DNA of 64,000 bases from Streptantibioticus cattleyicolor NRRL 8057 = DSM 46488 (GTDB lineage Bacteria; Actinomycetota; Actinomycetes; Streptomycetales; Streptomycetaceae), in the NCBI RefSeq assembly GCF_000240165.1, contig NC_017586.1, forward strand, positions 5,779,228 to 5,843,227, given 5' to 3'. Positions 1 to 64,000 of the stretch are shown piece by piece; positions within the stretch are counted from its first letter, which is position 1, and each line of letters begins with the position of its first letter. The notes beneath the pieces are model-generated. The model did not search any database, was not told the DNA's origin, and saw only the letters and a program-made list of their open reading frames with translations. Made by a program: the position numbers and the translations under genes.

Positions 1-26
1 GACAGAAAAGTGAACCACCGCCTGTA

Positions 27-482
27 ATGCGACTCAACGATCTCGACGAACGCATCGTGCACGCCCTCGCCGAGGACGCCCGCCGCTCCTACTCCGACAT
101 CGGCGCGGAGGTGGGGCTGTCGGCCCCGGCCGTCAAACGCCGGGTCGACCGGCTGCTGGCCTCCGGCGCCATCACCGGCTTCACCGTCCGGGTGGACCCG
201 GCCGCGCTGGGGTGGGAGACCGAGGGGTTCGTCGAGATCTACTGCCGTCACAACACCTCGCCCGACGACATCCGCCGCGGCCTGGAGCGCTACCCCGAGG
301 TGGCCGCCGCCTCCACCGTCACCGGTGAGGCCGACGCCGTCGTGCAGCTCTACGCCTCCGACATGCGCCACTTCGAGCGGGTGCTGGAACGGATCGCCGG
401 GGAGCCCTTCGTGGAACGCACCAAGTCCGTGCTGGTGCTCTCCCCGCTGCTGCGCCGCTACACCTCCGGCTCGCCCACCTGA
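27..482 (+). CDS. Lrp/AsnC-family transcriptional regulator
   Basis: A 151-residue protein of the usual Lrp/AsnC length. An N-terminal winged helix-turn-helix (about residues 4-50; LDERIVHALAEDARRSY at the start, then VGLSAPAVKRRVDRL as recognition region) is followed by the AsnC ligand domain (GFVEIYCRH, then ASTVTGEADAVVQLY). Members bind DNA as dimers or octamers and often respond to amino acids. The gene sits just upstream of, and co-directional with, a nitrilase-fold amidohydrolase and a flavin amine oxidase, so it is inferred to control them in response to an amino acid. The gap behind it holds a spaced direct repeat that could be its operator. Family assignment is secure; the ligand is unknown. 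Confidence 0.93.
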   Translation: MRLNDLDERIVHALAEDARRSYSDIGAEVGLSAPAVKRRVDRLLASGAITGFTVRVDPAALGWETEGFVEIYCRHNTSPDDIRRGLERYPEVAAASTVTGEADAVVQLYASDMRHFERVLERIAGEPFVERTKSVLVLSPLLRRYTSGSPT

Positions 483-495
483 CGCCACGGGGCGC

Positions 496-537
496 GCAAC
501 GAATCGCCGGAACGGGCCGTGCGGACGCAACGAATCG
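496..537. promoter_or_regulatory. Direct repeat GCAACGAATCG x2, candidate Lrp site
   Basis: The 11-mer GCAACGAATCG occurs at 496-506 and again at 527-537, a 31-bp period (about three helical turns). It lies in the 154-bp gap between the Lrp gene and the amidohydrolase gene. Lrp-family octamers commonly wrap DNA over repeated sites, so this is a plausible operator. Only the repeat itself is seen; the binding protein is inferred. Confidence 0.4.
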
Positions 538-636
538 GGCCGTGATGCGCAATGGCGGCGCCTTGTTGTGGTTGATCGTGAAACGTACCTTCGTGGTGTC
601 CCCCGACCACGGCCGGAAAACGTCTCCGAGGTTCCC

Positions 637-1452
637 ATGACGCCGTTGCGCATCGCGCTCCACCAAGGCCCCGCGGGGGTGCCCGGCACCCCCGACGAGA
701 GCCTCGCCGCGCTCGACGACGCCGTCCGCCGGGCCGCCGCCGGCGGGGCGGACCTCCTGGTGACCGGCGAGATGTACCTCACCGGCTACGCGGTCGGCGA
801 CGCCCTGCCGCGCCTCGCCGAAGCCGCCGACGGCCCCAGCGCGGCCCGGGTGGCGAAGATCGCCGCCGACCACGGCGTCGCCGTCGTCTACGGCTACCCC
901 GAACGCGACGGCGGCCGGGTGTACAACTCCGCCCAGCTCATCGGCGCCGACGGCAGCGCGCTCGCCAACTACCGCAAGACACACCTGTTCGGCGACTTCG
1001 AGATGGCCGGCTTCACCCCCGGTGACACCCCGGTCGTCCAGGCCCGCCTCGGTGACCTCACCGTCGGCCTGCTGATCTGCTACGACGTCGAGTTCCCGGA
1101 GAACGTCCGGGCCCACGCGGTGGCCGGCACCGATCTGCTGGCGGTGCCCACCGCGCTGATGCGCCCGTACGAGTTCGTCCCCCACACCCTCGTCCCGGCC
1201 CGCGCGTACGAAAGCCAGCTCTTCGTGGCGTACACCAACCGCTGCGGCGCCGAGGGCGAGTTCCACTTCGCCGGACTGAGCTGCCTGGCCGGGCCCGACG
1301 GTGTCGTGCGGGCGCGCGCCGGGACCGGTGCAGAGCTGGTGCTCGCCGACGCCGACCCGGCGCTGCTCGCCGCCGCCCGCGCGGAGACCCCGTACCTGCG
1401 CGACCGCCGCCCCGGGCTGTACACCGCGCTCACCCGCCCCGTGGCCGGCTGA
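637..1452 (+). CDS. Carbon-nitrogen hydrolase (nitrilase-fold amidase)
   Basis: A 271-residue member of the nitrilase superfamily, which hydrolyses amides or nitriles with a Glu-Lys-Cys triad. All three residues are visible: E45 in VTGEMYLTG, K114 in NYRKTHLFGD and C148 in LLICYDVEFPE. The open frame extends further upstream, but the ATG at 637 fits the family N-terminus (MTPLRIALHQ). It ends 44 bp before the flavin amine oxidase gene, so the two probably form an operon. An oxidase that turns an amino acid into an amide, followed by an amidase, would give an arylacetate such as indole-3-acetate. The substrate is an inference; other omega-amidase-like roles are possible. Confidence 0.9.
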   Translation: MTPLRIALHQGPAGVPGTPDESLAALDDAVRRAAAGGADLLVTGEMYLTGYAVGDALPRLAEAADGPSAARVAKIAADHGVAVVYGYPERDGGRVYNSAQLIGADGSALANYRKTHLFGDFEMAGFTPGDTPVVQARLGDLTVGLLICYDVEFPENVRAHAVAGTDLLAVPTALMRPYEFVPHTLVPARAYESQLFVAYTNRCGAEGEFHFAGLSCLAGPDGVVRARAGTGAELVLADADPALLAAARAETPYLRDRRPGLYTALTRPVAG

Positions 1453-1496
1453 GCGCCCTTACCTCCCCCGCCCTGTCCCCCAGGAGTAGCTGCCCC

Positions 1497-3197
1497 ATGA
1501 CCTCCACCGTGCCCACCGCCGTCCACGACGAGCAGCAGGCCGCGGCGGCCAAGCCGATCACCATGTTCGGCCCGGACTTCCCGTACGCCTACGACGACTA
1601 CCTGGCGCACCCGGCCGGGCTCGGTGCCGTCCCGGCGACCGCGCACGGCACCGAGGTGGCGGTGGTCGGCGGCGGGCTCTCCGGCATCGTGGCCGCCTAC
1701 GAGCTGATGAAGATGGGGCTCAAGCCGGTGGTCTACGAGGCCGACCGGATCGGCGGCCGGCTGCGCACGGTGGGCTTCGACGGCTGCGACCCGGAGCTGA
1801 CCGCGGAGATGGGCGCCATGCGCTTCCCGCCGTCCTCCACCGCCTTCCAGCACTACGTGGACCTGGTCGGCCTCGAAACCCGGCCGTTCCCCAACCCGCT
1901 GGCCCCCGACACCCCCTCCACCGTCGTCGACCTCAAGGGCGAGTCGCACTACGCCCGGACCATCGACGACCTGCCGCAGGTCTACCGCGACGTGGCCGAG
2001 GCGTGGAACGCCTGCCTGGAGGAGGGCGCCGACTTCTCCGACATGAACCAGGCCATCCGCGAGCGCGACGTGCCGCGGATCCGCGAGATCTGGTCGAAGC
2101 TGGTGGAGAAGCTCGACAACCAGACCTTCTACGGCTTCCTGTGCGAGTCCGAGGCGTTCACGTCCTTCCGGCACCGGGAGATCTTCGGCCAGGTCGGCTT
2201 CGGCACCGGCGGCTGGGACACCGACTTCCCCAACTCCATCCTGGAGATCCTGCGGGTGGTCTACACCGAGGCCGACGACCACCACCGCGGCATCGTCGGC
2301 GGCAGCCAGCAGCTCCCGCTGCGGCTGTGGGAGCGCGAGCCGGACAAGCTCGTCCACTGGCCGCAGGGCACCTCGCTGAGTTCGCTGCACGGCGGCGAAC
2401 CGCGCCCGGCCGTCACCCGGCTGCACCGCACCGCAGGCAACCGCATCACCGTCACCGACGCCACCGGCGACATCCGCTCCTACCAGGCGGTGGTCTTCAC
2501 CGCGCAGAGCTGGATGCTGCTGTCGAAGATCGAGTGCGACGACGAGCTGTTCCCGATCGACCACTGGACGGCGATCGAGCGCACCCACTACATGGAGTCC
2601 TCCAAGCTCTTCGTCCCGGTCGACCGGCCGTTCTGGCTGGACAAGGACGAGGAGACCGGGCGGGACGTGATGTCGATGACGCTCACCGACCGGATGACCC
2701 GCGGCACCTACCTGCTGGACAACGGCCCCGACAAGCCGGCCGTGATCTGCCTGTCGTACACCTGGTGCGACGACAGCCTCAAGTGGCTGCCGCTGAGCGC
2801 GGCCGAGCGCATGGAGGTCATGCTCAAGTCGCTCGGCGAGATCTATCCGAAGGTGGACATCCGCAAGCACGTCATCGGCAACCCGGTGACCGTCTCGTGG
2901 GAGAACGAGCCCTACTTCATGGGCGCCTTCAAGGCCAACCTGCCCGGTCACTACCGCTACCAGCGGCGGCTGTTCACCCACTTCATGCAGGACCGGCTCC
3001 CCGCCGACAAGCGCGGCATCTTCCTGGCCGGCGACGACATCTCGTGGACCGCGGGCTGGGCCGAGGGCGCCGTGCAGACCGCGCTCAACGCGGTGTGGGG
3101 CGTCATGCACCACTTCGGCGGCGCCACCGACCCGGCCAACCCCGGCCCGGGCGACCGCTACGACGAGATCGCCCCTGTCGAGCTGCCCGAGGACTGA
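1497..3197 (+). CDS. FAD-dependent amine/L-amino-acid oxidase
   Basis: A 566-residue flavin monoamine oxidase family protein. The dinucleotide-binding motif lies near residues 55-63 (VAVVGGGLSGIVAAYEL, with VVYEADRIGGRLRT after it), and the C-terminal FAD-closing motif reads GIFLAGDDISWTAGWAEGA. Length and overall shape match L-amino-acid oxidases and bacterial tryptophan or phenylalanine 2-monooxygenases rather than small amine oxidases. It lies directly downstream of a nitrilase-fold amidase and an Lrp regulator, which favours oxidative decarboxylation of an aromatic amino acid to the amide (IaaM-type chemistry), although simple oxidative deamination cannot be excluded. Its stop codon is inside a perfect inverted repeat shared with the convergent gene. 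Confidence 0.88.
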   Translation: MTSTVPTAVHDEQQAAAAKPITMFGPDFPYAYDDYLAHPAGLGAVPATAHGTEVAVVGGGLSGIVAAYELMKMGLKPVVYEADRIGGRLRTVGFDGCDPELTAEMGAMRFPPSSTAFQHYVDLVGLETRPFPNPLAPDTPSTVVDLKGESHYARTIDDLPQVYRDVAEAWNACLEEGADFSDMNQAIRERDVPRIREIWSKLVEKLDNQTFYGFLCESEAFTSFRHREIFGQVGFGTGGWDTDFPNSILEILRVVYTEADDHHRGIVGGSQQLPLRLWEREPDKLVHWPQGTSLSSLHGGEPRPAVTRLHRTAGNRITVTDATGDIRSYQAVVFTAQSWMLLSKIECDDELFPIDHWTAIERTHYMESSKLFVPVDRPFWLDKDEETGRDVMSMTLTDRMTRGTYLLDNGPDKPAVICLSYTWCDDSLKWLPLSAAERMEVMLKSLGEIYPKVDIRKHVIGNPVTVSWENEPYFMGAFKANLPGHYRYQRRLFTHFMQDRLPADKRGIFLAGDDISWTAGWAEGAVQTALNAVWGVMHHFGGATDPANPGPGDRYDEIAPVELPED

Positions 3198-3223
3198 CAC
3201 AACATCACCTGATGTTGTGTCAG
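3194..3223. terminator. Bidirectional terminator-like palindrome
   Basis: Perfect 14-bp inverted repeat CTGACACAACATCA (3194-3207), spacer CC, TGATGTTGTGTCAG (3210-3223). It contains the TGA stop of the amine oxidase and ends one base before the stop codon of the convergent DUF5995 gene, so it can terminate both transcripts. Confidence 0.8.
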
Positions 3224-3224
3224 C

Positions 3225-3917
3225 TCAGGTCAGCGGAACCAGCAGGCACCGGTTGACCAGCCCGGTGCCCGCGTCCAGCCGCTGCGCGAACTCCTCGCAG
3301 ACCGCGGGGAGTTCGCGCAGCCGCCACAGGATGCCGGCGGCCGACCAGGCAGCCTCCCGGGCCCGCTCCAGACTCCAGCAACCCAGCAGATGGGTCAGCG
3401 GATCGGCCAGCTCCAGCAGGTCGGGGCCGGGCATCAGCTCCTCGCGCACCCGTTCCTCCAGCGCCGCCAGCACCTCGCCGACCCGCTCGAAGTCGCGTTC
3501 CACCGCACCCGGTTCCACCCCCAGCTCCGTGCAGGTGTCCACCACGGCCAGCGCCAGGTCGTGGCCGATGTGCGCGTTGATCCCGGCCAGCGCGAACTGC
3601 ACCGGCCGCACCCCGCGCCGCCGCCGCAGCTCGAACAGCGGACGCCAGCAGGCCGGCGGCCGGCGCCCCGCCCCGTCCGCCGCCACCGCCAGCAGATAAC
3701 GCCGCGCGAAACACACCCCCAGCCGCTCCGTCCGCTCCGGGTCGGGGAAGAACCCGCCGTCGAGGCGGCGTGCCAGCTCCTCGGTGACCGACAGGTACAC
3801 CCGGTTGAAGACGGCCACCCCGTCCCGCGGCGGCAGCCCCGCTGCCACCGTCCGCAAGGACGCCACCACGTCGGCCACCCGCCCCGCCGCGGGGGCGACC
3901 CGCTCACTCGTCGTCAT
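3225..3917 (-). CDS. DUF5995 family protein
   Basis: A 230-residue cytoplasmic protein with no signal peptide or membrane segment. The ATG at 3917 (MTTSERVAPAAG) is preferred over further upstream starts in the same frame because the sequence before it is low-complexity. The core FNRVYLSVTEELARRL, VCFARRYLLAV, WRPLFELRRRRGVRPVQFALAGINAHIGHDLALAVV resembles the actinobacterial DUF5995 family, whose function is unknown. A GINAHIGHDL-type segment rich in His, Asn and Asp suggests a metal or ligand site, but that is only inference. Convergent with the amine oxidase, with which it shares a terminator. Confidence 0.75.
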   Translation of the reverse strand: MTTSERVAPAAGRVADVVASLRTVAAGLPPRDGVAVFNRVYLSVTEELARRLDGGFFPDPERTERLGVCFARRYLLAVAADGAGRRPPACWRPLFELRRRRGVRPVQFALAGINAHIGHDLALAVVDTCTELGVEPGAVERDFERVGEVLAALEERVREELMPGPDLLELADPLTHLLGCWSLERAREAAWSAAGILWRLRELPAVCEEFAQRLDAGTGLVNRCLLVPLT

Positions 3918-4154
3918 GGCGCCAGCGTCGCAGGGCACCGCCGCCGGCCCCGGACGCCCCGGCGCGGCGTTCCCCGTAACGAGCGATCCCTGGGCCGCGG
4001 CGGTGACCACCGGCCGGCGTGGGAGCCTTGGGCGGGCCCCGGCGGACGCCGCCGCCGACGCCCTTCTCGTTCGATTTGTCCGATGGTGCCTGTTCGACTA
4101 TTAATCACTGGGGCCCTGGGAGGCACGGGGCGCCGCGAGCGTGGAGCGTGATCA

Positions 4155-5540
4155 ATGACCAGCTTCGGATGGAAGCTGCACGGTGATGGCAAGCATCTGG
4201 AGCCGGGAGAGGTCGTCAAGCCGGGGGAGCGCCTGACCTGGGGGCGCACCATCGGCCTCGGCGCCCAGCACGTGGTCTCGATGATCGGTGCCTGCTTCGT
4301 CGCCCCGGTCCTGATGGGGCTCGACCCCAGCCTGGCCCTGATGGCCTCGGGCGTGGCGACCGTGCTCTTCCTGCTGATCACCCGCGGCCGGATCCCCAGC
4401 TACCTGGGGTCCTCGCTCTCCTTCGTCGGCGTCTCGGCGGTCATCGCCGGCCAGGGCGGCGACGCCGGCACGCTCACCGGCGCCATGCTCGTGGTCGGGG
4501 CCTGCCTGGCCGGCTGCGGCATCGCCATCCAGATCCTCGGCGCCCGGGTCATCCACGCCGTGCTGCCGCCGGCCGTCACCGGGGCCGTGGTGATGCTCAT
4601 CGGCTTCAACTTGGCACCGGTCACCGCCTCCGCCTACTGGCCGCAGGACCAGTGGACCGCGCTGCTGACCATGCTCTTCACCGGGCTGGCGCTGGTGGTG
4701 CTGCGCGGCTTCTGGTCGCGCATCGCGATCTTCCTGGGGCTGGTCTTCGGCTATCTGCTCTCCTGGGTCCTCGACCGCGCCACCGGCAAGATCCACTCCG
4801 CCAACGGCGCCGGCCAGGTGACCGACCACTGGCGCATCGACTTCTCCGGCGTCGCCAAGGCCCACTGGATCGGCCTGCCGCACTTCCACGCCCCCAGCTT
4901 CTCCGCCTCCGCGATCCTGGTCGCCCTCCCGGTGCTGGTGGCCCTGGTCGCCGAGAACGCCGGACACGTCAAGGCGGTCGGCGAGATGACCGGCGACCCG
5001 CTGGACGACAAGATGGGCCTGGCCATCCTCGCCGACGGCACCGCCACCATGCTCTCCACCGCGGCCGGCGGCCCGGCGACCACCACCTACGCCGAGAACA
5101 TCGGCGTGATGGCGGCGACCCGGGTCTACTCCACCGCCGCCTACACCGCGGCGGCCGTCTTCGCCCTGCTGTTCGGGCTGTGCCCCAAGTTCGGCGCCGT
5201 GGTCGCCGCCATTCCCGGCGGCGTGCTGGGCGGCATCACGGTGATCCTCTACGGCATGATCGGCCTGCTCGGCGCCCAGATCTGGATCCGCAACAAGGTC
5301 GACTTCACCGTTCCGCTCAACCTCGTCCCCGCCGCGGCCGGCGTCATCATCGCCATCGGCGGCGTCTCACTCAAGATCACCAGTCACTTCGAGCTGGGCG
5401 GCATCGCCCTGGGCACGCTCATCGTGCTCACCGGGTATCACGCGCTGCGCTGGCTCTCCCGCCCGGCGGCCCAGCGCCGGATGCCGCTGCTGGACGGCGG
5501 CACCAGCGAGTACGACGAGTCCTCCGCCGGCCCGGAGTGA
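4155..5540 (+). CDS. Uracil/xanthine permease, NCS2 family
   Basis: A 461-residue integral membrane protein of the nucleobase-cation symporter 2 family, importing uracil or a related base with protons. About 12-14 hydrophobic helices alternate along the chain. Family marks include the N-terminal TWGRTIGLGAQHVVSMIGACFVAPVLMG, the conserved loop SLSFVGVSAV and, late in the protein, LVALVAENAGHVKAVGEMTG, in which the conserved Glu of the substrate site is present. It appears monocistronic. Its 3' end overlaps the convergent LysR gene by about 100 bp, which invites antisense interference. Uracil is the most likely substrate by overall resemblance to UraA. Confidence 0.9.
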   Translation: MTSFGWKLHGDGKHLEPGEVVKPGERLTWGRTIGLGAQHVVSMIGACFVAPVLMGLDPSLALMASGVATVLFLLITRGRIPSYLGSSLSFVGVSAVIAGQGGDAGTLTGAMLVVGACLAGCGIAIQILGARVIHAVLPPAVTGAVVMLIGFNLAPVTASAYWPQDQWTALLTMLFTGLALVVLRGFWSRIAIFLGLVFGYLLSWVLDRATGKIHSANGAGQVTDHWRIDFSGVAKAHWIGLPHFHAPSFSASAILVALPVLVALVAENAGHVKAVGEMTGDPLDDKMGLAILADGTATMLSTAAGGPATTTYAENIGVMAATRVYSTAAYTAAAVFALLFGLCPKFGAVVAAIPGGVLGGITVILYGMIGLLGAQIWIRNKVDFTVPLNLVPAAAGVIIAIGGVSLKITSHFELGGIALGTLIVLTGYHALRWLSRPAAQRRMPLLDGGTSEYDESSAGPE

Positions 5541-6451
5541 TCCGGGTCCGCCAGACGCGGCGCGTACCGGGTGACGAACTCGCGGAAGCGGCGGCCGGCC
5601 AGCGACGGCGCGCGATCGGCGTGCCAGGCCAGCCCCACCGGCCGGTACGCGTCGTGCTCGGCGAGCGGGACCAGCCGCACCCCGGCCGGCGGCGGCGCGC
5701 CGTCACCGGCCGGCACCACCGAGATGCCGACCCCGGCGGCCACCAGGCTGACGATGGTGGCCACCTCCCCGCTCTCGGCGGTCACCGCCGGGGTGACGCC
5801 GGCCCGGTGGAAGATCTGGCAGGTGATCTGGCGCAGCCCCAGGGCGCGCCCCATGATGATCAGCCGCTCGTCGGCCAGTTCGGCCAGACGGACCTCGGCG
5901 CGGCCGGCCAGCGGATGGCCGGCCGGCACCGCCAGCCGCAGCGGCTCGTCGCACAGTGGCAGCCAGCCGATGCGCCGGTCGGACGGGCGCGGACTGGTCA
6001 CGGCGGCGTCCACGGCGCCCTCCAGCAGCAGCCCCGGCAGGTTCTCCGCGGCCTGGGGATGCAGGGTGAACCCGGCGTCGGGCACCTCGCGCTGGTAGCC
6101 GCCGACGAGCCGGGGGACCAGCCAACTGCCCAGTGAGTGCGCGAACCCCAGGGCGAGCGTGTCGCGGGGCGGCTCCAGCAGCGCGGCGATCCGGCCCTGC
6201 GCGGCGTCGAGTTCGTCCAGCGCGCGCTGCGCGTGGCGGCGGAAGACCCGGCCGTAGTCGTTGAGCCGCAGCCGCTGCCGTTCCCGGTCGAACAGCGCGG
6301 TGCCGACGCCTCGTTCGAGCCGGCGCAGCGCGCGGGAGAGCGTCGACTGGTCGATGTGCAGCCGTGCCGCGGTCTCGGTGACGTGCCCGGTCTCCGCCAG
6401 GGCCAGGAACCAGCGCAGTTCGTCGATGGTCACCCGTCCATTGTGCCCCAC
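5438..6451 (-). CDS. LysR-family transcriptional regulator
   Basis: A 337-residue LysR regulator. The N-terminal winged helix (DELRWFLALAETGHVTETAARLHIDQSTLSRALRRLER) is followed by an effector-binding domain beginning near DTLALGFAHSLGSWLVPRLV. A GTG at 6451 has a GGGGGA ribosome site five bases upstream; an in-frame GTG at 6433 is the alternative. The C-terminus runs past the usual end by about 35 Ser/Pro/Arg-rich residues that are read antisense through the end of the uracil permease gene, so that tail may be incidental. Its target is unknown; the closest non-overlapping neighbour is the SnoaL-like gene divergent at 6560. Confidence 0.88.
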   Translation of the reverse strand: MGHNGRVTIDELRWFLALAETGHVTETAARLHIDQSTLSRALRRLERGVGTALFDRERQRLRLNDYGRVFRRHAQRALDELDAAQGRIAALLEPPRDTLALGFAHSLGSWLVPRLVGGYQREVPDAGFTLHPQAAENLPGLLLEGAVDAAVTSPRPSDRRIGWLPLCDEPLRLAVPAGHPLAGRAEVRLAELADERLIIMGRALGLRQITCQIFHRAGVTPAVTAESGEVATIVSLVAAGVGISVVPAGDGAPPPAGVRLVPLAEHDAYRPVGLAWHADRAPSLAGRRFREFVTRYAPRLADPDHSGPAEDSSYSLVPPSSSGIRRWAAGRESQRSA

Positions 6452-6559
6452 CGCTTCCCCCGCCTGACGGCCGCCACCTGCGGGTTATGCGTGCGGTGCA
6501 TGAAGTCCGCGGGGTTCCGTCATTTCCCTTCCGCGATGCTTGCGACGAGGCTGTTCGGC

Positions 6560-6958
6560 ATGAGCCAGCAACACACCACCGATGAAGACAAGTACGCGCT
6601 CGCCAAGGCGTTCCACCACTGCCTGGTGACCCGCGACTGGACGGCCCTGCGGGACCTGTTCACCGAGGACGCCACCTGGACCCTCCCCGGCGACAACCGC
6701 ATCTCCGGGCCGGCCGAGGGCGCCGACGCCGTGGTGGAGCGCGCCAAGCTGATCGCTGGCTTCGGCGTCGACTTCGAGTTCCAGCGGGTCCTGGTCAGCC
6801 GCGACAACATGGCGCTGTCGCTGCACAACACCGCCGAACGCGACGGCGTCGTGCTGGACGAGTACCTGGCCACCGTCTGCTTCCTGCGGGACGGCAAGAT
6901 CGCGGCCATCGAGACGTACCTGTCCGACGTGCCGGGGATGAACGCCTTCTTCGGCTGA
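6560..6958 (+). CDS. SnoaL/NTF2-like fold protein
   Basis: A 132-residue protein with the cone-shaped SnoaL/NTF2-like pattern: an N-terminal helix (KYALAKAFHHCLVTRDWTAL), then RDLFTEDATWTLPGDN, and a C-terminal strand pair ending DGKIAAIETYLSDVPGMNAFFG. These small proteins are ketosteroid-isomerase-like enzymes or ligand binders; the reaction cannot be read from sequence. The ATG at 6560 is chosen because MSQQHTT begins the fold; an ATG at 6536 lies in a different frame. It is divergent from the LysR regulator, which is a candidate controller. A 12-bp GC stem-loop follows the stop. Confidence 0.75.
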   Translation: MSQQHTTDEDKYALAKAFHHCLVTRDWTALRDLFTEDATWTLPGDNRISGPAEGADAVVERAKLIAGFGVDFEFQRVLVSRDNMALSLHNTAERDGVVLDEYLATVCFLRDGKIAAIETYLSDVPGMNAFFG

Positions 6959-6969
6959 GACCCGGACCG

Positions 6970-7001
6970 GCCGGCGGCGCCACCCCGAAGGCGCCGCCGG
7001 C
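6970..7001 (+). terminator. GC stem-loop after SnoaL-like gene
   Basis: GCCGGCGGCGCC (6970-6981), loop of 8 bases, GGCGCCGCCGGC (6990-7001): a perfect 12-bp stem without a U-tract, typical for high-GC actinobacteria. It separates the SnoaL-like gene from the riboflavin operon. Confidence 0.65.
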
Positions 7002-7086
7002 GTACCGGCTGTGACCCACCCCACACGGGCCGGTACCCAACGCCATGACCCGGCGTGGCAGACTGGACGCGTACCAGTGACGTTCA

Positions 7087-7213
7087 GCGCACTCCGGGGT
7101 CGGTGAAACTCCGAACCGGCGGTTACAGTCCGCGACCCGTCCGCTGCCAGCGGCCGGTTGACCAGGTGGAATTCCTGGACCGACGGTTAAAGTCCGGATG
7201 GGAGGCAGTGCGC
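7087..7213 (+). ncRNA. FMN riboswitch (RFN element)
   Basis: Conserved RFN blocks appear in order: GGGTCGGTGAAACTCCGA, ACCGGCGGTTACAGTCC, GGTGGAATTCC, CCGACGGTTAAAGTCCGGAT. The closing helix P1 is a perfect 7-bp pair, GCGCACT (7087-7093) with AGTGCGC (7207-7213). It lies about 155 bp upstream of ribD and should repress the riboflavin operon when FMN is abundant. A hairpin downstream, GTCGCG (7254-7259) with CGCGAC (7265-7270), could be part of the expression platform. Confidence 0.95.
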
Positions 7214-7368
7214 GGCGGCCACGTACCGGTACGCCGCCGTCGGCGGTCGGCATGTCGCGTTCCCCGCGACGTGACGGCCGTTCGCGTGTTTGAGGCGTCC
7301 CCGGTGCCCGTGTCCGTCACCGTTCCTTCCCGCCCCGGAGTCCGTGCCGAAGAAGGCAGGAGGACCCG

Positions 7369-8490
7369 GTGGCCACCCCCGTCGAAACCGACGCCATGCG
7401 GCGCGCCGTCGCGCTGGCCGCGCGCGGACTCGGCCACACCAGCCCCAACCCGGTCGTCGGGTGCGTCGTGCTCGACGCCGACGGGCGGGTGGCCGGCGAG
7501 GGCTGGCACCGGCGGGCCGGCGGCCCGCACGCCGAGGTCCACGCGCTGCGCGAGGCCGGCGACCGGGCCCGGGGCGGCACCGCCGTCGTCACCCTCGAAC
7601 CGTGCGACCACACCGGCCGCACCGGACCGTGCTCCCAGGCCCTGATCGACGCCGGGATCCGCCGCGTGGTGCACGCCGTCGCCGACCCGGACCCGACCGC
7701 CTCCGGCGGCGCCGGACGGCTGCGCGCCGCCGGGATCGACGTCGAGGCCGGACTGCTGGCCGCCGAGGCCGCCCGCGGCAACGAGGCGTGGCTGGCCTCG
7801 GTACGCCACCGCCGCCCCTTCGTCACCTGGAAGTACGCCGCCACCCTGGACGGCCGGAGCGCCGCCGCCGACGGCACCAGCCGCTGGATCACCTCCGACG
7901 CCGCCCGCGCCGAGGTGCACCGGCTGCGAGCCGAGGCCGACGCGGTGCTCGTCGGCTCCGGCACCCTGCGCGCCGACGACCCGCACCTGGCCGTCCGCGG
8001 AGTGCCCGGCGAGGTCACCCAGCCGCTGCGGGTCGTGGTGGACACCGAGGCCACCGTGGAGCCCGGCGCCCGGGTCCTCGACGACGCCGCGCCCACCCTG
8101 ATCGCGGTGGCCGAGGACGCCGACGCCGGCCACCTGGGGGCCAGGGCGCTGCGGCTGCCGCGCGCCGCCACCGGCCCCGGCCTGGACATCCCCGCCCTGC
8201 TCACCGCCCTCCACCAGCGCGACGTCCGCTCCGTGCTGCTGGAAGGCGGCCCCACGCTCGCCGGTGCCTTCCTCGCCGCGGACGCGGTCGACAAGGTCGT
8301 CGGCTACCTGGCCCCCACCCTGCTCGGCGCCGGCCCGGCCGCGCTCGCCGACGCGGGCGTCCGCACCATCGCGCAGGCCCTCCGCCTGGACCTGGCCGAA
8401 GCCGTCCGGGTCGGCCCCGACCTGCGCGTCACCGCCTACCCACGCCGTCCCGGTGGGCCCAGCCCCGCCGCCACCGCCGAGGAGAACTGA
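7369..8490 (+). CDS. ribD: Bifunctional pyrimidine deaminase/reductase RibD
   Basis: Catalyses the second and third steps of riboflavin synthesis: deamination of the GTP-derived pyrimidine and NADPH-dependent reduction of the ribose. The 373-residue length is normal. The N-terminal zinc deaminase domain carries H54-A-E56 and the cysteines C79 (EPCDH) and C88 (GPCSQ); the C-terminal reductase domain begins near RPFVTWKYAATLDGR and includes the VLLEGGPTLAGAFL cofactor motif. GTG start at 7369 with an AGGAGGA-type ribosome site at 7358-7363. First gene of the operon under the FMN riboswitch, followed one base later by ribE. Confidence 0.96.
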   Translation: MATPVETDAMRRAVALAARGLGHTSPNPVVGCVVLDADGRVAGEGWHRRAGGPHAEVHALREAGDRARGGTAVVTLEPCDHTGRTGPCSQALIDAGIRRVVHAVADPDPTASGGAGRLRAAGIDVEAGLLAAEAARGNEAWLASVRHRRPFVTWKYAATLDGRSAAADGTSRWITSDAARAEVHRLRAEADAVLVGSGTLRADDPHLAVRGVPGEVTQPLRVVVDTEATVEPGARVLDDAAPTLIAVAEDADAGHLGARALRLPRAATGPGLDIPALLTALHQRDVRSVLLEGGPTLAGAFLAADAVDKVVGYLAPTLLGAGPAALADAGVRTIAQALRLDLAEAVRVGPDLRVTAYPRRPGGPSPAATAEEN

Positions 8491-8491
8491 C

Positions 8492-9109
8492 GTGTTCACC
8501 GGAATCGTCGAAGAACTGGGTGAGGTCACCGCGGTCGAGGACCTCGGCGACGCCGCCCGCTTCACCCTGCGCGGCCCCCTGGTCACCGAAGGCGCCCGGC
8601 ACGGCGACTCGATCGCGGTCAACGGCGTCTGCCTGACCGTCGTCGACACCCCGGGCCCGGACACCTTCACCGCCGACGTGATGGCCGAGACGCTGAAGCG
8701 CTCCAGCCTCGGCGCGCTCACCCCCGGCTCACCGGTCAACCTCGAACGCCCCACCCAGGTCGGCGGACGCCTCGGCGGCCACCTGGTGCAGGGTCACGTG
8801 GACGGCACCGGCACCATCCTCGACCGCGCCCCGGCCGAACACTGGGAGGTCGTCACCGTCTCCCTCCCCGCCGAACTCGCCCGCTACGTGGTCGAGAAGG
8901 GCTCGATCACCGTGGACGGCATCAGCCTGACCGTGGTCGAGGCCGCCGCCGACCACTTCACGGTGAGCCTGATCCCCACCACCCTGGCGCTGACCACGCT
9001 CGGCCGCAAGCAGCCGGGCGACCCGGTCAACCTCGAGGTGGACGTGGTCGCCAAATACGTCGAGCGGATGCTCGGCGAGCGCCGGACCGGGACGGAGGCC
9101 GGCCGGTGA
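8492..9109 (+). CDS. ribE: Riboflavin synthase alpha chain
   Basis: Converts two 6,7-dimethyl-8-ribityllumazines to riboflavin, the last step of the pathway. The 205-residue chain holds two lumazine-binding repeats: the first opens [11 protein letters not shown] and includes [13 protein letters not shown]; the second, from about residue 98, includes [16 protein letters not shown]. The GTG at 8492 directly follows the ribD stop and gives the invariant N-terminus (M)FTGIVEE, although the frame is open upstream. The 3' end overlaps ribM by four bases, so the two are translationally coupled. Confidence 0.96.
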
Positions 9110-9755
9110 GCGCCTTCGGCTGGCTGTCCGAGCCGGCGTTCAGCGTCCTCGGCCAGCACGTCATCTGGTCCGACATGATCGGCAACCTGCTCGGCCTGGC
9201 CGCGCTCGCGCTCGGCTGGCGCCGCTCGATGTGGACCTGGCCGGCCCAGTTCCTCTCCGGGCTGATCCTGGTCGCCGCCTACCTCACCGCCCACCTCAGC
9301 GGCGGGACCGGCAAGCAGGTCGTCGTCATCGTGGTGGCGCTGTGGGGCTGGGTGCGCTGGCAGCGCGGTCGCCGCGACACCGGCGAGGTGGCGGTGCGCT
9401 TCGCCACCTGGCGCGAGCGCCTGTGGCTGGCCGCCGGCACCGCGGCCGGCACCCTCGCGGTCGGCGGGCTCTTCGCCGCCGTGCCCGCGCTGTCCTGGAA
9501 CCCCTGGCCGGACGCGTACATCTTCGTCGGCACGCTGGCCGCCATGGTGGCCCAGGCGCGCGGCTGGGTGGAGTTCTGGTTCGCCTGGCTGGCGGTGGAC
9601 CTGGTGGGCGTCCCGCTCGCCTTCACCAGCGGACTGGCCTTCTCCGGGCTGGTCTACGGCATCTACTTCGTCCTGGTGCTGCTGGGCCTGCGCGGCTGGT
9701 GGCTGCGCACCCGCACCCCCGCCGCCCGGACGACGGCCCTGGAAGGAGCCGCGGC

Positions 9756-9759
<4 letters not shown>
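9106..9759 (+). CDS. ribM: Riboflavin transporter of the PnuC family
   Basis: A 217-residue membrane protein with about seven hydrophobic helices and the PnuC-type motif [14 protein letters not shown], as well as [19 protein letters not shown]. PnuC proteins take up vitamins by facilitated diffusion. Although the family name refers to nicotinamide mononucleotide, homologues coded inside actinobacterial rib operons (RibM/PnuX) carry riboflavin and analogues such as roseoflavin. The position between ribE and ribBA, with four-base overlaps on both sides (GTGA with ribE, ATGA with ribBA), makes the flavin assignment the more likely one. Substrate assignment is by context. Confidence 0.88.
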
Positions 9760-11060
<1,301 letters not shown>

Positions 11061-11113
11061 CCGCGGCCCACCCAGCACCAACCCGGTAACCGAACGAAGG
11101 AGCGAAGAGCCAA

Positions 11114-11599
11114 GTGAGCGGTAAGGGCGCCCCCGAGCTGACCGTGAAGAGCTGCGGCGACCTGCGGGTCGCGGTGATCGCCGCGCAGTGGCACCAGCAG
11201 GTGATGGACGGCCTCGTGGACGGCGCGCTGCGCGCCCTGCACGAGCTGGGCATCGCCGAGCCGACGCTGCTGCGCGTCCCCGGCAGCTTCGAACTCCCCG
11301 TCGTCGCCAAGGCGTTGGCCACCCGCGGCTACGAGGCCATCGTCGCCCTCGGCGTGGTGATCCGCGGCGGCACCCCGCACTTCGACTACGTCTGCCAGGG
11401 CGTCACCGCCGGGCTCACCCAGGTCGCGGTGGAGACCGGGGTTCCGATCGGCTTCGGCGTCCTCACCTGCGACACCGAGGCGCAGGCGCTGGACCGCGCC
11501 GGGCTGCCCGGCTCCACCGAGGACAAGGGCCACGAGGCGGTCACCGCGGCGGTGGCCACCGCGGCGACACTGCGCTCGGTCTCCGAGCCCTGGCGCTGA
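11114..11599 (+). CDS. ribH: Lumazine synthase
   Basis: Condenses the pyrimidine and four-carbon intermediates to 6,7-dimethyl-8-ribityllumazine, normally as an icosahedral or pentameric assembly. The 161-residue chain has the family motifs [47 protein letters not shown] and [18 protein letters not shown] start at 11114 shortly after an AAGGAG-like site (11097-11102). It closes the riboflavin set, 53 bp after ribBA, and is followed closely by hisE. Confidence 0.96.
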
Positions 11600-11633
11600 G
11601 TGGCCGCCGGCCACCCCGTAGGGTAGGAGCACC

Positions 11634-11903
11634 ATGTCCAAGAAGACGTTCGAGGAGCTCTTCGGCGAGCTCCAGCAGAAGGCCACCGGCGACCCCGCCG
11701 CCTCCCGTACCGCGGAACTGGTCGGCCTCGGGGTCCATGCCATCGGCAAGAAGGTGGTCGAGGAGGCCGCGGAGGTGTGGATGGCCGCCGAGTACGAGGG
11801 CGCCGACCGCACCGCCGAGGAGATCTCGCAACTCCTTTACCACCTTCAGGTGATGATGGTCGCCCGGGGGATCTCCCTGGACGACGTATACGCTCACCTG
11901 TAG
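11634..11903 (+). CDS. hisE: Phosphoribosyl-ATP pyrophosphatase
   Basis: Second step of histidine synthesis: hydrolysis of phosphoribosyl-ATP to phosphoribosyl-AMP. The 89-residue length is typical for a stand-alone HisE. The all-alpha MazG-like fold shows the metal-binding pattern [18 protein letters not shown] and [22 protein letters not shown] precedes the ATG by a few bases. It lies 34 bp after ribH and 50 bp before hisG; the other his genes are not in this window, so hisE-hisG form a detached pair in a riboflavin context. Confidence 0.95.
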
Positions 11904-11953
11904 TCAGCACCCCCGCGCCCGACGAACACCCCAAGACGAAGGAATCCACCCCC

Positions 11954-12802
11954 ATGCTGCGCATCGCCGTCCCCAACAAGGGTTCACTGTCCGAGCCTGC
12001 GTCGGCGATGCTGCATGAGGCCGGCTACCGGCAGCGCAAGGACCGCCGCGAACTGGTCCTGGTGGACGCCGACAACCAGGTGGAGTTCTTCTTCCTGCGC
12101 CCGCGCGACATCGCGGTCTACGTCGGCTCCGGCAAGCTGGACATCGGCATCACCGGCCGCGACCTGCTGCTGGACTCCGGCGCCGACGCCGAGGAGATCC
12201 TCCAGCTCGGCTTCGCCGCCTCCACCTTCCGGTACGCCACCCGCCCCGGCACCGCCACCGACGTCAAGGAGTTCGGCGGCATGACGATCGCCACCTCCTT
12301 CGCCGGGCTGGTCGCCAAGCACCTCGACGACCACGGGGTGGACGCCTCCGTGGTCCACCTCGACGGCGCCGTGGAGACCGCCATCCAGCTCGGCGTCGCC
12401 GAGATCATCGCGGACGTGGTGGAGACCGGCACCACGCTGCGCAACGCCGGGCTGGAGATCATCGGCGAGCCGATCCTGGAGTCCGAGGCGGTCGTGATCC
12501 GGCGCACCGGGGCCCCCGCCGACGACCCCAAGGTCCAGCAGTTCCTCCGCCGGATGCAGGGCGTCCTGGTGGCCCGGCGGTACGTGATGATGGACTACGA
12601 CATCCGGGCCGAGAAGGTCGAGCAGGCGGTCGCGCTCACCCCGGGCCTGGAGTCGCCCACCATCTCCCCGCTGCACCACGAGGGGTGGGTCGCGGTCCGT
12701 TCCATGGTCCCGGCCCGGGATGCCCAGCGGATCATGGACGACCTGTACGACCTGGGTGCCCGGGCGATCCTCACCACCGGCATCCACGCCTGCCGGCTGT
12801 GA
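11954..12802 (+). CDS. hisG: ATP phosphoribosyltransferase, long form
   Basis: First, committed step of histidine synthesis, joining ATP and PRPP. The 282-residue protein is the long form with the C-terminal ACT-like regulatory domain, so it does not need HisZ. It shows the N-terminal LRIAVPNKGSLSEPA, the DIGITGRDLLLDSG motif, the PRPP loop DVVETGTTLRNAGL and the regulatory tail TISPLHHEGWVAVRSMVP. Histidine feedback inhibition is the family norm. The ATG at 11954 is preferred to more upstream frame extension. Its stop overlaps the next gene (GTGA). Confidence 0.96.
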   Translation: MLRIAVPNKGSLSEPASAMLHEAGYRQRKDRRELVLVDADNQVEFFFLRPRDIAVYVGSGKLDIGITGRDLLLDSGADAEEILQLGFAASTFRYATRPGTATDVKEFGGMTIATSFAGLVAKHLDDHGVDASVVHLDGAVETAIQLGVAEIIADVVETGTTLRNAGLEIIGEPILESEAVVIRRTGAPADDPKVQQFLRRMQGVLVARRYVMMDYDIRAEKVEQAVALTPGLESPTISPLHHEGWVAVRSMVPARDAQRIMDDLYDLGARAILTTGIHACRL

Positions 12803-13296
12803 CCGGCCGGCCGCGACCGACCGGAGCGCCCGCCGTGCCCGCCCCCGACGACCTGCCCGACCTGCCGGTGACCTTCCGCCCGGCGCGCACCCGCGCCGTG
12901 CTGCTGACCATCGGCACCGTGATGCTCGCCGTCTTCGTCACCATCGCCGTGGCGATGCCGGCCCCGTGGTCGCTCACCGACCGCAGCACCATGATCACCA
13001 CCGGGCTGCTGATCTTCGCCCTGCTGGCGATGCTCGCCCGCCCCAAGGTGGTCGCCGCCCGCGACGGGGTGACCGTGGTCAACGTGGTCACCCGGCGCCG
13101 GCTGGCCTGGCCGCAGGTGCTCGGGGTCAACCTGCGCCCCGGCGACCCGTGGGTCTACCTCGACCTCGCCGACGGCACCACGCTGGCCGCCATGGGCATC
13201 CAGCCCGGCATGGCCCGCCGCCAGGCGGTCCGCGACGCCGGCCGGCTGCGCGCGCTCACCGAGGCGTACGGCACCGGCACCCCGGCCGGCCGCTGA
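12799..13296 (+). CDS. PH-domain membrane protein
   Basis: A 165-residue protein with a short cytoplasmic N-terminus, two adjacent membrane helices (AVLLTIGTVMLAVFVTIAVAM and TTGLLIFALLAMLA) and a C-terminal bacterial PH-like domain (RDGVTVVNVVTRRRLAWPQVLGVNL, then PWVYLDLADGTTLAAMGI). The GTG at 12799 overlaps the hisG stop by four bases, showing translational coupling. Such proteins are conserved next to hisG in streptomycetes; the role is unknown. A link to histidine or flavin metabolism is suggested only by position. Confidence 0.82.
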   Translation: MTGRPRPTGAPAVPAPDDLPDLPVTFRPARTRAVLLTIGTVMLAVFVTIAVAMPAPWSLTDRSTMITTGLLIFALLAMLARPKVVAARDGVTVVNVVTRRRLAWPQVLGVNLRPGDPWVYLDLADGTTLAAMGIQPGMARRQAVRDAGRLRALTEAYGTGTPAGR

Positions 13297-13537
13297 CCAC
13301 GCGGCCGACCGGTGCGGCGGCCACACCTCCCCCGCCGCCCCGACCTTTGACTACTCTTGACTTCCTGACGGCGCACCGAAGCGCCCGCCCCGCCCTGCAC
13401 GGCCGCGGCCCCCGCCACGGCCCGGCGGGGGATTGACGGACCTACCCGAGGAGTGACACTTTCCCGGCGATGGACGAATCGTCCTGTAGTACCTGCGCCG
13501 CCCCTGCCCTGAGCGCCTCGCGCGTGGTGGTGGCGGC

Positions 13538-14863
13538 ATGACGCCCCTGATCCTGCTCGGCGCGGCCTTCCTGCTGATCCTGGCCAACGGATTCTTCGTC
13601 GCCGCCGAGTTCGGCCTGGTGACCGTGGAACGCCCGGAGGCCGAGCGGGCCGCGGCCGGCGGCGACCGGCGCGCCCGCAGCGTGGTGGCCGCGTTGCGCG
13701 GCCTGTCCTTCCAGCTCTCCGGCACCCAGCTGGGCATCACCATCACCTCGCTGGTCGTCGGTATGCTCGCCGAGCCCGCGCTGGCCGATCTGCTGGCCGG
13801 GCCGCTCACCGCGATCGGCGTACCGGGCGGTGCCGCCCCCGGGATCGCCGTCGTCCTCGGCATGATCCTCGCCTCGGCCGTGCAGATGGTCATCGGCGAG
13901 CTGGTCCCGAAGAACTGGGCGGTCTCCCGGCCGTTGCAGGTCGCCCGCATGGTGGCCGGCCCGCAGCGGGTCTTCTCCCGGCTCTTCCGGCCGGTGATCA
14001 CGCTGCTCAACGCCGCCGCCAACCGGCTGGTACGGGCGCTGGGCGTGGAGCCCGCCGACGAGCTGGCCTCCGCCCGCACCCCCACCGAACTGGTCTCCCT
14101 CGCCCGCCACTCGGCGCTGGCCGGGGCGATCGAGCCGGACACCGCCGACCTGTTTGTCCGCACCCTCAACCTCGGCGAGCTGACCGCCCAGTCGGTGATG
14201 ACCGCCCGGGTGAGGGTGGCCGCCCTGGAGGACACCGCGACCGCCGCCGACGTGCTCAACCTGACCCGCGCCACCGGGCTGTCCCGCTTCCCCGTCTACC
14301 GGGAACGGCTGGACGAGGTGGTCGGCATGGTCCACCTCAAGGACGCCCTCGCCGTGGCCGGCCACGAACGGGCCCGCACCCCGGTCGGCCGGATCGCGGT
14401 GGCCCCGCTGCTCGTCCCGGAGACGCTGCCGGTACGGCCGCTGCTGGAGCGGCTGCGCAACGAACAGCCGATCGCCGTCGTCGTCGACGAGTACGGCGGC
14501 ACGGCCGGCGTGGTCACCCTGGAGGACATCGTCGAGGAACTCGTCGGCGAGGTGCGCGACGAGCACGACGCCGAGGCCGACGCCCACCCCGAGCTGGCCC
14601 CCGCGCCCGACCAGGACGGCTGCCCGGCCTGGGACGCCGACGGCAGCTGCCGGGTGGACACCCTGATCAGGGTCGGCCTCGACGTCCCCGACGGCCCCTA
14701 CGAGACGGTCGCCGGCCTCGTCGCCGACCTGCTGGAACGCATCCCGGTCACCGGTGACGTGGCCCGCCTGCCCGGCTGGGAGCTGCGGGTCACCCGCACC
14801 GGCCACCACCGGGCCGAACGGGTCCGGCTGGTGCGCGACGCGGACGGGCGGGAGGAACGGTGA
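13538..14863 (+). CDS. CNNM/CorC-type transporter with CBS pair
   Basis: A 441-residue hemolysin C/CNNM family protein. The N-terminal DUF21 region has three or four membrane segments (LILLGAAFLLILANGFFVAAEFGLV; TITSLVVGMLAEPALADLL; VIGELVPKNWAVSRP). Two CBS domains follow (around VMTARVRVAALEDTATAADVL and PIAVVVDEYGGTAGVVTLEDIVEELVGEV), then a CorC/HlyC C-terminal domain (DTLIRVGLDVPDGPYETVAGLVADLL). Homologues export Mg2+, often with Na+; ATP binding to the CBS pair gates them. It overlaps the next, related gene by four bases, suggesting a heteromeric transporter. Confidence 0.9.
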   Translation: MTPLILLGAAFLLILANGFFVAAEFGLVTVERPEAERAAAGGDRRARSVVAALRGLSFQLSGTQLGITITSLVVGMLAEPALADLLAGPLTAIGVPGGAAPGIAVVLGMILASAVQMVIGELVPKNWAVSRPLQVARMVAGPQRVFSRLFRPVITLLNAAANRLVRALGVEPADELASARTPTELVSLARHSALAGAIEPDTADLFVRTLNLGELTAQSVMTARVRVAALEDTATAADVLNLTRATGLSRFPVYRERLDEVVGMVHLKDALAVAGHERARTPVGRIAVAPLLVPETLPVRPLLERLRNEQPIAVVVDEYGGTAGVVTLEDIVEELVGEVRDEHDAEADAHPELAPAPDQDGCPAWDADGSCRVDTLIRVGLDVPDGPYETVAGLVADLLERIPVTGDVARLPGWELRVTRTGHHRAERVRLVRDADGREER

Positions 14864-15951
14864 CGATCTTCCTGCAACTGCTCTTCGCGGCCGTGCTGGT
14901 GCTGGCCAACGGCTACTTCGTGGGCGCCGAGTTCGCCATGGTCTCGGTCCGCCGCAGCCAGATCGAACCGCTCGCCGGCGTCCACCGGCGCGCCCGAACC
15001 GTCCTGCACGGCCTGGAACACCTGCCGCGGATGATGGCCGCCGCCCAGTTCGGCGTGACCATCTGCTCGCTGACCCTGGGTGCCGTCGCCGAGCCCACGG
15101 TGACCCGGCTGCTGGAGCCGATCTTCACCGCGGTACGGGTGCCGGACCAGCTGGTGCACCCGGCCGGGTACGTGATCGCCCTCGCCGTGGTGGTCTTCTT
15201 CCACCTGGTGATCGGCGAGATGGTGCCCAAGAACCTGGCGATGGCGGCGCCGGAGAAGGCCGCGCTGTGGCTCGGCCCCGGGCTGGTCGCTTTCGCCCGG
15301 GCGTTCCGGCCGGTGATCGCGGTGCTCGGGGCGTGCGCCCGGCTGGTGCTGCGGGCCTTCCGGGTGGAGCCCAAGGACGAGATGGAGACCGTCTTCACCA
15401 GCGAACAGCTCACCTACCTGGTGGAGGACTCCCGGCAGGCCGGACTCCTCGGCCCGGACGAGCAGGCCCGGCTGGCCGACGCGCTCGAACTGGGCAGCCG
15501 CCCGGTCACCGACGTCCTGCTCACCCCGGACCAACTGGTCACCGTGGGCCCGTCGGTGACCCCGCGCGAGGTGGAGGCGCTGACGGTGCGCACCGGTTAC
15601 TCGCGCTTCCCGGTGGGCGGCCCGGACGGCACCTTCCTGGGCTTCGTCCACGTCAAGGACGTGCTGGAGCTGGAGGGGCCGGAGCACGGCGACGAACCGG
15701 TGCCGGCCCGGCTGCGGCGGCCGATGGTCACCCTGCGGGCCGACCTGCCGCTGGACGACGCGCTCACCGCGATGCGCCGGGCCGCCACCCACCTGGCGGC
15801 CGTCGCCGACCCGGCGGGCCGGGTGCTCGGCCTGGTGGCGCTGGAGGACGTGCTGGAGATGCTCGTCGGCGAGGTGCACGACCCGGCCCACCGGGACGCC
15901 CGCGTCGCCGACCCGCGCAAGGCCCCGCAGCCGCGGGCGTACGCGGGCTGA
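14860..15951 (+). CDS. CNNM/CorC-type protein lacking C-terminal domain
   Basis: A 363-residue relative of the preceding gene. It keeps the DUF21 membrane region (LLFAAVLVLANGYFVGAEFAMVSVRRSQI; AVVVFFHLVIGEMVPKNLAM) and a CBS pair (PVTDVLLTPDQLVTVG; LAAVADPAGRVLGLVALEDVLEMLVGEVHD) but stops without the CorC/HlyC domain found in its neighbour. GTG start at 14860 inside the upstream stop region gives translational coupling. The conserved tandem of a full-length and a shortened copy suggests a two-subunit Mg2+/Co2+ efflux system, which is inference. Confidence 0.9.
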   Translation: MTIFLQLLFAAVLVLANGYFVGAEFAMVSVRRSQIEPLAGVHRRARTVLHGLEHLPRMMAAAQFGVTICSLTLGAVAEPTVTRLLEPIFTAVRVPDQLVHPAGYVIALAVVVFFHLVIGEMVPKNLAMAAPEKAALWLGPGLVAFARAFRPVIAVLGACARLVLRAFRVEPKDEMETVFTSEQLTYLVEDSRQAGLLGPDEQARLADALELGSRPVTDVLLTPDQLVTVGPSVTPREVEALTVRTGYSRFPVGGPDGTFLGFVHVKDVLELEGPEHGDEPVPARLRRPMVTLRADLPLDDALTAMRRAATHLAAVADPAGRVLGLVALEDVLEMLVGEVHDPAHRDARVADPRKAPQPRAYAG

Positions 15952-15976
15952 CCCGGTACCGGACCCGGGGCGGCGG

Positions 15977-17884
15977 TCACTGCTGCTGCCCCGGGCCCCG
16001 GCCGGAGAGCACCTCGCCGTACGCCTGCATCAGGTCGGGCAGCCGCAGCGTGGCCAGGTCGTCCCGGGACGGGGTGCCGGGGTAGCCGGTCAGCCGCAGA
16101 TCGCGGTAGGCGCAGCTCTTCTCGTACAGGGTGCGCAGGAAGCGGCCGTTGCCCAGCTCGTCGATCCACCCCTGGGCGACCACGTGGCCGCTGATGCTGT
16201 GCAGCTCCTCCAGCGCCTCCTCGTCCCAGTGGTCGCCGCCCTCGGCGGCCAGCACCTCGCCGATACGGGTGAGTTCGTCGGGACGGTAGCTGGGGAAGTC
16301 CACCCGGGTGGTGAACCGGGAGCCGAGGCCGGGGTTGGCGGCCAGCAGCCGGTCCATGCCCTCGGGGTAGCCGGCCAGGATCACCACCAGCCGGTCGCGG
16401 TTGTCCTCGGCGCGCTTGAGCAGCACCTGCAACGCCTCGTCGCCGTAGGCGTCGCCCTTGCCGTAGCCGGAGTTGGACAGGCTGTACGCCTCGTCCACGA
16501 AGAGTACCCCGCCGAGCGCGGAGTCGATCAGCTCGTTGGCCTTCACCGCGGTCTGGCCGAGGAACTCGCCCACCAGATCGGCGCGTTGGGCCTCCACCAG
16601 GTGGTCGCCGCCGAGCAGCCCGAGGGCGAAGAAGACCCGGCCCAGGATCCGGGCCACCGTGGTCTTGCCGGTGCCGGAGGGGCCGGAGAAGACGAAGTGG
16701 CGCTTGGGCGGCTGCACCGGCAGCCCCTGACCGGCCCGCAGCCGGGCCATCCGCAGCTGCGCGGAGAGCGCCCGCACCTGCCGTTTGACCGGCTCCAGGC
16801 CCACCATCCGCTCCAGCTCGCCCAGCGCCTGGGCCAGCAGCGCCGGATCCGGCGTCCCCAGCGGCACCTGCGGCGGCACCGGGGTCACCGGCAGCACCGC
16901 CTTCTGCCGCACCGGCGGGCTCTGCGGCACCGCCCCGGCCCCGGCCTCCGCGGCGGGGCCGGCCACCGGGTCGCCGGGGCGCGGCGGATCGGGCTCGGCG
17001 GCCGGCAGCCCGGGGTCCTCGGCCGGGCCCTGCCAGGTGGAACGGCTCAGCCCCGGCAGCGAGACCGCGGCCAGGTCCGCCGACTCGTCCAGACCGTCCT
17101 CGGACTCGGTGATCGCCGCGAGCCGGGCGGCGGTGTCCATGAACCCCGGGTCCACCCGGTGCACCGCGCGGTACAGGGGTAACGCGGCGGCCGAGCGGCC
17201 GGTGCCCTCGTAGGCGCGGGCCAGCCAGTAGCGCAGCTCCTTGCGCTGCGGCACCTCGCTGCGGCACCGCATCAGCGCGGTGGCCAGCAGCGGCTCGGCC
17301 TGCCCGCACATCTCCAGCCGGACCCGGGCCATGCCGCCGAAGAGCCCGGCCTCGATGCCCAGCAGCGGGTCGTCCAGCAGCGGTTCGGTGTGGCGGACCA
17401 ACTGCTCCCAGTCCTTGACCAGGTAGGCGCGGCAGGCGTGCAGGAAGCGCACCTGGGGGTCGGTGTCCACCGGCGGGCACTCGGCGAGCGCCCGGTCCAG
17501 GTCGGCGACGTGCCGGCCGTCGAGCCAGTGCGAGGCGTGCGCCAGCAGCAGATCACGTCCGGTCTCCAGCACCGGTTGCACCCACCAGCCCAGCCAGTAC
17601 CAGGAGTTGAGCGAACGGTGGTGGCGCCGCCGCTGCTCGCCGAAGCGCTCCCGGTGGCGGTACATGCGCAGCAGCGCGGTGGCGGTGTCGGCGCGCAGCG
17701 CGTGCAGCCCGAGCCAGGCGTCGGCCATCCCCGGGTCGAGCCGCGCCGCGGTGCGGAACTCCTCCTCGGCCTGGGCGTAGGCGCCCACCGTGTAGGCGTC
17801 GACCCCCCGCAGCCAGGCCCGGTCGGCCGGGGCGCCGAAGCCTCCCCCGACCCGCGGGGGCACCCCCTCGGTTCCGAAGTCCAT
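15977..17884 (-). CDS. TPR plus AAA+ ATPase (EccA/CbxX type)
   Basis: A 635-residue two-part protein. The first half is helical and TPR-like (YTVGAYAQAEEEFRTAARLDP, later YWLARAYEGTGRSAAALPLYR); the C-terminal half is an AAA+ ATPase of the CbxX/CfxQ superfamily with Walker A GPSGTGKT near residue 400, Walker B VLFVDEAYSL near 460 and a later VILAGYPEGMDRLL. The ATG at 17884 follows a GGGGGACCTG ribosome site; upstream in-frame sequence is Arg/Gly-rich and unlikely to be translated. The layout matches EccA of type VII secretion systems, but no other ESX genes lie nearby, so it is an orphan EccA-like ATPase or serves another remodelling task. Confidence 0.85.
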   Translation of the reverse strand: MDFGTEGVPPRVGGGFGAPADRAWLRGVDAYTVGAYAQAEEEFRTAARLDPGMADAWLGLHALRADTATALLRMYRHRERFGEQRRRHHRSLNSWYWLGWWVQPVLETGRDLLLAHASHWLDGRHVADLDRALAECPPVDTDPQVRFLHACRAYLVKDWEQLVRHTEPLLDDPLLGIEAGLFGGMARVRLEMCGQAEPLLATALMRCRSEVPQRKELRYWLARAYEGTGRSAAALPLYRAVHRVDPGFMDTAARLAAITESEDGLDESADLAAVSLPGLSRSTWQGPAEDPGLPAAEPDPPRPGDPVAGPAAEAGAGAVPQSPPVRQKAVLPVTPVPPQVPLGTPDPALLAQALGELERMVGLEPVKRQVRALSAQLRMARLRAGQGLPVQPPKRHFVFSGPSGTGKTTVARILGRVFFALGLLGGDHLVEAQRADLVGEFLGQTAVKANELIDSALGGVLFVDEAYSLSNSGYGKGDAYGDEALQVLLKRAEDNRDRLVVILAGYPEGMDRLLAANPGLGSRFTTRVDFPSYRPDELTRIGEVLAAEGGDHWDEEALEELHSISGHVVAQGWIDELGNGRFLRTLYEKSCAYRDLRLTGYPGTPSRDDLATLRLPDLMQAYGEVLSGRGPGQQQ

Positions 17885-18362
17885 CAGGTCCCCCACTGCC
17901 GTGCCCCCGTGGCCTGCCCGTCCCCTCCGACCCGTACCCGGCGGCGAACCGCCGTATCCGCGGCGGGAGTTGGCGCCGTGGCGTACCGGGCGATCCGCCC
18001 GCCGCCTCTTTCCGCATCGTACCTGCGGTGTTGCGGCGGGGGAGAGGGGTGCGCACCGGCCGGGCGGGCGGAAAGAGACGAACCGGCCGGTCCGGCGAGG
18101 GGGCCCGCGGCCGTGACGCAGGGTGAGAGGATCCGGCGGCGAAACGGACGCACCGCCCGGCACCGGACAGGACGAAGCCCCCGGTCACGGGGGAACAACC
18201 GGGGGCTTCGTGTCGGTGTGCGGCCGTTGTCCGACCGCGCATTGAGAACGTAAGTCCTGTACGCCCCCCAGGTCAAGCCGCCCTGGGCCACTGGCCGGGA
18301 GTCGTTCGTCCGGTGGGCCGGATCGGCGGCGGAAGGTTACCCTCAGTGATACGAACGGCTGT
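17885..18362. other. 478-bp intergenic gap
   Basis: Region upstream of the AAA+ ATPase gene and downstream of the uridine-kinase-like gene, both on the minus strand. I see one strong stem-loop (18174-18209) and otherwise GC-rich sequence without a convincing reading frame, tRNA or repeat. The promoter of the ATPase gene should lie in the part near 17900-18150. Confidence 0.5.
18174..18209. terminator. Stem-loop GAAGCCCCCGGT / ACCGGGGGCTTC
   Basis: Perfect 12-bp inverted repeat at 18174-18185 and 18198-18209 with a 12-base loop. It is placed about 150 bp after the stop of the minus-strand kinase-like gene, so it most likely terminates that transcript; the flanking T/G residues are not a classical U-tract. 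Confidence 0.6.
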
Positions 18363-18989
18363 TCAGGGTTGTCGCCCGGGCCCCGGCAGCACCTGATATC
18401 CGTCCGGTACCTGGCGTACCAGGAGATCCGCGTGGGGACGGGTCGGATCGGCCGCGAAGTGCGCGTTCTCCGCGCGCATCCAGCCGCGCCAGAAAACGGC
18501 CAGCTCCGGTCCGTCCCGCCGGCGCCCCCGCCGCCACGATTCGTCCCGTGACGTATCCATCCATACGATTCGCGCCAGATGGTCGCGGAGCGCGGACCGG
18601 CCCGCCCCGACGCCCTCGACGAGCACCACCGGCGCGCACGGCACCACGGCGCGCCCGGCGAACCGGCGGGCCGTCCAGTCGTACACCGGGTACCCCGCGT
18701 CCCGTCCCCGCGCGAGCGGCTCCAGCACCCACTCCCGCAGCCGGGCGGTCCAGCCGAACAGCTCCTCGTGCGTGGCGAGGTCGTCCAGGTGGACCACGGG
18801 CGCACCGCCCAGCGCCACCGCGAGCCGGGCCGCGAAGGTGCTCTTGCCGGAACCGGCGTGCCCGTCCACCGCCACCAGGCGCACCGGACCGCAGGACGCG
18901 GGGAGCGCGCGCACCGCGGCGGCCAGCGCCGGCAGCGGGTCCGGGCGGGGTGCCGCGGGCGTGCCGCCGGGCGTTGGTGAGGGCTCCAT
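18363..18989 (-). CDS. Uridine-kinase-like P-loop protein
   Basis: A 208-residue P-loop kinase. Walker A is intact at residues 43-50 (GHAGSGKS), followed by VVHLDDLATHEELFGWTARLREWVLEPL, which resembles the substrate-binding region of uridine/phosphoribulokinase relatives, and VVLVEGVGAGRSALRDH as the second strand motif. It may phosphorylate a nucleoside or another small alcohol; the true substrate is unclear because many actinobacterial uridine-kinase-like proteins are uncharacterised. ATG at 18989. A second, P-loop-damaged relative lies at 51570-52202. Confidence 0.8.
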   Translation of the reverse strand: MEPSPTPGGTPAAPRPDPLPALAAAVRALPASCGPVRLVAVDGHAGSGKSTFAARLAVALGGAPVVHLDDLATHEELFGWTARLREWVLEPLARGRDAGYPVYDWTARRFAGRAVVPCAPVVLVEGVGAGRSALRDHLARIVWMDTSRDESWRRGRRRDGPELAVFWRGWMRAENAHFAADPTRPHADLLVRQVPDGYQVLPGPGRQP

Positions 18990-19058
18990 CGCGGTCAGCC
19001 TACGGTCCTCGCGTGCCCCCCTCGGCAGGCGGCCCCCGGGGCGTCTACCGTGATCGTC

Positions 19059-20198
19059 GTGACTGACTCCCAGGGCGCCCGTGCCATCGCCAACCTCTAC
19101 CCGGCCGACCGCATCGAGACCGCCCGGCAGGCCGCTGCCGCCGCCGGCCTCGACGCGCTGCTCGTCTCACCCGGTGCCGACCTGCGGTACCTCACCGGCT
19201 ACCACGCGCTGCCGCTGGAGCGGCTGACCGCCCTGGTGGTCCCGGTCGAGGCGGACCCGGTGCTGATCGTCCCCGCGCTGGAGAAGCCGGCCGCCGCCGC
19301 CTCCCCGGTGGGCGGCCTCGGCATCGAGATCTTGGGCTGGGCCGAGACCGACGACCCGTACGCGCTGGTGGCCGAGCGGCTGCCGGCCGGGGTGAAGCGG
19401 ATCGCCATCGACGACCACATGTGGGCCGAGAAGGTGCTCGCGCTGCGGGCGGCGCTGCCGCAGGCCGAGCAGAGCCTCGCCGGCGAGGTGCTGCGTCCGC
19501 TGCGGGCCCGCAAGAGCCCCGCCGAGGTGGAGGCGCTGCGCCGGGCCGGCGCCGCCATCGACCGGGTGCACCGCCGGATGGGGGAGTGGCTGCGCCCCGG
19601 CCGGACCGAGCGCGAGGTGGCCCGGGACATCGCCGACGCCATCGTCGAGGCCGGCCACGCCACCTGCGACTTCGTGATCGTCGGCGCCGGCCCCAACAGC
19701 GCCAGCCCGCACCACGAGGTCTCCGACCGGCCGATCCGCCCCGGCGAGCCGGTGGTGGTCGACATCGGCGGCACCACCCACGACGGCTACTGCTCGGACT
19801 CCACCCGCACCTACGCCGCCGGTGAGCCGCACGACGACTTCCGCGAGCTGTACGCCGTCCTCCAGCGGGCCCAGCAGGCGCAGACCGAGGCGGTCCGCCC
19901 CGGCATCACCGCTCAGGAACTCGACGCGGTGGGCCGCGACATCATCGAGGACGCCGGGTACGGCGACCACTTCATCCACCGCACCGGCCACGGCATCGGG
20001 CTGGAGACCCACGAGGAGCCGTACATCGTGGCCGGCAGCGAGGTGCCGCTGGAGCCCGGGATGGCGTTCTCCATCGAGCCCGGCATCTACCTGCCCGGCC
20101 GGTTCGGCGCCCGGATCGAGGACATCGCGGTGTGCACCGAGGACGGCGGCGAACGCCTCAACCTCACCGGCCGCGATCTGGTCGTGCTGCCCGGCTGA
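19059..20198 (+). CDS. M24 metallopeptidase (Xaa-Pro type)
   Basis: A 379-residue creatinase/aminopeptidase-P family protein that removes residues before proline or cleaves dipeptides, with two metal ions. An N-terminal creatinase-like domain (LDALLVSPGADLRYLTGYHALP) precedes the pita-bread catalytic domain with metal ligands in VVDIGGTTHDGYCSDSTRTY (two Asp), HRTGHGIGLETHEEP (His), MAFSIEPGIY (Glu) and ARIEDIAV (Glu). No signal peptide. A TACCGT -10-like hexamer (19046-19051) lies seven bases before GTG 19059, suggesting a leaderless mRNA; an in-frame GTG at 19050 is the alternative. Confidence 0.9.
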   Translation: MTDSQGARAIANLYPADRIETARQAAAAAGLDALLVSPGADLRYLTGYHALPLERLTALVVPVEADPVLIVPALEKPAAAASPVGGLGIEILGWAETDDPYALVAERLPAGVKRIAIDDHMWAEKVLALRAALPQAEQSLAGEVLRPLRARKSPAEVEALRRAGAAIDRVHRRMGEWLRPGRTEREVARDIADAIVEAGHATCDFVIVGAGPNSASPHHEVSDRPIRPGEPVVVDIGGTTHDGYCSDSTRTYAAGEPHDDFRELYAVLQRAQQAQTEAVRPGITAQELDAVGRDIIEDAGYGDHFIHRTGHGIGLETHEEPYIVAGSEVPLEPGMAFSIEPGIYLPGRFGARIEDIAVCTEDGGERLNLTGRDLVVLPG

Positions 20199-20307
20199 CC
20201 CCGGCCGGCCGACCGTGCCGAAGCGCTGGCGGGCGGGCCCACGAGCCGCGATAGTGGGCTCACCCGCCAGCAGGGCAGGGGCTTCCCAGCAGAACAGGGG
20301 CTTCGCC

Positions 20308-21672
<1,365 letters not shown>

Positions 21673-21673
21673 C

Positions 21674-21723
21674 GGCCTCCGGCCGCCGCCTTCCGCAACG
21701 GTCCGGGACGGCGGCCGGAGGCC
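21674..21723 (+). terminator. Stem-loop after C39-like gene
   Basis: GGCCTCCGGCCGCCG (21674-21688) pairs perfectly with CGGCGGCCGGAGGCC (21709-21723), a 15-bp stem with a 20-base loop beginning one base after the stop codon. Confidence 0.75.
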
Positions 21724-21803
21724 GGCGGCGGGGCGGTACGATCCTGGTCAGCTGGGTGTCAGGAACATGCCCGGTGAAGCAGAGACCACCGCAAGGAGCA
21801 ACG

Positions 21804-21977
21804 TTGTCCCGCGTGAAGACCGTCCTGGCCGCCACCGTCCTGGCCGCGACCGGACTGCTGGCCTCCGGCTGCGCGACCCACCACCACGTGGTGCACCACA
21901 CCGTGGTCCACCACACCGTCGTGCACCACACGGTCACCCACCACGTCGTCACCCACCACGTGGTGCACCACCACTGA
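21804..21977 (+). CDS. Tiny His-rich lipoprotein
   Basis: A 57-residue protein. AAGGAG at 21793-21798 sits five bases before the TTG at 21804; a GTG at 21813 is an alternative. A lipoprotein signal (VKTVLAATVLAATGLLASGC) ends in a lipobox-like LASGC. The 34 residues after the cysteine use only Ala, Thr, His and Val: sixteen histidines in HHH, five HH pairs and HHH, spaced by VV, TVV or VT. This is an obvious metal-chelating tail (Zn, Ni, Cu or Co) anchored outside the membrane. Function is not established; metal storage, buffering or delivery are possibilities. Strong terminators on both sides make it an independent transcript. Confidence 0.72.
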   Translation: MSRVKTVLAATVLAATGLLASGCATHHHVVHHTVVHHTVVHHTVTHHVVTHHVVHHH

Positions 21978-21984
21978 CCGCCGA

Positions 21985-22025
21985 GGCCCGGTCCCGGGCG
22001 GGGAGATCCCGCCCGGGACCGGGCC
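21985..22025. terminator. 18-bp stem-loop between convergent genes
   Basis: GGCCCGGTCCCGGGCGGG (21985-22002), loop GAGAT, CCCGCCCGGGACCGGGCC (22008-22025): a perfect 18-bp stem between the His-rich lipoprotein gene and the convergent HNH-like lipoprotein gene; it can serve both. Confidence 0.88.
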
Positions 22026-22030
22026 GTTCG

Positions 22031-22717
22031 CTACTTGCGGCCCAGGCCGAGCCCGGCCAGTGCCGTCGTCCAGTCGCCCGCGATGGCCCGCTGGGCGGCC
22101 TCCAGGGTGACCTGCTTCTTGCAGACCGCGGTGTGCAGCGAGGTCTCCACGGCGTCCTTGTCGTTGTTGGGCCCGGAGTTGGGCCGGTGGCCGGGGGAGG
22201 GCGGCTCCACCCACAGGTTGCGCGGGTCGTTGGGGTCGCCGCCGAGCTGAAGGCTGACCAGGTGGTCGTACTCGGCGTCGCGCATGTTGCCGGTGTAGCC
22301 GTAGGACTTGGCGTTGGCCGCCTTCTCCCGGTTGGTGATGTTCGTCGGCGGCCGGATGTCGGAGGTGTAGCCGCCTTTGCGGCAGATGGTGGAGTCCAGC
22401 GTGGCCTGGGTGACCTTGGGGTTGAGCGCGCCCGGGGTGCACGTCGGGTCGGGCAGCGGTTCCTTGTCCGGGCTGTAGCGGTAGTGGCAGGAGCCGGCCG
22501 GGGGCTGCCGCTGCACCCGGTAGGCCGGCTGTGGTCCGGGGCCCAATGGCAGCGGGCCGCCGGAACGGCCGCCGCCGGAGGCCGAGTTGCCGGAGGAGCC
22601 GCCGCGTCCGGACGACGGCGCGCCGTCGTGCGTGGCGGAGTGCTTGGGCGCGCACGAGGTGAGCAGCAGCCCGGACAGCAGGGCGGCGGCGACGGCGCTG
22701 CGGACGGTGCGGGACAC
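22031..22717 (-). CDS. HNH-like putative lipoprotein
   Basis: A 228-residue exported protein. GTG at 22717 has GAGGAG six to seven bases upstream. The signal ends LLLTSC with lipobox Cys 22, followed by a Gly/Ser-rich linker to about residue 70. The folded part holds paired cysteines (CHYRYSPDKEPLPDPTC; STICRKGG) and an HNH-nuclease-like core: D151-H152 in AEYDHLVSLQLGG, N167 in DPRNLWVEP, then NNDKDAVETSL. It is clearly paralogous to the next gene, sharing PLPDxxCxPGAxNPxVTQ, DIRPPT/TVRPPT and the C-terminal DWTTALAxLGL. A nuclease-type metal site is inferred; the family has no firmly established function that I can name. Confidence 0.75.
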   Translation of the reverse strand: MSRTVRSAVAAALLSGLLLTSCAPKHSATHDGAPSSGRGGSSGNSASGGGRSGGPLPLGPGPQPAYRVQRQPPAGSCHYRYSPDKEPLPDPTCTPGALNPKVTQATLDSTICRKGGYTSDIRPPTNITNREKAANAKSYGYTGNMRDAEYDHLVSLQLGGDPNDPRNLWVEPPSPGHRPNSGPNNDKDAVETSLHTAVCKKQVTLEAAQRAIAGDWTTALAGLGLGRK

Positions 22718-22874
22718 GGCGGACTCCTCAGGGCCGGGGCGGACGATAAGTGTGATCATCTTGCCCGGCCGGGGCGCCGGAGAACCAATCGGTACCCCGT
22801 GCGCCCCCTGATGTCCTCGCCTGCGCGGTCGTGCGCCGGAGCCGCCCCCGGCGCGACTCGCGTGGCGGAACGTT

Positions 22875-23402
22875 TCAGCTCAAGCCCAGCTTGGCCAGTG
22901 CCGTGGTCCAGTCGGTCGCGATGGCGCTGCGTGCGGCGGCCAGGGTGACCTTGTGGGCGCAGACCGCGGTCTTCAGCCTGTTCTCCACGGTGTCCTTGTT
23001 GCCGGCGGTCTCGTTGCCGTAGCGCGGCTCGGGCCACAGGTTGCGCGGGTCCCTCGGGGCGCCGCCGAGCTCCAGCGGGACGAGGTGGTCCTCCTCGTAG
23101 TCGGCGGTGGAGGTGTCCGCGTACCCGTACTGCGCGATCTGTTGCACCTTCAGCGGGTTGGTGTACGAGGTCGGCGGGCGCACGGTGGAGGTCCACCCCG
23201 ACACGCATATGGTCGAGCCTATGGTGCTCTGGGTCACGTCGGGGTTGTACGCCCCCGGCTGGCAGGACGCGTCGGGCAGCGGCAGGTACGCCTGCGAACA
23301 GCTCACGGCGGCGTTCGCCGGCCCGGCCCCGGCCACCAGCGCGCCGGCGAACAGGGCGGCGCAGGAACCGGTGGCGAGCAGATGACGGATCGTTCGGGAC
23401 AT
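22875..23402 (-). CDS. Secreted HNH-like protein, paralogue
   Basis: A 175-residue secreted paralogue of the preceding lipoprotein, 157 bp upstream of it on the same strand. The Sec signal (MSRTIRHLLATGSCAALFAG...) ends ANA at residues 29-31, so it is released rather than lipidated. Core residues: D105-H106 in YEEDHLVPLELGG, N121 in DPRNLWPEP, N135-K136-D137 and E140 in NKDTVENRL; cysteines at 35, 47, 66 and 148 can form two disulfides. This resembles the beta-beta-alpha metal fold of HNH nucleases with the last His replaced by an Asn/Asp-type ligand. An extracellular nuclease is plausible but unproven. Confidence 0.78.
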   Translation of the reverse strand: MSRTIRHLLATGSCAALFAGALVAGAGPANAAVSCSQAYLPLPDASCQPGAYNPDVTQSTIGSTICVSGWTSTVRPPTSYTNPLKVQQIAQYGYADTSTADYEEDHLVPLELGGAPRDPRNLWPEPRYGNETAGNKDTVENRLKTAVCAHKVTLAAARSAIATDWTTALAKLGLS

Positions 23403-23674
23403 GTGGGGGTCTCCCGGAGGTCGGTCGTCACCCCGGCGGAGCGCCAGGGCGTGTCCATGACACCACCGAAGCCGCTACGCGGGTAGACATCCGCCGGTGA
23501 ATTCCGGGTGACCATGCTGTTTCCGTACCGGCCGCGGCGACCGGGCGGAGCCCGTCAACTCCGGTGCGGCGCGCCGCCGTTACGGGGAACCCCGGGAGAA
23601 GGGAACGGCGGCCGGACCCGGGTGTCACCGGGCCGGACGGGGGGAGAGGCCGCCGGGCGCCCGCCCGGCTCCGC

Positions 23675-24187
23675 TCAGCGGCCGACGCGGCCGTCGGTCA
23701 GCTCGCGCAGGACGTCGGCGTGGCCGGCGTGCCGGGCGGTCTCCTCGATCATGTGCACCAGGATCCAGCGCATGGTCGGCGGCGCCGTCTCACGCAGCGA
23801 GCGCACCCCCGGCCGCCCCAGGTCGTCACAGGCGGCCACCACCTCGTCGCTGAGGCGCGCGGCGGCCCGGTAGGCGGCGACCACCTCGGCGACCGTCTCG
23901 CCCTCCGCCACCGTCACCGTGTCGTCGGCCGGCGCGTCGCCCACCCCGGCGTACGCCCACACGAACCAGTTGTGCTCGACCGCGGCCAGGTGCTTGACCA
24001 GCCCCAGCAGACTCGTCCCCGACGGCACCCGGGGCCGCCGGGCCACCGTCTCCGGCAGCCCCAGCGCCTTGGCGATCACCGCTTCACGCAGATAGCCCAG
24101 GAAGGTACGCAGCGTGGTGGACTCGTCGGCGTCGACCTCCGGCGGACGCAGATCGCCGCGCGGGGTGCTCCGGGTCACTTCGGTCAT
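23675..24187 (-). CDS. DinB/DUF664 family protein
   Basis: A 170-residue four-helix-bundle protein of the DinB-like (DUF664) superfamily. Conserved His positions for the metal site appear in LVKHLAAVEHNWFVWAY and in WILVHMIEETARHAGHADVLREL. Actinobacterial members include mycothiol-dependent enzymes, so a thiol-transfer or detoxification role is possible. ATG at 24187 is preceded on its strand by TACGAT (24199-24194) six bases upstream, indicating a leaderless transcript; the open frame upstream is ignored. Confidence 0.85.
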   Translation of the reverse strand: MTEVTRSTPRGDLRPPEVDADESTTLRTFLGYLREAVIAKALGLPETVARRPRVPSGTSLLGLVKHLAAVEHNWFVWAYAGVGDAPADDTVTVAEGETVAEVVAAYRAAARLSDEVVAACDDLGRPGVRSLRETAPPTMRWILVHMIEETARHAGHADVLRELTDGRVGR

Positions 24188-24450
24188 CGAGCCATCGTAC
24201 GGGCGCCGGACCCGGCGCGGCCGGTATTTCCCGGCCGTCCGGACGGCGTGCGGCACCTCGGCGAACGTGATCCCTCGATCTGGTGACGACAGCGCCCCGA
24301 TCGGGCATACTCCAACCCGCCACAGCCGCTGATCTGCCCGGACCGTGACCCGGCGGGAGGTCGTCGGTGTCATGAGCAGCACCCATCGCGGCGGCGTCGC
24401 CCACCCCTCGGCGCCCGCCGCCGACCACCCGACCAGGGAGGAACGCCGCC

Positions 24451-25626
24451 ATGCCGTACGAGGGTCCGCACCCGGTAGAACGCCACTTGCCCACCGAGGA
24501 AGCCCGCGACCTGCTCGCCCTCACCCGCGAACTGGCCGAGCGGGAACTGCGGCCCCGGGCCGCCGAGGAGGAGGAAGCCGGGATCTTCCCCCGCGACGTC
24601 CTCGCCACCGTCGGCGCCGCGGGCCTGCTGGGGCTGCCGTACCCCGAGGAGTTCGGTGGCGGCGGCCAGCCGTACGAGGTCTACCTCCAGGTGCTGGAGG
24701 AGCTGGCCGCGGCGCGGCTCACCGTGGGCCTCGGGGTGAGCGTGCACACCCTGGCCTGCCACGCCCTGGCCGGCTTCGGCAGCAAGGAGCAGCGGGCCGA
24801 GCACCTGCCGGCCATGCTCGGCGGCTCCCTGCTGGGCGCCTACTGCCTGTCCGAACCCGCGGCCGGCTCGGACGCCGCCTCGCTGCGCACCCGGGCCGTC
24901 CGGGAGGGCGAGGGCTGGCGGCTGGAGGGCACCAAGGCGTGGATCACCCACGGTGGCGTGGCCGACTTCTACACCGTGCTCGCCCGCACCGGTGAGGAGG
25001 GCCCGCGCGGCATCACCGCGTTCCTGGTGCCCGGCGACGCCCCGGGGCTGACGGCAGCTGCCCCGGAACGCAAGATGGGGCTGAAGGGCTCGCCCACCGC
25101 CCAGCTCCACTTCGACGGCGTCGTGGTCGACGACGCCCGGCGCATCGGCGAGGAGGGGCAGGGCTTCTCCATCGCGCTGGCCGCGCTGGACTCCGGGCGG
25201 CTGGGCATCGCGGCCTGCGCGATCGGGGTGGCCCAGGCGGCGCTGGCGGAGGCGGAGTCGTTCACCGCGCAGCGGGTGCAGTTCGGCCGGCCGCTCGCCG
25301 ACTTCCAGGGCCTGCGGTTCATGCTGGCCGACATGGCCACCGCCATCGAGGCCGGCCGGGCGCTCTACCTCGCCGCGGCCCGGCTGCGCGACGCCGGGGA
25401 GCCGTTCGCCAAGCAGGCCGCCATGGCCAAGCTCTTCTGCACCGACACCGCGATGCGGGTGACCACCGACGCCGTCCAACTCCTCGGCGGCTACGGCTAC
25501 ACCACCGACTTCCCGGCCGAGCGCTACATGCGCGAGGCCAAGGTGCTCCAGATCGTCGAGGGCACCAACCAGATCCAGCGCATGGTGATCGCCCGCCAGC
25601 TGATGGGCCCCGAAACCCGCGGTTGA
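24451..25626 (+). CDS. Acyl-CoA dehydrogenase
   Basis: A 391-residue FAD enzyme that introduces the alpha-beta double bond into acyl-CoA. The N-terminal helical domain, the middle beta domain (LLGAYCLSEPAAGSDAASLRT; EGTKAWITHGG) and the C-terminal helical domain (RVQFGRPLADFQGLRFMLADM; QLLGGYGYTTDFPAERYMREAK) are all present. The catalytic base Glu is in QIVEGTNQIQRMVIARQL. AGGGAGG lies shortly before the ATG at 24451. No partner genes for fatty-acid oxidation adjoin it, so its acyl substrate cannot be deduced. Confidence 0.93.
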   Translation: MPYEGPHPVERHLPTEEARDLLALTRELAERELRPRAAEEEEAGIFPRDVLATVGAAGLLGLPYPEEFGGGGQPYEVYLQVLEELAAARLTVGLGVSVHTLACHALAGFGSKEQRAEHLPAMLGGSLLGAYCLSEPAAGSDAASLRTRAVREGEGWRLEGTKAWITHGGVADFYTVLARTGEEGPRGITAFLVPGDAPGLTAAAPERKMGLKGSPTAQLHFDGVVVDDARRIGEEGQGFSIALAALDSGRLGIAACAIGVAQAALAEAESFTAQRVQFGRPLADFQGLRFMLADMATAIEAGRALYLAAARLRDAGEPFAKQAAMAKLFCTDTAMRVTTDAVQLLGGYGYTTDFPAERYMREAKVLQIVEGTNQIQRMVIARQLMGPETRG

Positions 25627-25638
25627 CGAGGCGTCAAC
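25622..25638 (+). terminator. Short palindrome over the stop codon
   Basis: GTTGACG (25622-25628), spacer AGG, CGTCAAC (25632-25638) encloses the acyl-CoA dehydrogenase TGA. A 7-bp stem is weak as a terminator on its own but repeats the pattern seen at other convergent gene ends in this window. Confidence 0.4.
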
Positions 25639-25697
25639 TTCCTTGCGGGGGCCGGGGAGTTCCGCGGCCCCCGCGGGGGTGGTCGCCGGGCGGCCGG

Positions 25698-26165
25698 TCA
25701 GGACACCCGTCCGCCGCCCGCCCGCATCGGCTGCGAGCCGACGCCGCCCACGTGCGAGAACGGCTGGGTGCGCCAGTCGAGCCCGGCCGGCAGCGTCAGG
25801 AGCGCCGCGAGGTCCTGCTCGTCGGCGGCCCGCGCGTCGTGGGCCGGCCTGGCCTGCGCCACCGGACGGCCGGAACCGGCGCACACCGTCAGCCCGAACG
25901 GGTCCCACGGCGAGGAGCACAACGCGTGCTCGGGCAGCCTCTCCTCCTCCGTGAACAGGGCGATCGGCCGCGAGCAGTCCGGGCAGAACACCCGGAAGAT
26001 CTCGTACCCCTCGTCCTCGAAGGCGTCGGCCTCGCCCTCGTCGGCCTCGGCCACGATCCGGCGCTCCTCCAGCGGTTCGCCGGGATCGGTGTCCTCGTCG
26101 TGTGTGGCCCGCGTGCGGTCGGACTGCGTACGGTCGTTGCGGCCCGGTCGCTTCACAGCGCGCAT
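25698..26165 (-). CDS. Conserved hypothetical, zinc-ribbon-like
   Basis: A 155-residue protein of unknown function. The first third is highly acidic and charged (EERRIVAEADEGEADAFEDEG); then come a CPDC pair (FRVFCPDCSRPIALF) and two further cysteines (ALCSSPWDPFGLTVC), which together could form a zinc site, and a Gly-rich C-terminus. ATG at 26165 (MRAVKRPGRNDRT). It lies between the acyl-CoA dehydrogenase and an Lrp gene, transcribed away from the latter. I do not recognise a characterised family. Confidence 0.65.
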   Translation of the reverse strand: MRAVKRPGRNDRTQSDRTRATHDEDTDPGEPLEERRIVAEADEGEADAFEDEGYEIFRVFCPDCSRPIALFTEEERLPEHALCSSPWDPFGLTVCAGSGRPVAQARPAHDARAADEQDLAALLTLPAGLDWRTQPFSHVGGVGSQPMRAGGGRVS

Positions 26166-26384
26166 GGTGGTTTCCCCCTATGGCGGGTGACCCTGAAGTG
26201 GGACGGCCGGGCATCGTGGCCTCGGCCTGAGCAGAGCATTTCCCGCCCCGGACGGCCGGTAACCGTGGCGCCCGGGGGCAGCGGACGCGCACGGTGTGGC
26301 ATTGATCACACCAGGGGGTCGCACGGGGCGCACGGTACCGGCTCACTGTGCCGACCGGCCTCCGGCGCAGTAGGTTGATGCGTC

Positions 26385-26825
26385 GTGGAGGACTTGGACC
26401 GGCGCATCGTCGAGCTGCTCGTCGCGGACGGGCGGATGAGCTACACCGACCTGGGCAAGGCCACCGGCCTGTCCACCTCGGCGGTGCACCAACGGGTACG
26501 CCGCCTCGAACAGCGCGGCGTCATCCGCGGTTACGCCGCGATCGTGGACCCCGAGGCGGTCGGGCTGTCGCTCACCGCGTTCATCTCCGTCAAGCCCTTC
26601 GACCCCAGCGCCCCGGACGACATCGCCGAACGCCTCGCCGACGTCCCGGAGATCGAGGCGTGCCACAGCGTCGCCGGCGACGAGAACTACATCCTCAAGG
26701 TGCGCGTGGCCACCCCCAGCGCCCTGGAACACCTCCTCGCCCGCATCCGCTCCCTGGCCGGCGTCTCCACCCGCACCACGGTCGTCCTCTCCACCCCGTA
26801 CGAGTCCCGCCCGCCGCATCTGTGA
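26385..26825 (+). CDS. Lrp/AsnC-family transcriptional regulator
   Basis: A 146-residue Lrp/AsnC regulator with an N-terminal winged HTH (EDLDRRIVELLVADGRMSYTDLGKATGLSTSAVHQRVRRLE) and an AsnC ligand domain (AFISVKPFDPSAPDDIAERL; HSVAGDENYILKVRV). A TAGGTT -10-like hexamer at 26371-26376 lies only eight bases before GTG 26385, so the mRNA is probably leaderless. The amidohydrolase gene starts 70 bp downstream. The regulated pathway is not evident. It is distinct from the Lrp gene at the window start. Confidence 0.92.
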   Translation: MEDLDRRIVELLVADGRMSYTDLGKATGLSTSAVHQRVRRLEQRGVIRGYAAIVDPEAVGLSLTAFISVKPFDPSAPDDIAERLADVPEIEACHSVAGDENYILKVRVATPSALEHLLARIRSLAGVSTRTTVVLSTPYESRPPHL

Positions 26826-26895
26826 CCGGCGCCGCCCGGTGCGGCGGGGGACCCCGGCGGCGGCACGGCGCGCGGGTCAGGCCAGACTTGGGGAC

Positions 26896-28512
26896 ATGAA
26901 CGAGCGCACCCCGGGCACCGTGCTGTTGCGCGGCGGCACCGTGTACAGCCCCGCGGACCCCTTCGCCACCGCCATGGTCGTCGAGGGCGGCACCGTCGCC
27001 TGGATCGGCTCCGAGGGCGCGGCGGACGCCTTCGCCGACGGGGTCGACGAGGTCGTCCAGCTCGACGGCGCGCTCGTCACCCCGGCGTTCACCGACGCCC
27101 ATGTGCACGCCACCGCCACCGGGCTCGCCCTCACCGGCCTCGACCTGTCCGCCGCCCGCGACCGCGCCGACGCCCTGGCCCGGATCACCGCCTACGCCGC
27201 CGACCACCCCGGCGACCGCATCCTGCTCGGCCATGGCTGGGACGCCGCCCGCTGGCCCGACCCGCGCCCGCCGGCCCGCGCCGAACTCGACGCCGCCACC
27301 GGTGGCCGCCCGCTGTACGCCAGCCGCGCCGACGTCCACTCCGCGCTCGCCACCAGCGCGCTGCGCGACCTCGTCCCCGGCCTCGCCGACCGGGCCGGCC
27401 ACGACGCCGACGGACCGCTGACCCGCGACGCCCACCACGCGGTGCGCCGCACCGCGCTGGCCTCGCTCGGCGACGGGCAGCGCCGCGCCGCCCAGCGGGC
27501 CGCGCTGCGGCAGGCCGCCGCGATGGGCATCGGCTCGCTCCATGAGTGCGCCGGCCCCGACATCAGCGGCGAGGACGACTTCACCGGGCTGTTGCGGCTG
27601 GCCGCCGAGGAGCCCGGGCCCCGGGTCGTCGGCTACTGGGCGGAGGCCGCCGGACCGGACGCCCCCGAGGTGCTGGAGAAGGTCCGCGACCTCGGCGCGG
27701 TCGGCGCCGCCGGAGACCTCTTCGTGGACGGCGCCCTCGGCTCCCACACCGCCTGCCTGCGCCGGCCCTACGCCGACGCCGGCCACACCGGCACCGCCTA
27801 CCTGACCGCCGACCGCATCGCCGACCACGTCACCGCCTGCACCGACGCCGGGATCCAGGCCGGCTTCCACGCCATCGGCGACGCCGCCGTCGACGCGGTC
27901 CTCACCGGCGTACGGCAGGCCGCCGACCGCCTCGGCATCGCCCGGGTCCGCGCCGCCCGGCACCGCGTCGAACACGCCGAGATGCTCGACGAGGACGCCG
28001 TCGCCGCCTTCGCCGACCTGGGGCTGACCGCCTCCGTCCAGCCCGCCTTCGACGCCGCGTGGGGCGGCGACGACGGGATGTACGCCACCCGGCTCGGCGC
28101 CGACCGGGCCCGGGGGCTCAACCCGTACGCCGCCCTGCTGCGCGCCGGGGTGCCGCTGGCGCTCGGCTCGGACTCCCCGGTGACCCCGCTCGACCCGTGG
28201 GGGACGGTGCGCGCCGCCGCCTTCCACCGCACCGCCGCCCACCGGATCTCGGTACGCGCCGCGTTCACCGCGCACACCCGGGGCGGCTGGCGCGCGGTGG
28301 GCCGGGACGGCGGCGGCGTACTGGTGCCCGGCGCCCCGGCCGACTACGCGGTCTGGCGCACCGGCGACCTGGTGGTGCAGATCCCCGACGACCGGGTCGC
28401 CAACTGGTCCACCGACCCCCGCTCCGGCACCCCCGGCCTGCCCGACCTGACCCCGGGCCTGCCGCTGCCGCGCTGCCTGCGCACGGTGGTCGGCGGCCGT
28501 ACCGTCCACTAG
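26896..28512 (+). CDS. Amidohydrolase, YtcJ type
   Basis: A 538-residue member of the metal-dependent amidohydrolase superfamily close to YtcJ/AepA-like proteins. The HxH metal motif is in FTDAHVHATATG; a conserved ELHECAGPD-type loop is present as SLHECAGPDISGEDD, later HAIGDAAVDAVL and HRVEHAEMLDEDAV supply further His ligands, and SDSPVTPLDPWGTV holds the catalytic Asp. These enzymes hydrolyse amide or formamide bonds in small molecules; the substrate is unknown. CAGACT at 26883-26888 lies seven bases upstream of ATG 26896, again suggesting a leaderless start. Confidence 0.88.
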   Translation: MNERTPGTVLLRGGTVYSPADPFATAMVVEGGTVAWIGSEGAADAFADGVDEVVQLDGALVTPAFTDAHVHATATGLALTGLDLSAARDRADALARITAYAADHPGDRILLGHGWDAARWPDPRPPARAELDAATGGRPLYASRADVHSALATSALRDLVPGLADRAGHDADGPLTRDAHHAVRRTALASLGDGQRRAAQRAALRQAAAMGIGSLHECAGPDISGEDDFTGLLRLAAEEPGPRVVGYWAEAAGPDAPEVLEKVRDLGAVGAAGDLFVDGALGSHTACLRRPYADAGHTGTAYLTADRIADHVTACTDAGIQAGFHAIGDAAVDAVLTGVRQAADRLGIARVRAARHRVEHAEMLDEDAVAAFADLGLTASVQPAFDAAWGGDDGMYATRLGADRARGLNPYAALLRAGVPLALGSDSPVTPLDPWGTVRAAAFHRTAAHRISVRAAFTAHTRGGWRAVGRDGGGVLVPGAPADYAVWRTGDLVVQIPDDRVANWSTDPRSGTPGLPDLTPGLPLPRCLRTVVGGRTVH

Positions 28513-28637
28513 GGGCCGAACGAGTGACGCGGGGCCTGGCCGTACCGCCGAACGATGTGCCCTCGGCCTGTCGCACCGCCTCCGGCAGAGCCGCACTGAC
28601 CTGCTGATTCTCCAGATTCCCGCAGGTCAAACGGGTG

Positions 28638-28668
28638 TTGACAGGCGGCGGTCGCGGGCGAGTAGGTT
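28638..28668 (+). promoter_or_regulatory. Sigma-70-type promoter candidate
   Basis: TTGACA (28638-28643) and TAGGTT (28663-28668) separated by 19 bases match the Streptomyces housekeeping promoter consensus except for slightly long spacing. It faces lnt, whose start lies about 430 bp downstream, implying a long leader. Confidence 0.5.
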
Positions 28669-29105
28669 CGGCCGGGTCCACCACAGGACGTCCGACCCGG
28701 GATCCTCCGTGTCCTCCGTCGACCGCCGCTGGGCCACGGGGTGCCGCGCCTGAGCGCCGCGGCGCCACTGGGAGCCAGGTCCAGCGCCCGTGGCACGGAA
28801 CGCGGCCCGCCCAGGGCCCTCTCCCGCCGCCGGGCGGGCAGGGGGGAGAGCCCCCGGGCGGCGGGTGCGACCCGGGTGGGGCCCGGACGTTCAGTAGACA
28901 ACGGCTCCCGGCCGCCCGCAGCCAGCGGGTCCGGGGTCGGCCCGAAGAGCGTTCCGGGCCCCCACCCGCAGCCGCCGGGGAGCCGTCGCGCATGGCTTTC
29001 CTCACCCGGGCGGCGGCAGCCGGGGAAAACCGTTGTACGGTCACTGCACGACGCCCGCGGCCGACGGGCGCCGGCCCCCGCGCAAGAAGAGGAAACGCCG
29101 CGACC
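28669..29105 (+). other. Long structured leader before lnt
   Basis: About 440 bases without a supported gene between the promoter candidate and lnt. Several nested inverted repeats are visible, for example GCCACGGG (28733-28740) with CCCGTGGC (28787-28794), and GGCCCTCTCCC with GGGAGAGCCC near 28815-28855. Some short blocks (GGTTCGG at 28665, GCCACTG at 28764, GGAGCCAGGT at 28771) are reminiscent of cobalamin riboswitch blocks but the core pairing is not convincing. Confidence 0.4.
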
Positions 29106-30752
29106 GTGTCCCCGGAATCCGACACCGCCACCGCCCAGTTCGTCGAGGCCGCCGTCGGCGTGCCCGCCGACGCGGCCCGGACGACCGGGGAACGCCCAGG
29201 GCGGCTGCGCCGGCTGGGCCGGGCCGCCCGGCGCGACTGGCGGCGCACCGCCACCGCGGCGGCGGCCGGCCTGCTGCTCACCGTCGCCTTCCCGCCGTAC
29301 GGGATCTGGCCGCTGTCGCTGCTGTCGGTGGCCGCGCTGGCGCTGCTCACCCGGGGCCGCCGGCTGCGGCAGGGTGCCTGGACCGGGTTCGCCTTCGGCT
29401 TCCCGTTCATGCTGTGGCTGTTGCAGTGGCTGCACGTGGTGGGGTGGGACGCGGTGGTGGGTCTGGCGCTGATCGAGGCGCTCTTCTTCGTGCCGCTGGG
29501 GGCCGCGCTGGCGCTCACCTCGCGGCTGCCCGGGTGGCCGCTGTGGGGCGCCTGCCTGTGGGTGGCGGAGGAGGCGGCGCGCGACCGGCTGCCGTTCGGC
29601 GGATTCCCGTGGGGGCGGCTGGCGTTCGCCAACACCGGATCGCCGTTCACCCCGCTCGCCGCGGTGGGCGGGGCGCCGCTGGTGACCTTCGCGGTGGCGC
29701 TGGCCGGCGGGCTGCTGGCCGCGGCGGCGCTCGCGGCGTGGCGGCTGCGCGGCCCGGTACGCGGCCGGCGCACCGCGGCCACCGCGGCGGGCGCGCTGCT
29801 GCTCGCGGTGGCCGTGGCCGGCAGCGGCCTGGCCGTGCCGTCGACGACCGAGCCGGCCGGCAGCCTGAAGGTCGCGGTGGTCCAGGGCAACGTCGAGCAC
29901 CCCGGCATGCACTTCCTGGGCCGGCCGCTGATGATCCTCGACAACCACGTCGCCGCCACCTTGAAACTCGCCGACGACATCAAGGCCGGCCGGGTCGCCA
30001 AGCCGGACCTGGTCATCTGGCCGGAGAACTCCTCCGACCTCGACCCGTTCACCTACCCCGAGGCGTACGCCAGGATCAACCGCGCCGTGCAGGCGGTCGG
30101 GGTGCCGGTGCTCGTCGGCGTCCTGGTCGAGGGGCCCGACGCCGACCACGTGCAGAACGAGGGCATCGTCTGGGACCCGGTCACCGGCCCCGGCGCCTCC
30201 TACACCAAGCAGCACCCGGTGCCGTTCGGCGAGTACGTGCCGTTCCGCAAGGAGCTGACCCGGTTCATCTCCCGGCTGAAGATGGTGCCCCGGGACTTCT
30301 ACCCCGGCCACCACACCGGGGTGATGACGATGGGACCGGCCCGCCTCGGCGACGTGATCTGCTTCGAGGTGGCCTACGACGGCATCGTGCGCGACACCGT
30401 CAACGCCGGGGCCAAGGCGCTCGTCGTCCAGACCAACAACGCCACCTACGGGCGAACCGGTCAACCCGAGCAGCAGCTCGCCATGTACCGGCTGCGCGCG
30501 GTCGAGCACGGCCGGACCGTGATCACCGCCGCCACCAGCGGCATCAGCGCGATCACCGCGCCGGACGGTACCGTCAAGCAGCGCACCCGGGAGTTCACCC
30601 GCGCGGTACTGGACGCCACCGTGCCGCTGCGCACCGGAACCACCCTCGCCGACCGGATCGGCACGGCACCGGAGTGGACGCTCGCTATCGTGGGCCTCCT
30701 GTCCTGCGCCGCCGCATCATGGCTTGGCCGGCGGGGACGTACGGAGAAATAA
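29106..30752 (+). CDS. lnt: Apolipoprotein N-acyltransferase
   Basis: Adds the third acyl chain to the N-terminal cysteine of lipoproteins at the outer face of the membrane. The N-terminal half has about six to eight membrane helices; the C-terminal half is a nitrilase-fold domain with the Glu-Lys-Cys triad in VIWPENSSDLD, YTKQHPVPFGEYVPFR and DVICFEVAYDG. From GTG 29106 the protein is 548 residues; the frame is open further upstream, and a GAGG 13 bases before this GTG is a rather distant ribosome site, so the start is uncertain. It lies 10 bp before ppm, mirroring the fused Lnt-Ppm protein of mycobacteria. Confidence 0.88.
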   Translation: MSPESDTATAQFVEAAVGVPADAARTTGERPGRLRRLGRAARRDWRRTATAAAAGLLLTVAFPPYGIWPLSLLSVAALALLTRGRRLRQGAWTGFAFGFPFMLWLLQWLHVVGWDAVVGLALIEALFFVPLGAALALTSRLPGWPLWGACLWVAEEAARDRLPFGGFPWGRLAFANTGSPFTPLAAVGGAPLVTFAVALAGGLLAAAALAAWRLRGPVRGRRTAATAAGALLLAVAVAGSGLAVPSTTEPAGSLKVAVVQGNVEHPGMHFLGRPLMILDNHVAATLKLADDIKAGRVAKPDLVIWPENSSDLDPFTYPEAYARINRAVQAVGVPVLVGVLVEGPDADHVQNEGIVWDPVTGPGASYTKQHPVPFGEYVPFRKELTRFISRLKMVPRDFYPGHHTGVMTMGPARLGDVICFEVAYDGIVRDTVNAGAKALVVQTNNATYGRTGQPEQQLAMYRLRAVEHGRTVITAATSGISAITAPDGTVKQRTREFTRAVLDATVPLRTGTTLADRIGTAPEWTLAIVGLLSCAAASWLGRRGRTEK

Positions 30753-30762
30753 AGGGGAAGCA

Positions 30763-31554
30763 GTGAACGACGGCGCTCAGGTCACCCAGGGCGATACCCA
30801 GGGGAGGCGGTCCGCCCCGCTCGGCACGGTTCTGGTCGTCATCCCGACCTACAACGAGGCCGAGAACATCAAGCCGATCGTCGGCCGGGTCCGCGCCGCC
30901 GTTCCGGAGGCGCACATCCTGGTCGCGGACGACAACAGCCCGGACGGCACCGGCAAGCTCGCGGACGAACTGGCCGCCGCCGACGACCACGTCCACGTGC
31001 TGCACCGCAAGGGCAAGGAGGGGCTGGGCGCCGCCTACCTGGCCGGCTTCCGGTGGGGCATCGACCACGGCTACGGCGTGCTGGTCGAGATGGACGCCGA
31101 CGGCTCCCACCAGCCCGAGGAGCTGCCGCGGCTGCTCACCGCGCTGGGCGGCGCCGACCTGGTGCTCGGCTCGCGCTGGATCCCCGGCGGACGGGTGGTC
31201 AACTGGCCCAAGTCCCGGGAGTTCCTCTCGCGCGGCGGCAGCACCTACTCGCGGCTGATGCTCGGGGTGCCGATCCGGGACGTCACCGGCGGCTACCGGG
31301 CCTTCCGCAAGGAGACCCTGGAAGGGCTCGGCATGGAGGAGGTCGCCTCGGCCGGCTACTGCTTCCAGGTCGACCTCGCCTGGCGGGCCCACAAGAAGGG
31401 GTTCCACGTGGTGGAGGTGCCGATCACCTTCGTCGAGCGGGAGCTGGGCGACAGCAAGATGAGCCGCAACATCGTCGTGGAGGCGCTGTGGCGGGTCACC
31501 ACCTGGGGCATCGGCGCCCGGGTGGAACGGCTGCGCGGCGGACGCAAGAGCTGA
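30763..31554 (+). CDS. ppm: Polyprenol-phosphate mannose synthase
   Basis: A 263-residue GT2 glycosyltransferase that makes polyprenyl-phosphomannose from GDP-mannose, the donor for protein O-mannosylation and lipoglycans. Family motifs: VVIPTYNEAENIKPIV, HILVADDNSPDGTGKL, VEMDADGSHQPEELPRLL, DVTGGYRAFRKETL. There are no C-terminal membrane helices, as in the soluble catalytic Ppm/Dpm1 form. GTG 30763 follows an AGGGGAAG ribosome site. It is directly downstream of lnt and upstream of fxsA; the pairing suggests co-ordination of lipoprotein acylation and mannosylation. Confidence 0.93.
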   Translation: MNDGAQVTQGDTQGRRSAPLGTVLVVIPTYNEAENIKPIVGRVRAAVPEAHILVADDNSPDGTGKLADELAAADDHVHVLHRKGKEGLGAAYLAGFRWGIDHGYGVLVEMDADGSHQPEELPRLLTALGGADLVLGSRWIPGGRVVNWPKSREFLSRGGSTYSRLMLGVPIRDVTGGYRAFRKETLEGLGMEEVASAGYCFQVDLAWRAHKKGFHVVEVPITFVERELGDSKMSRNIVVEALWRVTTWGIGARVERLRGGRKS

Positions 31555-31627
31555 CCGCCGGATACCCGGCGGCCCCCGCGACGACCGGGGCCGCCGGGCC
31601 TTCCGCGCCGCCAGGCACAATTGACGT

Positions 31628-32218
31628 ATGACCTTCGGCGCAACCGATCCGTCCCGTAACCCCCGGCCCCGCCGCTCCCGTGCCCGGACCCTGGCGCCCC
31701 TGGTGGTGGCCGCCTGGGTGGTGCTGGAGATCTGGCTGCTGACCCTGGTCGCCGACGCGGCGGGCGGTGTCACCGTGCTGCTGTTGCTGCTGGCCGGTTT
31801 CGTGCTGGGGGCGGCGGCGGTGAAGGCGGCCGGGCGCCGGGCGTGGCGGGAGCTGACCGAGTCGGTGCGCGCGGGGCGGACGCCGGGGGAGGAGGGCACC
31901 GGGACGGCGCCGGGCGGCGGCCACGCGGGGCTCGCGATGCTGGGCGGGCTGCTGCTGATGGTGCCCGGGATCGTCTCCGACGCGGCCGGGCTGCTGTGTC
32001 TCTTCCCGCCGACCCGACGCCTCATCGGCCGCGCCGCCGGCCGGGTGGTACGCCGCCGCACCTGGGCCCCGGGTTCGTTCGGCGACGCCTACCAGCGCAT
32101 ACGCGTGCACCGTCCGGACGGCAAGGTGGTCCAGGGCGAGGTGGTCCGGGACGACGAGCCCGCGGGGCGGCACGACGGCGACCGGCACGGCGCCACCCGC
32201 CGGCCGCTGGGCCCCTGA
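31628..32218 (+). CDS. fxsA: FxsA-family membrane protein
   Basis: A 196-residue membrane protein of the FxsA family, known in E. coli for relieving phage T7 exclusion by the F plasmid. It has paired N-terminal helices (TLAPLVVAAWVVLEIWLLTLVA; GVTVLLLLLAGFVLGAAAV) and the family's central segment (GGLLLMVPGIVSDAAGLLCLFPPTRRLI) followed by a basic, hydrophilic tail. A CACAAT hexamer at 31616-31621 lies six bases before ATG 31628, so it may be a leaderless transcript independent of ppm. Role in actinobacteria unknown. Confidence 0.9.
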   Translation: MTFGATDPSRNPRPRRSRARTLAPLVVAAWVVLEIWLLTLVADAAGGVTVLLLLLAGFVLGAAAVKAAGRRAWRELTESVRAGRTPGEEGTGTAPGGGHAGLAMLGGLLLMVPGIVSDAAGLLCLFPPTRRLIGRAAGRVVRRRTWAPGSFGDAYQRIRVHRPDGKVVQGEVVRDDEPAGRHDGDRHGATRRPLGP

Positions 32219-32243
32219 CCGGCGCCGGAACCCGGAAAACGCC

Positions 32244-32277
32244 TGCGGGCCCGCCGACCGAGGTCGGCGGGCCCGCA
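32244..32277. terminator. Bidirectional terminator fxsA/rbpA
   Basis: TGCGGGCCCGCCGAC (32244-32258), loop CGAG, GTCGGCGGGCCCGCA (32263-32277): a perfect 15-bp stem in the convergent gap between fxsA and rbpA. Confidence 0.9.
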
Positions 32278-32297
32278 CAGTGGCTGGCTGAAAATAC

Positions 32298-32672
32298 TCA
32301 GGCGCTCTTGCGGTTGTCCCGCGGATGTACTGCGATGTTCATGCCGCCGGAACGCAGCACCGCGAGCCGTTCGGCCAAGACCTCTTCCAGCTCTTCACGG
32401 GTGCGTCGCTCCATGAGCATGTCCCAGTGCGTACGCGCGGGCTTCGTCTTCTTCTCCTCAGGGCCCTCGCCGTCGACCAGCAGGGCGGTCGAGCCGCAGG
32501 CGCGGCACTCCCACTCCGGCGGGATCTCGGCTTCCATGGAGAACGGCATCTCGAATCGATGGCCGTTCGGGCATGCGTACTCCACCGTCTGGCGCGGAGC
32601 CAGATCGATGCCGCGGTCGGTCTCGTAGCTGGTGGCCCCGAGTCGCGTGCCGCGGAGAGCTCGCTCACTCAT
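32298..32672 (-). CDS. rbpA: RNA polymerase-binding protein RbpA
   Basis: A 124-residue actinobacterial general transcription factor that binds the principal sigma factor and stabilises the open complex. The N-terminal tail (MSERALRGTRLGATSYETDRGIDL), the zinc/core domain (YACPNGHRFEMPF...PEWECRACGS), the basic linker (KKTKPARTHWDML) and the C-terminal sigma-interacting helices (MERRTREELEEVLAERLAVLR) are all present, matching the family over its length. A sigma-R type promoter lies about 60 bp upstream. The gene is monocistronic and convergent with fxsA. Confidence 0.97.
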   Translation of the reverse strand: MSERALRGTRLGATSYETDRGIDLAPRQTVEYACPNGHRFEMPFSMEAEIPPEWECRACGSTALLVDGEGPEEKKTKPARTHWDMLMERRTREELEEVLAERLAVLRSGGMNIAVHPRDNRKSA

Positions 32673-32732
32673 GAATCGTGCCTCCCGGGCTTGTCGCCCA
32701 CAGGACAGGTGTCGCTGTCGTCGTCATCCGGT

Positions 32733-32760
32733 CAACGTCCGGTCGGCGGTGAAGATTCCC
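32733..32760 (-). promoter_or_regulatory. Sigma-R promoter of rbpA
   Basis: Read on the minus strand: GGGAAT (32760-32755), exactly 18 bases, GTTG (32736-32733). This matches the sigma-R consensus GGAAT-N18/19-GTT. In S. coelicolor rbpA belongs to the sigma-R thiol-stress regulon, so the site is expected here. Confidence 0.88.
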
Positions 32761-33100
32761 GTTTCGGAACATGCGCCCACCCGCCAGTGGCTCGCACGGT
32801 GAGTTGCGCCCATCGCCGCCACCCTCCACGGAGGCGCTACGCGCCCACAGCACCGCCCGCCTGTTCGTGCCGCCCCCTTGTTGTACCCGCCGCCGCCCGT
32901 TTTGTCACATCTGACGGGAGATATCACCCGGCGTTTCCGTATCATTAGCGCGCAGTAACGGTCCCTCCGGCTGGACAACGGCGTACACTACCGCCTCGCA
33001 CTCCCAGTGCCTAACGCGGGCGGGTGTGGACCCCCTCGGCCCGGTCGCCGGGCCCGCCATGGCGGGGCGTGACGGCCGGTCGCTCCACGTGTTGATCAAC
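32761..33100. other. Intergenic gap upstream of rbpA
   Basis: About 340 bp between the rbpA sigma-R promoter and the 3' end of the glycerophosphodiesterase gene. The stretch 32870-32990 is unusually AT-rich for this window and may hold a second rbpA promoter. GTTGATCAAC at 33091-33100 is a perfect palindrome and is followed by CTCACGC-T-GCGTGAG (33100-33114), which covers the stop codon of the neighbouring gene and may terminate it. No gene seen. Confidence 0.45.
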
Positions 33101-34033
33101 TCACGCTGCGTGAGGCGGAGTTGGCGCCCGTGGCCGGTCAACCGCCTTCGGGCGGCGGGGCGGCTGGAGGTCCGGGGCGCCGATCGGGCGTCGCGGAGGG
33201 GGAGTTGGACCGGTGGACCAGTCCGCCGGGGGCCAGGCGCCGCGCTCCACGAGCAGGGTGCGCAGCGCGTCGATGTCGTCGGTGATGATGCCGTCCACCC
33301 CCAGGTCGAGCAGTGCCGCCATGCGGGCCGGATCGTTCACCGTCCACACGTGTACCTGCAACCCCCTGCGGTGCGCCGCGCGCAGGAATGTGGCGTCCAC
33401 CACACGGACCCCGGCGTGATACTCCGGCACCTGCACGCAGACCGCGGTACGCACCCCCAGCGACGACAGCGCCCGGCCGCCGTAACTGAGCAGCCGCAGC
33501 GCCGCCACGCCCCGGGTGCCCAGCGAGGTGGCCAGCCGATCCCCGGCCAGCGCCCGCGCCCGGGCCACCCGCCCCTGCGAGAACGACCCCACGCACACCC
33601 GGTCCCACGCCCCGGTCCGTCCGATCGCCGCCACCAGTGGCTCGACCGCGGCCGGCGCCTTGACGTCCACGTTGAACCGGGCCCGGGGGAACTCCTCCAG
33701 CAACTCCTCGAAGCGCGGCAGCGGCTCGCGCCCGGCCACCCTGGCCCGCCGCACCTGCCGCCACGGCAGCGATGCCACCGCCCCGGTGGCGTCGGTGACC
33801 CGGTCCAGCGTGGCGTCGTGGCAGGCCACCAGGACCCCGTCGGCGGTGGCGTGGACGTCGGTCTCCAGATAGCGGTAGCCGAGGTCCACCGCGCGCCGGA
33901 AGGCCGTCACGGTGTTCTCCAGCCCGTCCGCGGCGCCGCCGCGATGGGCGAACGCCAGCGGCCCGGGATGGTCGAGGAACGGGTGGCGCGGCGCTGCGGG
34001 CCGCCGGGCCTGCCGGGGCGACGGGGTGGACAT
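33101..34033 (-). CDS. Glycerophosphodiester phosphodiesterase
   Basis: A 310-residue GDPD family enzyme hydrolysing glycerophosphodiesters to glycerol 3-phosphate and an alcohol. The TIM-barrel motifs are visible: AFAHRGGAADGLENTVTAF (catalytic His 30), LGYRYLETDVHATADGVLVACHDATLDR (metal Glu/Asp and second His), FNVDVKAPAAVEPL, and HVWTVNDPARMAALLDLGVDGIITDD at the end. No signal peptide, so cytoplasmic. ATG at 34033. It lies 20 bp after the YczE-like gene on the same strand and is probably cotranscribed with it. Confidence 0.92.
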   Translation of the reverse strand: MSTPSPRQARRPAAPRHPFLDHPGPLAFAHRGGAADGLENTVTAFRRAVDLGYRYLETDVHATADGVLVACHDATLDRVTDATGAVASLPWRQVRRARVAGREPLPRFEELLEEFPRARFNVDVKAPAAVEPLVAAIGRTGAWDRVCVGSFSQGRVARARALAGDRLATSLGTRGVAALRLLSYGGRALSSLGVRTAVCVQVPEYHAGVRVVDATFLRAAHRRGLQVHVWTVNDPARMAALLDLGVDGIITDDIDALRTLLVERGAWPPADWSTGPTPPPRRPIGAPDLQPPRRPKAVDRPRAPTPPHAA

Positions 34034-34053
34034 GGCAGCAGTATGCGCCCGGT

Positions 34054-34854
34054 TCACCCGCACTCGGCGGCCGGCCGGACGGCGCCCGGGTCCACGGCCG
34101 GTCCCGCCTCCGATGCCGGGCCCGTGGTGTCCGCCGCGGCCGCCTCGCCGCGCGCCACCGTCCGTCCCGGCCGGTGCGCCGGCAGCGCGAAGAACCGCAG
34201 GAAGAACTGGGCCAGCGGCCCGATCAGCAGCGCGTACGCCACCGTGCCCACCCCCACCGTGCCGCCCAGCAGGAAGCCGGCCACCAGCACGGTGACCTCG
34301 ATCCCGGTGCGCACCAGCCGGATCGAGCGGCCGGTGCGCAGATGCAGCCCGGTCATCAGGCCGTCCCGGGGGCCGGTGCCGAACGCGGCCGAGATGTACA
34401 GCCCGGTGGCGGCGCCGTTGAGCACGATCCCCGCGGTCAGCAGCGCGGCCTCGGCGGCCAGGCCGTGCGCCCGCGGCACCAGCCGCATCGTGGCGTCCAG
34501 GGTGAGCCCGACCAGGAAGACGTTGGAGACCGTGCCCAGCCCCGGCCGCTGCCGCAACGGCCACCACAACAGCAGCACCAGCGCCCCCACGCACACCGAC
34601 ACCGTGCCGATGCTCACCCCGGCGTGCCGCGCCACCCCCTGGTGGAAGACGTCCCACGGGTCGAGCCCCAGCCCGGAGCGGACCACCAGCGCCGAACTGG
34701 CGCCGTACAGCGCGAGCCCCGCGTACAGCTGCACGAGCCGACGCGGCAGCGCCCGGCCGGACGCGGCACCCGCCGGGCCGGCACCGGAACGTCGGACACG
34801 GAACGCGGAGCGGGACGGGCGGCTGGACGGCGTACGGCGTGACGGCCCGGGCAA
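34054..34854 (-). CDS. YczE/YitT-like membrane protein
   Basis: A 266-residue integral membrane protein resembling YczE of B. subtilis. About five or six helices: LVQLYAGLALYGASSALVVRSGLGLDPWDVFHQG, VCVGALVLLLWWPL, VSNVFLVGLTLDATMRLV, GIVLNGAATGLYISAAFGTGPRDGLMTGLHLRTG, VRTGIEVTVLVAGFLLGG. No ATG is available; TTG 34854 has a GGGGGGAG ribosome site six bases upstream, which decides the start. It is divergent from a MocR regulator across a 99-bp promoter region, as in the B. subtilis ycxD-yczE pair. Transported molecule unknown. Confidence 0.85.
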   Translation of the reverse strand: MPGPSRRTPSSRPSRSAFRVRRSGAGPAGAASGRALPRRLVQLYAGLALYGASSALVVRSGLGLDPWDVFHQGVARHAGVSIGTVSVCVGALVLLLWWPLRQRPGLGTVSNVFLVGLTLDATMRLVPRAHGLAAEAALLTAGIVLNGAATGLYISAAFGTGPRDGLMTGLHLRTGRSIRLVRTGIEVTVLVAGFLLGGTVGVGTVAYALLIGPLAQFFLRFFALPAHRPGRTVARGEAAAADTTGPASEAGPAVDPGAVRPAAECG

Positions 34855-34880
34855 GGCGGACTCCCCCCTGGAGAAGTGGC

Positions 34881-34946
34881 TGGACCCGTGCGATTCTGGA
34901 GGTGGCGTGTGGTCCAATTCCACAGCCAATCCAGGGAAGGTGGACT
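34881..34946. promoter_or_regulatory. Three TGGACC-type boxes, MocR operator candidate
   Basis: In the 99-bp divergent gap, TGGACC (34881-34886), its complement GGTCCA (34911-34916) and TGGACT (34941-34946) occur at an exact 30-bp spacing, close to three helical turns. MocR-type regulators bind such repeated half-sites next to their own gene, so these are probable operators for both divergent genes. Confidence 0.55.
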
Positions 34947-34953
34947 GCTCTTC

Positions 34954-36468
34954 ATGGCTCAGTGGACCGCGGCGGTCAGCGCGGCGCAATTGGCCCGGCT
35001 CCTCGGCCCCCGCTTGGAACGCTCCGGCCGTGCCGCCGGCGGCCACCCCGACAGCCGCCGGGTGCCGGCCTACCGCGGGCTCGCCGACGGGGTGCGGCTG
35101 CTGGTGCTCGAAGGACGGGTGCCGGTCTCCGCCCGGCTGCCCGCCGAACGGGAACTGGCGTCGGCGCTGCGGGTCAGCCGTACCACGGTGGCCGCCGCCT
35201 ACGACGCGCTGCGCGCCGACGGTTTCGTCAAGTCCCGTCGCGGTGCCGGGAGTTGGACGGCGATCCCGGACGGCCGCCCGGTGCCGGCCGGCGGGCTGGA
35301 GCCGCTGCCCCCGGAGGCCGCCGCCTCCATGATCGACTTCGGGGCCGCCGCGTTGCCCGCCCCCGAGCCGTGGCTGACCCGGGCCATCGAGGGCGCCCTG
35401 GCCGAACTCCCCGCGTTCGCCGCCACCCACGGCGACTTCCCGGCCGGGCTGCCGCCGCTGCGCGAGGCCATCGCCGACCACTACAGCGCGCGCGGCATCC
35501 CCACCATGCCCGAGCAGATCATGGTCACCACCGGTGCGATGGGCGCCGCCGCCGCGGCCTGCCGGCTCTTCGCCGGACGCGGTGAACGCATCGCGGTGGA
35601 GGCCCCCAGCTACGCCAACGTCCTCCAGCTCTTCCGGGAACACGGCGCCCGGCTGGTGCCGGTGGCCATGGCCGAACACCTCGCCGGCTGGGACATGGCC
35701 GCCTGGCGCCGCGCGCTTCGGGACGCCGCGCCGCGGATGGCCTACGTCATCCCCGACTTCCACAACCCCACCGGCGCCCTCCCCGGTGACGACCAGCGCC
35801 GGGAGCTGGTCGAGACCGCCCGGGCCGCGGGCGTCGCCGTGGTCGCCGACGAGACCATGACCGAGCTGGCCATCGACCCGGTGGGCGGCATGCCCCGCCC
35901 GCTGTCCTACTACGACCGGGGCGGCGGCACCGTGGTCAGCTTCGGCTCGGCGAGCAAGGCGTTCTGGCCGGGGATGCGGATCGGCTGGCTGCGCGCGGCC
36001 CCCGAGGTGGTGCGCCGGATGGCCTCGGTGCGCGCCTTCCTCGACCTCGGCTCGCCGGTGGTCGAACAGCTCGCCCTGGTCTGGCTGCTGCGCGGACAGG
36101 GGTGGGACCAGGCGGTCTCGCTGCGCCGCGCGCTGGCCCGCGCCAACCGGGACGCGCTGGTCGCCGCGTTGCGCCGGCACGTGCCGGACTGGGAGTTCGA
36201 CGTGCCGCGCGGCGGTCTGACGATGTGGGTGCGCACCGGGGGGCTCTCCGGCTCCCGGATCGCGGTGGCCGGCGAGCAGTTCGGCGTCCGGGTGCCGGCC
36301 GGGACCCGGTTCGGCGTCGACGGTGCCTTCGAGGGCTACGTCCGGCTGCCGTTCTCGGCCGCCGCGCCGGTGGCCGAGGAAGCGGTCGCCCGCCTCGCCG
36401 CCGCCGCCGACGCGGTCCGCTCCGGCGGCCCGCTCGACCTGCACAGCGGAGGATCGCTGGTCGCCTGA
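34954..36468 (+). CDS. MocR/PdxR-type GntR-aminotransferase regulator
   Basis: A 504-residue fusion of a GntR winged HTH and a type I aminotransferase fold. The HTH (about residues 40-120) includes LADGVRLLVLEGRVPVSARLPAERELASALRVSRTTVAAAYDALRADG. The C-terminal domain binds PLP through the lysine in SFGSASKAFWPGMRIGW, with YVIPDFHNPTGALP upstream. Such proteins act as PLP-sensing regulators. ATG 34954 is chosen over an extension reaching 34876, which would cross the operator boxes. It is divergent from a YczE-like transporter gene, the presumed target. Confidence 0.92.
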   Translation: MAQWTAAVSAAQLARLLGPRLERSGRAAGGHPDSRRVPAYRGLADGVRLLVLEGRVPVSARLPAERELASALRVSRTTVAAAYDALRADGFVKSRRGAGSWTAIPDGRPVPAGGLEPLPPEAAASMIDFGAAALPAPEPWLTRAIEGALAELPAFAATHGDFPAGLPPLREAIADHYSARGIPTMPEQIMVTTGAMGAAAAACRLFAGRGERIAVEAPSYANVLQLFREHGARLVPVAMAEHLAGWDMAAWRRALRDAAPRMAYVIPDFHNPTGALPGDDQRRELVETARAAGVAVVADETMTELAIDPVGGMPRPLSYYDRGGGTVVSFGSASKAFWPGMRIGWLRAAPEVVRRMASVRAFLDLGSPVVEQLALVWLLRGQGWDQAVSLRRALARANRDALVAALRRHVPDWEFDVPRGGLTMWVRTGGLSGSRIAVAGEQFGVRVPAGTRFGVDGAFEGYVRLPFSAAAPVAEEAVARLAAAADAVRSGGPLDLHSGGSLVA

Positions 36469-36486
36469 CGGGAAGTTGACGCCTCG

Positions 36487-38055
36487 TCAGCTCGCCGGGT
36501 CGTGCACCGGGCGCTGCGGGGTGGCGGGCGGTTTGACCATGCTGACGGCGGGGTGGGGCGCCGGGAGGAGGGCGAGGACCGCTCGGCGGTGGGCCTCCGT
36601 GGTCTCCTCGTCGTGCGGATCCGGGGTGGCCGGCACCTGGAGGCGGTGCACCGGGCCGTCCCCGAGCCGGGCGTAACCGCGGCCGGGCGGGGTGCGCGGG
36701 GGCGGCGTGGTGGGCGGCGCCGTACCGAGCACCACCCGGGCCGCCTCCACCGTGGCCGGCCCGAGCAGCACCCTGGCCCGGGCCCGCGCGCGCAGCCCGG
36801 CGCCGAGACCCTCGTACGCGTCGAGATGGTCGCCGAGGGCCACCGTGACCCCGGCCGCCCTGCCGTGCCGCAGCGGGCCCTCCAGCGACGCCTGCGGATC
36901 CCGGCGGCCCTGGACCCGGGAGAGCTGGGCCAGCGCGGAGGGCCGGTCGAGCACGATCCACAGCGGTCGCCGGGTGTCCTCCGGCGCCGGACGCCCGCTC
37001 TGCCGCGCCCGGTTGACCGCCAGCAGCCGGCGTTCGGTCTCGTGGCCCGCCCACTCCAGCGCGGCGAGGGCGCCGACGGGTCCGCTCTCCACCGCCAGCA
37101 CCCCGGGCCGGCCGGTGAGGAAGGCGTACTCGCCGGTGCCGCCGCCGTCGATCACCACCAGGTCACCGTGGTGCAGCGCCTGGAGGGCGAGGGAACGCAG
37201 CAGCGTGGTGATCCCCGAACCGGCCCGGCCCAGCGCCAGCAGATGGGGTTCGGGCGAACGCGGCCCGGTCCGCCACACCACCGGGGCCGCGTCCCGGCGC
37301 CCCTCGCCGTGGACCACCGGGATGGTGCGCCGCACGTCGGCGTCGTCGGTGAAGCCAAGGATGGCCTCCCCGGCCGCGGTCACGAAGCGCTGGGCGACGA
37401 TGTCGGTGGCCAGCGGGGGGAGCGCCACCAGCGTCAGCCGGTTCTCCTCCTCCTGCCAGTCGAACCGGAACTCGCGCCCGCGCCCCGCCTTGACGTGCAG
37501 CAACTGCTCGATACGGGCCCGGGATTCGGGCTCCCCGTCGGTGAAGTAGGCCGGGTAGCGCAGCGTCAGCCGGGTCAGCCGGCCGTCCTCGAAGGCGTAC
37601 GAGGGGAACGCCCGCGTCCAGTCGCCGTCGTGGGCGTAGAGCGGCTTGGGGTCGGCGGGCAGCGACAGATGGGGCACCAGGGACTCGTAGAGCGCCCGCA
37701 GCCGGGCCTCCTCCGCCTCGCTCGGTCCGGTGGGTACGGCGGCGCGGCGGCGCCCCGACCAGGCGGCGGAACCCATCAGCCCGAGCCCGGCCAGCAGCAC
37801 CCCGTACGGCAGCAGGGCGACCACCAGGACCCCGGCGGCCAGCATGAACAGCGTCGGGCCGCGGCGGTCCTTGGGCGTCTGGGCCCACCAGCCGCGTACC
37901 CACCCGGCCTGCCGTCGCAGGCCGCGGCCGATGACCAGGAGCGGATGGAGGACGTCGGTGGCGCCCTCGCCGGCGGTGCGCACCGCCTCCCGGCCACGGG
38001 CCAGCGACGGCGGGACGCGCAGGATGCTGGGGAGGGGGAGGGGGCGCCGGGCCAC
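36487..38055 (-). CDS. FtsK-like membrane protein with altered P-loop
   Basis: A 522-residue protein. A paired membrane segment lies near residues 67-100 (LFMLAAGVLVVALLPYGVLLAGLGLMG), followed by a cytoplasmic region (RLTRLTLRYPAYFTDGEPESRARIEQLL; EFRFDWQEEENRLTLVAL) and an FtsK/TraB-like ATPase-type domain. Its Walker A reads GRAGSGIT (about residues 275-282), with isoleucine where the invariant lysine should be; a Walker B-like WIVLDRPSA follows. It therefore may not hydrolyse ATP. The upstream small membrane gene (38218-38412) is on the same strand. Resemblance to conjugative DNA-translocation proteins of actinobacterial elements is noted, but no other transfer genes are present. Confidence 0.7.
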   Translation of the reverse strand: MARRPLPLPSILRVPPSLARGREAVRTAGEGATDVLHPLLVIGRGLRRQAGWVRGWWAQTPKDRRGPTLFMLAAGVLVVALLPYGVLLAGLGLMGSAAWSGRRRAAVPTGPSEAEEARLRALYESLVPHLSLPADPKPLYAHDGDWTRAFPSYAFEDGRLTRLTLRYPAYFTDGEPESRARIEQLLHVKAGRGREFRFDWQEEENRLTLVALPPLATDIVAQRFVTAAGEAILGFTDDADVRRTIPVVHGEGRRDAAPVVWRTGPRSPEPHLLALGRAGSGITTLLRSLALQALHHGDLVVIDGGGTGEYAFLTGRPGVLAVESGPVGALAALEWAGHETERRLLAVNRARQSGRPAPEDTRRPLWIVLDRPSALAQLSRVQGRRDPQASLEGPLRHGRAAGVTVALGDHLDAYEGLGAGLRARARARVLLGPATVEAARVVLGTAPPTTPPPRTPPGRGYARLGDGPVHRLQVPATPDPHDEETTEAHRRAVLALLPAPHPAVSMVKPPATPQRPVHDPAS

Positions 38056-38217
38056 GGGGACTCCAGTCGTGCGACGCGGGGGCGGTCGGGGTTGTCCGGG
38101 GTGCGGGAGGGCGGGGCGGGCCGAAGGCCGGGGCGGTGGGCGCGGACCCGGTGGGCCGGGGACCGGCAGGCCCGGAACCGCGCGGGTCCCGGGCCGGCTC
38201 CGGGCTTCGGCCGGCCC

Positions 38218-38412
38218 TTACAGCTTCAGGCCGCCCAGCAGGCTGGCCAGACTCTGCCCGCCGGCCTTGATGCTGGGCGCGATGGCGGTGCCGGCCAGGT
38301 AGAAGCCGAACAGGGAGCAGACGAGGGCGTGGGAGATCTTCATCCCGTCCTTGCGGAAGAACAGGAACGCGATGACACCCAGCAGGACGACGCCGGAGAT
38401 GGACAGGATCAT
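38218..38412 (-). CDS. Small two-helix membrane protein
   Basis: A 64-residue hydrophobic protein: MILSISGVVLLGVIAFLFF, a short RKDGMK loop, then ISHALVCSLFGFYLAGTAIA and an amphipathic tail ending SLASLLGGLKL. The ATG at 38412 has AGGAG six bases upstream; an in-frame ATG at 38445 has a weaker site, and the frame opens at 38517. It precedes the FtsK-like gene by 162 bp on the same strand. Short proteins of this kind often accompany FtsK/TraB-like proteins in streptomycetes; function unknown. Its promoter region contains a striking AT-rich palindrome. Confidence 0.72.
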   Translation of the reverse strand: MILSISGVVLLGVIAFLFFRKDGMKISHALVCSLFGFYLAGTAIAPSIKAGGQSLASLLGGLKL

Positions 38413-38469
38413 GGGGTTCTCCTGAGTGATGGGGACGGTCACCATGAGTTCTTCCAGGGTCACATAAAG

Positions 38470-38494
38470 TAATAATCCCTTAAAGGGGTTATTA
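38470..38494. promoter_or_regulatory. AT-rich palindrome upstream of small membrane gene
   Basis: TAATAATCCC, TTAAA, GGGGTTATTA: a 25-bp near-perfect palindrome with one mismatch (TAATAATCCCTT versus TAATAACCCCTT when read on the other strand). It lies about 60 bp upstream of ATG 38412 inside the lowest-GC stretch of the window, where a promoter is expected. Probable operator of an unidentified repressor. Confidence 0.6.
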
Positions 38495-38711
38495 GAGTGA
38501 TTTTCGGGATGTAGCACCCGGGGGATCGCGCGATGTCACGGCATGGGCGCGATCATTGCCGCACCGCGCGCCGGACGCCGGTGAACCCCCGCGCAGCGGG
38601 GCGAAAACTCCCCCGGCCGGGTGAAGCGACATAGGGTGAGGCGGCGCGCGGCGCCCCGTGGCGGGCCGCCGGCCGGCCCATGACGTACGAACGATCCAGG
38701 AGCCGACGAGG

Positions 38712-39155
38712 ATGACCGACCCCACGCAGGGCCCCGAGCACACCGGCAACCGCGGACCCGAAGGCGAACCCGCGCACGACCCCGAGGTGTTGCAGCTCGC
38801 GGCGAAGATCTTCGACCTCGCCCGGCACGGCGACACCGACACCGTGGCCGCCTACGTCGACGCCGGGGTGCCGGCCAACCTCGCCAACGACCGCGGCGAC
38901 ACCCTGGTGATGCTCGCCGCCTACCACGGCCACCCGGAGACCGTGGCCGCCCTGCTGCACCGCGGCGCCGACCCCGACCGGGCCAACGACCGCGGTCAGA
39001 CCCCGCTGGCCGGCGCCGTCTTCAAGGGCGAACGGGCCGTCGTCGACGCCTTGTTGGACGGCGGGGCCGACCCCTCCGCGGGCTCCCCCTCCGCCCTCGA
39101 GACCGCCCGCATGTTCGGCAAGGACGACCTGGTCGCCCTCTTCGAGAAGCCCTGA
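38712..39155 (+). CDS. Ankyrin-repeat protein
   Basis: A 147-residue cytoplasmic protein with about three ankyrin repeats after a charged, disordered N-terminus: DTDTVAAYVDAGVPANLANDRGDTLVMLAAYHGHPETVAALLHRGADPDRANDRGQTPLAGAVFKGERAVVDALLDGGADPSAG in segments of 33 residues. Ankyrin repeats bind proteins; small bacterial members sometimes help oxidative-stress enzymes such as catalases, but no such partner is adjacent. ATG 38712 follows a GACGAGG site. Convergent with the sedolisin gene. Confidence 0.88.
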   Translation: MTDPTQGPEHTGNRGPEGEPAHDPEVLQLAAKIFDLARHGDTDTVAAYVDAGVPANLANDRGDTLVMLAAYHGHPETVAALLHRGADPDRANDRGQTPLAGAVFKGERAVVDALLDGGADPSAGSPSALETARMFGKDDLVALFEKP

Positions 39156-39166
39156 CCCGTCACCAC

Positions 39167-39205
39167 ACGCCGTCGGCCGGGACGATGACTCCCGGCCGAC
39201 GGCGT
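39167..39205. terminator. Bidirectional terminator
   Basis: ACGCCGTCGGCCGGGA (39167-39182), loop CGATGAC, TCCCGGCCGACGGCGT (39190-39205): perfect 16-bp stem between the convergent ankyrin and sedolisin genes. Confidence 0.9.
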
Positions 39206-39216
39206 CTCCCCGCGGC

Positions 39217-40548
39217 TCAGAAGGCCCCGGTGCCGTTCGGCGTGCCCAGCCCGGTCGGCCCGTCGTACCCCGGACCGGCGGTGCACAGGTATCCGCCGCC
39301 GCACGACCCGTTGGCCCCGGACGTCACGTCGTTGAGCGCCGAGGTGTGCGCGTAGGGGTACGAACCGGCGTTCACCGACGCGGTGTTGCCGGCCAGCGCG
39401 TACACGCTGGCGATGATCGGCGAGGAGGCGCTGGTGCCGCCGACCTCCACCCAGCCGTCCGCGCCCTGCGCCAGCCCGAGCGAGAGCAGCACGTCGCACC
39501 ACGAGCTGGTGCCGCAGCTGTTGTACGTGTCGTGGACGGCGACCCCGGTGGCCGGGTCCGCCACCGCGGAGACGTCGGCGACGGTGCGCTTGGCGCACCC
39601 GGTGTCGTGCTGCCAGGCGGGTTTGGGCTCGTAGGCCGAGCAGCCGGACCCGGCGCCGTTGCCGCCGGAAGCGGAACCCCAGGCGCTCTCGCTCCAGCCG
39701 CGGGCGTTGGACGCCTTGGTCAGCGAGGTCCCGCCGACCGCGGTCACGTACGGCGAGGACGCGGGCCAGGAGACCCCGTAACCGGAGTCGCCGGAGCTGG
39801 CGGTGACGGCCACCCCGGGGTGGTTGAAGTGGCTGTCGGCGGCGGTGATCGTGGTGTCCTCCGCGCCGCCCCAGCTGTTGGAGACCGCCACCACGCCCGG
39901 CGTGGCCGCGGCGGTGTCCTCGGCCGCCGAAAGGTCGTCGGTGGTCGCCGAGTTGGCCTCCACCAGCAGGATGTGGCAGTCCGGGCAGACCGCGGAGACC
40001 ATGTCGAGGTCGAGGCTGATCTCCTCGGCCCAGCCGTAGTCGCCGGCCGGCAGCGGTGAGGCCTGCCCGTTCTGGTTGGTCTTGCGGAAGCAGCCGTTGG
40101 CGGTGGTGCAGGCGGGCAGTCCGTAGGCGCCGCGGTAGGCGGCCAGGTCGCTCTCGGCGTTGGGGTCGTCCTGGGCGTCGACGATGGCCACGGTACGGCC
40201 GCCGCCGGAGGTGCCGTCCAGGTGGTAGGCGGCGTGCAGGTCGGAGGGGACGAAGCCGACGGTGGTCGGGGACCCGGTGGTCATCGGGGCGAGCCGGCCG
40301 GCCGGGGTGCGGTGCGCGCGCAGCTTGCCGAAGCAGCGCAGGTGCCCCGCGGCGGCCGGGTGCGCGCACCCGAAGTCCACGGTGGCCACCGGGGCGGGGC
40401 CGGCCGCCCGCGCCGTGGGGGCCGTGAAGCCCGCCAGCCCCGCGACGAAGGCGACGGTGAACAGGGCGGTCAGCAGCGCGGCGAGCCGCCGCGAGCGGAA
40501 CGGGCGACCGGCGGGGCGGTCGGGCGGAGGGGCGGAACGACGGTCCAT
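39217..40548 (-). CDS. Secreted S53 peptidase (sedolisin)
   Basis: A 443-residue exported serine-carboxyl peptidase, acting extracellularly, generally at acid pH. The signal peptide spans about residues 1-48 (RRLAALLTALFTVAFVAGLAG... ARAA). Catalytic motifs: Glu and Asp in GWAEEISLDLDMVSAVCP, oxyanion Asp in VTASSGDSGYGVSWPASSP, and the nucleophile in EVGGTSASSPIIASVYAL. The C-terminal calcium-site region is in NDVTSGANGSCGGGYLCTAGPGYDGPTGLGTPNG. The long prodomain of fungal tripeptidyl peptidases is missing, as in many Streptomyces homologues. ATG at 40548. Substrates unknown. Confidence 0.93.
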   Translation of the reverse strand: MDRRSAPPPDRPAGRPFRSRRLAALLTALFTVAFVAGLAGFTAPTARAAGPAPVATVDFGCAHPAAAGHLRCFGKLRAHRTPAGRLAPMTTGSPTTVGFVPSDLHAAYHLDGTSGGGRTVAIVDAQDDPNAESDLAAYRGAYGLPACTTANGCFRKTNQNGQASPLPAGDYGWAEEISLDLDMVSAVCPDCHILLVEANSATTDDLSAAEDTAAATPGVVAVSNSWGGAEDTTITAADSHFNHPGVAVTASSGDSGYGVSWPASSPYVTAVGGTSLTKASNARGWSESAWGSASGGNGAGSGCSAYEPKPAWQHDTGCAKRTVADVSAVADPATGVAVHDTYNSCGTSSWCDVLLSLGLAQGADGWVEVGGTSASSPIIASVYALAGNTASVNAGSYPYAHTSALNDVTSGANGSCGGGYLCTAGPGYDGPTGLGTPNGTGAF

Positions 40549-40771
40549 CGGGCCTCCTGCGGTGGTGGGGGCACTCGTGGGGCGCTGTTCGCCTCGGCCG
40601 CCCGTCCGTCGTACGGCGGAGCGGCGGCCGGGGCCACGCCGGGCGCGCGGCGCCGCAACACCATGCAGGCACCCGGCAACGGCGTCAAGGGCATGACAAT
40701 ACGCGGCGGTGCGGCACGCTCCGATCGCGCCACACCGGCCGGTTCCCTCCTCGGGCGGGTCGCCGGGGCGC

Positions 40772-41572
40772 CTACGGAACGTCGAACTCCACCGTCACCG
40801 GCGCGTGGTCCGACCACCGCTCGGCGTAGCTCGCGGCCCGCTCCACCCGGGCGGCGACGGCCCGGGCGGCGATGCCGGGGGAGGCGCAGACCAGGTCGAT
40901 GCGCCAGCCGGCGTCGTTGTCGAACGCCTTGCCGCGGTAGGACCACCACGAGTACGGCCCCTCGGTGGCCGGGTGCAGCGCGCGGACCACGTCCACGTAG
41001 CCGGCCTCGTCGAAGACCCGGGCGAGCCAGGCGCGTTCCTCGGGGAGGAAGCCGGACTTCTCGGTGTTGGCCTTCCAGTTCTTCAGGTCGGCCGGGGCGG
41101 GGGCGATGTTCCAGTCGCCGCACACCAACACCTCGCGCCCGTCGGCGGCGGCCTTCTGGCGCAGTTCACCGAGGTGGACCAGGAACTGAGCCATGAAGCG
41201 GTACTTCTCGTCCTGCCGCTCGGTGCCCACCTCGCCGGAGGGCAGGTAGAGGCTGGCGACCGTTACCCCCGGCAGATCGATCTCGACATAACGCCCGGAA
41301 CGGTCGAACTCCGGCGAACCGAACCCCACCCGCACCCGCTCCGGCTCCCGCCGGGACAGCAGCGAGACCCCGGCCCGCCCCTTGGTCTCGGCGGGGGCGT
41401 GGACGACGTGCCAGCCGTCCGGGGCGCGCAGCTCGGCGGGGAGCTGACCGGGCTCGGCCCGTACCTCCTGGAGGCAGACCACGTCCGCGCCGGTCGCCGC
41501 CAGCCAGGGCAGGAACCCCTTCTTCCCGGCGGCGCGCAGCCCGTTGACATTGACGGTGGTGACGGTGAACAC
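40772..41572 (-). CDS. xth: Exodeoxyribonuclease III
   Basis: A 266-residue member of the exonuclease III / AP endonuclease family involved in base-excision repair. Motifs include TVNVNGLRAAGKKGFLPWLAATGADVVCLQEVRA (metal Asn and Glu), GVSLLSRREPERV, VASLYLPSGEVG, VCGDWNIAPAPADLKNW (Asp/Asn pair) and the C-terminal SDHAPVTVEFDV. The ATG at 41572 immediately precedes the conserved FTVTTVNVNG start. Monocistronic, divergent from the GNAT gene. Confidence 0.95.
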   Translation of the reverse strand: MFTVTTVNVNGLRAAGKKGFLPWLAATGADVVCLQEVRAEPGQLPAELRAPDGWHVVHAPAETKGRAGVSLLSRREPERVRVGFGSPEFDRSGRYVEIDLPGVTVASLYLPSGEVGTERQDEKYRFMAQFLVHLGELRQKAAADGREVLVCGDWNIAPAPADLKNWKANTEKSGFLPEERAWLARVFDEAGYVDVVRALHPATEGPYSWWSYRGKAFDNDAGWRIDLVCASPGIAARAVAARVERAASYAERWSDHAPVTVEFDVP

Positions 41573-41661
41573 AACAGCTCCGGGGGTGACGACGACGGCC
41601 CGCCGCAGCCTACTCGACGCCCCCCGGCGGCCCCGTCCCCGGCCGCCCGTACCATGCCGGG

Positions 41662-42231
41662 GTGGAGATTCGACGCGTGCGCTACGACCACCCGGACGCG
41701 GTGCTGCTGTCCGGGCGGGTGCAGCAGGAGTACATCGAGCGGTACGGGGACCCGGACCGCACCCCGATGGATCCGGCCGACTTCGACCCGCCGCGCGGTC
41801 TCTACCTGATCGGCTACCTGGACGGCGAGCCGGTGGCCACCGGCGGCTGGCGGGCCCAGGACCACTCGCCCGAGGGGTACGCCGACGGCGACGCGGAGCT
41901 GAAGCGGATGTACGTGGTGCCCGGCGCCCGGGGCCGCGGACTGGCCCGGCGCGTCCTGGCCGAGCTGGAGCGCAGCGCGGCGGCGGCCGGGCGGCGCCGG
42001 ATGGTGCTGGAGACCGGCACCCGGCAGCCGGAGGCGATCGCCCTGTACACCTCGGTGGGGTACGCGCCGGTGACCAAGTTCGGCATCTACCGCGACGACC
42101 CGCTGAGCGTGTGCCTGGGCCGGGACCTGACGCCGGCCGCGATGCCCTCCGCCGGGCGGCTCGGCACCGTGCCGCTGCCGCGTCCGGTCACCCAGTCCCC
42201 GCCGGCGGCCGACGCCCCCGCGGGCGCCTGA
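41662..42231 (+). CDS. GNAT-family acetyltransferase
   Basis: A 189-residue acyltransferase. The acetyl-CoA-binding motif A is clear: LKRMYVVPGARGRGLARRVLAELERSAAAAG, followed by MVLETGTRQPEAIALYTSVGY as motif B. The C-terminal 35 residues form a Pro/Ala-rich tail. TACCAT at 41650-41655 lies six bases before GTG 41662, suggesting a leaderless message. The acceptor is unknown; size and motif resemble general small-molecule acetyltransferases. Confidence 0.88.
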   Translation: MEIRRVRYDHPDAVLLSGRVQQEYIERYGDPDRTPMDPADFDPPRGLYLIGYLDGEPVATGGWRAQDHSPEGYADGDAELKRMYVVPGARGRGLARRVLAELERSAAAAGRRRMVLETGTRQPEAIALYTSVGYAPVTKFGIYRDDPLSVCLGRDLTPAAMPSAGRLGTVPLPRPVTQSPPAADAPAGA

Positions 42232-42348
42232 CGCCCCCGCCGCGTACCGCCGCGGGGCGGTCCCGTCGTGACCGACGCCATATCGAGGCGTCCGGTGGAT
42301 TCCCATTCACGCGGTGTTTGTCCATCATGGCGTCACTACTGCGTGTAA

Positions 42349-42360
42349 GTGCATCTGCAC
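42349..42360. promoter_or_regulatory. GTGCA-TC-TGCAC element upstream of DUF397 gene
   Basis: An inverted repeat GTGCATCTGCAC about 60-70 bp upstream of the DUF397 start, followed directly by the related GTCTGCACGTGCGTGC. The same TGCATCTGCA core occurs in the promoter region of the XRE regulator at 43328-43338, so both are probably bound by that regulator. Confidence 0.5.
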
Positions 42361-42421
42361 GCGCGTCTGCACGTGCGTGCGCGCTATGATCCGGCTGGTG
42401 ACCGCACTACAGGAGGTTCAA

Positions 42422-42661
42422 GTGCGCCGTACGTTCAACGGCATGGCAGCGTCGGACCTTGCTGACGTGGTGTGGCAGAAGAGCCGGCACAGCAACTCCC
42501 AGGGAACCTGTGTGGAGTTCGCGCGACTGCCCGACGGTGAGGTGGCGGTGCGCAATTCCCGTTTTCCCGAGGGCCCCGCGCTGATATACACCCGCGCGGA
42601 GATCGAGGCGATGCTGCTCGGGGTGAAGGACGGCGAGTTCGACCACCTGGTGGAGCCCTGA
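42422..42661 (+). CDS. DUF397 protein
   Basis: A 79-residue DUF397 protein: VWQKSRHSNSQGTCVEFARLPDGEVAVRNSRFPEGPALIYTRAEIEAMLLGVKDGEFDHL covers the whole domain. GTG 42422 is fixed by an AGGAGG site at 42411-42416, five bases upstream. In Streptomyces such proteins are coded next to XRE/DUF5753 regulators (BldB/WhiJ-type systems affecting development) and are thought to act as their partners. The XRE gene follows at 43457, and an ATP-binding protein gene lies between on the other strand. Confidence 0.92.
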   Translation: MRRTFNGMAASDLADVVWQKSRHSNSQGTCVEFARLPDGEVAVRNSRFPEGPALIYTRAEIEAMLLGVKDGEFDHLVEP

Positions 42662-42707
42662 ACCGCCGGACGATTCACGGCGGTTGGTGAACGCGGTCGG
42701 CGAAACG

Positions 42708-43187
42708 CTACAACGGCGCCGGAAAGAGCGCCCAGACCACTTTCCCGGCGCCGGCCAGCGGATGCCATCCCCAGGTCTCGCTGCACGAGGCCACCAGATG
42801 GAGTCCGCGGCCGGACTCGGCTATGTGGTCGGGTGCGCGGGTGACCGGCCCCCGGCTGCTGGGGTCGCGCACCGCGCACACCACGCGCTCGGTCCAGTGC
42901 GCCAGGCTCAGCCGTACCACCGGATCCACGGGCGGGGAAGTCGGCAGTGACGTCGGGTGCGGCCCCGTGCCCGTCCCGACGCCGTGCCGCAACGCGTTGG
43001 TGACCAGTTCGGAGGCCACCAGCGCGACGTTGTCGAAGAGGTCGGCCAGTCTCCATCGGTGCAGGGTGTCCCGGGCGAAGGCGCGGGCGTCACGCACCGA
43101 TTCGTACCGCGCGGCCAGCTCGCAGGACGACGACGCGAGCTGCTGGGCCGGGGAGGAGACCTCCGTGAACGGCAGCGCCCGCGGCAC
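42708..43187 (-). CDS. Anti-sigma-type ATP-binding protein
   Basis: A 159-residue stand-alone HATPase_c protein of the RsbW/SpoIIAB-like type abundant in Streptomyces. The N-box is LFDNVALVASELVTNALRHG, the G1 box appears as RDPSSRGPVTRAPDHIAESGRGLHLV and the G2 region as SETWGWHPLAGAGKVVWALF. The GTG at 43187 is preferred over the longer frame from 43238 because an exceptional AGGAGGTGATC ribosome site ends three bases before it (core GGAGG eight bases before). It is the middle member of a DUF397 / HATPase / XRE triad and may control a sigma or regulator partner. Confidence 0.88.
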   Translation of the reverse strand: MPRALPFTEVSSPAQQLASSSCELAARYESVRDARAFARDTLHRWRLADLFDNVALVASELVTNALRHGVGTGTGPHPTSLPTSPPVDPVVRLSLAHWTERVVCAVRDPSSRGPVTRAPDHIAESGRGLHLVASCSETWGWHPLAGAGKVVWALFPAPL

Positions 43188-43320
43188 AGAGATCACCTCC
43201 TGCGACGGGGCGAGCGCGCTGGAGCCTTCACTCCTCATCCGGCACCTCGGCAGTCGTGGGAGATGTTCGACCTCTGCACAGTGACCATGCTCCCGAACGG
43301 GCAGAGTAGATGCAAGGGCG

Positions 43321-43338
43321 GATGCACGTGCATCTGCA
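43321..43338. promoter_or_regulatory. GATGCACGTGCATC palindrome plus TGCATCTGCA
   Basis: GATGCACGTGCATC (43321-43334) is a perfect 14-bp palindrome overlapping GTGCATCTGCA (43328-43338), with another AGATGCA at 43308-43314. It lies in the divergent region between the HATPase and XRE genes and shares its core with the element at 42349. Confidence 0.55.
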
Positions 43339-43456
43339 AAGTTGGCATATGCGCTGGCCTATTACCGTCCATAACGGGCGCCGCTCGGGTGATCCCGCGC
43401 CGCGCCCGGCGATCAGGTGGCAGACTGCGCCTGTTCACCAAGGAGGGCCCAGGCAC

Positions 43457-44323
43457 ATGACGACAGAGCACCCGGGAAGCGGGTCGATGGTGCGCCGTAT
43501 CCTGCTCGGCTCCCAGCTGCGCCGGCTGCGTGAGTCCCGGGGCGTCACCCGGGAGGAAGCCGGTTACTCGATCCGTGCCTCGGAGTCCAAGATCAGCCGG
43601 ATGGAACTCGGCAGGGTGAGCTTCAAGGAACGCGACGTCGCCGATCTGCTCACCCTCTACGGGGTGACCGAGCCGGGCGAGCGGGACGCCCTGCTGGGCC
43701 TGGCCCGCGAGGCCAACGTGACCGGCTGGTGGCACTCCTACGGCGACGTGCTGCCAGCCTGGTTCCAGACCTACGTCGGCCTGGAGGAGGCCGCCCGCGA
43801 GGTCGACACCTTCGAGGTGCAGTTCGTCCACGGGCTGCTCCAGACCGAGGGGTACGCCCGGGCCGTGGTGCGCCTTGGCCAGCCCACGGCGGCCGACGCC
43901 GAGGTGGACCGCCGGGTCGACCTGCGGATGCGGCGGCAGAAGATCCTGCTCGGCGACGCCTCGCCGCAGTTCTGCGTGGTCCTCGACGAATCCGCGCTGC
44001 GCCGCCCGTTCGGCGGCCCCGAGGTGATGCGCGAGCAGTTCCGCCGGCTGCTGGAGGACTCCGAACGCCCCAATGTCGACCTGCGCGTCATCCCCTTCGA
44101 ATTCGGCGGCCACGCCGCCGAGACCGGCGCCTTCACGCTGCTGCGCTTTCCCGAACCCGACGTGCCCGACGTGGTCTATCTGGAACAGCTCACCGGGGCG
44201 CTCTATCTCGACAAGCGCGACGAGGTGGCGCAGTACGCCAAGGTGATGGACCGGTTGCGTACCGAGGCGCTGCCGCCGGAGAAGACCCGCGATCTGCTGC
44301 GGGCGATGCTGGAGCAGTGCTGA
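43457..44323 (+). CDS. XRE-family regulator with DUF5753
   Basis: A 288-residue Streptomyces-type regulator. The N-terminal XRE helix-turn-helix reads LGSQLRRLRESRGVTREEAGYSIRASESKISRMELGRVSFKERDVADLLTLYGV; the C-terminal DUF5753 domain starts WFQTYVGLEEAAREVDTFEVQFVHGLLQTEGYARAVV and continues through QKILLGDASPQFCVVLDESALRRPFGG. These WhiJ-like proteins work with a small DUF397 partner, present here at 42422. ATG 43457 follows a GGAGG site ten bases upstream. Its likely operators are the TGCATCTGCA elements at 42349 and 43321. Confidence 0.93.
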   Translation: MTTEHPGSGSMVRRILLGSQLRRLRESRGVTREEAGYSIRASESKISRMELGRVSFKERDVADLLTLYGVTEPGERDALLGLAREANVTGWWHSYGDVLPAWFQTYVGLEEAAREVDTFEVQFVHGLLQTEGYARAVVRLGQPTAADAEVDRRVDLRMRRQKILLGDASPQFCVVLDESALRRPFGGPEVMREQFRRLLEDSERPNVDLRVIPFEFGGHAAETGAFTLLRFPEPDVPDVVYLEQLTGALYLDKRDEVAQYAKVMDRLRTEALPPEKTRDLLRAMLEQC

Positions 44324-44450
44324 AGCGCCAACTGGCGCCAACGCCCCGGAGCCATAAGTAACATGAGTGCCCATCAGGTCCGGCGCGGCAGAGCGTGAAT
44401 GGGCCTCGGGCGCCTGCGCGGTACCCAAGGGGTCCAGCGAAAGGGATGGC

Positions 44451-45908
44451 ATGTCCTATTCTTCCGAATTGGCGCTTCAATACATCGACGGCCAGTGGAA
44501 GTCCGGCAGCGGCTCCTGGGAGATCATCGATTTCAACCCCTACAACGGGGAGAAAATCGCGGCCATAACGGTGGCCACGGTCGACGAGGTGGACCAGGCG
44601 TACCGGGCGGCCGAGCGGGCCCAGCGGGAATGGGCCCGGGTCAACCCGTACACCCGGCGGCTGGTCTTCGAGCGGGCGCTGCGCATCCTGGAGGACCGGG
44701 AGGCGGAGATCACCGAGGCCATCATCGAGGAGCTGGGCGGCACCCGGGTCAAGGCCGGCTTCGAGATCGGGCTGTCGAAGGACATGCTCCGGGAGGCGAT
44801 GCAGCTCGCGCTGCGCGCCGAGGGACGCATCCTGCCCTCCCCGGTGGACGGCAAGGAGAACCGGCTCTACCGGCTGCCGGTCGGCGTGGTCGGCGTCATC
44901 AGCCCCTTCAACTTCCCGCTCTTCCTCTCCCTGAAGTCGGTGGCCCCGGCGCTGGCGCTGGGCAACGGCGTGGTGCTCAAGCCGCACCAGAACACCCCGA
45001 TCGTCGGCGGCACCCTGATCGCCAAGCTCTTCGAGGAGGCCGGGCTGCCGCCGGGGCTGCTCAACGTGGTGGTCACCGACATCGCCGAGATCGGCGACGC
45101 GCTCATCGAGCACCCGGTGCCCAAGGTGATCTCCTTCACCGGCTCGGACAAGGTGGGCCGCCACGTCGCCCAGGTCGCGGCCAGCCACTTCAAGCGCACC
45201 GTGCTCGAACTCGGCGGCAACAGCGCGCTGATCGTGCTCGACGACGCCGACCTCGACTACGCGGTGGACGCCGCCGTCTTCAGCCGCTTCGTCCACCAGG
45301 GCCAGGTGTGCATGGCGGCCAACCGGGTGCTGGTCGACCGGTCGGTGGAACGGGAGTTCAGCGAGCGATTCGTCGCCAAGGTACGCACCCTCAAGGTCGG
45401 CGACCCGCAGGACCCGGCGACCCACATCGGCCCGCTGATCAACGCCACCCAGGCCGGTGCCGTCGAGGCCCAGGTGGCCGGCGCCCTGGAGGCCGGGGCC
45501 ACCGCGCTGCTGCGCGGGCGTACCGAGGGCACCTTGATGGAGCCCTCGGTGCTGACCGGGGTGCCGCGGGACGCGGCGATCCTCGGCACCGAGATCTTCG
45601 GCCCGGTGGTGCTGCTGATCCCCTTCGACGGCGAGGACGAGGCGGTCCGCATCGCCAACGACTCCCCGTTCGGCCTCAGCGGCGCCGTCCACACCGCCGA
45701 CGTCGAGCGCGGGGTGCGCGTCGCGCAGCGCATCGAGACCGGCATGATCCACGTCAACGACGGCACGGTGGCCGACGAACCCCTCGTCGCCTTCGGCGGG
45801 GAGAAGCACTCCGGGGTGGGCCGCCTCAACGGCGAGTCCACGGTGGAGGCGTTCACCACGCTGAAGTGGATCTCCATCCAGCACGGGCGCAGCGTCTTCC
45901 CGTTCTGA
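44451..45908 (+). CDS. Aldehyde dehydrogenase
   Basis: A 485-residue NAD(P)-dependent aldehyde dehydrogenase. The cofactor-site motifs VGVISPFNFPLFLSLKSVAPALALGNGVVLKPHQNTP and SFTGSDKVGRHVA are followed by the general base in VLELGGNSALIVLDDADL, the nucleophile in HQGQVCMAANRVLVDRS and the C-terminal EIFGPVVLLIPF. Sequence style (LPSPVDGKENRLYRLPVGV) resembles benzaldehyde/vanillin-type dehydrogenases, but substrate is not certain. ATG 44451 (MSYSSELALQYIDGQW) begins the domain; AAGGGA lies just upstream. Confidence 0.92.
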   Translation: MSYSSELALQYIDGQWKSGSGSWEIIDFNPYNGEKIAAITVATVDEVDQAYRAAERAQREWARVNPYTRRLVFERALRILEDREAEITEAIIEELGGTRVKAGFEIGLSKDMLREAMQLALRAEGRILPSPVDGKENRLYRLPVGVVGVISPFNFPLFLSLKSVAPALALGNGVVLKPHQNTPIVGGTLIAKLFEEAGLPPGLLNVVVTDIAEIGDALIEHPVPKVISFTGSDKVGRHVAQVAASHFKRTVLELGGNSALIVLDDADLDYAVDAAVFSRFVHQGQVCMAANRVLVDRSVEREFSERFVAKVRTLKVGDPQDPATHIGPLINATQAGAVEAQVAGALEAGATALLRGRTEGTLMEPSVLTGVPRDAAILGTEIFGPVVLLIPFDGEDEAVRIANDSPFGLSGAVHTADVERGVRVAQRIETGMIHVNDGTVADEPLVAFGGEKHSGVGRLNGESTVEAFTTLKWISIQHGRSVFPF

Positions 45909-45930
45909 CGCTACGTCAGAAACCGTAGCG
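45909..45930 (+). terminator. Short stem-loop after aldehyde dehydrogenase
   Basis: CGCTACG (45909-45915) pairs with CGTAGCG (45924-45930) around an eight-base loop immediately after the stop codon. Confidence 0.55.
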
Positions 45931-45999
45931 CGTCCCGCCGTCCGGTCCGCCCGGGCGGCGAGACGTCCGCACCCGCGCGGGCGCCCGCCGCCGCAAAAC

Positions 46000-46019
46000 C
46001 TCAGATCTTGCTCAGATCT
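46000..46019 (+). promoter_or_regulatory. Tandem CTCAGATCT repeat, 11-bp period
   Basis: CTCAGATCT at 46000-46008 and 46011-46019, an exact 11-bp repeat, about 135 bp upstream of the oxygenase gene. Direct repeats with one-turn spacing are typical targets of OmpR-type response regulators and SARP activators. Confidence 0.45.
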
Positions 46020-46155
46020 CACGTCAGTTGACCCCCGCCCGGTGTACCTGTGCGACCCGCCCGGTACGGTCGAAACCGACAACCCACCCGGTAGCGCGCC
46101 CGTACGAGCCCGTACGCGCCGCCCGGGACCGGCCGGAGAAGGAGAACAGGGCGGC

Positions 46156-47127
46156 ATGCGTGATGCCCTTCGGGAAGCGATCCGCGTCACCGATGACGTC
46201 ACGGCGGAACTCGCCTCGCAGCTCCACGCCGAGCGCGGGCTGGACGGCACCGACCCCGACGCCGACCCGGCACGCTACGCCGCGACCGGCGCCAAGCACC
46301 TGCGCAACCACCTGCCCGCCGCCGTGCTGGAACGCCTCGCCACCTGGCGCGGCTCGACGGCCCCCTGGCTCACCGTGTCCGGCCTGCCCGGCCCGGCCGA
46401 ACCGGTCGCCACCCCCGTCACCGGCTTCGTCGACGAGGCCAGGCTCACCACGGTCAACCTCGTCCACTTCGGCATGCTCCAGCTCCTGCGGCTCGCCCCC
46501 GTGGCCTACCGCTGGGAGAACGACGGCCGCCTCATCCGCAACGTCGCCCCGCGCCCCGACGCCGGCGACACCCTCACCTCCTGGGGCTACTCCGCCCCGC
46601 TGGACTGGCACACCGACGACTCGGTGCTCGACCACCGCCCCGGCGCCGACCCGGGCCACGCCATCCCGGCCTGCCTGTCCTTCGTCGGCCTGCGCAACGA
46701 CGAGCGGGTGCCCACCGGGCTCCTCCCGGTCACCGAGGTCCTGGCCGGCCTGCCCGAGGAGGCCGTCGCCGGTCTGCGGCGCCCCGAGTTCACCATCACC
46801 GCCCCCGAGTCCTACGCCGCCACCGACGACGGCCACCTCACCCAGGAGGGCGTACCGCTGCTGTGGACGCTGCCGGACGGCCACGCCGCGCTGCGCTACG
46901 GCCCCGGCCGCGCCACCGGGCGTACCACGCGGGCGGCCGGCGCGCTGGCCGCCCTGGAAGCCCGCCTCGCCGCGCTGACCGGCACCGAAGTGCTGATCGG
47001 CGCCGGGGACTTCCACGTCTTCGACAACCGCCGGGTGCTCCACCGCCGGGTCCCCTTCCGCCCCGGCGCGCCCGGGGCCGCCCGCTGGCTGCGCCGGGTC
47101 TACGCCGCCCCCCGGCAGGCCGGCTGA
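46156..47127 (+). CDS. Clavaminate-synthase-like Fe(II)/2OG oxygenase
   Basis: A 323-residue oxygenase of the TauD/clavaminate-synthase group. The facial-triad motif HxD is in SAPLDWHTDDSVLDHRP, and the distal His plus 2-oxoglutarate Arg lie in FHVFDNRRVLHRRVPFRPG near the C-terminus. Relatives hydroxylate free amino acids such as arginine or asparagine, often for secondary metabolites; the substrate here is unknown. ATG 46156 follows GGAGAACAGGG. It stands alone between an aldehyde dehydrogenase and lysX, 133 bp before the latter on the same strand. Confidence 0.85.
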   Translation: MRDALREAIRVTDDVTAELASQLHAERGLDGTDPDADPARYAATGAKHLRNHLPAAVLERLATWRGSTAPWLTVSGLPGPAEPVATPVTGFVDEARLTTVNLVHFGMLQLLRLAPVAYRWENDGRLIRNVAPRPDAGDTLTSWGYSAPLDWHTDDSVLDHRPGADPGHAIPACLSFVGLRNDERVPTGLLPVTEVLAGLPEEAVAGLRRPEFTITAPESYAATDDGHLTQEGVPLLWTLPDGHAALRYGPGRATGRTTRAAGALAALEARLAALTGTEVLIGAGDFHVFDNRRVLHRRVPFRPGAPGAARWLRRVYAAPRQAG

Positions 47128-47260
47128 CCCTCCGCCCCGCCCCGTCCGGGCGCGACACGGCCGGACGGCGGTTCGGTGCGGGAAGCGGCGCCCCCGCTCT
47201 ACCGTGAAGTGGGCGGGGCCGGCCATCCCCGGCCCGGTCCGCACCACGGATGGGAGGGCC

Positions 47261-50200
47261 ATGGGCAGCGACGGCCGCACCACCTCGGTCACCCGGCTCC
47301 ACCGGGTCACCGCACGCGTCCCCGCCTGGGTCGGCGGCTTCTTCGGCCTGCTCGGCACGGCCTGCGCGCTCACCACGCTGATCAGCCCGCTGCGCTTCCT
47401 GCTCGATCCGGTGCTGCGGGTGGTCAACGAATGGCTGGTGCCCGCCTCCCCGAACCTGGCGTACGCGGTCTTCCTGCTGCTGCTCGCCGGCGCGCTGCTG
47501 GCCCGCAAACGGGCCGCGTGGTGGGTGGTCACCTTCTACACCGCGCTGCTGCTGGCCGCCGAGGCGATCACGGCGGACCTGGTGGGCGTGGTCGAGGCGG
47601 TGGTCTCGCTGACCATCACCGGGGTCGTGCTGGCGGTGCTGCTGGTGTCCCGGTCGCAGTTCCCGGCCCGGGTGCGGCGCGGCGCGTTCTGGCGGGCGCT
47701 GGGCGTCCTGGTGCTGGGGCTGGCGGTCTTCGTGCTGATCGGCTGGGGGCTCACCGAACTCTTCCCCGGCGGGCTGCCGCCGGGGGTACGGCTGCTGTGG
47801 GCGGCCAACCGGGTCTGCGGCGGGCTGATCAGCACCCGGCACTTCAACCACCACCCGCCGGTCGCCCTCGGCTTCCTGCTCGGTCTCTTCGGCGCGCTGG
47901 CGCTGCTCAACGCCGCCGCCGTGCTCTTCCGCTCGCAGAAGGCCCAGGCCGGACTCCACGGCGACGAGGAGACCCGGATCCGCGCCCTGCTCGCCCAGTA
48001 CGGCGGCCAGGACTCGCTGGGCTACTTCGCCACCCGCCGCGACAAGGCCGTCGTCTTCGCCCCCGGCGGCGGCGCCGCGGTCACCTACCGGGTCGAGGCC
48101 GGGGTCTGCCTGGCCAGCTCCGACCCGGTGGGGGAGCACGGCGCCTGGGGCCCGGCCATCGACGCCTGGCTCGACCTCGCCCGCCGCTACGCCTGGACCC
48201 CGGCCGTGATGGGCGCCGGCGAGGAAGGCGCCAAGGCGTATGCACGGGCCGGCCTCAACGCCCTGCAACTGGGTGACGAGGCCGTCCTGCACACCGCCGA
48301 GTTCGACCTGAACGGCCGCGAGATGCGGGTCACCCGGCAAGCGGTCAACCGGGTCCGGCGCACCGGCATGACACTGCGCGTCCGCCGCCACGGCGCGCTG
48401 ACCCCGCAGGAGATGGCCGAGGTCGTCGCGCTCGCCGACGCCTGGCGCGACACCGAGGTGGAACGCGGCTTCTCCATGGCGCTCGGCCGCCTCGGCGACC
48501 CCGCGGACGGCGACTGCCTGCTCGCCGAGGCGGTCACCGCGCAGGGGCGCACCGTGGCGCTGCTCTCCTTCGTCCCCTGGGGACGCGACGGCATCTCGCT
48601 GGACGTGATGCGCCGCGACCGGGCCGCGCCCAACGGCGTCATGGAGTTCATGGTCGCCGAACTGGCCGGCCACGCCACACGCCTGGGCATCCGGCGCATC
48701 TCGCTCAACTTCGCCGTCTTCCGGGCCGTCTTCGAGCAGGGGGCACGCATCGGCGCCGGCCCGGTGCTGCGGGTCTGGCGCAGGCTGCTGCTGTTCTTCT
48801 CCAAGTGGTGGCAGCTGGAGGCGCTCTACCGGTCCAACGTCAAGTACCGCCCCGAGTGGGTGCCGCGCTTCCTGTGCTTCGCCGAGGCCCGGCAGATCGC
48901 CCGGATCGGGCTGGCGGCCGGCATCGCCGAGGGCTTCGTGGAGTTCCCCCGGTTCGGCCGCCGCCGTCCCCCCTCCGGGGTGCGCCCCCCGGTCAGCGCC
49001 GCCCCGCTGCCCCCGCTCACCGCCCGCGAACTGGCCCTGCTCGCCGGGGAACGGGCCACCACCACCGTCGAGGACGTCTCCGCCCTGCCCGAACAGGTAC
49101 GGGTACGCCGGGCCAAGCTCGACCGGCTGCGCGAGCAGGGCACCGACCCGTACCCGGTGCTCGCCGGGCGCACCGACACCCTCGGCCAGGTCCTCGCCCG
49201 CCACCCCGCGCTGCCCCCCGGCACCAGGACCGGCCACCAGGTCACCGTCGCCGGCCGCGTGCTGCGCAGCCGCGACTTCGGCGGCGTGGTCTTCGCCGTG
49301 CTGCGCGACTGGTCCGGCGACCTCCAGATCGCGCTCACCCGGGCCGACTCCGGCGAGGAGGAGCTGCGCCGCTTCACCTCCGACACCGACCTCGGCGACC
49401 ATCTGGAGGTCACCGGTGAGGTGGGCGCCAGCGACCGCGGCGAGCCCACCGTCTTCGTCCACTCCTGGCGCATGACGGCCAAGTGCCTGCGCCCGCTGCC
49501 CGACAAGCGCCGCGGCCTGACCGACCCGGAGGCCCGGGTCCGCCGCCGCTACGTCGACCTGGTGGTCCGCCCCGAGGCCCGCGAGGTGCTGCGGGTGCGC
49601 GGCGCGGCGGTGCGGGCGTTGCGCGAACAACTCGCCGCCCGGGACTACCTGGAGGTGGAGACCCCCATGCTCCAGCAGGTGCACGGCGGCGCCAACGCCC
49701 GTCCGTTCACCACCCACATGCACGCCTACGGCCTCGACCTGTACCTGCGCATCGCCCCCGAGCTGTATCTCAAACGACTCTGCGTCGGCGGCGTGGAGCG
49801 CGTCTTCGAACTCGGCCGCACCTTCCGCAACGAAGGCACCTCCTACAAGCACAACCCCGAGTTCACCATGCTGGAGGCGTACCAGGCGTTCGCCACTTAC
49901 GACGACATGCTCCAGCTGACCCGGGAGCTGATCCAGGCCGCCGCCACCGCCGCGTACGGCACCCCCGTCGCGCGCCGCACCGCCCCGGACGGCACCGCGG
50001 TGGAGTACGACATCTCCGGCGAGTGGCCGGTGCGCACCGTCTACGGCGCGCTCGGCGAGGCGCTGGGCGAACCGGTGGGCCCGGACACCCCGGTGCACAC
50101 CCTGATCGAGCTGTGCGACCGGGCCGGGGTACCGCACCAGCCGGGGATGACCCACGGCGAGCTGGTGCTGGAGATGTACGAGCGCCTGGTGGAGGAGGCC

Positions 50201-50563
50201 ACCACGCTGCCCACGTTCTACAAGGACTTCCCCACCGACGTCTCCCCGCTGACCCGGCAGCACCGCACCGACCCCCGGCTCGCCGAACGCTGGGACCTGG
50301 TCGCCTTCGGCACCGAACTGGGCACCGCCTACTCGGAGTTGACCGACCCGGTGGAACAGCGCAAACGCCTCACCAAGCAGTCCCTGCTGGCGGCCGGGGG
50401 CGACCCGGAGGCGATGGAGGTCGACGAGGACTTCCTGACCGCCCTGGAGTACGCCATGCCGCCCACCGGCGGGCTCGGGCTCGGCGTCGACCGGCTGGTG
50501 ATGTTCCTGACCGGGCTGTCGATCCGCGACACGCTCCCGTTCCCGCTCGTCCGCCGTCGCTGA
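47261..50563 (+). CDS. lysX: Lysyl-PG synthetase / lysyl-tRNA synthetase fusion
   Basis: A 1100-residue actinobacterial LysX. The N-terminal part has about six membrane helices (WVGGFFGLLGTACALTTLI; FLLLLAGALLARKRAAWWVVTFY; LGVLVLGLAVFVLIGWGL), then a cytoplasmic DUF2156/MprF-type transferase domain (LLAQYGGQDSLGYFATRRDKAVVFA; NGVMEFMVAELAGHATRLGIRRISLNFA). From about residue 600 comes a lysyl-tRNA synthetase: OB fold (VTVAGRVLRSRDFGGVVFAVLRDWSG), motif 2 FRNEGTSYKHNPEFTMLEAYQ and motif 3 GLGLGVDRLVMFLTGLSIRD. It charges lysine and transfers it to phosphatidylglycerol, lowering surface charge and sensitivity to cationic peptides. Length and domain order match mycobacterial LysX. Confidence 0.96.
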   Translation: MGSDGRTTSVTRLHRVTARVPAWVGGFFGLLGTACALTTLISPLRFLLDPVLRVVNEWLVPASPNLAYAVFLLLLAGALLARKRAAWWVVTFYTALLLAAEAITADLVGVVEAVVSLTITGVVLAVLLVSRSQFPARVRRGAFWRALGVLVLGLAVFVLIGWGLTELFPGGLPPGVRLLWAANRVCGGLISTRHFNHHPPVALGFLLGLFGALALLNAAAVLFRSQKAQAGLHGDEETRIRALLAQYGGQDSLGYFATRRDKAVVFAPGGGAAVTYRVEAGVCLASSDPVGEHGAWGPAIDAWLDLARRYAWTPAVMGAGEEGAKAYARAGLNALQLGDEAVLHTAEFDLNGREMRVTRQAVNRVRRTGMTLRVRRHGALTPQEMAEVVALADAWRDTEVERGFSMALGRLGDPADGDCLLAEAVTAQGRTVALLSFVPWGRDGISLDVMRRDRAAPNGVMEFMVAELAGHATRLGIRRISLNFAVFRAVFEQGARIGAGPVLRVWRRLLLFFSKWWQLEALYRSNVKYRPEWVPRFLCFAEARQIARIGLAAGIAEGFVEFPRFGRRRPPSGVRPPVSAAPLPPLTARELALLAGERATTTVEDVSALPEQVRVRRAKLDRLREQGTDPYPVLAGRTDTLGQVLARHPALPPGTRTGHQVTVAGRVLRSRDFGGVVFAVLRDWSGDLQIALTRADSGEEELRRFTSDTDLGDHLEVTGEVGASDRGEPTVFVHSWRMTAKCLRPLPDKRRGLTDPEARVRRRYVDLVVRPEAREVLRVRGAAVRALREQLAARDYLEVETPMLQQVHGGANARPFTTHMHAYGLDLYLRIAPELYLKRLCVGGVERVFELGRTFRNEGTSYKHNPEFTMLEAYQAFATYDDMLQLTRELIQAAATAAYGTPVARRTAPDGTAVEYDISGEWPVRTVYGALGEALGEPVGPDTPVHTLIELCDRAGVPHQPGMTHGELVLEMYERLVEEATTLPTFYKDFPTDVSPLTRQHRTDPRLAERWDLVAFGTELGTAYSELTDPVEQRKRLTKQSLLAAGGDPEAMEVDEDFLTALEYAMPPTGGLGLGVDRLVMFLTGLSIRDTLPFPLVRRR

Positions 50564-50570
50564 TGTCGTG

Positions 50571-51371
50571 TCAGGTGCCGCCGCTGCCGGTCGCCGCCCG
50601 CCGGTACAACTCGCCCACCGAGGCGTCGAAGTAGCTGCTGTACGACACGTCCGGGGTGGCCCCGCCGTGCTGGTAGCCGCCGATCACCCCGACCACCGGA
50701 CCGTCCTCGCGCCGCCCGTCACCGGCCACCCACGGGCTGCCGCTGGTGCCCACGGTGAACCCCGGGCAACGCACCCGCAGCCGCTGCGGATGCGGGCGCT
50801 CGGCCCGCGCGGCGCACGTCACCGCCTCCTCGGACGAGGCCGGATACCCCACCAGCCGCACCGCCCCCGGAACGACCCCGGTCAGCAGCGGGTTGCCGCC
50901 CACCAGATCCTCCACCGCGGCGCCCGCCCGGGTCTCCAGCGCCAGGAACGCCACGTCGATCGCCGCGTCCCCGGCGGTGGTCCAGCGCGGCGCCACGAAC
51001 ACCCGGCGCACCCGCCACAGCCCGGCCGGCGCCCCGCCCGCCCGGTACCCCGGGGCGAACGCCAGCTCGGTGCGGTAACCACCGCCCGGACCGCCGTGCA
51101 CGCAGTGGGCGGCGGTCACCACCAGGTTGCGGTGCGGGCTGGTCACCACGCCGGCGGTGCAGAAGTGCCGCGGCCGGCCCGTGAGGGCGAAGACCGCGCC
51201 GATCCGGTAGCGGGCCGGGAACACCGGAACGGCGGCCGGACGCGCGGGCGTCGCGGCCGGTGCGGTCGGCGCCGGCCCCGCGGCGGCCAGCACGATCAGC
51301 GCCGCCCCGGCCGCCCGCACCGCGGCGAAGCGCCCCGGCCGCCCGCCGGCCGGGCGTACGAACCCCTTCAC
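50571..51371 (-). CDS. Secreted trypsin-like serine protease
   Basis: A 266-residue exported protease of the V8/trypsin-like class. A basic N-terminus and hydrophobic segment (FAAVRAAGAALIVLAAAGPAPTAPA) form the signal. The triad is visible: His in VVTAAHCVHGG, Asp in AIDVAFLALETR, Ser in FTVGTSGSPWVAG. Cysteine pairs around the His (HFCTAG...AAHC) and near VTCAARAE...VRCPG can form disulfides. Two adjacent GTGs (51374, 51371) compete; the second has GAGG five bases upstream. A much longer upstream frame is not credible. Convergent with lysX, eight bases apart. Confidence 0.87.
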   Translation of the reverse strand: MKGFVRPAGGRPGRFAAVRAAGAALIVLAAAGPAPTAPAATPARPAAVPVFPARYRIGAVFALTGRPRHFCTAGVVTSPHRNLVVTAAHCVHGGPGGGYRTELAFAPGYRAGGAPAGLWRVRRVFVAPRWTTAGDAAIDVAFLALETRAGAAVEDLVGGNPLLTGVVPGAVRLVGYPASSEEAVTCAARAERPHPQRLRVRCPGFTVGTSGSPWVAGDGRREDGPVVGVIGGYQHGGATPDVSYSSYFDASVGELYRRAATGSGGT

Positions 51372-51569
51372 CACTGCCTCGCCGTCACCTCCGCAGCCGT
51401 GACGCACCGGAACCCGAGGGGCGGGCCCGCCCGGCGTCATCGGTGCCTTGCCCGCGCATGATCCGACGGCGCGCGGTCCGCCCGGCCGCGGACACTCCGG
51501 CGGTTCCCCCGGCCGGACCAGCCGGTCCCGGCGCCACCGCCCGGCGGGCGCCGTGTGAGGATGGCGCCC

Positions 51570-52202
51570 GTGCGGCTCACCCCGATCTCCTGGCCCCGGC
51601 TGACCGACGCGCTCGCGGTACGGATCGCCGACGCCACCGCGGCCGACGGCTCGCCCTGGCTGCGGGTGGCGGTGGACGGCGCCCCGGCGGCCGGCCCCGG
51701 CGCGCTGGCGGACGGCCTCGCCGAGGCGCTGCCCGCCCTCGGCCGCCCGGTGCTGCGGATCCACGCGGACTCCTTCTGGCGCCCGGCCTCGCTCCGCTAC
51801 GAACTCGGCCGCCACGACCCGGACTCCTACCTGGACCGGTGGCTGGACACCGGCGCGCTGTGGCGGGAGGTCTTCGACCCGCTCGGCCCCGGCGGCAGCG
51901 GACGGGTGCTCCCCTCGCTGTGGGACCCGGCCACCGACCGGGCCACCCGCGCCCCGTACACCCCGCTGCCGCCCGGCGGGGTGCTGCTGCTCGACGGCGC
52001 CTTCCTGCTGGGCCACTGGTTCCCCTTCGACCTCGCCGTCCACCTGCGCCTGACCCCCGCCGCGCTGGCCCGCCGCACCCCGCCCGACCAGCGGTGGACG
52101 CTGCCCGCCTTCGCCAGGTACGACACGGAGACGGACCCCGGGTCGGCGGCCGACGTGGTGATCCGCTGCGACGGCCCGCGGCACCCGGCCTGGACCGGCT
52201 GA
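51570..52202 (+). CDS. Uridine-kinase-like protein, degenerate P-loop
   Basis: A 210-residue relative of uridine-kinase-like proteins: LRVAVDGAPAAGPGALADGLAEAL occupies the Walker A position but lacks the GK[ST] signature, while LRIHADSFWRPASLRYELGRHDPDSYLDRWLD and GVLLLDGAFLLGHWFPFDLAVHLRL keep the later kinase motifs. It is therefore probably inactive as an ATP-dependent kinase or uses an altered site. GAGGAT lies seven bases before GTG 51570, consistent with leaderless translation; ATG 51561 and GTG 51555 are in-frame alternatives. Confidence 0.72.
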   Translation: MRLTPISWPRLTDALAVRIADATAADGSPWLRVAVDGAPAAGPGALADGLAEALPALGRPVLRIHADSFWRPASLRYELGRHDPDSYLDRWLDTGALWREVFDPLGPGGSGRVLPSLWDPATDRATRAPYTPLPPGGVLLLDGAFLLGHWFPFDLAVHLRLTPAALARRTPPDQRWTLPAFARYDTETDPGSAADVVIRCDGPRHPAWTG

Positions 52203-52328
52203 TCGCCGCCGCCGGGCCGGCCGTCCGTTTCGCCCCGGTCTGCCAGGGCAGGCGACGACAAGAGGCGGGCGCCGGAACGACACGACAGACGGCATCCGGT
52301 GCCCTCGTCGCCGATCGGAAGGACGTGG

Positions 52329-52871
52329 TTGACCGTGAAGATCGCCTTTCTCGTGGCCCCCGAGGGCGTGGAGCAGGTCGAACTCACCGAACCCTGGCGG
52401 GCGGTCGCCGAAGCGGGCGGCACCCCACGGCTGGTCTCCACCGACAGCGGCAAGGTGCAGGGGTACAACCACCTGGACAAGGCCGACACCTTCCCCGTCG
52501 ACCAGACGGTGGCCGAGGCCACGGTGGACGAGTACGACGGGCTGGTGCTGCCCGGCGGCGTCGCCAACCCCGACTTCCTGCGGATGGACGCCAAGGCGGT
52601 GGCGTTCACCAAGGGGTTCTTCGACGCGGGCAAGCCGGTGGCCGCCATCTGCCACGGGCCGTGGACGCTGGTCGAGGCCGACGTGGTACGCGGCCGTACC
52701 CTCACCTCGTGGCCCAGCCTGCGCACCGACATCCGCAACGCGGGCGGCACCTGGGTGGACGAGCAGGTCAAGGTGTGCACCGGCGGCCCCAACACCCTGG
52801 TCACCAGCCGCAAGCCGGACGATCTGAAGGCGTTCTGCGCGGCGGCGCTGGAGGCGTTCGGCGCCACCTGA
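52329..52871 (+). CDS. DJ-1/PfpI-family protein
   Basis: A 180-residue glutamine-amidotransferase-like protein of the PfpI/DJ-1 family. The nucleophile elbow is VAAICHGPWTLVEADVVRGRTLTSWPS with Cys followed by His; a conserved Glu lies in the N-terminal VAPEGVEQVELTEPW. Relatives act as peptidases or glyoxal/deglycation stress enzymes. AAGGA lies five bases before TTG 52329 (LTVKIAFLVA); GTG 52335 is the alternative. Followed by a very strong terminator. Confidence 0.88.
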   Translation: MTVKIAFLVAPEGVEQVELTEPWRAVAEAGGTPRLVSTDSGKVQGYNHLDKADTFPVDQTVAEATVDEYDGLVLPGGVANPDFLRMDAKAVAFTKGFFDAGKPVAAICHGPWTLVEADVVRGRTLTSWPSLRTDIRNAGGTWVDEQVKVCTGGPNTLVTSRKPDDLKAFCAAALEAFGAT

Positions 52872-52891
52872 CGCGATTGTCTTCATGTCGT

Positions 52892-52934
52892 CGCGGTGTG
52901 GTCCGCCGGGACGTCCCCGGCGGACCACACCGCG
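52892..52934. terminator. 19-bp bidirectional terminator
   Basis: CGCGGTGTGGTCCGCCGGG (52892-52910), loop ACGTC, CCCGGCGGACCACACCGCG (52916-52934): perfect 19-bp stem between the convergent PfpI and F420-oxidoreductase genes, the longest hairpin in the window. Confidence 0.93.
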
Positions 52935-52944
52935 TCCGGTCACC

Positions 52945-53910
52945 TCACAACTCGCGCAGCGCGGGCAGCAGCACCTTCTCCGACCAGTCCAGGAACGGCT
53001 GTTGGGCGTCGCCGCCCACCTGGACCAAGGCCACCTCGGTGAACCCGGCCTCCACGTACGGGCGTACCGCCGCGACGAAGTCGTCCACGTTGTCCCCGCA
53101 CGGGATGGAGTCGGCCACGTCCTCCTCGCGCACGAACTGCGTGGCGCCGGCGAACGAAGCCGGGCCCGGCAGCTCGGAGTTGACCTTCCAGCCGCCGCCG
53201 AACCAGCGGAACTGGTCGTGCGCCCGCCGCACCGCCGCCCCCCGGTCGGGGTCGTAGCACACCGGCAACTGGCCCACCCGCGGCTTGCCCGCACCGCCGT
53301 GCCGGTCGAAGGCGTCCAGCAACTCCGCCTTGGGCTCCACCGCGATCACCAGATCGGCCAGGTGCCCGGCGAGCCGGCACGACACCGGACCGGAGACCGC
53401 CACCCCGATCGGCGGCGGCTCGTCGGGCACGTCCCACAACTTCGCCTGCTCGACGTCGAAGTGGGTGCCGTGATACGTCACGTACTCGCCGGTGAACAGC
53501 TCACGGATGATCTCCACCGCCTCGCCCAGCATCTCCAGCCGGACCCCGGCGGTGGGCCAACCATGGCCGACCACATGCTCGTTGAGGTTCTCCCCGGACC
53601 CCAGCCCCAGCCGGAAGCGCCCCTGCGACAGCAACCCCACCGTCGCCGCCTTCTGCGCCACCACCGCCGGGTGATACCGCACGGTCGGGCACGTCACATA
53701 CGTCATCAACGGTATCCGCGACGTCGCCTGCGCGGCCGCCCCCAGCACACTCCACGCGTACGGCGCGTGCCCCTGCGAGTCCAGCCACGGAAAGTAGTGG
53801 TCCGAGGTGACGGAGAAGTCGAACCCGACCTGCTCGGCGCGGACCACGTCCTCCACGAGCTGCCGCGGTCCGGCGTGTTCGGTCATCATCGTGTAGCCGA
53901 TTCGCACCAT
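52945..53910 (-). CDS. LLM-class F420-type oxidoreductase
   Basis: A 321-residue luciferase-like TIM-barrel protein of the subgroup related to F420-dependent glucose-6-phosphate dehydrogenase. It shows VRIGYTMMTEHAGPRQLVEDVVRAEQVGFDFSVTSDHYFPWLDSQGHAPYAWSVLGAAAQAT, then MTYVTCPTVRYHPAVVAQKAATVGLLSQGRFRLGLGSGENLNEHV, with the deazaflavin-binding pattern typical of the family. It likely uses cofactor F420 to oxidise or reduce an unknown substrate. ATG at 53910; the open frame upstream is Arg/Pro-rich and not credible. Confidence 0.9.
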   Translation of the reverse strand: MVRIGYTMMTEHAGPRQLVEDVVRAEQVGFDFSVTSDHYFPWLDSQGHAPYAWSVLGAAAQATSRIPLMTYVTCPTVRYHPAVVAQKAATVGLLSQGRFRLGLGSGENLNEHVVGHGWPTAGVRLEMLGEAVEIIRELFTGEYVTYHGTHFDVEQAKLWDVPDEPPPIGVAVSGPVSCRLAGHLADLVIAVEPKAELLDAFDRHGGAGKPRVGQLPVCYDPDRGAAVRRAHDQFRWFGGGWKVNSELPGPASFAGATQFVREEDVADSIPCGDNVDDFVAAVRPYVEAGFTEVALVQVGGDAQQPFLDWSEKVLLPALREL

Positions 53911-54493
53911 GCGCCCCGAGTGCCCGTCGCCACCCCGGAAAAACCCGCCGGTCCGGCGGGGTCCCGCCCCGTCGCGGGGGGGCGCGCTTGAGTCGAGGTC
54001 GGCCTCCTCGGGGGTGGCGCTGCCGTGTGGGCGGCTCGGGGGGCCGCCGGGTGGGGGTTCGGAGTGTGTGTCGGCGCGGGCTGGGCGGTGCGGTTCCGTG
54101 CGGGTACCTGTGGGTGGCTTCGTGTGGTGTGAGGGGGGGACTCCCGGTGGGCCCCGTCGGGCGTTGCGGTGGCGGGGCGGGTGCCCGTGGGCGCGCGGTG
54201 CGGGCTTGGGCGGTGGCTTCGCGCGTGCGGTCCGGGTGCCATGGGCCGGCCTGGGCTTCGGGCGTGCGCCGGAATGGCGTCGTGTGGTCCGGGTTCCCCG
54301 TGGGCGGCTCCCGAGTGGTGCGGAGCGCACCCGGTCGGGCCCGCGCCGGGGTGGCGGACGCGGCTGCGCGGGGCGGCACGGTCGCCTCCGGCGGGGCGGG
54401 AGACGGTCCGCCGCGCGGACGGGGGGCGCATGGCGGAGGCTGGACGGGGTAGGCGGAATGGCCGGTCCCGCCCCTCGTCGCTGGGAGGTCACG
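53911..54493. other. 583-bp G-skewed gap
   Basis: No supported gene. The plus strand is strongly G over C (for example 34 G against 14 C in 54121-54180) with many GGTG and GGG runs, and the frames translate to Arg/Pro/Gly-rich junk on either strand. The promoter of the minus-strand oxidoreductase should lie at its left edge, that of the Pro-rich gene at its right. Confidence 0.5.
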
Positions 54494-54853
54494 ATGTGCT
54501 GTCCGTCAGAGACGCTTTCGTCGGCGCGCGGGTACGCGCCGGCGGTCGCGTCGTCGCCGACCGAGCCGGGCGAGCCCGCGCCGGGCCCCGGGCCCGTGCC
54601 CGTTCCGGATCCTGATCCCGTGCCGGAGCCGGATCCGGGGCCTTCGCCGGGCCCGGGGCCGGCGCCGCAGCCTCGGCCGGTGCCGGAGCCGCCGCCGAAT
54701 CCGTTGCCGGGGCCCGCGCCGCGTCCCGTGCCGACGCCGCCGCCGGGACCTGGGCCATTGCCGGTGCCGGATCCGGTGCCGTCGCCGCCGGGACCGGGGC
54801 CGTTGCCGGAACCCGAGCCGGAGCCGATCCCCGACCCCGGGCCGTTGCGGTGA
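54494..54853 (+). CDS. Proline-rich small protein
   Basis: A 119-residue protein starting MCCPSETLSSARGYAPAVASSP. From about residue 24 almost every second residue is proline, in PxPxP blocks with Gly, Val, Asp and Glu (GPGPVPVPDPDPVPEPDP and similar). No signal peptide or membrane segment. GGAGG five bases before ATG 54494 is an excellent ribosome site, arguing for real translation. A polyproline tract would need elongation factor P. It ends four bases before the damaged DUF1275 gene. Function unknown; coding status is likely but not certain. Confidence 0.55.
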   Translation: MCCPSETLSSARGYAPAVASSPTEPGEPAPGPGPVPVPDPDPVPEPDPGPSPGPGPAPQPRPVPEPPPNPLPGPAPRPVPTPPPGPGPLPVPDPVPSPPGPGPLPEPEPEPIPDPGPLR

Positions 54854-54857
54854 TCCG

Positions 54858-55534
54858 GTGGGGGACGAGCGGGGTAGCACCGACCAGGTGACCGTGGTGC
54901 TGCTGGCGGCGGCCTCCGGCGGGGTGGACGCCCTCGCCTTCACCACGCTCGGCCACGTCTTCGCCGGGGTGATGACCGGCAACCTCGCGCTGCTGGGGAT
55001 CGCGGTGGGCCCGTACGCCCGGCGGACGTCGGGGCGCCGCTGCTGGCGCTCGCCGGGTTCACCACCGGCAACCTCGGCGCCGGGCGGCTGTGCCGTACCG
55101 GACCCTGGCCCCGCCGGGTGCCGGCCTGCCTGGGCGGCGAGGTGGCGCTGCTGGCCGTGGCGACGGGGCTGTGGGCCGCCTGCGGCGGGGCGCCCGGGGG
55201 TGCGGCGCGCCGGGTGCTGCTGGTGCTGGCGGCGCTGGCGATGGGCGTCCAGTCCGGGGCCATGCTCGCGGCGAGCCCGGCGCTGCGGCCGTCGACGTAT
55301 CTGACCGGCACCCTCGCCACGTTCCTCATGCGCGGCGCCGGCGGCCTCCAGGGCACCGCCGACCGCTGGGTCCCGGTACGGCTGCTCGCCCTGGCCGCCG
55401 GGGCCGCAGCGACCGCCGCCGTCCGCCACGCCGCACCCGCCTGGGCCGCCGCGCTGCCGTCCGCCACCGTCGCGGCCGGCCTGCTCACCGCCCTCCCGCG
55501 CCGACGGATGAACCCCCGCGAACCGGGCACGTGA
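54858..55534 (+). pseudogene. DUF1275 (YoaK-like) membrane protein, frameshifted
   Basis: Two reading frames together give one DUF1275 protein of about 225 residues. Frame one (from GTG 54858) reads VTVVLLAAASGGVDALAFTTLGHVFAGVMTGNLALLGIA, the conserved N-terminus; frame two resumes as GAPLLALAGFTTGNLGAG and continues VALLAVATGLWAACGG, MGVQSGAMLAAS, TYLTGTLATFL to the stop at 55534. The switch lies near 55021-55028 (CGGCGGACGTCGGGGCG); insertion of one G there would restore RRDVGAPLL. It is either a genuine one-base deletion or a sequencing error. Family function unknown. Confidence 0.82.
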
Positions 55535-55565
55535 CCACTGCACCCGGGCACCGAGGAGGACCACC

Positions 55566-56963
55566 ATGGCCATCGCGACCGTCAACCCCGCGACCGGCGA
55601 GACCGTCAAGACCTTCGAGCCGTTCGGCCCGGACGAGATCGAGCGGCGGGTGGCCCGCGCCGAGGCCGCCTTCCGCCAGTGGCGCACCACCGACTTCGCC
55701 TCCCGCGCCGCCCTGCTGGAAGCCGCCGCGGACCTGCTGGAGAAGGAGCAGGACGAGATCGCCCGCACGATGACCACCGAGATGGGCAAGACCCTGGCGG
55801 CGGCCACCGCCGAGGCGGCCAAGTGCGTCAAGGCGATGCGCTGGTACGCCCGCAACGCCGAACGGCTCCTCGCCGACGAACTCCCCTCGGCCGCCGACGT
55901 CGCCGACTCCGGCGGCTCCCGCGCCTACGTCCGCTACCGCCCGCTCGGCGTGGTGCTCGCCGTCATGCCGTGGAACTTCCCGCTGTGGCAGGTGGTGCGG
56001 TTCGCCGCCCCCGCGCTGATGGCCGGCAACACCGGACTGCTCAAGCACGCCTCCAACGTGCCGCAGACCGCGCTCTACCTCGGCGACCTCTTCCGCCGCG
56101 CCGGCTACCCGGACGGCTGCTTCCAGACCCTGCTGATCGGCACCGACGCCGTGGCCGGCCTGCTGCGTGACCCCCGGATCGCCGCCGCCACCCTCACCGG
56201 CAGCGAACCGGCGGGCCGCTCGGTGGCCTCCATCGCCGGCGACGAGGTGAAGAAGACCGTGCTCGAACTGGGCGGCAGCGACCCGTTCATCGTGATGCCC
56301 TCGGTCGCCGGCGACCTCGACCGCGCGGTACGCACCGCGGTCACCGCCCGGGTGCAGAACAACGGCCAGTCGTGCATCGCCGCCAAGCGGTTCATCGTCC
56401 ACCGCGACGTCTACGACGACTTCGCCGCCCGGTTCACCGAGGCCATGGGGGCGCTGACGGTCGGCGATCCGATGGCGTCCACCACGGACGTCGGCCCGGT
56501 GGCCACCGAGAAGGGCCGGACCGACCTGGAGGACCTGGTGGCCGACGCGACCGCGCACGGGGCCCGGGTGCTGTGCGGCGGCCGGCGCCCGCAGGAACTC
56601 ACGGCCGGCTGGTACTACCGGCCCACCGTGCTCTCCGGGATCACCGGGGAGATGCGGATCCACCGGGAGGAGGCCTTCGGCCCGGTCGCCACGGTCTACC
56701 GGGTGGACGACGCCGACCAGGCCGTCCGCCTCGCCAACGACTCGCCGTTCGGCCTCAGTTCCAACGTGTGGACGCACGACGAGGACGAGCAGCGCCGCTT
56801 CGTCCGCGACATCGAGGCCGGCGGCGTCTACTTCAACGGCATGACCGCCTCCCACCCCGCGATGCCCTTCGGCGGCGTCAAACGCTCCGGCTACGGACGC
56901 GAGCTGTCCGGCCACGGCATCCGCGAGTTCTGCAACGTGACCACCGTCTGGTACGGCGCCTGA
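55566..56963 (+). CDS. gabD: Succinate-semialdehyde dehydrogenase type ALDH
   Basis: A 465-residue aldehyde dehydrogenase resembling NADP-dependent succinate-semialdehyde dehydrogenases. Key motifs: LGVVLAVMPWNFPLWQVVRFAAPALMAGNTGLLKHASNVP, TLTGSEPAGRSVA, VLELGGSDPFIVMPS (base Glu), NNGQSCIAAKRFIVHRDVYDDF (nucleophile Cys), EEAFGPVATVYRV. The compact length and the missing N-terminal extension fit the GabD/Sad group. GAGGAGG lies seven bases before ATG 55566. No GABA transaminase is adjacent, so the substrate is inferred from resemblance only. Confidence 0.88.
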   Translation: MAIATVNPATGETVKTFEPFGPDEIERRVARAEAAFRQWRTTDFASRAALLEAAADLLEKEQDEIARTMTTEMGKTLAAATAEAAKCVKAMRWYARNAERLLADELPSAADVADSGGSRAYVRYRPLGVVLAVMPWNFPLWQVVRFAAPALMAGNTGLLKHASNVPQTALYLGDLFRRAGYPDGCFQTLLIGTDAVAGLLRDPRIAAATLTGSEPAGRSVASIAGDEVKKTVLELGGSDPFIVMPSVAGDLDRAVRTAVTARVQNNGQSCIAAKRFIVHRDVYDDFAARFTEAMGALTVGDPMASTTDVGPVATEKGRTDLEDLVADATAHGARVLCGGRRPQELTAGWYYRPTVLSGITGEMRIHREEAFGPVATVYRVDDADQAVRLANDSPFGLSSNVWTHDEDEQRRFVRDIEAGGVYFNGMTASHPAMPFGGVKRSGYGRELSGHGIREFCNVTTVWYGA

Positions 56964-56983
56964 CACGCGCGGGGGAGGACGCG

Positions 56984-57331
56984 ATGGAACTGGCCATGGT
57001 GCTCGACTGCGCCGACCCCGAGCGGCTGGCCGCCTTCTGGGCCGGCGCCCTCGGCTACCGGCGCACCGGCGGCGACCCGCCCTACGTGGGCCTCGCCGAC
57101 CCCGCGGGCCGCCGGCCCGACCTGCTGCTCCAGCGGGTGCCGGAACCCCGGTCGGGCAAGAACCGGATGCACCTCGACCTGCGGGTCGACGCCCTCCAGC
57201 CGCACCTCGACCGGCTGCTGGCCGACGGCGCCCGTCGGCTGCGCGGCCCGTTCGACGACCGCGGCTGGCTGACCGCCGTCCTCGCCGACCCGGAGGGCAA
57301 CGAGTTCTGCCTCATCGTGCCGCCGCGCTGA
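56984..57331 (+). CDS. VOC/glyoxalase-like protein
   Basis: A 115-residue single-domain vicinal-oxygen-chelate protein: MELAMVLDCADPERLAAFWAGALGYRR at the start, NRMHLDLRVDALQPHLDRLLADGARRL in the middle and VLADPEGNEFCLIVPP at the end, the usual Glyoxalase_6 pattern with His and Glu metal positions. GGGGGAGG lies a few bases before ATG 56984, 20 bp after the dehydrogenase stop, so the two may be cotranscribed. Ligand unknown. Confidence 0.86.
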   Translation: MELAMVLDCADPERLAAFWAGALGYRRTGGDPPYVGLADPAGRRPDLLLQRVPEPRSGKNRMHLDLRVDALQPHLDRLLADGARRLRGPFDDRGWLTAVLADPEGNEFCLIVPPR

Positions 57332-57340
57332 CGGCTCCGT

Positions 57341-57982
57341 TCAGGCGGTGGCCTCCGGCGGGGTCTGGAGCACCAGCGGACGCACGTTCCACGAGGCGAT
57401 GGCGGGGTGCCCGTGCTCGGTGCCCAGCCGGCTCACCGAGGCGGTGTCCAGCCGGAAGAGCGCCCCGGAGGAGGCCGGCAGCCCCAGCCGGCGGGCCGCC
57501 AGCGCCCGGAAGAAGTGCGCGTGGCCGACGAGCACCACGTCACCGCCCTCACCGTCCAGGTCGGCGTCCCGCAGCGCCGCGTCCACCAGCTTCAGCACCC
57601 GGTCGGCGCGCTCGCCGACCTGCTCCGGCGACTCCCCGGGGTGCTCGGCGGGGCCCGCGGCCACCCCGTGCCGCCACAGGTCCCAGTCGGGCCGGGTGCG
57701 GTGGATCTCCACGGTGGTCACCCCCTCGTAGCCGCCGTAGTCCCACTCGTGCAGATCGGGCTCGACCACCGGGGTGCCCAGGCCCGCCAGGTCCGCGGTG
57801 CGCAGCGCCCGGGCCATCGGGCTGGACATGGTCACGGCGATCCGCCGCCGGGCCAGCAACGGGCGCAGCGCCCGCGCCTGTTCCTCACCCTTGGCGGTCA
57901 GCGGCAGGTCGGTCCAGCTGGTGTGTTTCATGGTCCGGCTCCACTCGGTCTCGCCGTGCCTGACCAGGATCAACTCGCCCAT
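57341..57982 (-). CDS. Histidine phosphatase family protein
   Basis: A 213-residue phosphoglycerate-mutase-like phosphatase. The phospho-acceptor motif is ILVRHGETEWS near the N-terminus; the second Arg region is MSSPMARALRTADLAG, the acid is in HEWDYGGYEGVTT, and the second His is in VVLVGHAHFFRALAAR. Substrates range from sugar phosphates to nucleotides and cannot be assigned here. ATG at 57982. Convergent with the VOC gene, nine bases apart. Confidence 0.92.
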   Translation of the reverse strand: MGELILVRHGETEWSRTMKHTSWTDLPLTAKGEEQARALRPLLARRRIAVTMSSPMARALRTADLAGLGTPVVEPDLHEWDYGGYEGVTTVEIHRTRPDWDLWRHGVAAGPAEHPGESPEQVGERADRVLKLVDAALRDADLDGEGGDVVLVGHAHFFRALAARRLGLPASSGALFRLDTASVSRLGTEHGHPAIASWNVRPLVLQTPPEATA

Positions 57983-58175
57983 GTCCTAACCCACGTCCCT
58001 CATCGGTGCCCGGCGGCGCGCCCGGTGGGCGGCGCCGTCGGACGGTTACCAGGTGCACCCCCCATCTTGCGCCCGGCCCCTCCGGGCGGCGCACGCCGGG
58101 TGCGTACCCCGGCGCGCTGACGCAGGATGGGGGCGGCGTCGTACGCCGCACGGGCGAGCATCGGGAGGCCGGATC

Positions 58176-59636
58176 GTGACAGCCGCAACGGACGCGACGA
58201 GGGGCGGGACGGCCGGGGAGTACGACGTGATCGTGCTCGGCGCCGGACCCACCGGCGAGAACCTCGCCGACCGCACCCGGGCCGCGGGGCTCACCACGGT
58301 GGTGGTGGAGAGCGAACTCGTCGGCGGCGAGTGCTCCTACTGGGCCTGCATGCCCAGCAAGGCCCTGCTGCGCCCGGTGATCGCCCACGCCGACGCCCGT
58401 CGCGCCCCCGGCGCCCGCGAGGCGGTCCGCGGCGGCCTCGACGCCCCGGCCGTCCTCGCCCACCGCGACGCGTTCGCCTCGCACTGGCGCGACGACGGGC
58501 AGGTGGCGTGGCTGGAGTCGGCCGGCATCGAGCTGGTGCGCGGCCACGGACGGCTCGCCGGGGAACGCCGGGTCGAGGTGCGCGGGGCGGACGGGACGCC
58601 GCGTACCCTCACCGCCCGGCACGCGGTGGCGGTCTGCACCGGCAGCCGCGCCGCCCTGCCCGACCTGCCCGGGATCGACCGGGCACGCCCGTGGACCAGC
58701 CGGGAGGCCACCTCGGCCAAGGAGGTCCCCGGCCGGCTGATCGTGGTCGGCGGCGGTGTGGTGGCGGTCGAGATGGCCACCGCCTGGCGGGCGCTCGGCG
58801 CCCAGGTGACCGTCCTGGTCCGCGGCGGCCGGCTGCTGGAGCGGATGGAGCCGTTCGCCGGTGAGCTGGTCACCGGGTCGCTGGCGCGCGGCGGGGTCAC
58901 CGTGCGCTTCGGCGCCCCCGTCACCGCGGTGCGCCGCGACCGTACGGACGGGCCCGTGGTCGTCACCGTCGAGGGCGGCCACGAGTTCATCGGCGACGAG
59001 GTGCTCTTCGCCACCGGACGGGCACCGCGCACCGACGACCTGGGCCTGGAGAGCGTGGGGCTGACCGCCGGCCGCCCGCTGGAGGTGGACGACACCTGCC
59101 GGGTGACCGCGGTCGCCGGCGGCTGGCTCTACGCCGCCGGCGACGTCAACCACCGCGCCCTGCTGACCCACATGGGCAAGTACCAGGCCCGGATCGCCGG
59201 CGCCGCCATCGCCGCCCGGGCCAAGGGCGAGCCGCTGGACACCGCGTCCTGGGGGCGCCACGCGGCCACCGCCGACACCGCCGCGGTGCCCCAGGTGGTC
59301 TTCACCGACCCCGAGGTGGCCTCGGTGGGCCTCACCGCCGAGGCGGCCGAGCGCGCCGGCCACCGGGTGCGCGCCGTCGACCACGACCTCGGCCAGGTGG
59401 CCGGCGCCGCCCTGTACGCCGACGGCTACCAGGGCCGGGCCCGCATGGTGGTCGACGAGGACGCCGGCCACCTGCTCGGCGTCACCTTCGCCGGCCCCGG
59501 CGTCGGCGAACTGCTCCACTCCGCCACCGTCGCCGTGGCCGCCCGCGTCCCGCTGGACCGGCTCTGGCACGCGGTGCCGGCGTACCCGACCATCAGCGAG
59601 GTGTGGCTGCGCCTGCTGGAGGCGTACCGCGGCTGA
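58176..59636 (+). CDS. Flavin disulfide reductase family protein
   Basis: A 486-residue FAD/NAD(P) oxidoreductase of the lipoamide dehydrogenase/mercuric reductase class. It has the FAD motif [21 protein letters not shown], the redox pair C53-x4-C58 in [16 protein letters not shown], an NAD(P) motif [21 protein letters not shown], and a second FAD motif [23 protein letters not shown]. In the C-terminal dimer motif the catalytic His of HPTxSE enzymes is replaced: [19 protein letters not shown] 58176 follows GGGAGG. Substrate unknown; not a standard Lpd because of the missing His. Confidence 0.88.
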
Positions 59637-59696
59637 CGGCGCGGTACGCCTTCGGGACGGCCGCGCCCGGGCGGAGGCAGCGGGCCCTGCCGCAGG

Positions 59697-60332
59697 CTAC
59701 GACGCGGGCTGGCGGGCGGTCAGGCCGGTCAGGAGGCGGTCGAGTACGGCGCCGGCTTCCCGGCGGGCCTCCTCGTGGTCGTCGGCCCGGGCGATGTACA
59801 AGCTGGCCTCGGAGATCAGCGCGGCCAGCATCCGGGTCAGCGGGCGCACCGGCAGCGGGTCGACCCGGCCCTCCGCGATCGCCTCGGTCAGCGCCTCGGC
59901 GAGCAGCCCGTAGCCGTGCCGTTCGACCAGCGCGTCCCAGGCGCTGTGGCCCAGCACGGCGGGCCCCTCGATCAGCACGATCCGCTGGAAGTCGGGGTCG
60001 GTGCACGCGTCCAGGAACGACTGGAAGCCGGTGCGCAGCAGCTGCCAGGCGTCGCCGGGGTGCTCCTCGGCGCGCCGCACCTCCTGCTCGACCAGGCGCT
60101 CGGCCATCTCCTGCGCGCATTCGGCCATCACCGCGCGGAACAGGTCGGCCTTGTCGCGGAAGTGGTGGTAGAGCGCACCGCGGGTGACCCGGGCCGCGGT
60201 GACGATGTCCTCGGTGCCGGTGGCCGCGTAGCCGCGGTCGGCGAAGAGGCGTCGGGCCGCCGAGAGCAGGGCCCGGCGGGTGTCGGTCACATGTTCGGCG
60301 CGGCGGCTGCTGGGCAAGTGTGGCACGGTCAT
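59697..60332 (-). CDS. TetR-family regulator
   Basis: A 211-residue TetR regulator. The HTH reads ALLSAARRLFADRGYAATGTEDIVTAARVTRGALYHHFRDKADLFRAVM; the C-terminal domain (WQLLRTGFQSFLDACTDPDFQRIVLIEGPAVLG) belongs to a common actinobacterial ligand-binding type. ATG 60332 is chosen; the longer open frame would read through the operator. It is divergent from the radical SAM gene hpnH, and a perfect 15-bp palindrome lies between them, so it most likely represses both. Confidence 0.92.
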   Translation of the reverse strand: MTVPHLPSSRRAEHVTDTRRALLSAARRLFADRGYAATGTEDIVTAARVTRGALYHHFRDKADLFRAVMAECAQEMAERLVEQEVRRAEEHPGDAWQLLRTGFQSFLDACTDPDFQRIVLIEGPAVLGHSAWDALVERHGYGLLAEALTEAIAEGRVDPLPVRPLTRMLAALISEASLYIARADDHEEARREAGAVLDRLLTGLTARQPAS

Positions 60333-60347
60333 ACATACATCCTGTTC

Positions 60348-60362
60348 CATACAGACTGTATG
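60348..60362. promoter_or_regulatory. TetR operator CATACAG-A-CTGTATG
   Basis: A perfect 7+1+7 palindrome 16 bp upstream of the TetR start and about 85 bp upstream of hpnH, in the only AT-rich part of the gap; ATACAT repeats adjoin it. Position and symmetry fit a TetR binding site overlapping both promoters. Confidence 0.75.
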
Positions 60363-60445
60363 TTGGAAGGGAGGCCGGGGTCCGTGCCACGGGTTACCGC
60401 CGCACGGCACCGGAAACGAAGGGCTCGGGAACGGAGACATCGACC

Positions 60446-61450
60446 ATGGGACTCCCGCTCAACCTCACCGTCAAAATGGGCGGTTACCTGCTGAAGCAGA
60501 AGCTGTTGCGGCGCGAGAAGTTCCCGCTCATCGTCGAGGTGGAACCGCTGTTCGCGTGCAATCTCAAGTGCAACGGCTGCGGCAAGATCCAGCACCCGGC
60601 CGGTGTGCTCAAGCAGCGTATGCCGGTCCAGCAGGTCATCGGCGCCGTCGAGGAGTGCGGCGCGCCGATGGTCTCGCTGGCCGGCGGTGAGCCGCTGATG
60701 CACCCCCAGATCCACCTGATGACGCGGGAACTGCTCGACCGCGGCAAGTTCGTGGTGCTGTGCACCAACGCCGTGCTGCTGCCGAAGCACTTGCACAAGT
60801 TCACCCCGCACCGCAATTTCGCCTGGATGGTCCACATCGACGGGCTGCGCGAGCGGCACGACGAGTCGGTGAGCAAGGAAGGTGTCTTCGACGACGCCAT
60901 CGAGGCGATCCGCCAGGCCAAGGCGGCCGGGTTCGCGGTCTACACCAACTCGACCTTCTTCAACAACGACAGCCCCCAGGACGTCATCGAGGTGCTGGAC
61001 TACCTCAACGACGAACTGAAGGTCGACCGCATGGAGATCTCGCCCGGCTACGCCTACGAGAAGGCCCCCGACCAGGAACGTTTCCTCGGCGTCGAGCAGA
61101 CCCGGCAGCTGTTCCGGAAGGCGTTCTCCGAGGGCCGCCGCCGCAAGTGGCGGCTGAACCACTCCGAGCTGTACCTGGACTTCCTGGAGGGCCGCACCGA
61201 CTTCGAGTGCACCCCCTGGGCGATCCCCTCGTACTCCCTCTTCGGCTGGCAGCGCCCCTGCTACCTGATGTCCGACGGTTACGCGGCCACCTACAAGGAG
61301 CTGCTGGAGACCACCGAGTGGGACAAGTACGGGCGCGGCAGGGACCCGCGGTGCGACAACTGCATGGCGCACTGCGGCTACGAGCCCACCGCCGTGCTGG
61401 CCACCATGGGGTCGCTCAAGGAGTCCTTGCGCGCGGTGACCGGCCGCTGA
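60446..61450 (+). CDS. hpnH: HpnH-type radical SAM protein
   Basis: A 334-residue radical SAM enzyme matching HpnH, which adds the adenosyl group to diploptene to form adenosylhopane in extended hopanoid synthesis. The iron-sulfur motif is C38-x3-C42-x2-C45 in FACNLKCNGCGK; MVSLAGGEPLMHPQ, VHIDGLRERHDESV, EISPGYAYEKAPDQERFLG and the C-terminal cysteines in DPRCDNCMAHCGYEP are typical. No squalene-hopene cyclase or other hpn gene is nearby, so it is a detached copy under its own TetR regulator and could act on another substrate. Confidence 0.88.
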   Translation: MGLPLNLTVKMGGYLLKQKLLRREKFPLIVEVEPLFACNLKCNGCGKIQHPAGVLKQRMPVQQVIGAVEECGAPMVSLAGGEPLMHPQIHLMTRELLDRGKFVVLCTNAVLLPKHLHKFTPHRNFAWMVHIDGLRERHDESVSKEGVFDDAIEAIRQAKAAGFAVYTNSTFFNNDSPQDVIEVLDYLNDELKVDRMEISPGYAYEKAPDQERFLGVEQTRQLFRKAFSEGRRRKWRLNHSELYLDFLEGRTDFECTPWAIPSYSLFGWQRPCYLMSDGYAATYKELLETTEWDKYGRGRDPRCDNCMAHCGYEPTAVLATMGSLKESLRAVTGR

Positions 61451-61522
61451 CCCGGCCGGGCGCCGCCGGGGCCGCCCGGCCGGGCCGTGACCGGCCGGCC
61501 GCGGTGACCCCGGCTTCTCGCG

Positions 61523-61948
61523 TCAGCCCACGGTGACCTGGAAGACCGGGGAGGCCGTGGAGCCGCTGACGATCCGCAGCTGGTTCACCCCGCGAAGGCC
61601 CAGCTTCACCCGAAGGGAGTACGTCCCGTCGCGGTGGACGGGGGCGCTCGCGGGCAGCGAGACCCAGCGGCCCCGCTGCTTCTGCTGAAGGGTGATCGAG
61701 GCGCCCGGCCGCAGCCCGGTGGTCTTGCCGGTGACGCGGAACTCCTGCCACGCCCGCACCGTGCCGACCGAGGCATGGGCGGTGATGGTGGCCGGTACGG
61801 AGACGGCGGCCCGGGCGGCCGGAGCGGCGGACGGGACGGGGACGGCGGGGCCGGCCGCGGAGGCGGTGGTGGCCGCCAGCAGCACCGCGGTGGCGCCGAG
61901 CACGCCGGCGGCGGCGAGGCGGGTGGCGGAGCGCTTCGTGGCGTTCAT
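61523..61948 (-). CDS. Small secreted beta-rich protein
   Basis: A 141-residue exported protein of unknown family. The signal peptide (MNATKRSATRLAAAGVLGATAVLLAATTASAA) has an ASA-A cleavage site. The mature part, after an Ala/Pro/Val-rich linker, looks like one immunoglobulin-like beta domain (ITLQQKQRGRWVSLPASAPVHRDGTYSLRVKLGLRGVNQLRIVSGSTASPVFQVTV), as in cell-surface or adhesion modules. ATG 61948 follows AAGGGA. No cell-wall anchor is visible. Convergent with hpnH. Confidence 0.75.
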   Translation of the reverse strand: MNATKRSATRLAAAGVLGATAVLLAATTASAAGPAVPVPSAAPAARAAVSVPATITAHASVGTVRAWQEFRVTGKTTGLRPGASITLQQKQRGRWVSLPASAPVHRDGTYSLRVKLGLRGVNQLRIVSGSTASPVFQVTVG

Positions 61949-62176
61949 CTGAGTCCCTTTCGACGAAGGACCATCGGGGTCACGGCCACCGCGCCGGGAT
62001 TCGGCTGATTGCCGTGATGTCGTCTCCATAGACAAGCTGACCGTCGGACGCGTTGCGGCGTTCCATGTCACCAGTTCGCAACAAGAGGTGAATCGCCCCC
62101 CGAAGACGATTGAAATCGGGCAATGCGTCATCTTCGCGGCGACCTGGCCGGGCCGCCGCGCGTCATCGCGCCGTCG

Positions 62177-62959
62177 TCAACGCGCGCTCTTCCCAACGGT
62201 GTTGGGGTCGATGAGGGCGGCGAGCGCGTCCAGCACGCGTTCCAGTCCGAAGGCGTAGGCGTGATCGGGGTTGTAGGCGCTGCCGTGCGCGGCGCCGGCC
62301 GCGGCGCCGACCCGGGCCGCCAGCGGATAGGCCCGTTCGTCGAAGACCCGGGCGAACAGCGGCCCGTTGACCGCCCACCACTCCTCGTCGTCCATGGCGC
62401 TCTCCTGCCGCACCGCCCGCGCCTCGGCGTCCGCGCGGGCGCATGCCTGCACGAACGCGAGCAGATACGCCAGGCAGTCGTCCATGGTGACGTCGTCGAG
62501 GCCGAGCCCGTCGAGCGCCGACAACTCGTGCTCGTACTTGGCCATCTGCCCCGGGCCCAGCGGCGGACGGCTGGTGGAGACCGCCGCGGCCCAGGGATGC
62601 CGCCGGTAGAGCGCCCGGTTCTCCTCCGCCACCGCGGCCACCCGTTCCCGCCACGGCCGGCCGGTGGTGTCGGTGCGGGCCATCCGCCCGTACGCGGCGT
62701 CCAGCATCAGCTCCAGCAGCTCGGCCTTGCCCGGCACATAGGTGTAGAGCGTCATCGGGACCACGCCGAGCGCCTGGGCCACCTTGCGCATGGTGACCGC
62801 CGCGAGCCCCTCCGCGTCGGCGATCGCGGTCGCCGCGTCCACCACCGCGTCGATGCTCAGCCCCGGGCGCGGTCCGCGCCGGCGGTCGGAGGTGGGCTGA
62901 CGCCACAGCAGTTGCAGGGTGCGGGCGGGGTCGTGGGCGGCGGGTCGTCGGCTGGTCAC
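62177..62959 (-). CDS. TetR-family regulator
   Basis: A 260-residue TetR regulator with a roughly 35-residue basic N-terminal extension before the HTH (IDAVVDAATAIADAEGLAAVTMRKVAQALGVVPMTLYTYVPGKAELLELMLD) and a C-terminal TetR/AcrR ligand domain. The pattern VPMTLYTYVPGKAELL is common in actinobacterial antibiotic-responsive members. GTG 62959 (VTSRRPAAHD) is used; GTG 62977 is possible. It is divergent from a VOC-family gene with a strong palindrome between them. Confidence 0.9.
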   Translation of the reverse strand: MTSRRPAAHDPARTLQLLWRQPTSDRRRGPRPGLSIDAVVDAATAIADAEGLAAVTMRKVAQALGVVPMTLYTYVPGKAELLELMLDAAYGRMARTDTTGRPWRERVAAVAEENRALYRRHPWAAAVSTSRPPLGPGQMAKYEHELSALDGLGLDDVTMDDCLAYLLAFVQACARADAEARAVRQESAMDDEEWWAVNGPLFARVFDERAYPLAARVGAAAGAAHGSAYNPDHAYAFGLERVLDALAALIDPNTVGKSAR

Positions 62960-63013
62960 GGGGAGATCTTCTCGCACCGGGCGCGGGCCCGGGTCGGCGG
63001 ATGGCCGCCCCTT

Positions 63014-63038
63014 GTACTCTGTACCTCGTACAGAGTAC
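63014..63038. promoter_or_regulatory. TetR operator, 11-bp arms
   Basis: GTACTCTGTAC (63014-63024), spacer CTC, GTACAGAGTAC (63028-63038): a perfect inverted repeat, with a further GTTGTACAGCG just downstream. It lies 55 bp upstream of the TetR gene and 40 bp upstream of the VOC gene and overlaps probable promoters of both. Confidence 0.8.
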
Positions 63039-63077
63039 GTTGTACAGCGTTACTGGGACCGACCACGAGGAGTCTTC

Positions 63078-63473
63078 GTGCGGATATCCGCGAGCGCGGT
63101 GTCGTTGAACGTGGCGGACGTCGCCGCCTCCAGCGCCTTCCTGGTGGAGCACTTCGGGTTCCGGGAGGAGATGGCGGCCGACGGGTTCGCCTCGCTGGCG
63201 CGGGACGGGCTCGGGTTCGACGTGGTCTTCCTGCGGTGCGGGCTGGAGACCCTCCCGGCCGACCAGCGGGACGTCCACGCGGCCGGGCTGATCCTCGCCT
63301 TCACGGTGGACGACCTCGAAGGCGAACTCGCCCGGCTCCGTGCCGAAGGCGTGCCCGTCACCATGGAGCCGACCGAGGAGGAATGGGGTGAACGCGCCTT
63401 CCAGGTGCGCGACCCCAACGGGGTGATCGTGCAGCTGATGGACTGGAAGGGGGCCGGGGCGCAGGCCGGCTGA
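63078..63473 (+). CDS. VOC/glyoxalase-like protein
   Basis: A 131-residue vicinal-oxygen-chelate protein: ISASAVSLNVADVAASSAFLVEHFGFREEMAADGF, a central ILAFTVDDLEGELARLRAEGVPV and the C-terminal WGERAFQVRDPNGVIVQLMDW. It resembles glyoxalase/bleomycin-resistance-type proteins that bind or modify small toxins. GAGGAG five bases before GTG 63078 fixes the start. Divergent TetR gene plus operator suggests induction by its ligand. Confidence 0.9.
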   Translation: MRISASAVSLNVADVAASSAFLVEHFGFREEMAADGFASLARDGLGFDVVFLRCGLETLPADQRDVHAAGLILAFTVDDLEGELARLRAEGVPVTMEPTEEEWGERAFQVRDPNGVIVQLMDWKGAGAQAG

Positions 63474-63486
63474 GAACGCGGCACGG

Positions 63487-63523
63487 GGGGGGCGACGGCG
63501 GGGCCGAACCGCCGCCGCCCCCC
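63487..63523 (+). terminator. Stem-loop after VOC gene
   Basis: GGGGGGCGACGGCGG (63487-63501) pairs with CCGCCGCCGCCCCCC (63509-63523) with one mismatch, loop of seven bases, 13 bp after the stop. Confidence 0.7.
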
Positions 63524-63566
63524 TTGGCGTACGCGCCGCGCGGTGCTTCAATTCACGGCAGCCGTC

Positions 63567-63589
63567 AAGTTAGGAAACTTTACTAACTT
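63567..63589. promoter_or_regulatory. Inverted repeat AAGTTAG-N9-CTAACTT
   Basis: AAGTTAG (63567-63573) and CTAACTT (63583-63589) flank GGAAACTTTA-like sequence upstream of the chitosanase gene. Streptomyces chitosanase genes are repressed through an AT-rich palindromic site bound by the ROK-type protein CsnR; this element fits in position and composition. Confidence 0.65.
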
Positions 63590-63649
63590 GGTTCGGCTCC
63601 GCTGCCCAGCCCGAACCATGGCCGCCCACGGCCGGAAACGGAGAGGCAA

Positions 63650-64000
63650 GTGCACCGACACCGCGCATTACGCTCCCGGGGACGTATCGCCCTGCTGGTC
63701 GCCGGCGGGGTGATCGCGGCGGGCGCCGTACCGACCGCGTTCGCGGCGACCGGCGACACCGCGCGGCCGGCGTCGACCGCCGCGGCCGCGCACGCCGTGG
63801 CCGCCGGCGCCGGACTGGACGACCCGCGCAAGAAGGAGATCGCCATGGAGCTGGTCTCCAGCGCGGAGAACTCCAGCCTCGACTGGAAGGCCCAGTACAA
63901 GTACATCGAGGACATCGGCGACGGCCGCGGCTACACCGCCGGCATCATCGGCTTCTGCTCCGGTACCGGCGACATGCTCGACCTCGTCGAGTACTACACC
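63650..64000 (+). CDS. csn: GH46 chitosanase, 5' part only
   Basis: The first 117 codons of a secreted chitosanase, cut by the window end. GTG 63650 follows GAGAGG. A signal peptide (MHRHRALRSRGRIALLVAGGVIAAGAVPTAFAA) is followed by an Ala-rich linker and the catalytic domain: AGLDDPRKKEIAMELVSSAENSSLDWKAQYKYIEDIGDGRGYTAGIIGFCSGTGDM in segments nearly matching the known Streptomyces enzyme. Both expected catalytic acids are inside the visible part (Glu in SSAENSS, Asp in IGDGRGYT). It hydrolyses chitosan outside the cell. Confidence 0.95.
   Translation, partial: MHRHRALRSRGRIALLVAGGVIAAGAVPTAFAATGDTARPASTAAAAHAVAAGAGLDDPRKKEIAMELVSSAENSSLDWKAQYKYIEDIGDGRGYTAGIIGFCSGTGDMLDLVEYYT

What the first reader, a model, noticed from the sequence alone, without database searches (positions are those of the whole stretch)
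22031..23402. Tandem exported HNH-like proteins: one lipidated, one secreted
Two paralogues share a disulfide-rich N-terminal part and a D-H-LVxLxLGG ... NLWxEP ... NxKDxxE core that looks like a metal-dependent HNH nuclease with altered last ligand. One is tethered, the other released. With the His-rich lipoprotein next door this could be an undescribed extracellular nucleic-acid scavenging or defence unit.
Basis: partly seen in the sequence, partly recalled or inferred. Interest (0 to 1): 0.62.

Follow-up and report, generated by a model that had tools for sequence, protein, structure and literature searches.

The report
Exported HNH-like nuclease pair, phosphate-linked promoter
Two related proteins sent outside a soil actinomycete, one fixed to the membrane and one set free, look like DNA- or RNA-cutting enzymes of an uncatalogued family, and the free one sits behind a phosphate-starvation-type promoter, so they may recover phosphate from nucleic acids outside the cell.

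Summary
Two minus-strand paralogues, 54-57% identical over the domain, encode a secreted protein (22875-23402) and a lipoprotein (22031-22717; better start GTG 22717). Neither reaches a Pfam or NCBIfam cut-off. Relatives are common in actinomycetes and occur on plasmids of Proteobacteria and Deinococcus.

Both models show the beta-beta-alpha His-Me finger plan, catalytic His ending strand 1. E-x-D-H, N and K-D-x-x-E are identical in 104 of 104 aligned relatives (102 distinct); in a wider set with viral contigs, D and E of the last motif hold in 54 of 56.

New here: the secreted gene has a conserved promoter, PHO-box-like repeats (window GGTCACC-N4-ATTCACC) beside a core TCTACYCGCRTAG and a downstream TGTCATG. 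The PHO unit beat 300 of 300 scrambled units. The lipoprotein clade lacks it (0 of 11 reach 12 of 14).

The paralogues are separate old lineages, adjacent in 3 of 80 fetched genome loci. The His-rich lipoprotein is unlinked elsewhere.

Best reading: a tethered-plus-released extracellular nuclease pair, the released one under PhoP, scavenging phosphate. Activity, metal and PhoP binding are untested. A defence unit has little support.

The parts
22875..23402 (-). CDS of the secreted copy (175 aa; signal peptide 1-31, mature 144 aa)
   Evidence: relatives; model pLDDT 96.8
22983..23090 (-). His-Me finger core of the secreted copy, mature D74-H75 ... N90 ... K105-D106-x-x-E109
   Evidence: invariance in 104 of 104 rows; beta 71-75, beta 91-95, helix 102-117
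22031..22717 (-). CDS of the lipidated copy, start GTG 22717 preferred over ATG 22759 (228-aa precursor)
   Evidence: GAGGAG upstream and LLTSC lipobox read in the sequence; lipoprotein clade in the tree
22652..22654 (-). lipobox Cys codon of the lipidated copy
22145..22267 (-). His-Me finger core of the lipidated copy (D-H ... N ... K-D-x-x-E)
23496..23513 (-). PHO-box-like direct repeats GGTCACC-N4-ATTCACC (12 of 14 match to GTTCACC x2), 3' end 93 nt before the ATG
23475..23487 (-). conserved promoter core TCTACCCGCGTAG (family consensus TCTACYCGCRTAGA, a TCTA-N6-TAGA inverted repeat; the window reads TAGC, so its repeat is imperfect)
   Evidence: at least 12 of 14 in 43 of 92 loci, 0 of 670 controls; single perfect composite site in the genome
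23456..23462 (-). downstream conserved element TGTCATG; its GTCATG lies 13-14 nt after the 13-nt core in the sites listed

Best explanation
The two genes encode exported metal-dependent nucleases of an uncatalogued His-Me finger (HNH-like) family. The secreted copy is released; the other is held at the outer face of the membrane by a lipid and a roughly 40-residue flexible linker. Proposed catalysis: H75 is the general base, D74 and an acidic residue on the helix (D106 and/or E109) hold one divalent metal, N90 braces the loop, and C35-C117 form a stabilising disulfide. Under phosphate limitation PhoP binds the direct repeats upstream of the secreted gene and turns it on; the released enzyme cuts environmental DNA or RNA, and fragments are broken down further near the cell, perhaps helped by the tethered copy, so that phosphate is recovered. 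Shown here by computation: export signals, predicted fold, invariant active site, conserved PHO-box-like promoter of the secreted gene. Inferred: nuclease activity, metal, substrate, PhoP binding, and division of labour.
For: Fold: AlphaFold model of the secreted copy pLDDT 96.8 with strand 71-75 (H75 at its end), strand 91-95 and helix 102-117; lipidated copy, same order of elements, core blocks mostly 88-98 with one at 79, first 30 residues below 60. Second-look alignment: 9 of 10 entries listed are nucleases or complexes with an HNH domain for the secreted copy, 5 of 5 (two of them the same protein) for the lipidated one, all at low Z, 3.9 or less; where 'HNH' is not in the title I class them from memory. 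Profile comparison with 26 HNH (PF01844) domains: score 33.4, probability 75.5%, against a best of 20.6 in 100 column shuffles, with D, H and N in register. PHROG 'HNH endonuclease' families are hit by up to 26 of 56 members (phrog_589, best E 1.4e-4). E72, D74, H75, N90, W92, K105, D106, E109, C35, C117: 104 of 104 rows. Export: hydrophobic export stretch in 99 of 104 rows by a crude test. PHO box: 12 of 14 in the window; 13 of 92 upstream regions outside the lipoprotein clade reach 12 (9 of the 13 on the coding strand), against 0.9% of 335 random stretches; after collapse (69 regions) the unit GTTCACC beats 300 of 300 scrambles; anchored on the core, the unit peaks at -14, with a lesser peak at -25, 11 nt away. 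In this genome 138 sites reach 12 of 14, against 17 for the reversed pattern, and one of the 11 best lies upstream of pstS. Precedents read as passages: C. glutamicum NucH, presumed secreted nuclease with phosphorylated PhoR binding its promoter (PMC3353115); B. subtilis YhcR, NucA and NucB reclaim eDNA phosphate (PMC11458576).
Against: I found no activity, metal or PhoP-binding data for this family in the papers I searched. Foldseek against the PDB gave nothing significant (best E 3.7, a pyocin DNase), VIA Z values are in the range the tool calls uninformative, and no Pfam or NCBIfam model passes its cut-off for the window proteins (best E among 56 members for an HNH-type model 0.0042). The classical third ligand (H or N on the helix) is absent, and 2 of 56 rows of the wider set carry N at position 106 and 2 carry A at position 109. 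The PHO-box unit is degenerate in many loci: only 27 of 92 reach p 0.05 in their own shuffles, and the three highest scores (14) lie on the opposite strand in lipidated rows, two of them identical copies. In the anchored profile offsets -1 and -2, which overlap the core itself, score above -25. Of the 11 best PHO-like sites in the genome I looked at the neighbours of 5; only pstS was plainly a phosphate gene. The lipoprotein clade shows no such box (0 of 11), so joint control of the pair is not shown. Orthologous promoters are related, so loci are not independent.
Confidence: 0.6

Rival explanations
1. Developmental or autolysis nucleases: the pair degrades the organism's own DNA released when substrate mycelium dies, chiefly as part of the developmental programme and not as a phosphate-starvation response.
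For: Streptomyces nucleic-acid recycling after cell death is proposed in PMC7244524 (passages). A second conserved element (TCTA-N6-TAGA plus TGTCATG) in the promoter suggests another regulator.
Against: The PHO-box-like repeats point to phosphate. The family also occurs in Proteobacteria and Deinococcus, which do not share that development. The two readings overlap.
Confidence: 0.17
2. Surface barrier against incoming DNA (phage, plasmid, transformation), the tethered copy in particular.
For: A membrane-tethered nuclease would meet incoming DNA at the cell surface; members sit on plasmids (56 records) and on 22 viral contigs. In two of nine annotated plasmid regions defence-related genes lie within a few kb: a restriction-type DNA methyltransferase and an AbiEii-family gene, a Lar restriction-alleviation gene.
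Against: No PADLOC match in six proteins of the region; no recurrent defence gene across the nine plasmid regions; the secreted copy's promoter looks phosphate-linked.
Confidence: 0.1
3. Antibacterial nuclease toxin aimed at competitors.
For: Nearest solved folds include bacterial toxin nucleases (pyocin AP41 DNase, Rhs2-CT).
Against: No delivery or receptor domain is seen in either the 144-aa or the 207-aa mature protein, and close neighbours are not conserved; the lipidated paralogue keeps all catalytic residues, so it is not a decayed immunity copy.
Confidence: 0.05
4. A non-catalytic exported protein that keeps the fold for binding nucleic acid or metal.
For: The standard third metal ligand is missing and no activity is known to me.
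Against: D74, H75, N90, K105, D106 and E109 are identical in 104 of 104 rows, a degree of constraint expected of an active site.
Confidence: 0.08

Closest known systems
Corynebacterium glutamicum NucH (PhoS-PhoR regulon; PMC3353115, passages read)
   Same: Presumed secreted nuclease of an actinobacterium whose promoter is bound by the phosphorylated phosphate-response regulator.
   Different: No sequence comparison was made here; NucH itself is described as presumed. Nothing in the passages read mentions a lipidated partner.
Bacillus subtilis YhcR, NucA and NucB (PMC11458576, passages read)
   Same: Several exported nucleases, at least one of them anchored at the surface, reclaim eDNA for its phosphate: the same logic as proposed here.
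   Different: YhcR is sortase-anchored and Ca-dependent (paper); no sequence comparison was made here. The anchor in this window is a lipobox.
His-Me finger (HNH/Endo VII) superfamily, e.g. Gme HNH nicking endonuclease 4h9d, Rhs2-CT, Sda1 and pyocin AP41 DNase
   Same: Beta-beta-alpha arrangement, catalytic His at the end of strand 1, Asn in front of strand 2.
   Different: Low structural scores; helix motif is K-D-x-x-E; compact exported domain with an invariant Cys pair; no family model fits.
GmrSD_C / DUF1524 (PF07510)
   Same: Another HNH-like family present in related actinobacteria (16 of 21 genomes).
   Different: Profile comparison is at shuffle level (score 13.2, profile of only 9 sequences) and no match is found in this genome.

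Membership tests
His-Me finger nuclease superfamily | Two strands joined by a loop, then a helix, with the catalytic His at the end of the first strand (definition from PMC10902643, passages) | tested here: met
   Predicted only: strand 71-75 ending at H75, strand 91-95, helix 102-117; lipidated copy likewise, H128 ends strand 125-128; H invariant in 104 of 104 rows.
His-Me finger nuclease superfamily | One bound catalytic divalent metal and nucleic-acid hydrolysis | not testable with these tools
   No coordinates were available for distance measurement and no assay can be run.
Classical HNH (PF01844) | Score over the curated Pfam cut-off | tested here: not met
   No PF01844 match reported for either window protein up to E 1, nor among the families matched by A2 members up to E 0.1; a distant plasmid relative reaches 13 of 21.4 bits.
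Classical HNH (PF01844) | Third motif residue H or N on the helix | tested here: not met
   The helix carries K-D-x-x-E; the residue before K is mostly S, D, T, N or P. D, H and N of the first two motifs do align.
GmrSD_C / DUF1524 (PF07510) | Family profile similarity | tested here: not met
   hhalign score 13.2, below the best of 100 shuffles, 19.2, with a thin profile (9 of 20 loci gave a usable row); no Pfam hit.
Endonuclea_NS_2 (PF13930) and HNH_5 (PF14279) | Score over the curated cut-off | tested here: not met
   The window secreted protein reaches 14 bits against a PF13930 cut-off of 27 and has no HNH_5 row; among 56 members the best E values are 0.0062 (12 members) and 0.0042 (8 members), cut-offs not shown for members.
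PhoP (Pho) regulon of Streptomyces | Direct repeats of GTTCACC with an 11-nt period in the promoter (PMC7244524 and PMC4415409, passages) | tested here: met
   12 of 14 in the window; enrichment and periodicity over relatives; pstS of the same genome as positive control. Secreted gene only; degenerate in many relatives.
PhoP (Pho) regulon of Streptomyces | PhoP binding and phosphate-dependent expression | not testable with these tools
   Needs EMSA or ChIP and RT-qPCR.
Known anti-phage defence systems (PADLOC-DB 2.0.0) | Match to a model | tested here: not met
   0 families for six proteins of the region at E 0.01.

The most novel reading that the evidence does not exclude
A previously uncatalogued exported nuclease family with its own active-site variant (E-x-D-H ... 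N ... K-D-x-x-E) runs a two-site extracellular nucleic-acid harvesting system in actinomycetes: a PhoP-controlled released enzyme and an anciently diverged lipid-anchored paralogue. The released enzyme's promoter carries, besides the PHO box, a dedicated operator (TCTA-N6-TAGA plus TGTCATG) for a second, unknown regulator that in this genome has no other clear site.
Probability: 0.35. Interest if true: 0.6.

Novelty: new variant of a known kind. Interest (0 to 1): 0.42.

Why it matters
Phosphate is often limiting in soil and nucleic acids are one organic source of it (general knowledge). If right, this names an actinomycete tool for reaching it, ties an unannotated protein family to the phosphate response that also controls antibiotic production, and offers a small, probably disulfide-stabilised secreted nuclease with a changed metal site. 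It also gives a clean, testable promoter with an element of unknown regulator.

Tried and rejected
Defence or scavenging 'unit' with the His-rich lipoprotein: rejected, no linkage in the five other genomes that hold it. Recent tandem duplication: rejected, the lipoprotein clade is a separate starred group of 12 rows, 100/99. GmrSD_C membership: not above shuffles. Sequence search of the PDB: no hit for the single sequence; for the profile only a pyocin DNase at E 0.99. Phage collection: no match, though 22 viral contigs carry relatives. Sigma-70 promoter and intrinsic terminator scan: nothing. Literature: 'secreted HNH' with Streptomyces and nuclease (0 papers), 'NLWPEP' (0 papers), the promoter core strings (the four full 12-base forms have no occurrence in the 20 papers listed, of 224 that hold any of the six strings, the rest not looked at), and other wordings (listings only, apart from the passages cited) showed no description of this family in the held open library; papers outside it were not searched. 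The papers asked for are not held. (first hhalign) used antisense rows by mistake and is replaced, in which 32 HNH loci gave 26 rows (3 missed, 3 duplicates). One search used a wrong frame for the C39-like protein and a DinB stretch without its own start; the C39-like query was rerun with no hit. One search missed lipoboxes in L099, L103 and L106 and flagged L074 wrongly; corrected by hand. Dropped before counts: the L067 fragment (all family counts), L033 (upstream too short). Structure searches that list no other family do not exclude one.

Full report
What is there. Two minus-strand genes lie at 22875-23402 and 22031-22759. The first encodes a 175-aa protein with a Sec signal ending in an A-x-A site, giving a 144-aa, 15.4-kDa mature protein with four Cys. 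The second is better started at GTG 22717, six bases after GAGGAG; it then has a lipoprotein signal ending LLTSC and a 207-aa mature part that begins with a Gly/Ser-rich linker. The domains are 54% identical in a local alignment of 153 columns. The window lies in an 8.1-Mb genome of two contigs; among named relatives only Streptantibioticus ferralitis (L075) shares the neighbourhood closely; the species itself is not named. Only these two copies are found in the genome.

The family. A scan of one genome per species found 144 relatives, 80 kept, mostly Streptomyces, Kitasatospora, Streptacidiphilus, Amycolatopsis, Kutzneria and Actinomadura. Of 41 related genomes, the window's own included, 21 match the lipoprotein query, which picks up both types; one of the 21 (G015) is a weak match over the N-terminal part only. 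Of 119 genomes drawn over the phylum, also including the window's own, 7 match the profile, so the spread is patchy. Plasmid records add Sphingomonas, Sphingobium, Methylocystis, Methylocella, Paraburkholderia, Burkholderia, Mycolicibacterium and Deinococcus (56 records, 40 listed). Of the 40 listed copies 30 are 'hypothetical protein', one 'hypothetical conserved protein', two (Methylocella) 'HNH endonuclease', and seven bear no annotation. Neither window protein reaches a Pfam or NCBIfam cut-off. Among 56 members, weak matches fall on Endonuclea_NS_2, HNH_5 and PHROG HNH endonuclease families. A crude hydrophobicity test finds an export stretch in 99 of 104 rows; two of the five misses have short N-terminal parts. 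The 22 relatives on viral contigs show signal or lipobox-like N-termini in most cases by eye.

Fold and active site. With 56 sequences AlphaFold gives pLDDT 96.8: strand 71-75, strand 91-95, helix 102-117. H75 ends the first strand and N90 precedes the second, which is the His-Me finger plan as described in PMC10902643 (passages read). The lipidated copy gives the same order with a low-confidence N-terminal linker. Foldseek against the PDB gives no significant match; in the VIA second look 9 of 10 and 5 of 5 entries are nucleases or complexes with an HNH domain (partly classed from memory), at Z 3.9 or less, so the agreement of kind is telling and the scores alone are not. Foldseek against predicted viral proteins finds three significant matches, two of them named HNHc domain proteins (E 1.9e-7 and 4.2e-6) and the best unnamed. 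A profile of 26 HNH domains aligns with D74, H75 and N90 in register, score 33.4 against at most 20.6 in 100 shuffles. In 104 rows (102 distinct) E72, D74, H75, L79, G82, G83, N90, W92, K105, D106, E109, C35, C117 and W134 do not vary, in the lipoprotein clade (11 rows) as in the others (93 rows). In the more distant A2 set, which includes viral contigs, D106 holds in 54 of 56 rows (N in two) and E109 in 54 of 56 (A in two); in the plasmid copy L133 (translated) the motif reads D-L-W and K-N by eye, so some distant members are altered. Which of D106 and E109 replaces the usual H or N ligand is my inference; I had no coordinates.

Two old lineages. A tree of 108 rows puts the window lipoprotein in a starred clade of 12 lipoproteins (100/99) that includes a Mycolicibacterium plasmid copy, and the window secreted protein in a different starred clade of 13 (98/92). 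Lipidation also appears outside that clade (L080-L082, L098, L099, L103, L106, L108); three label changes are needed on the tree, two forced by starred branches. So the pair is not a recent tandem copy. Both types lie side by side in 3 of the 80 fetched genome loci (L007, L009 divergent; L075 same direction) besides the window; loci hold at most 5 kb on each side and some are shorter, so this is a lower bound. Neighbouring genes are shared at over 60% identity only with L075, and in part with L090, both near kin; other loci give only 27-40% matches.

The promoter. I scanned 300 nt upstream of 92 copies outside the lipoprotein clade for two GTTCACC units 11 nt apart, the Streptomyces PHO box as stated in PMC7244524 and the 11-nt rule in PMC4415409 (passages). 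13 of 92 reach 12 of 14 (9 of them on the coding strand) against 0.9% of 335 random stretches; 27 of 92 pass p 0.05 and 14 of 92 p 0.01 in their own shuffles; the window scores 12 (GGTCACCCGGAATTCACC). Of the 11 lipoprotein-clade genes none reaches 12 or p 0.05. These 92 include the lipidated rows of other lineages, and starts were placed by homology. In 69 upstream regions left after removing similar ones, GTTCACC beats all 300 scrambled units (mean 9.70 against 8.59, s.d. 0.17, highest 9.25; 18 regions at 11 or more against a mean of 1.1 and a maximum of 8). In this genome 138 sites reach 12 of 14 against 17 for the reversed pattern; one of the 11 best lies upstream of pstS, a positive control, while the other four of the 11 that I looked at have no plain phosphate gene beside them. 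By that density a chance site on the right strand in 300 nt has a probability of about 0.3%.

A second element. De novo counting showed 7-mers of the core in 29 to 37 of 92 upstream regions and TGTCATG in 38. The core TCTACCCGCATAGA matches 12 or more of 14 in 43 of 92, none of 670 control stretches; because the core came from these loci, this is description rather than an independent test. GTCATG follows the 13-nt core after 13-14 nt. Among 1.44 Mb of loci the composite is found almost only upstream of this family (two weaker listed places, in L034 and L047, lie elsewhere), including plasmid copies L134 and L135 and viral-contig copy L110. The window genome has one perfect site and four at three mismatches, near the control count of two. 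Anchored on the core, the PHO unit scores highest at -14 (z about 4) and again at -25 (z 2.3); offsets -1 and -2, which overlap the core, lie between. My reading: TTCACC of the second repeat serves as -35 and TAGAYN at the end of the core as -10, with PhoP over the -35, and the inverted repeat TCTA-N6-TAGA (imperfect in the window, TAGC) as a site for an unknown regulator. This is inference; the consensus sigma-70 scan found nothing.

How it probably works. Low phosphate activates PhoP, PhoP drives the secreted nuclease, extracellular DNA or RNA is cut, and the lipid-anchored paralogue may cut fragments at the surface. The parallel in B. subtilis, where a wall-anchored and two other nucleases reclaim eDNA phosphate (PMC11458576, passages), and in C. 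glutamicum, where phosphorylated PhoR binds the promoter of a presumed secreted nuclease (PMC3353115, passages), makes this ordinary as biology but new as a family. The lipoprotein's own control is unknown.

Verdict. The finding is real and the nuclease reading is likely; the extra claim of a defence unit has little support. The promoter evidence moves the function towards phosphate scavenging. Confidence in nuclease fold and activity about 0.85; in phosphate scavenging as the main role about 0.6.

Noticed in passing
window 21813-21977 (+): A 54-aa lipoprotein made mostly of His with Val and Thr. It is a real small family: 6 of 41 genomes match at E 0.01 (the window's own included), up to 75% identity. 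In the five others it is on another contig, 434 kb away, or in a genome without a full nuclease match; in G015 (L140) it lies about 1.1 kb upstream of the acyl-CoA dehydrogenase with no nuclease between. Metal-binding is a guess.
   Followed up: partly
window 23456-23487 (-): TCTA-N6-TAGA-type repeat plus TGTCATG, strongly conserved in promoters of the secreted family and nearly unique to them; regulator unknown.
   Followed up: partly
window 20308-21672 (+): Exported C39-like peptidase family protein (PF13529, E 9.6e-29) near the pair; not found in the flanks of relatives.
   Followed up: no
L067 5539-5655 (-): C-terminal fragment of a second family gene on the opposite strand next to an intact one, probably a decayed copy.
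   Followed up: no
L083 (record titled Thaumarchaeota MAG) and L109, L110 (viral contigs): A copy in a record labelled archaeal (perhaps a binning error) and copies on contigs called viral that keep the same promoter core.
   Followed up: no
G020: Some copies in a fragmented draft genome have in-frame stops: gene decay or sequencing error.
   Followed up: no
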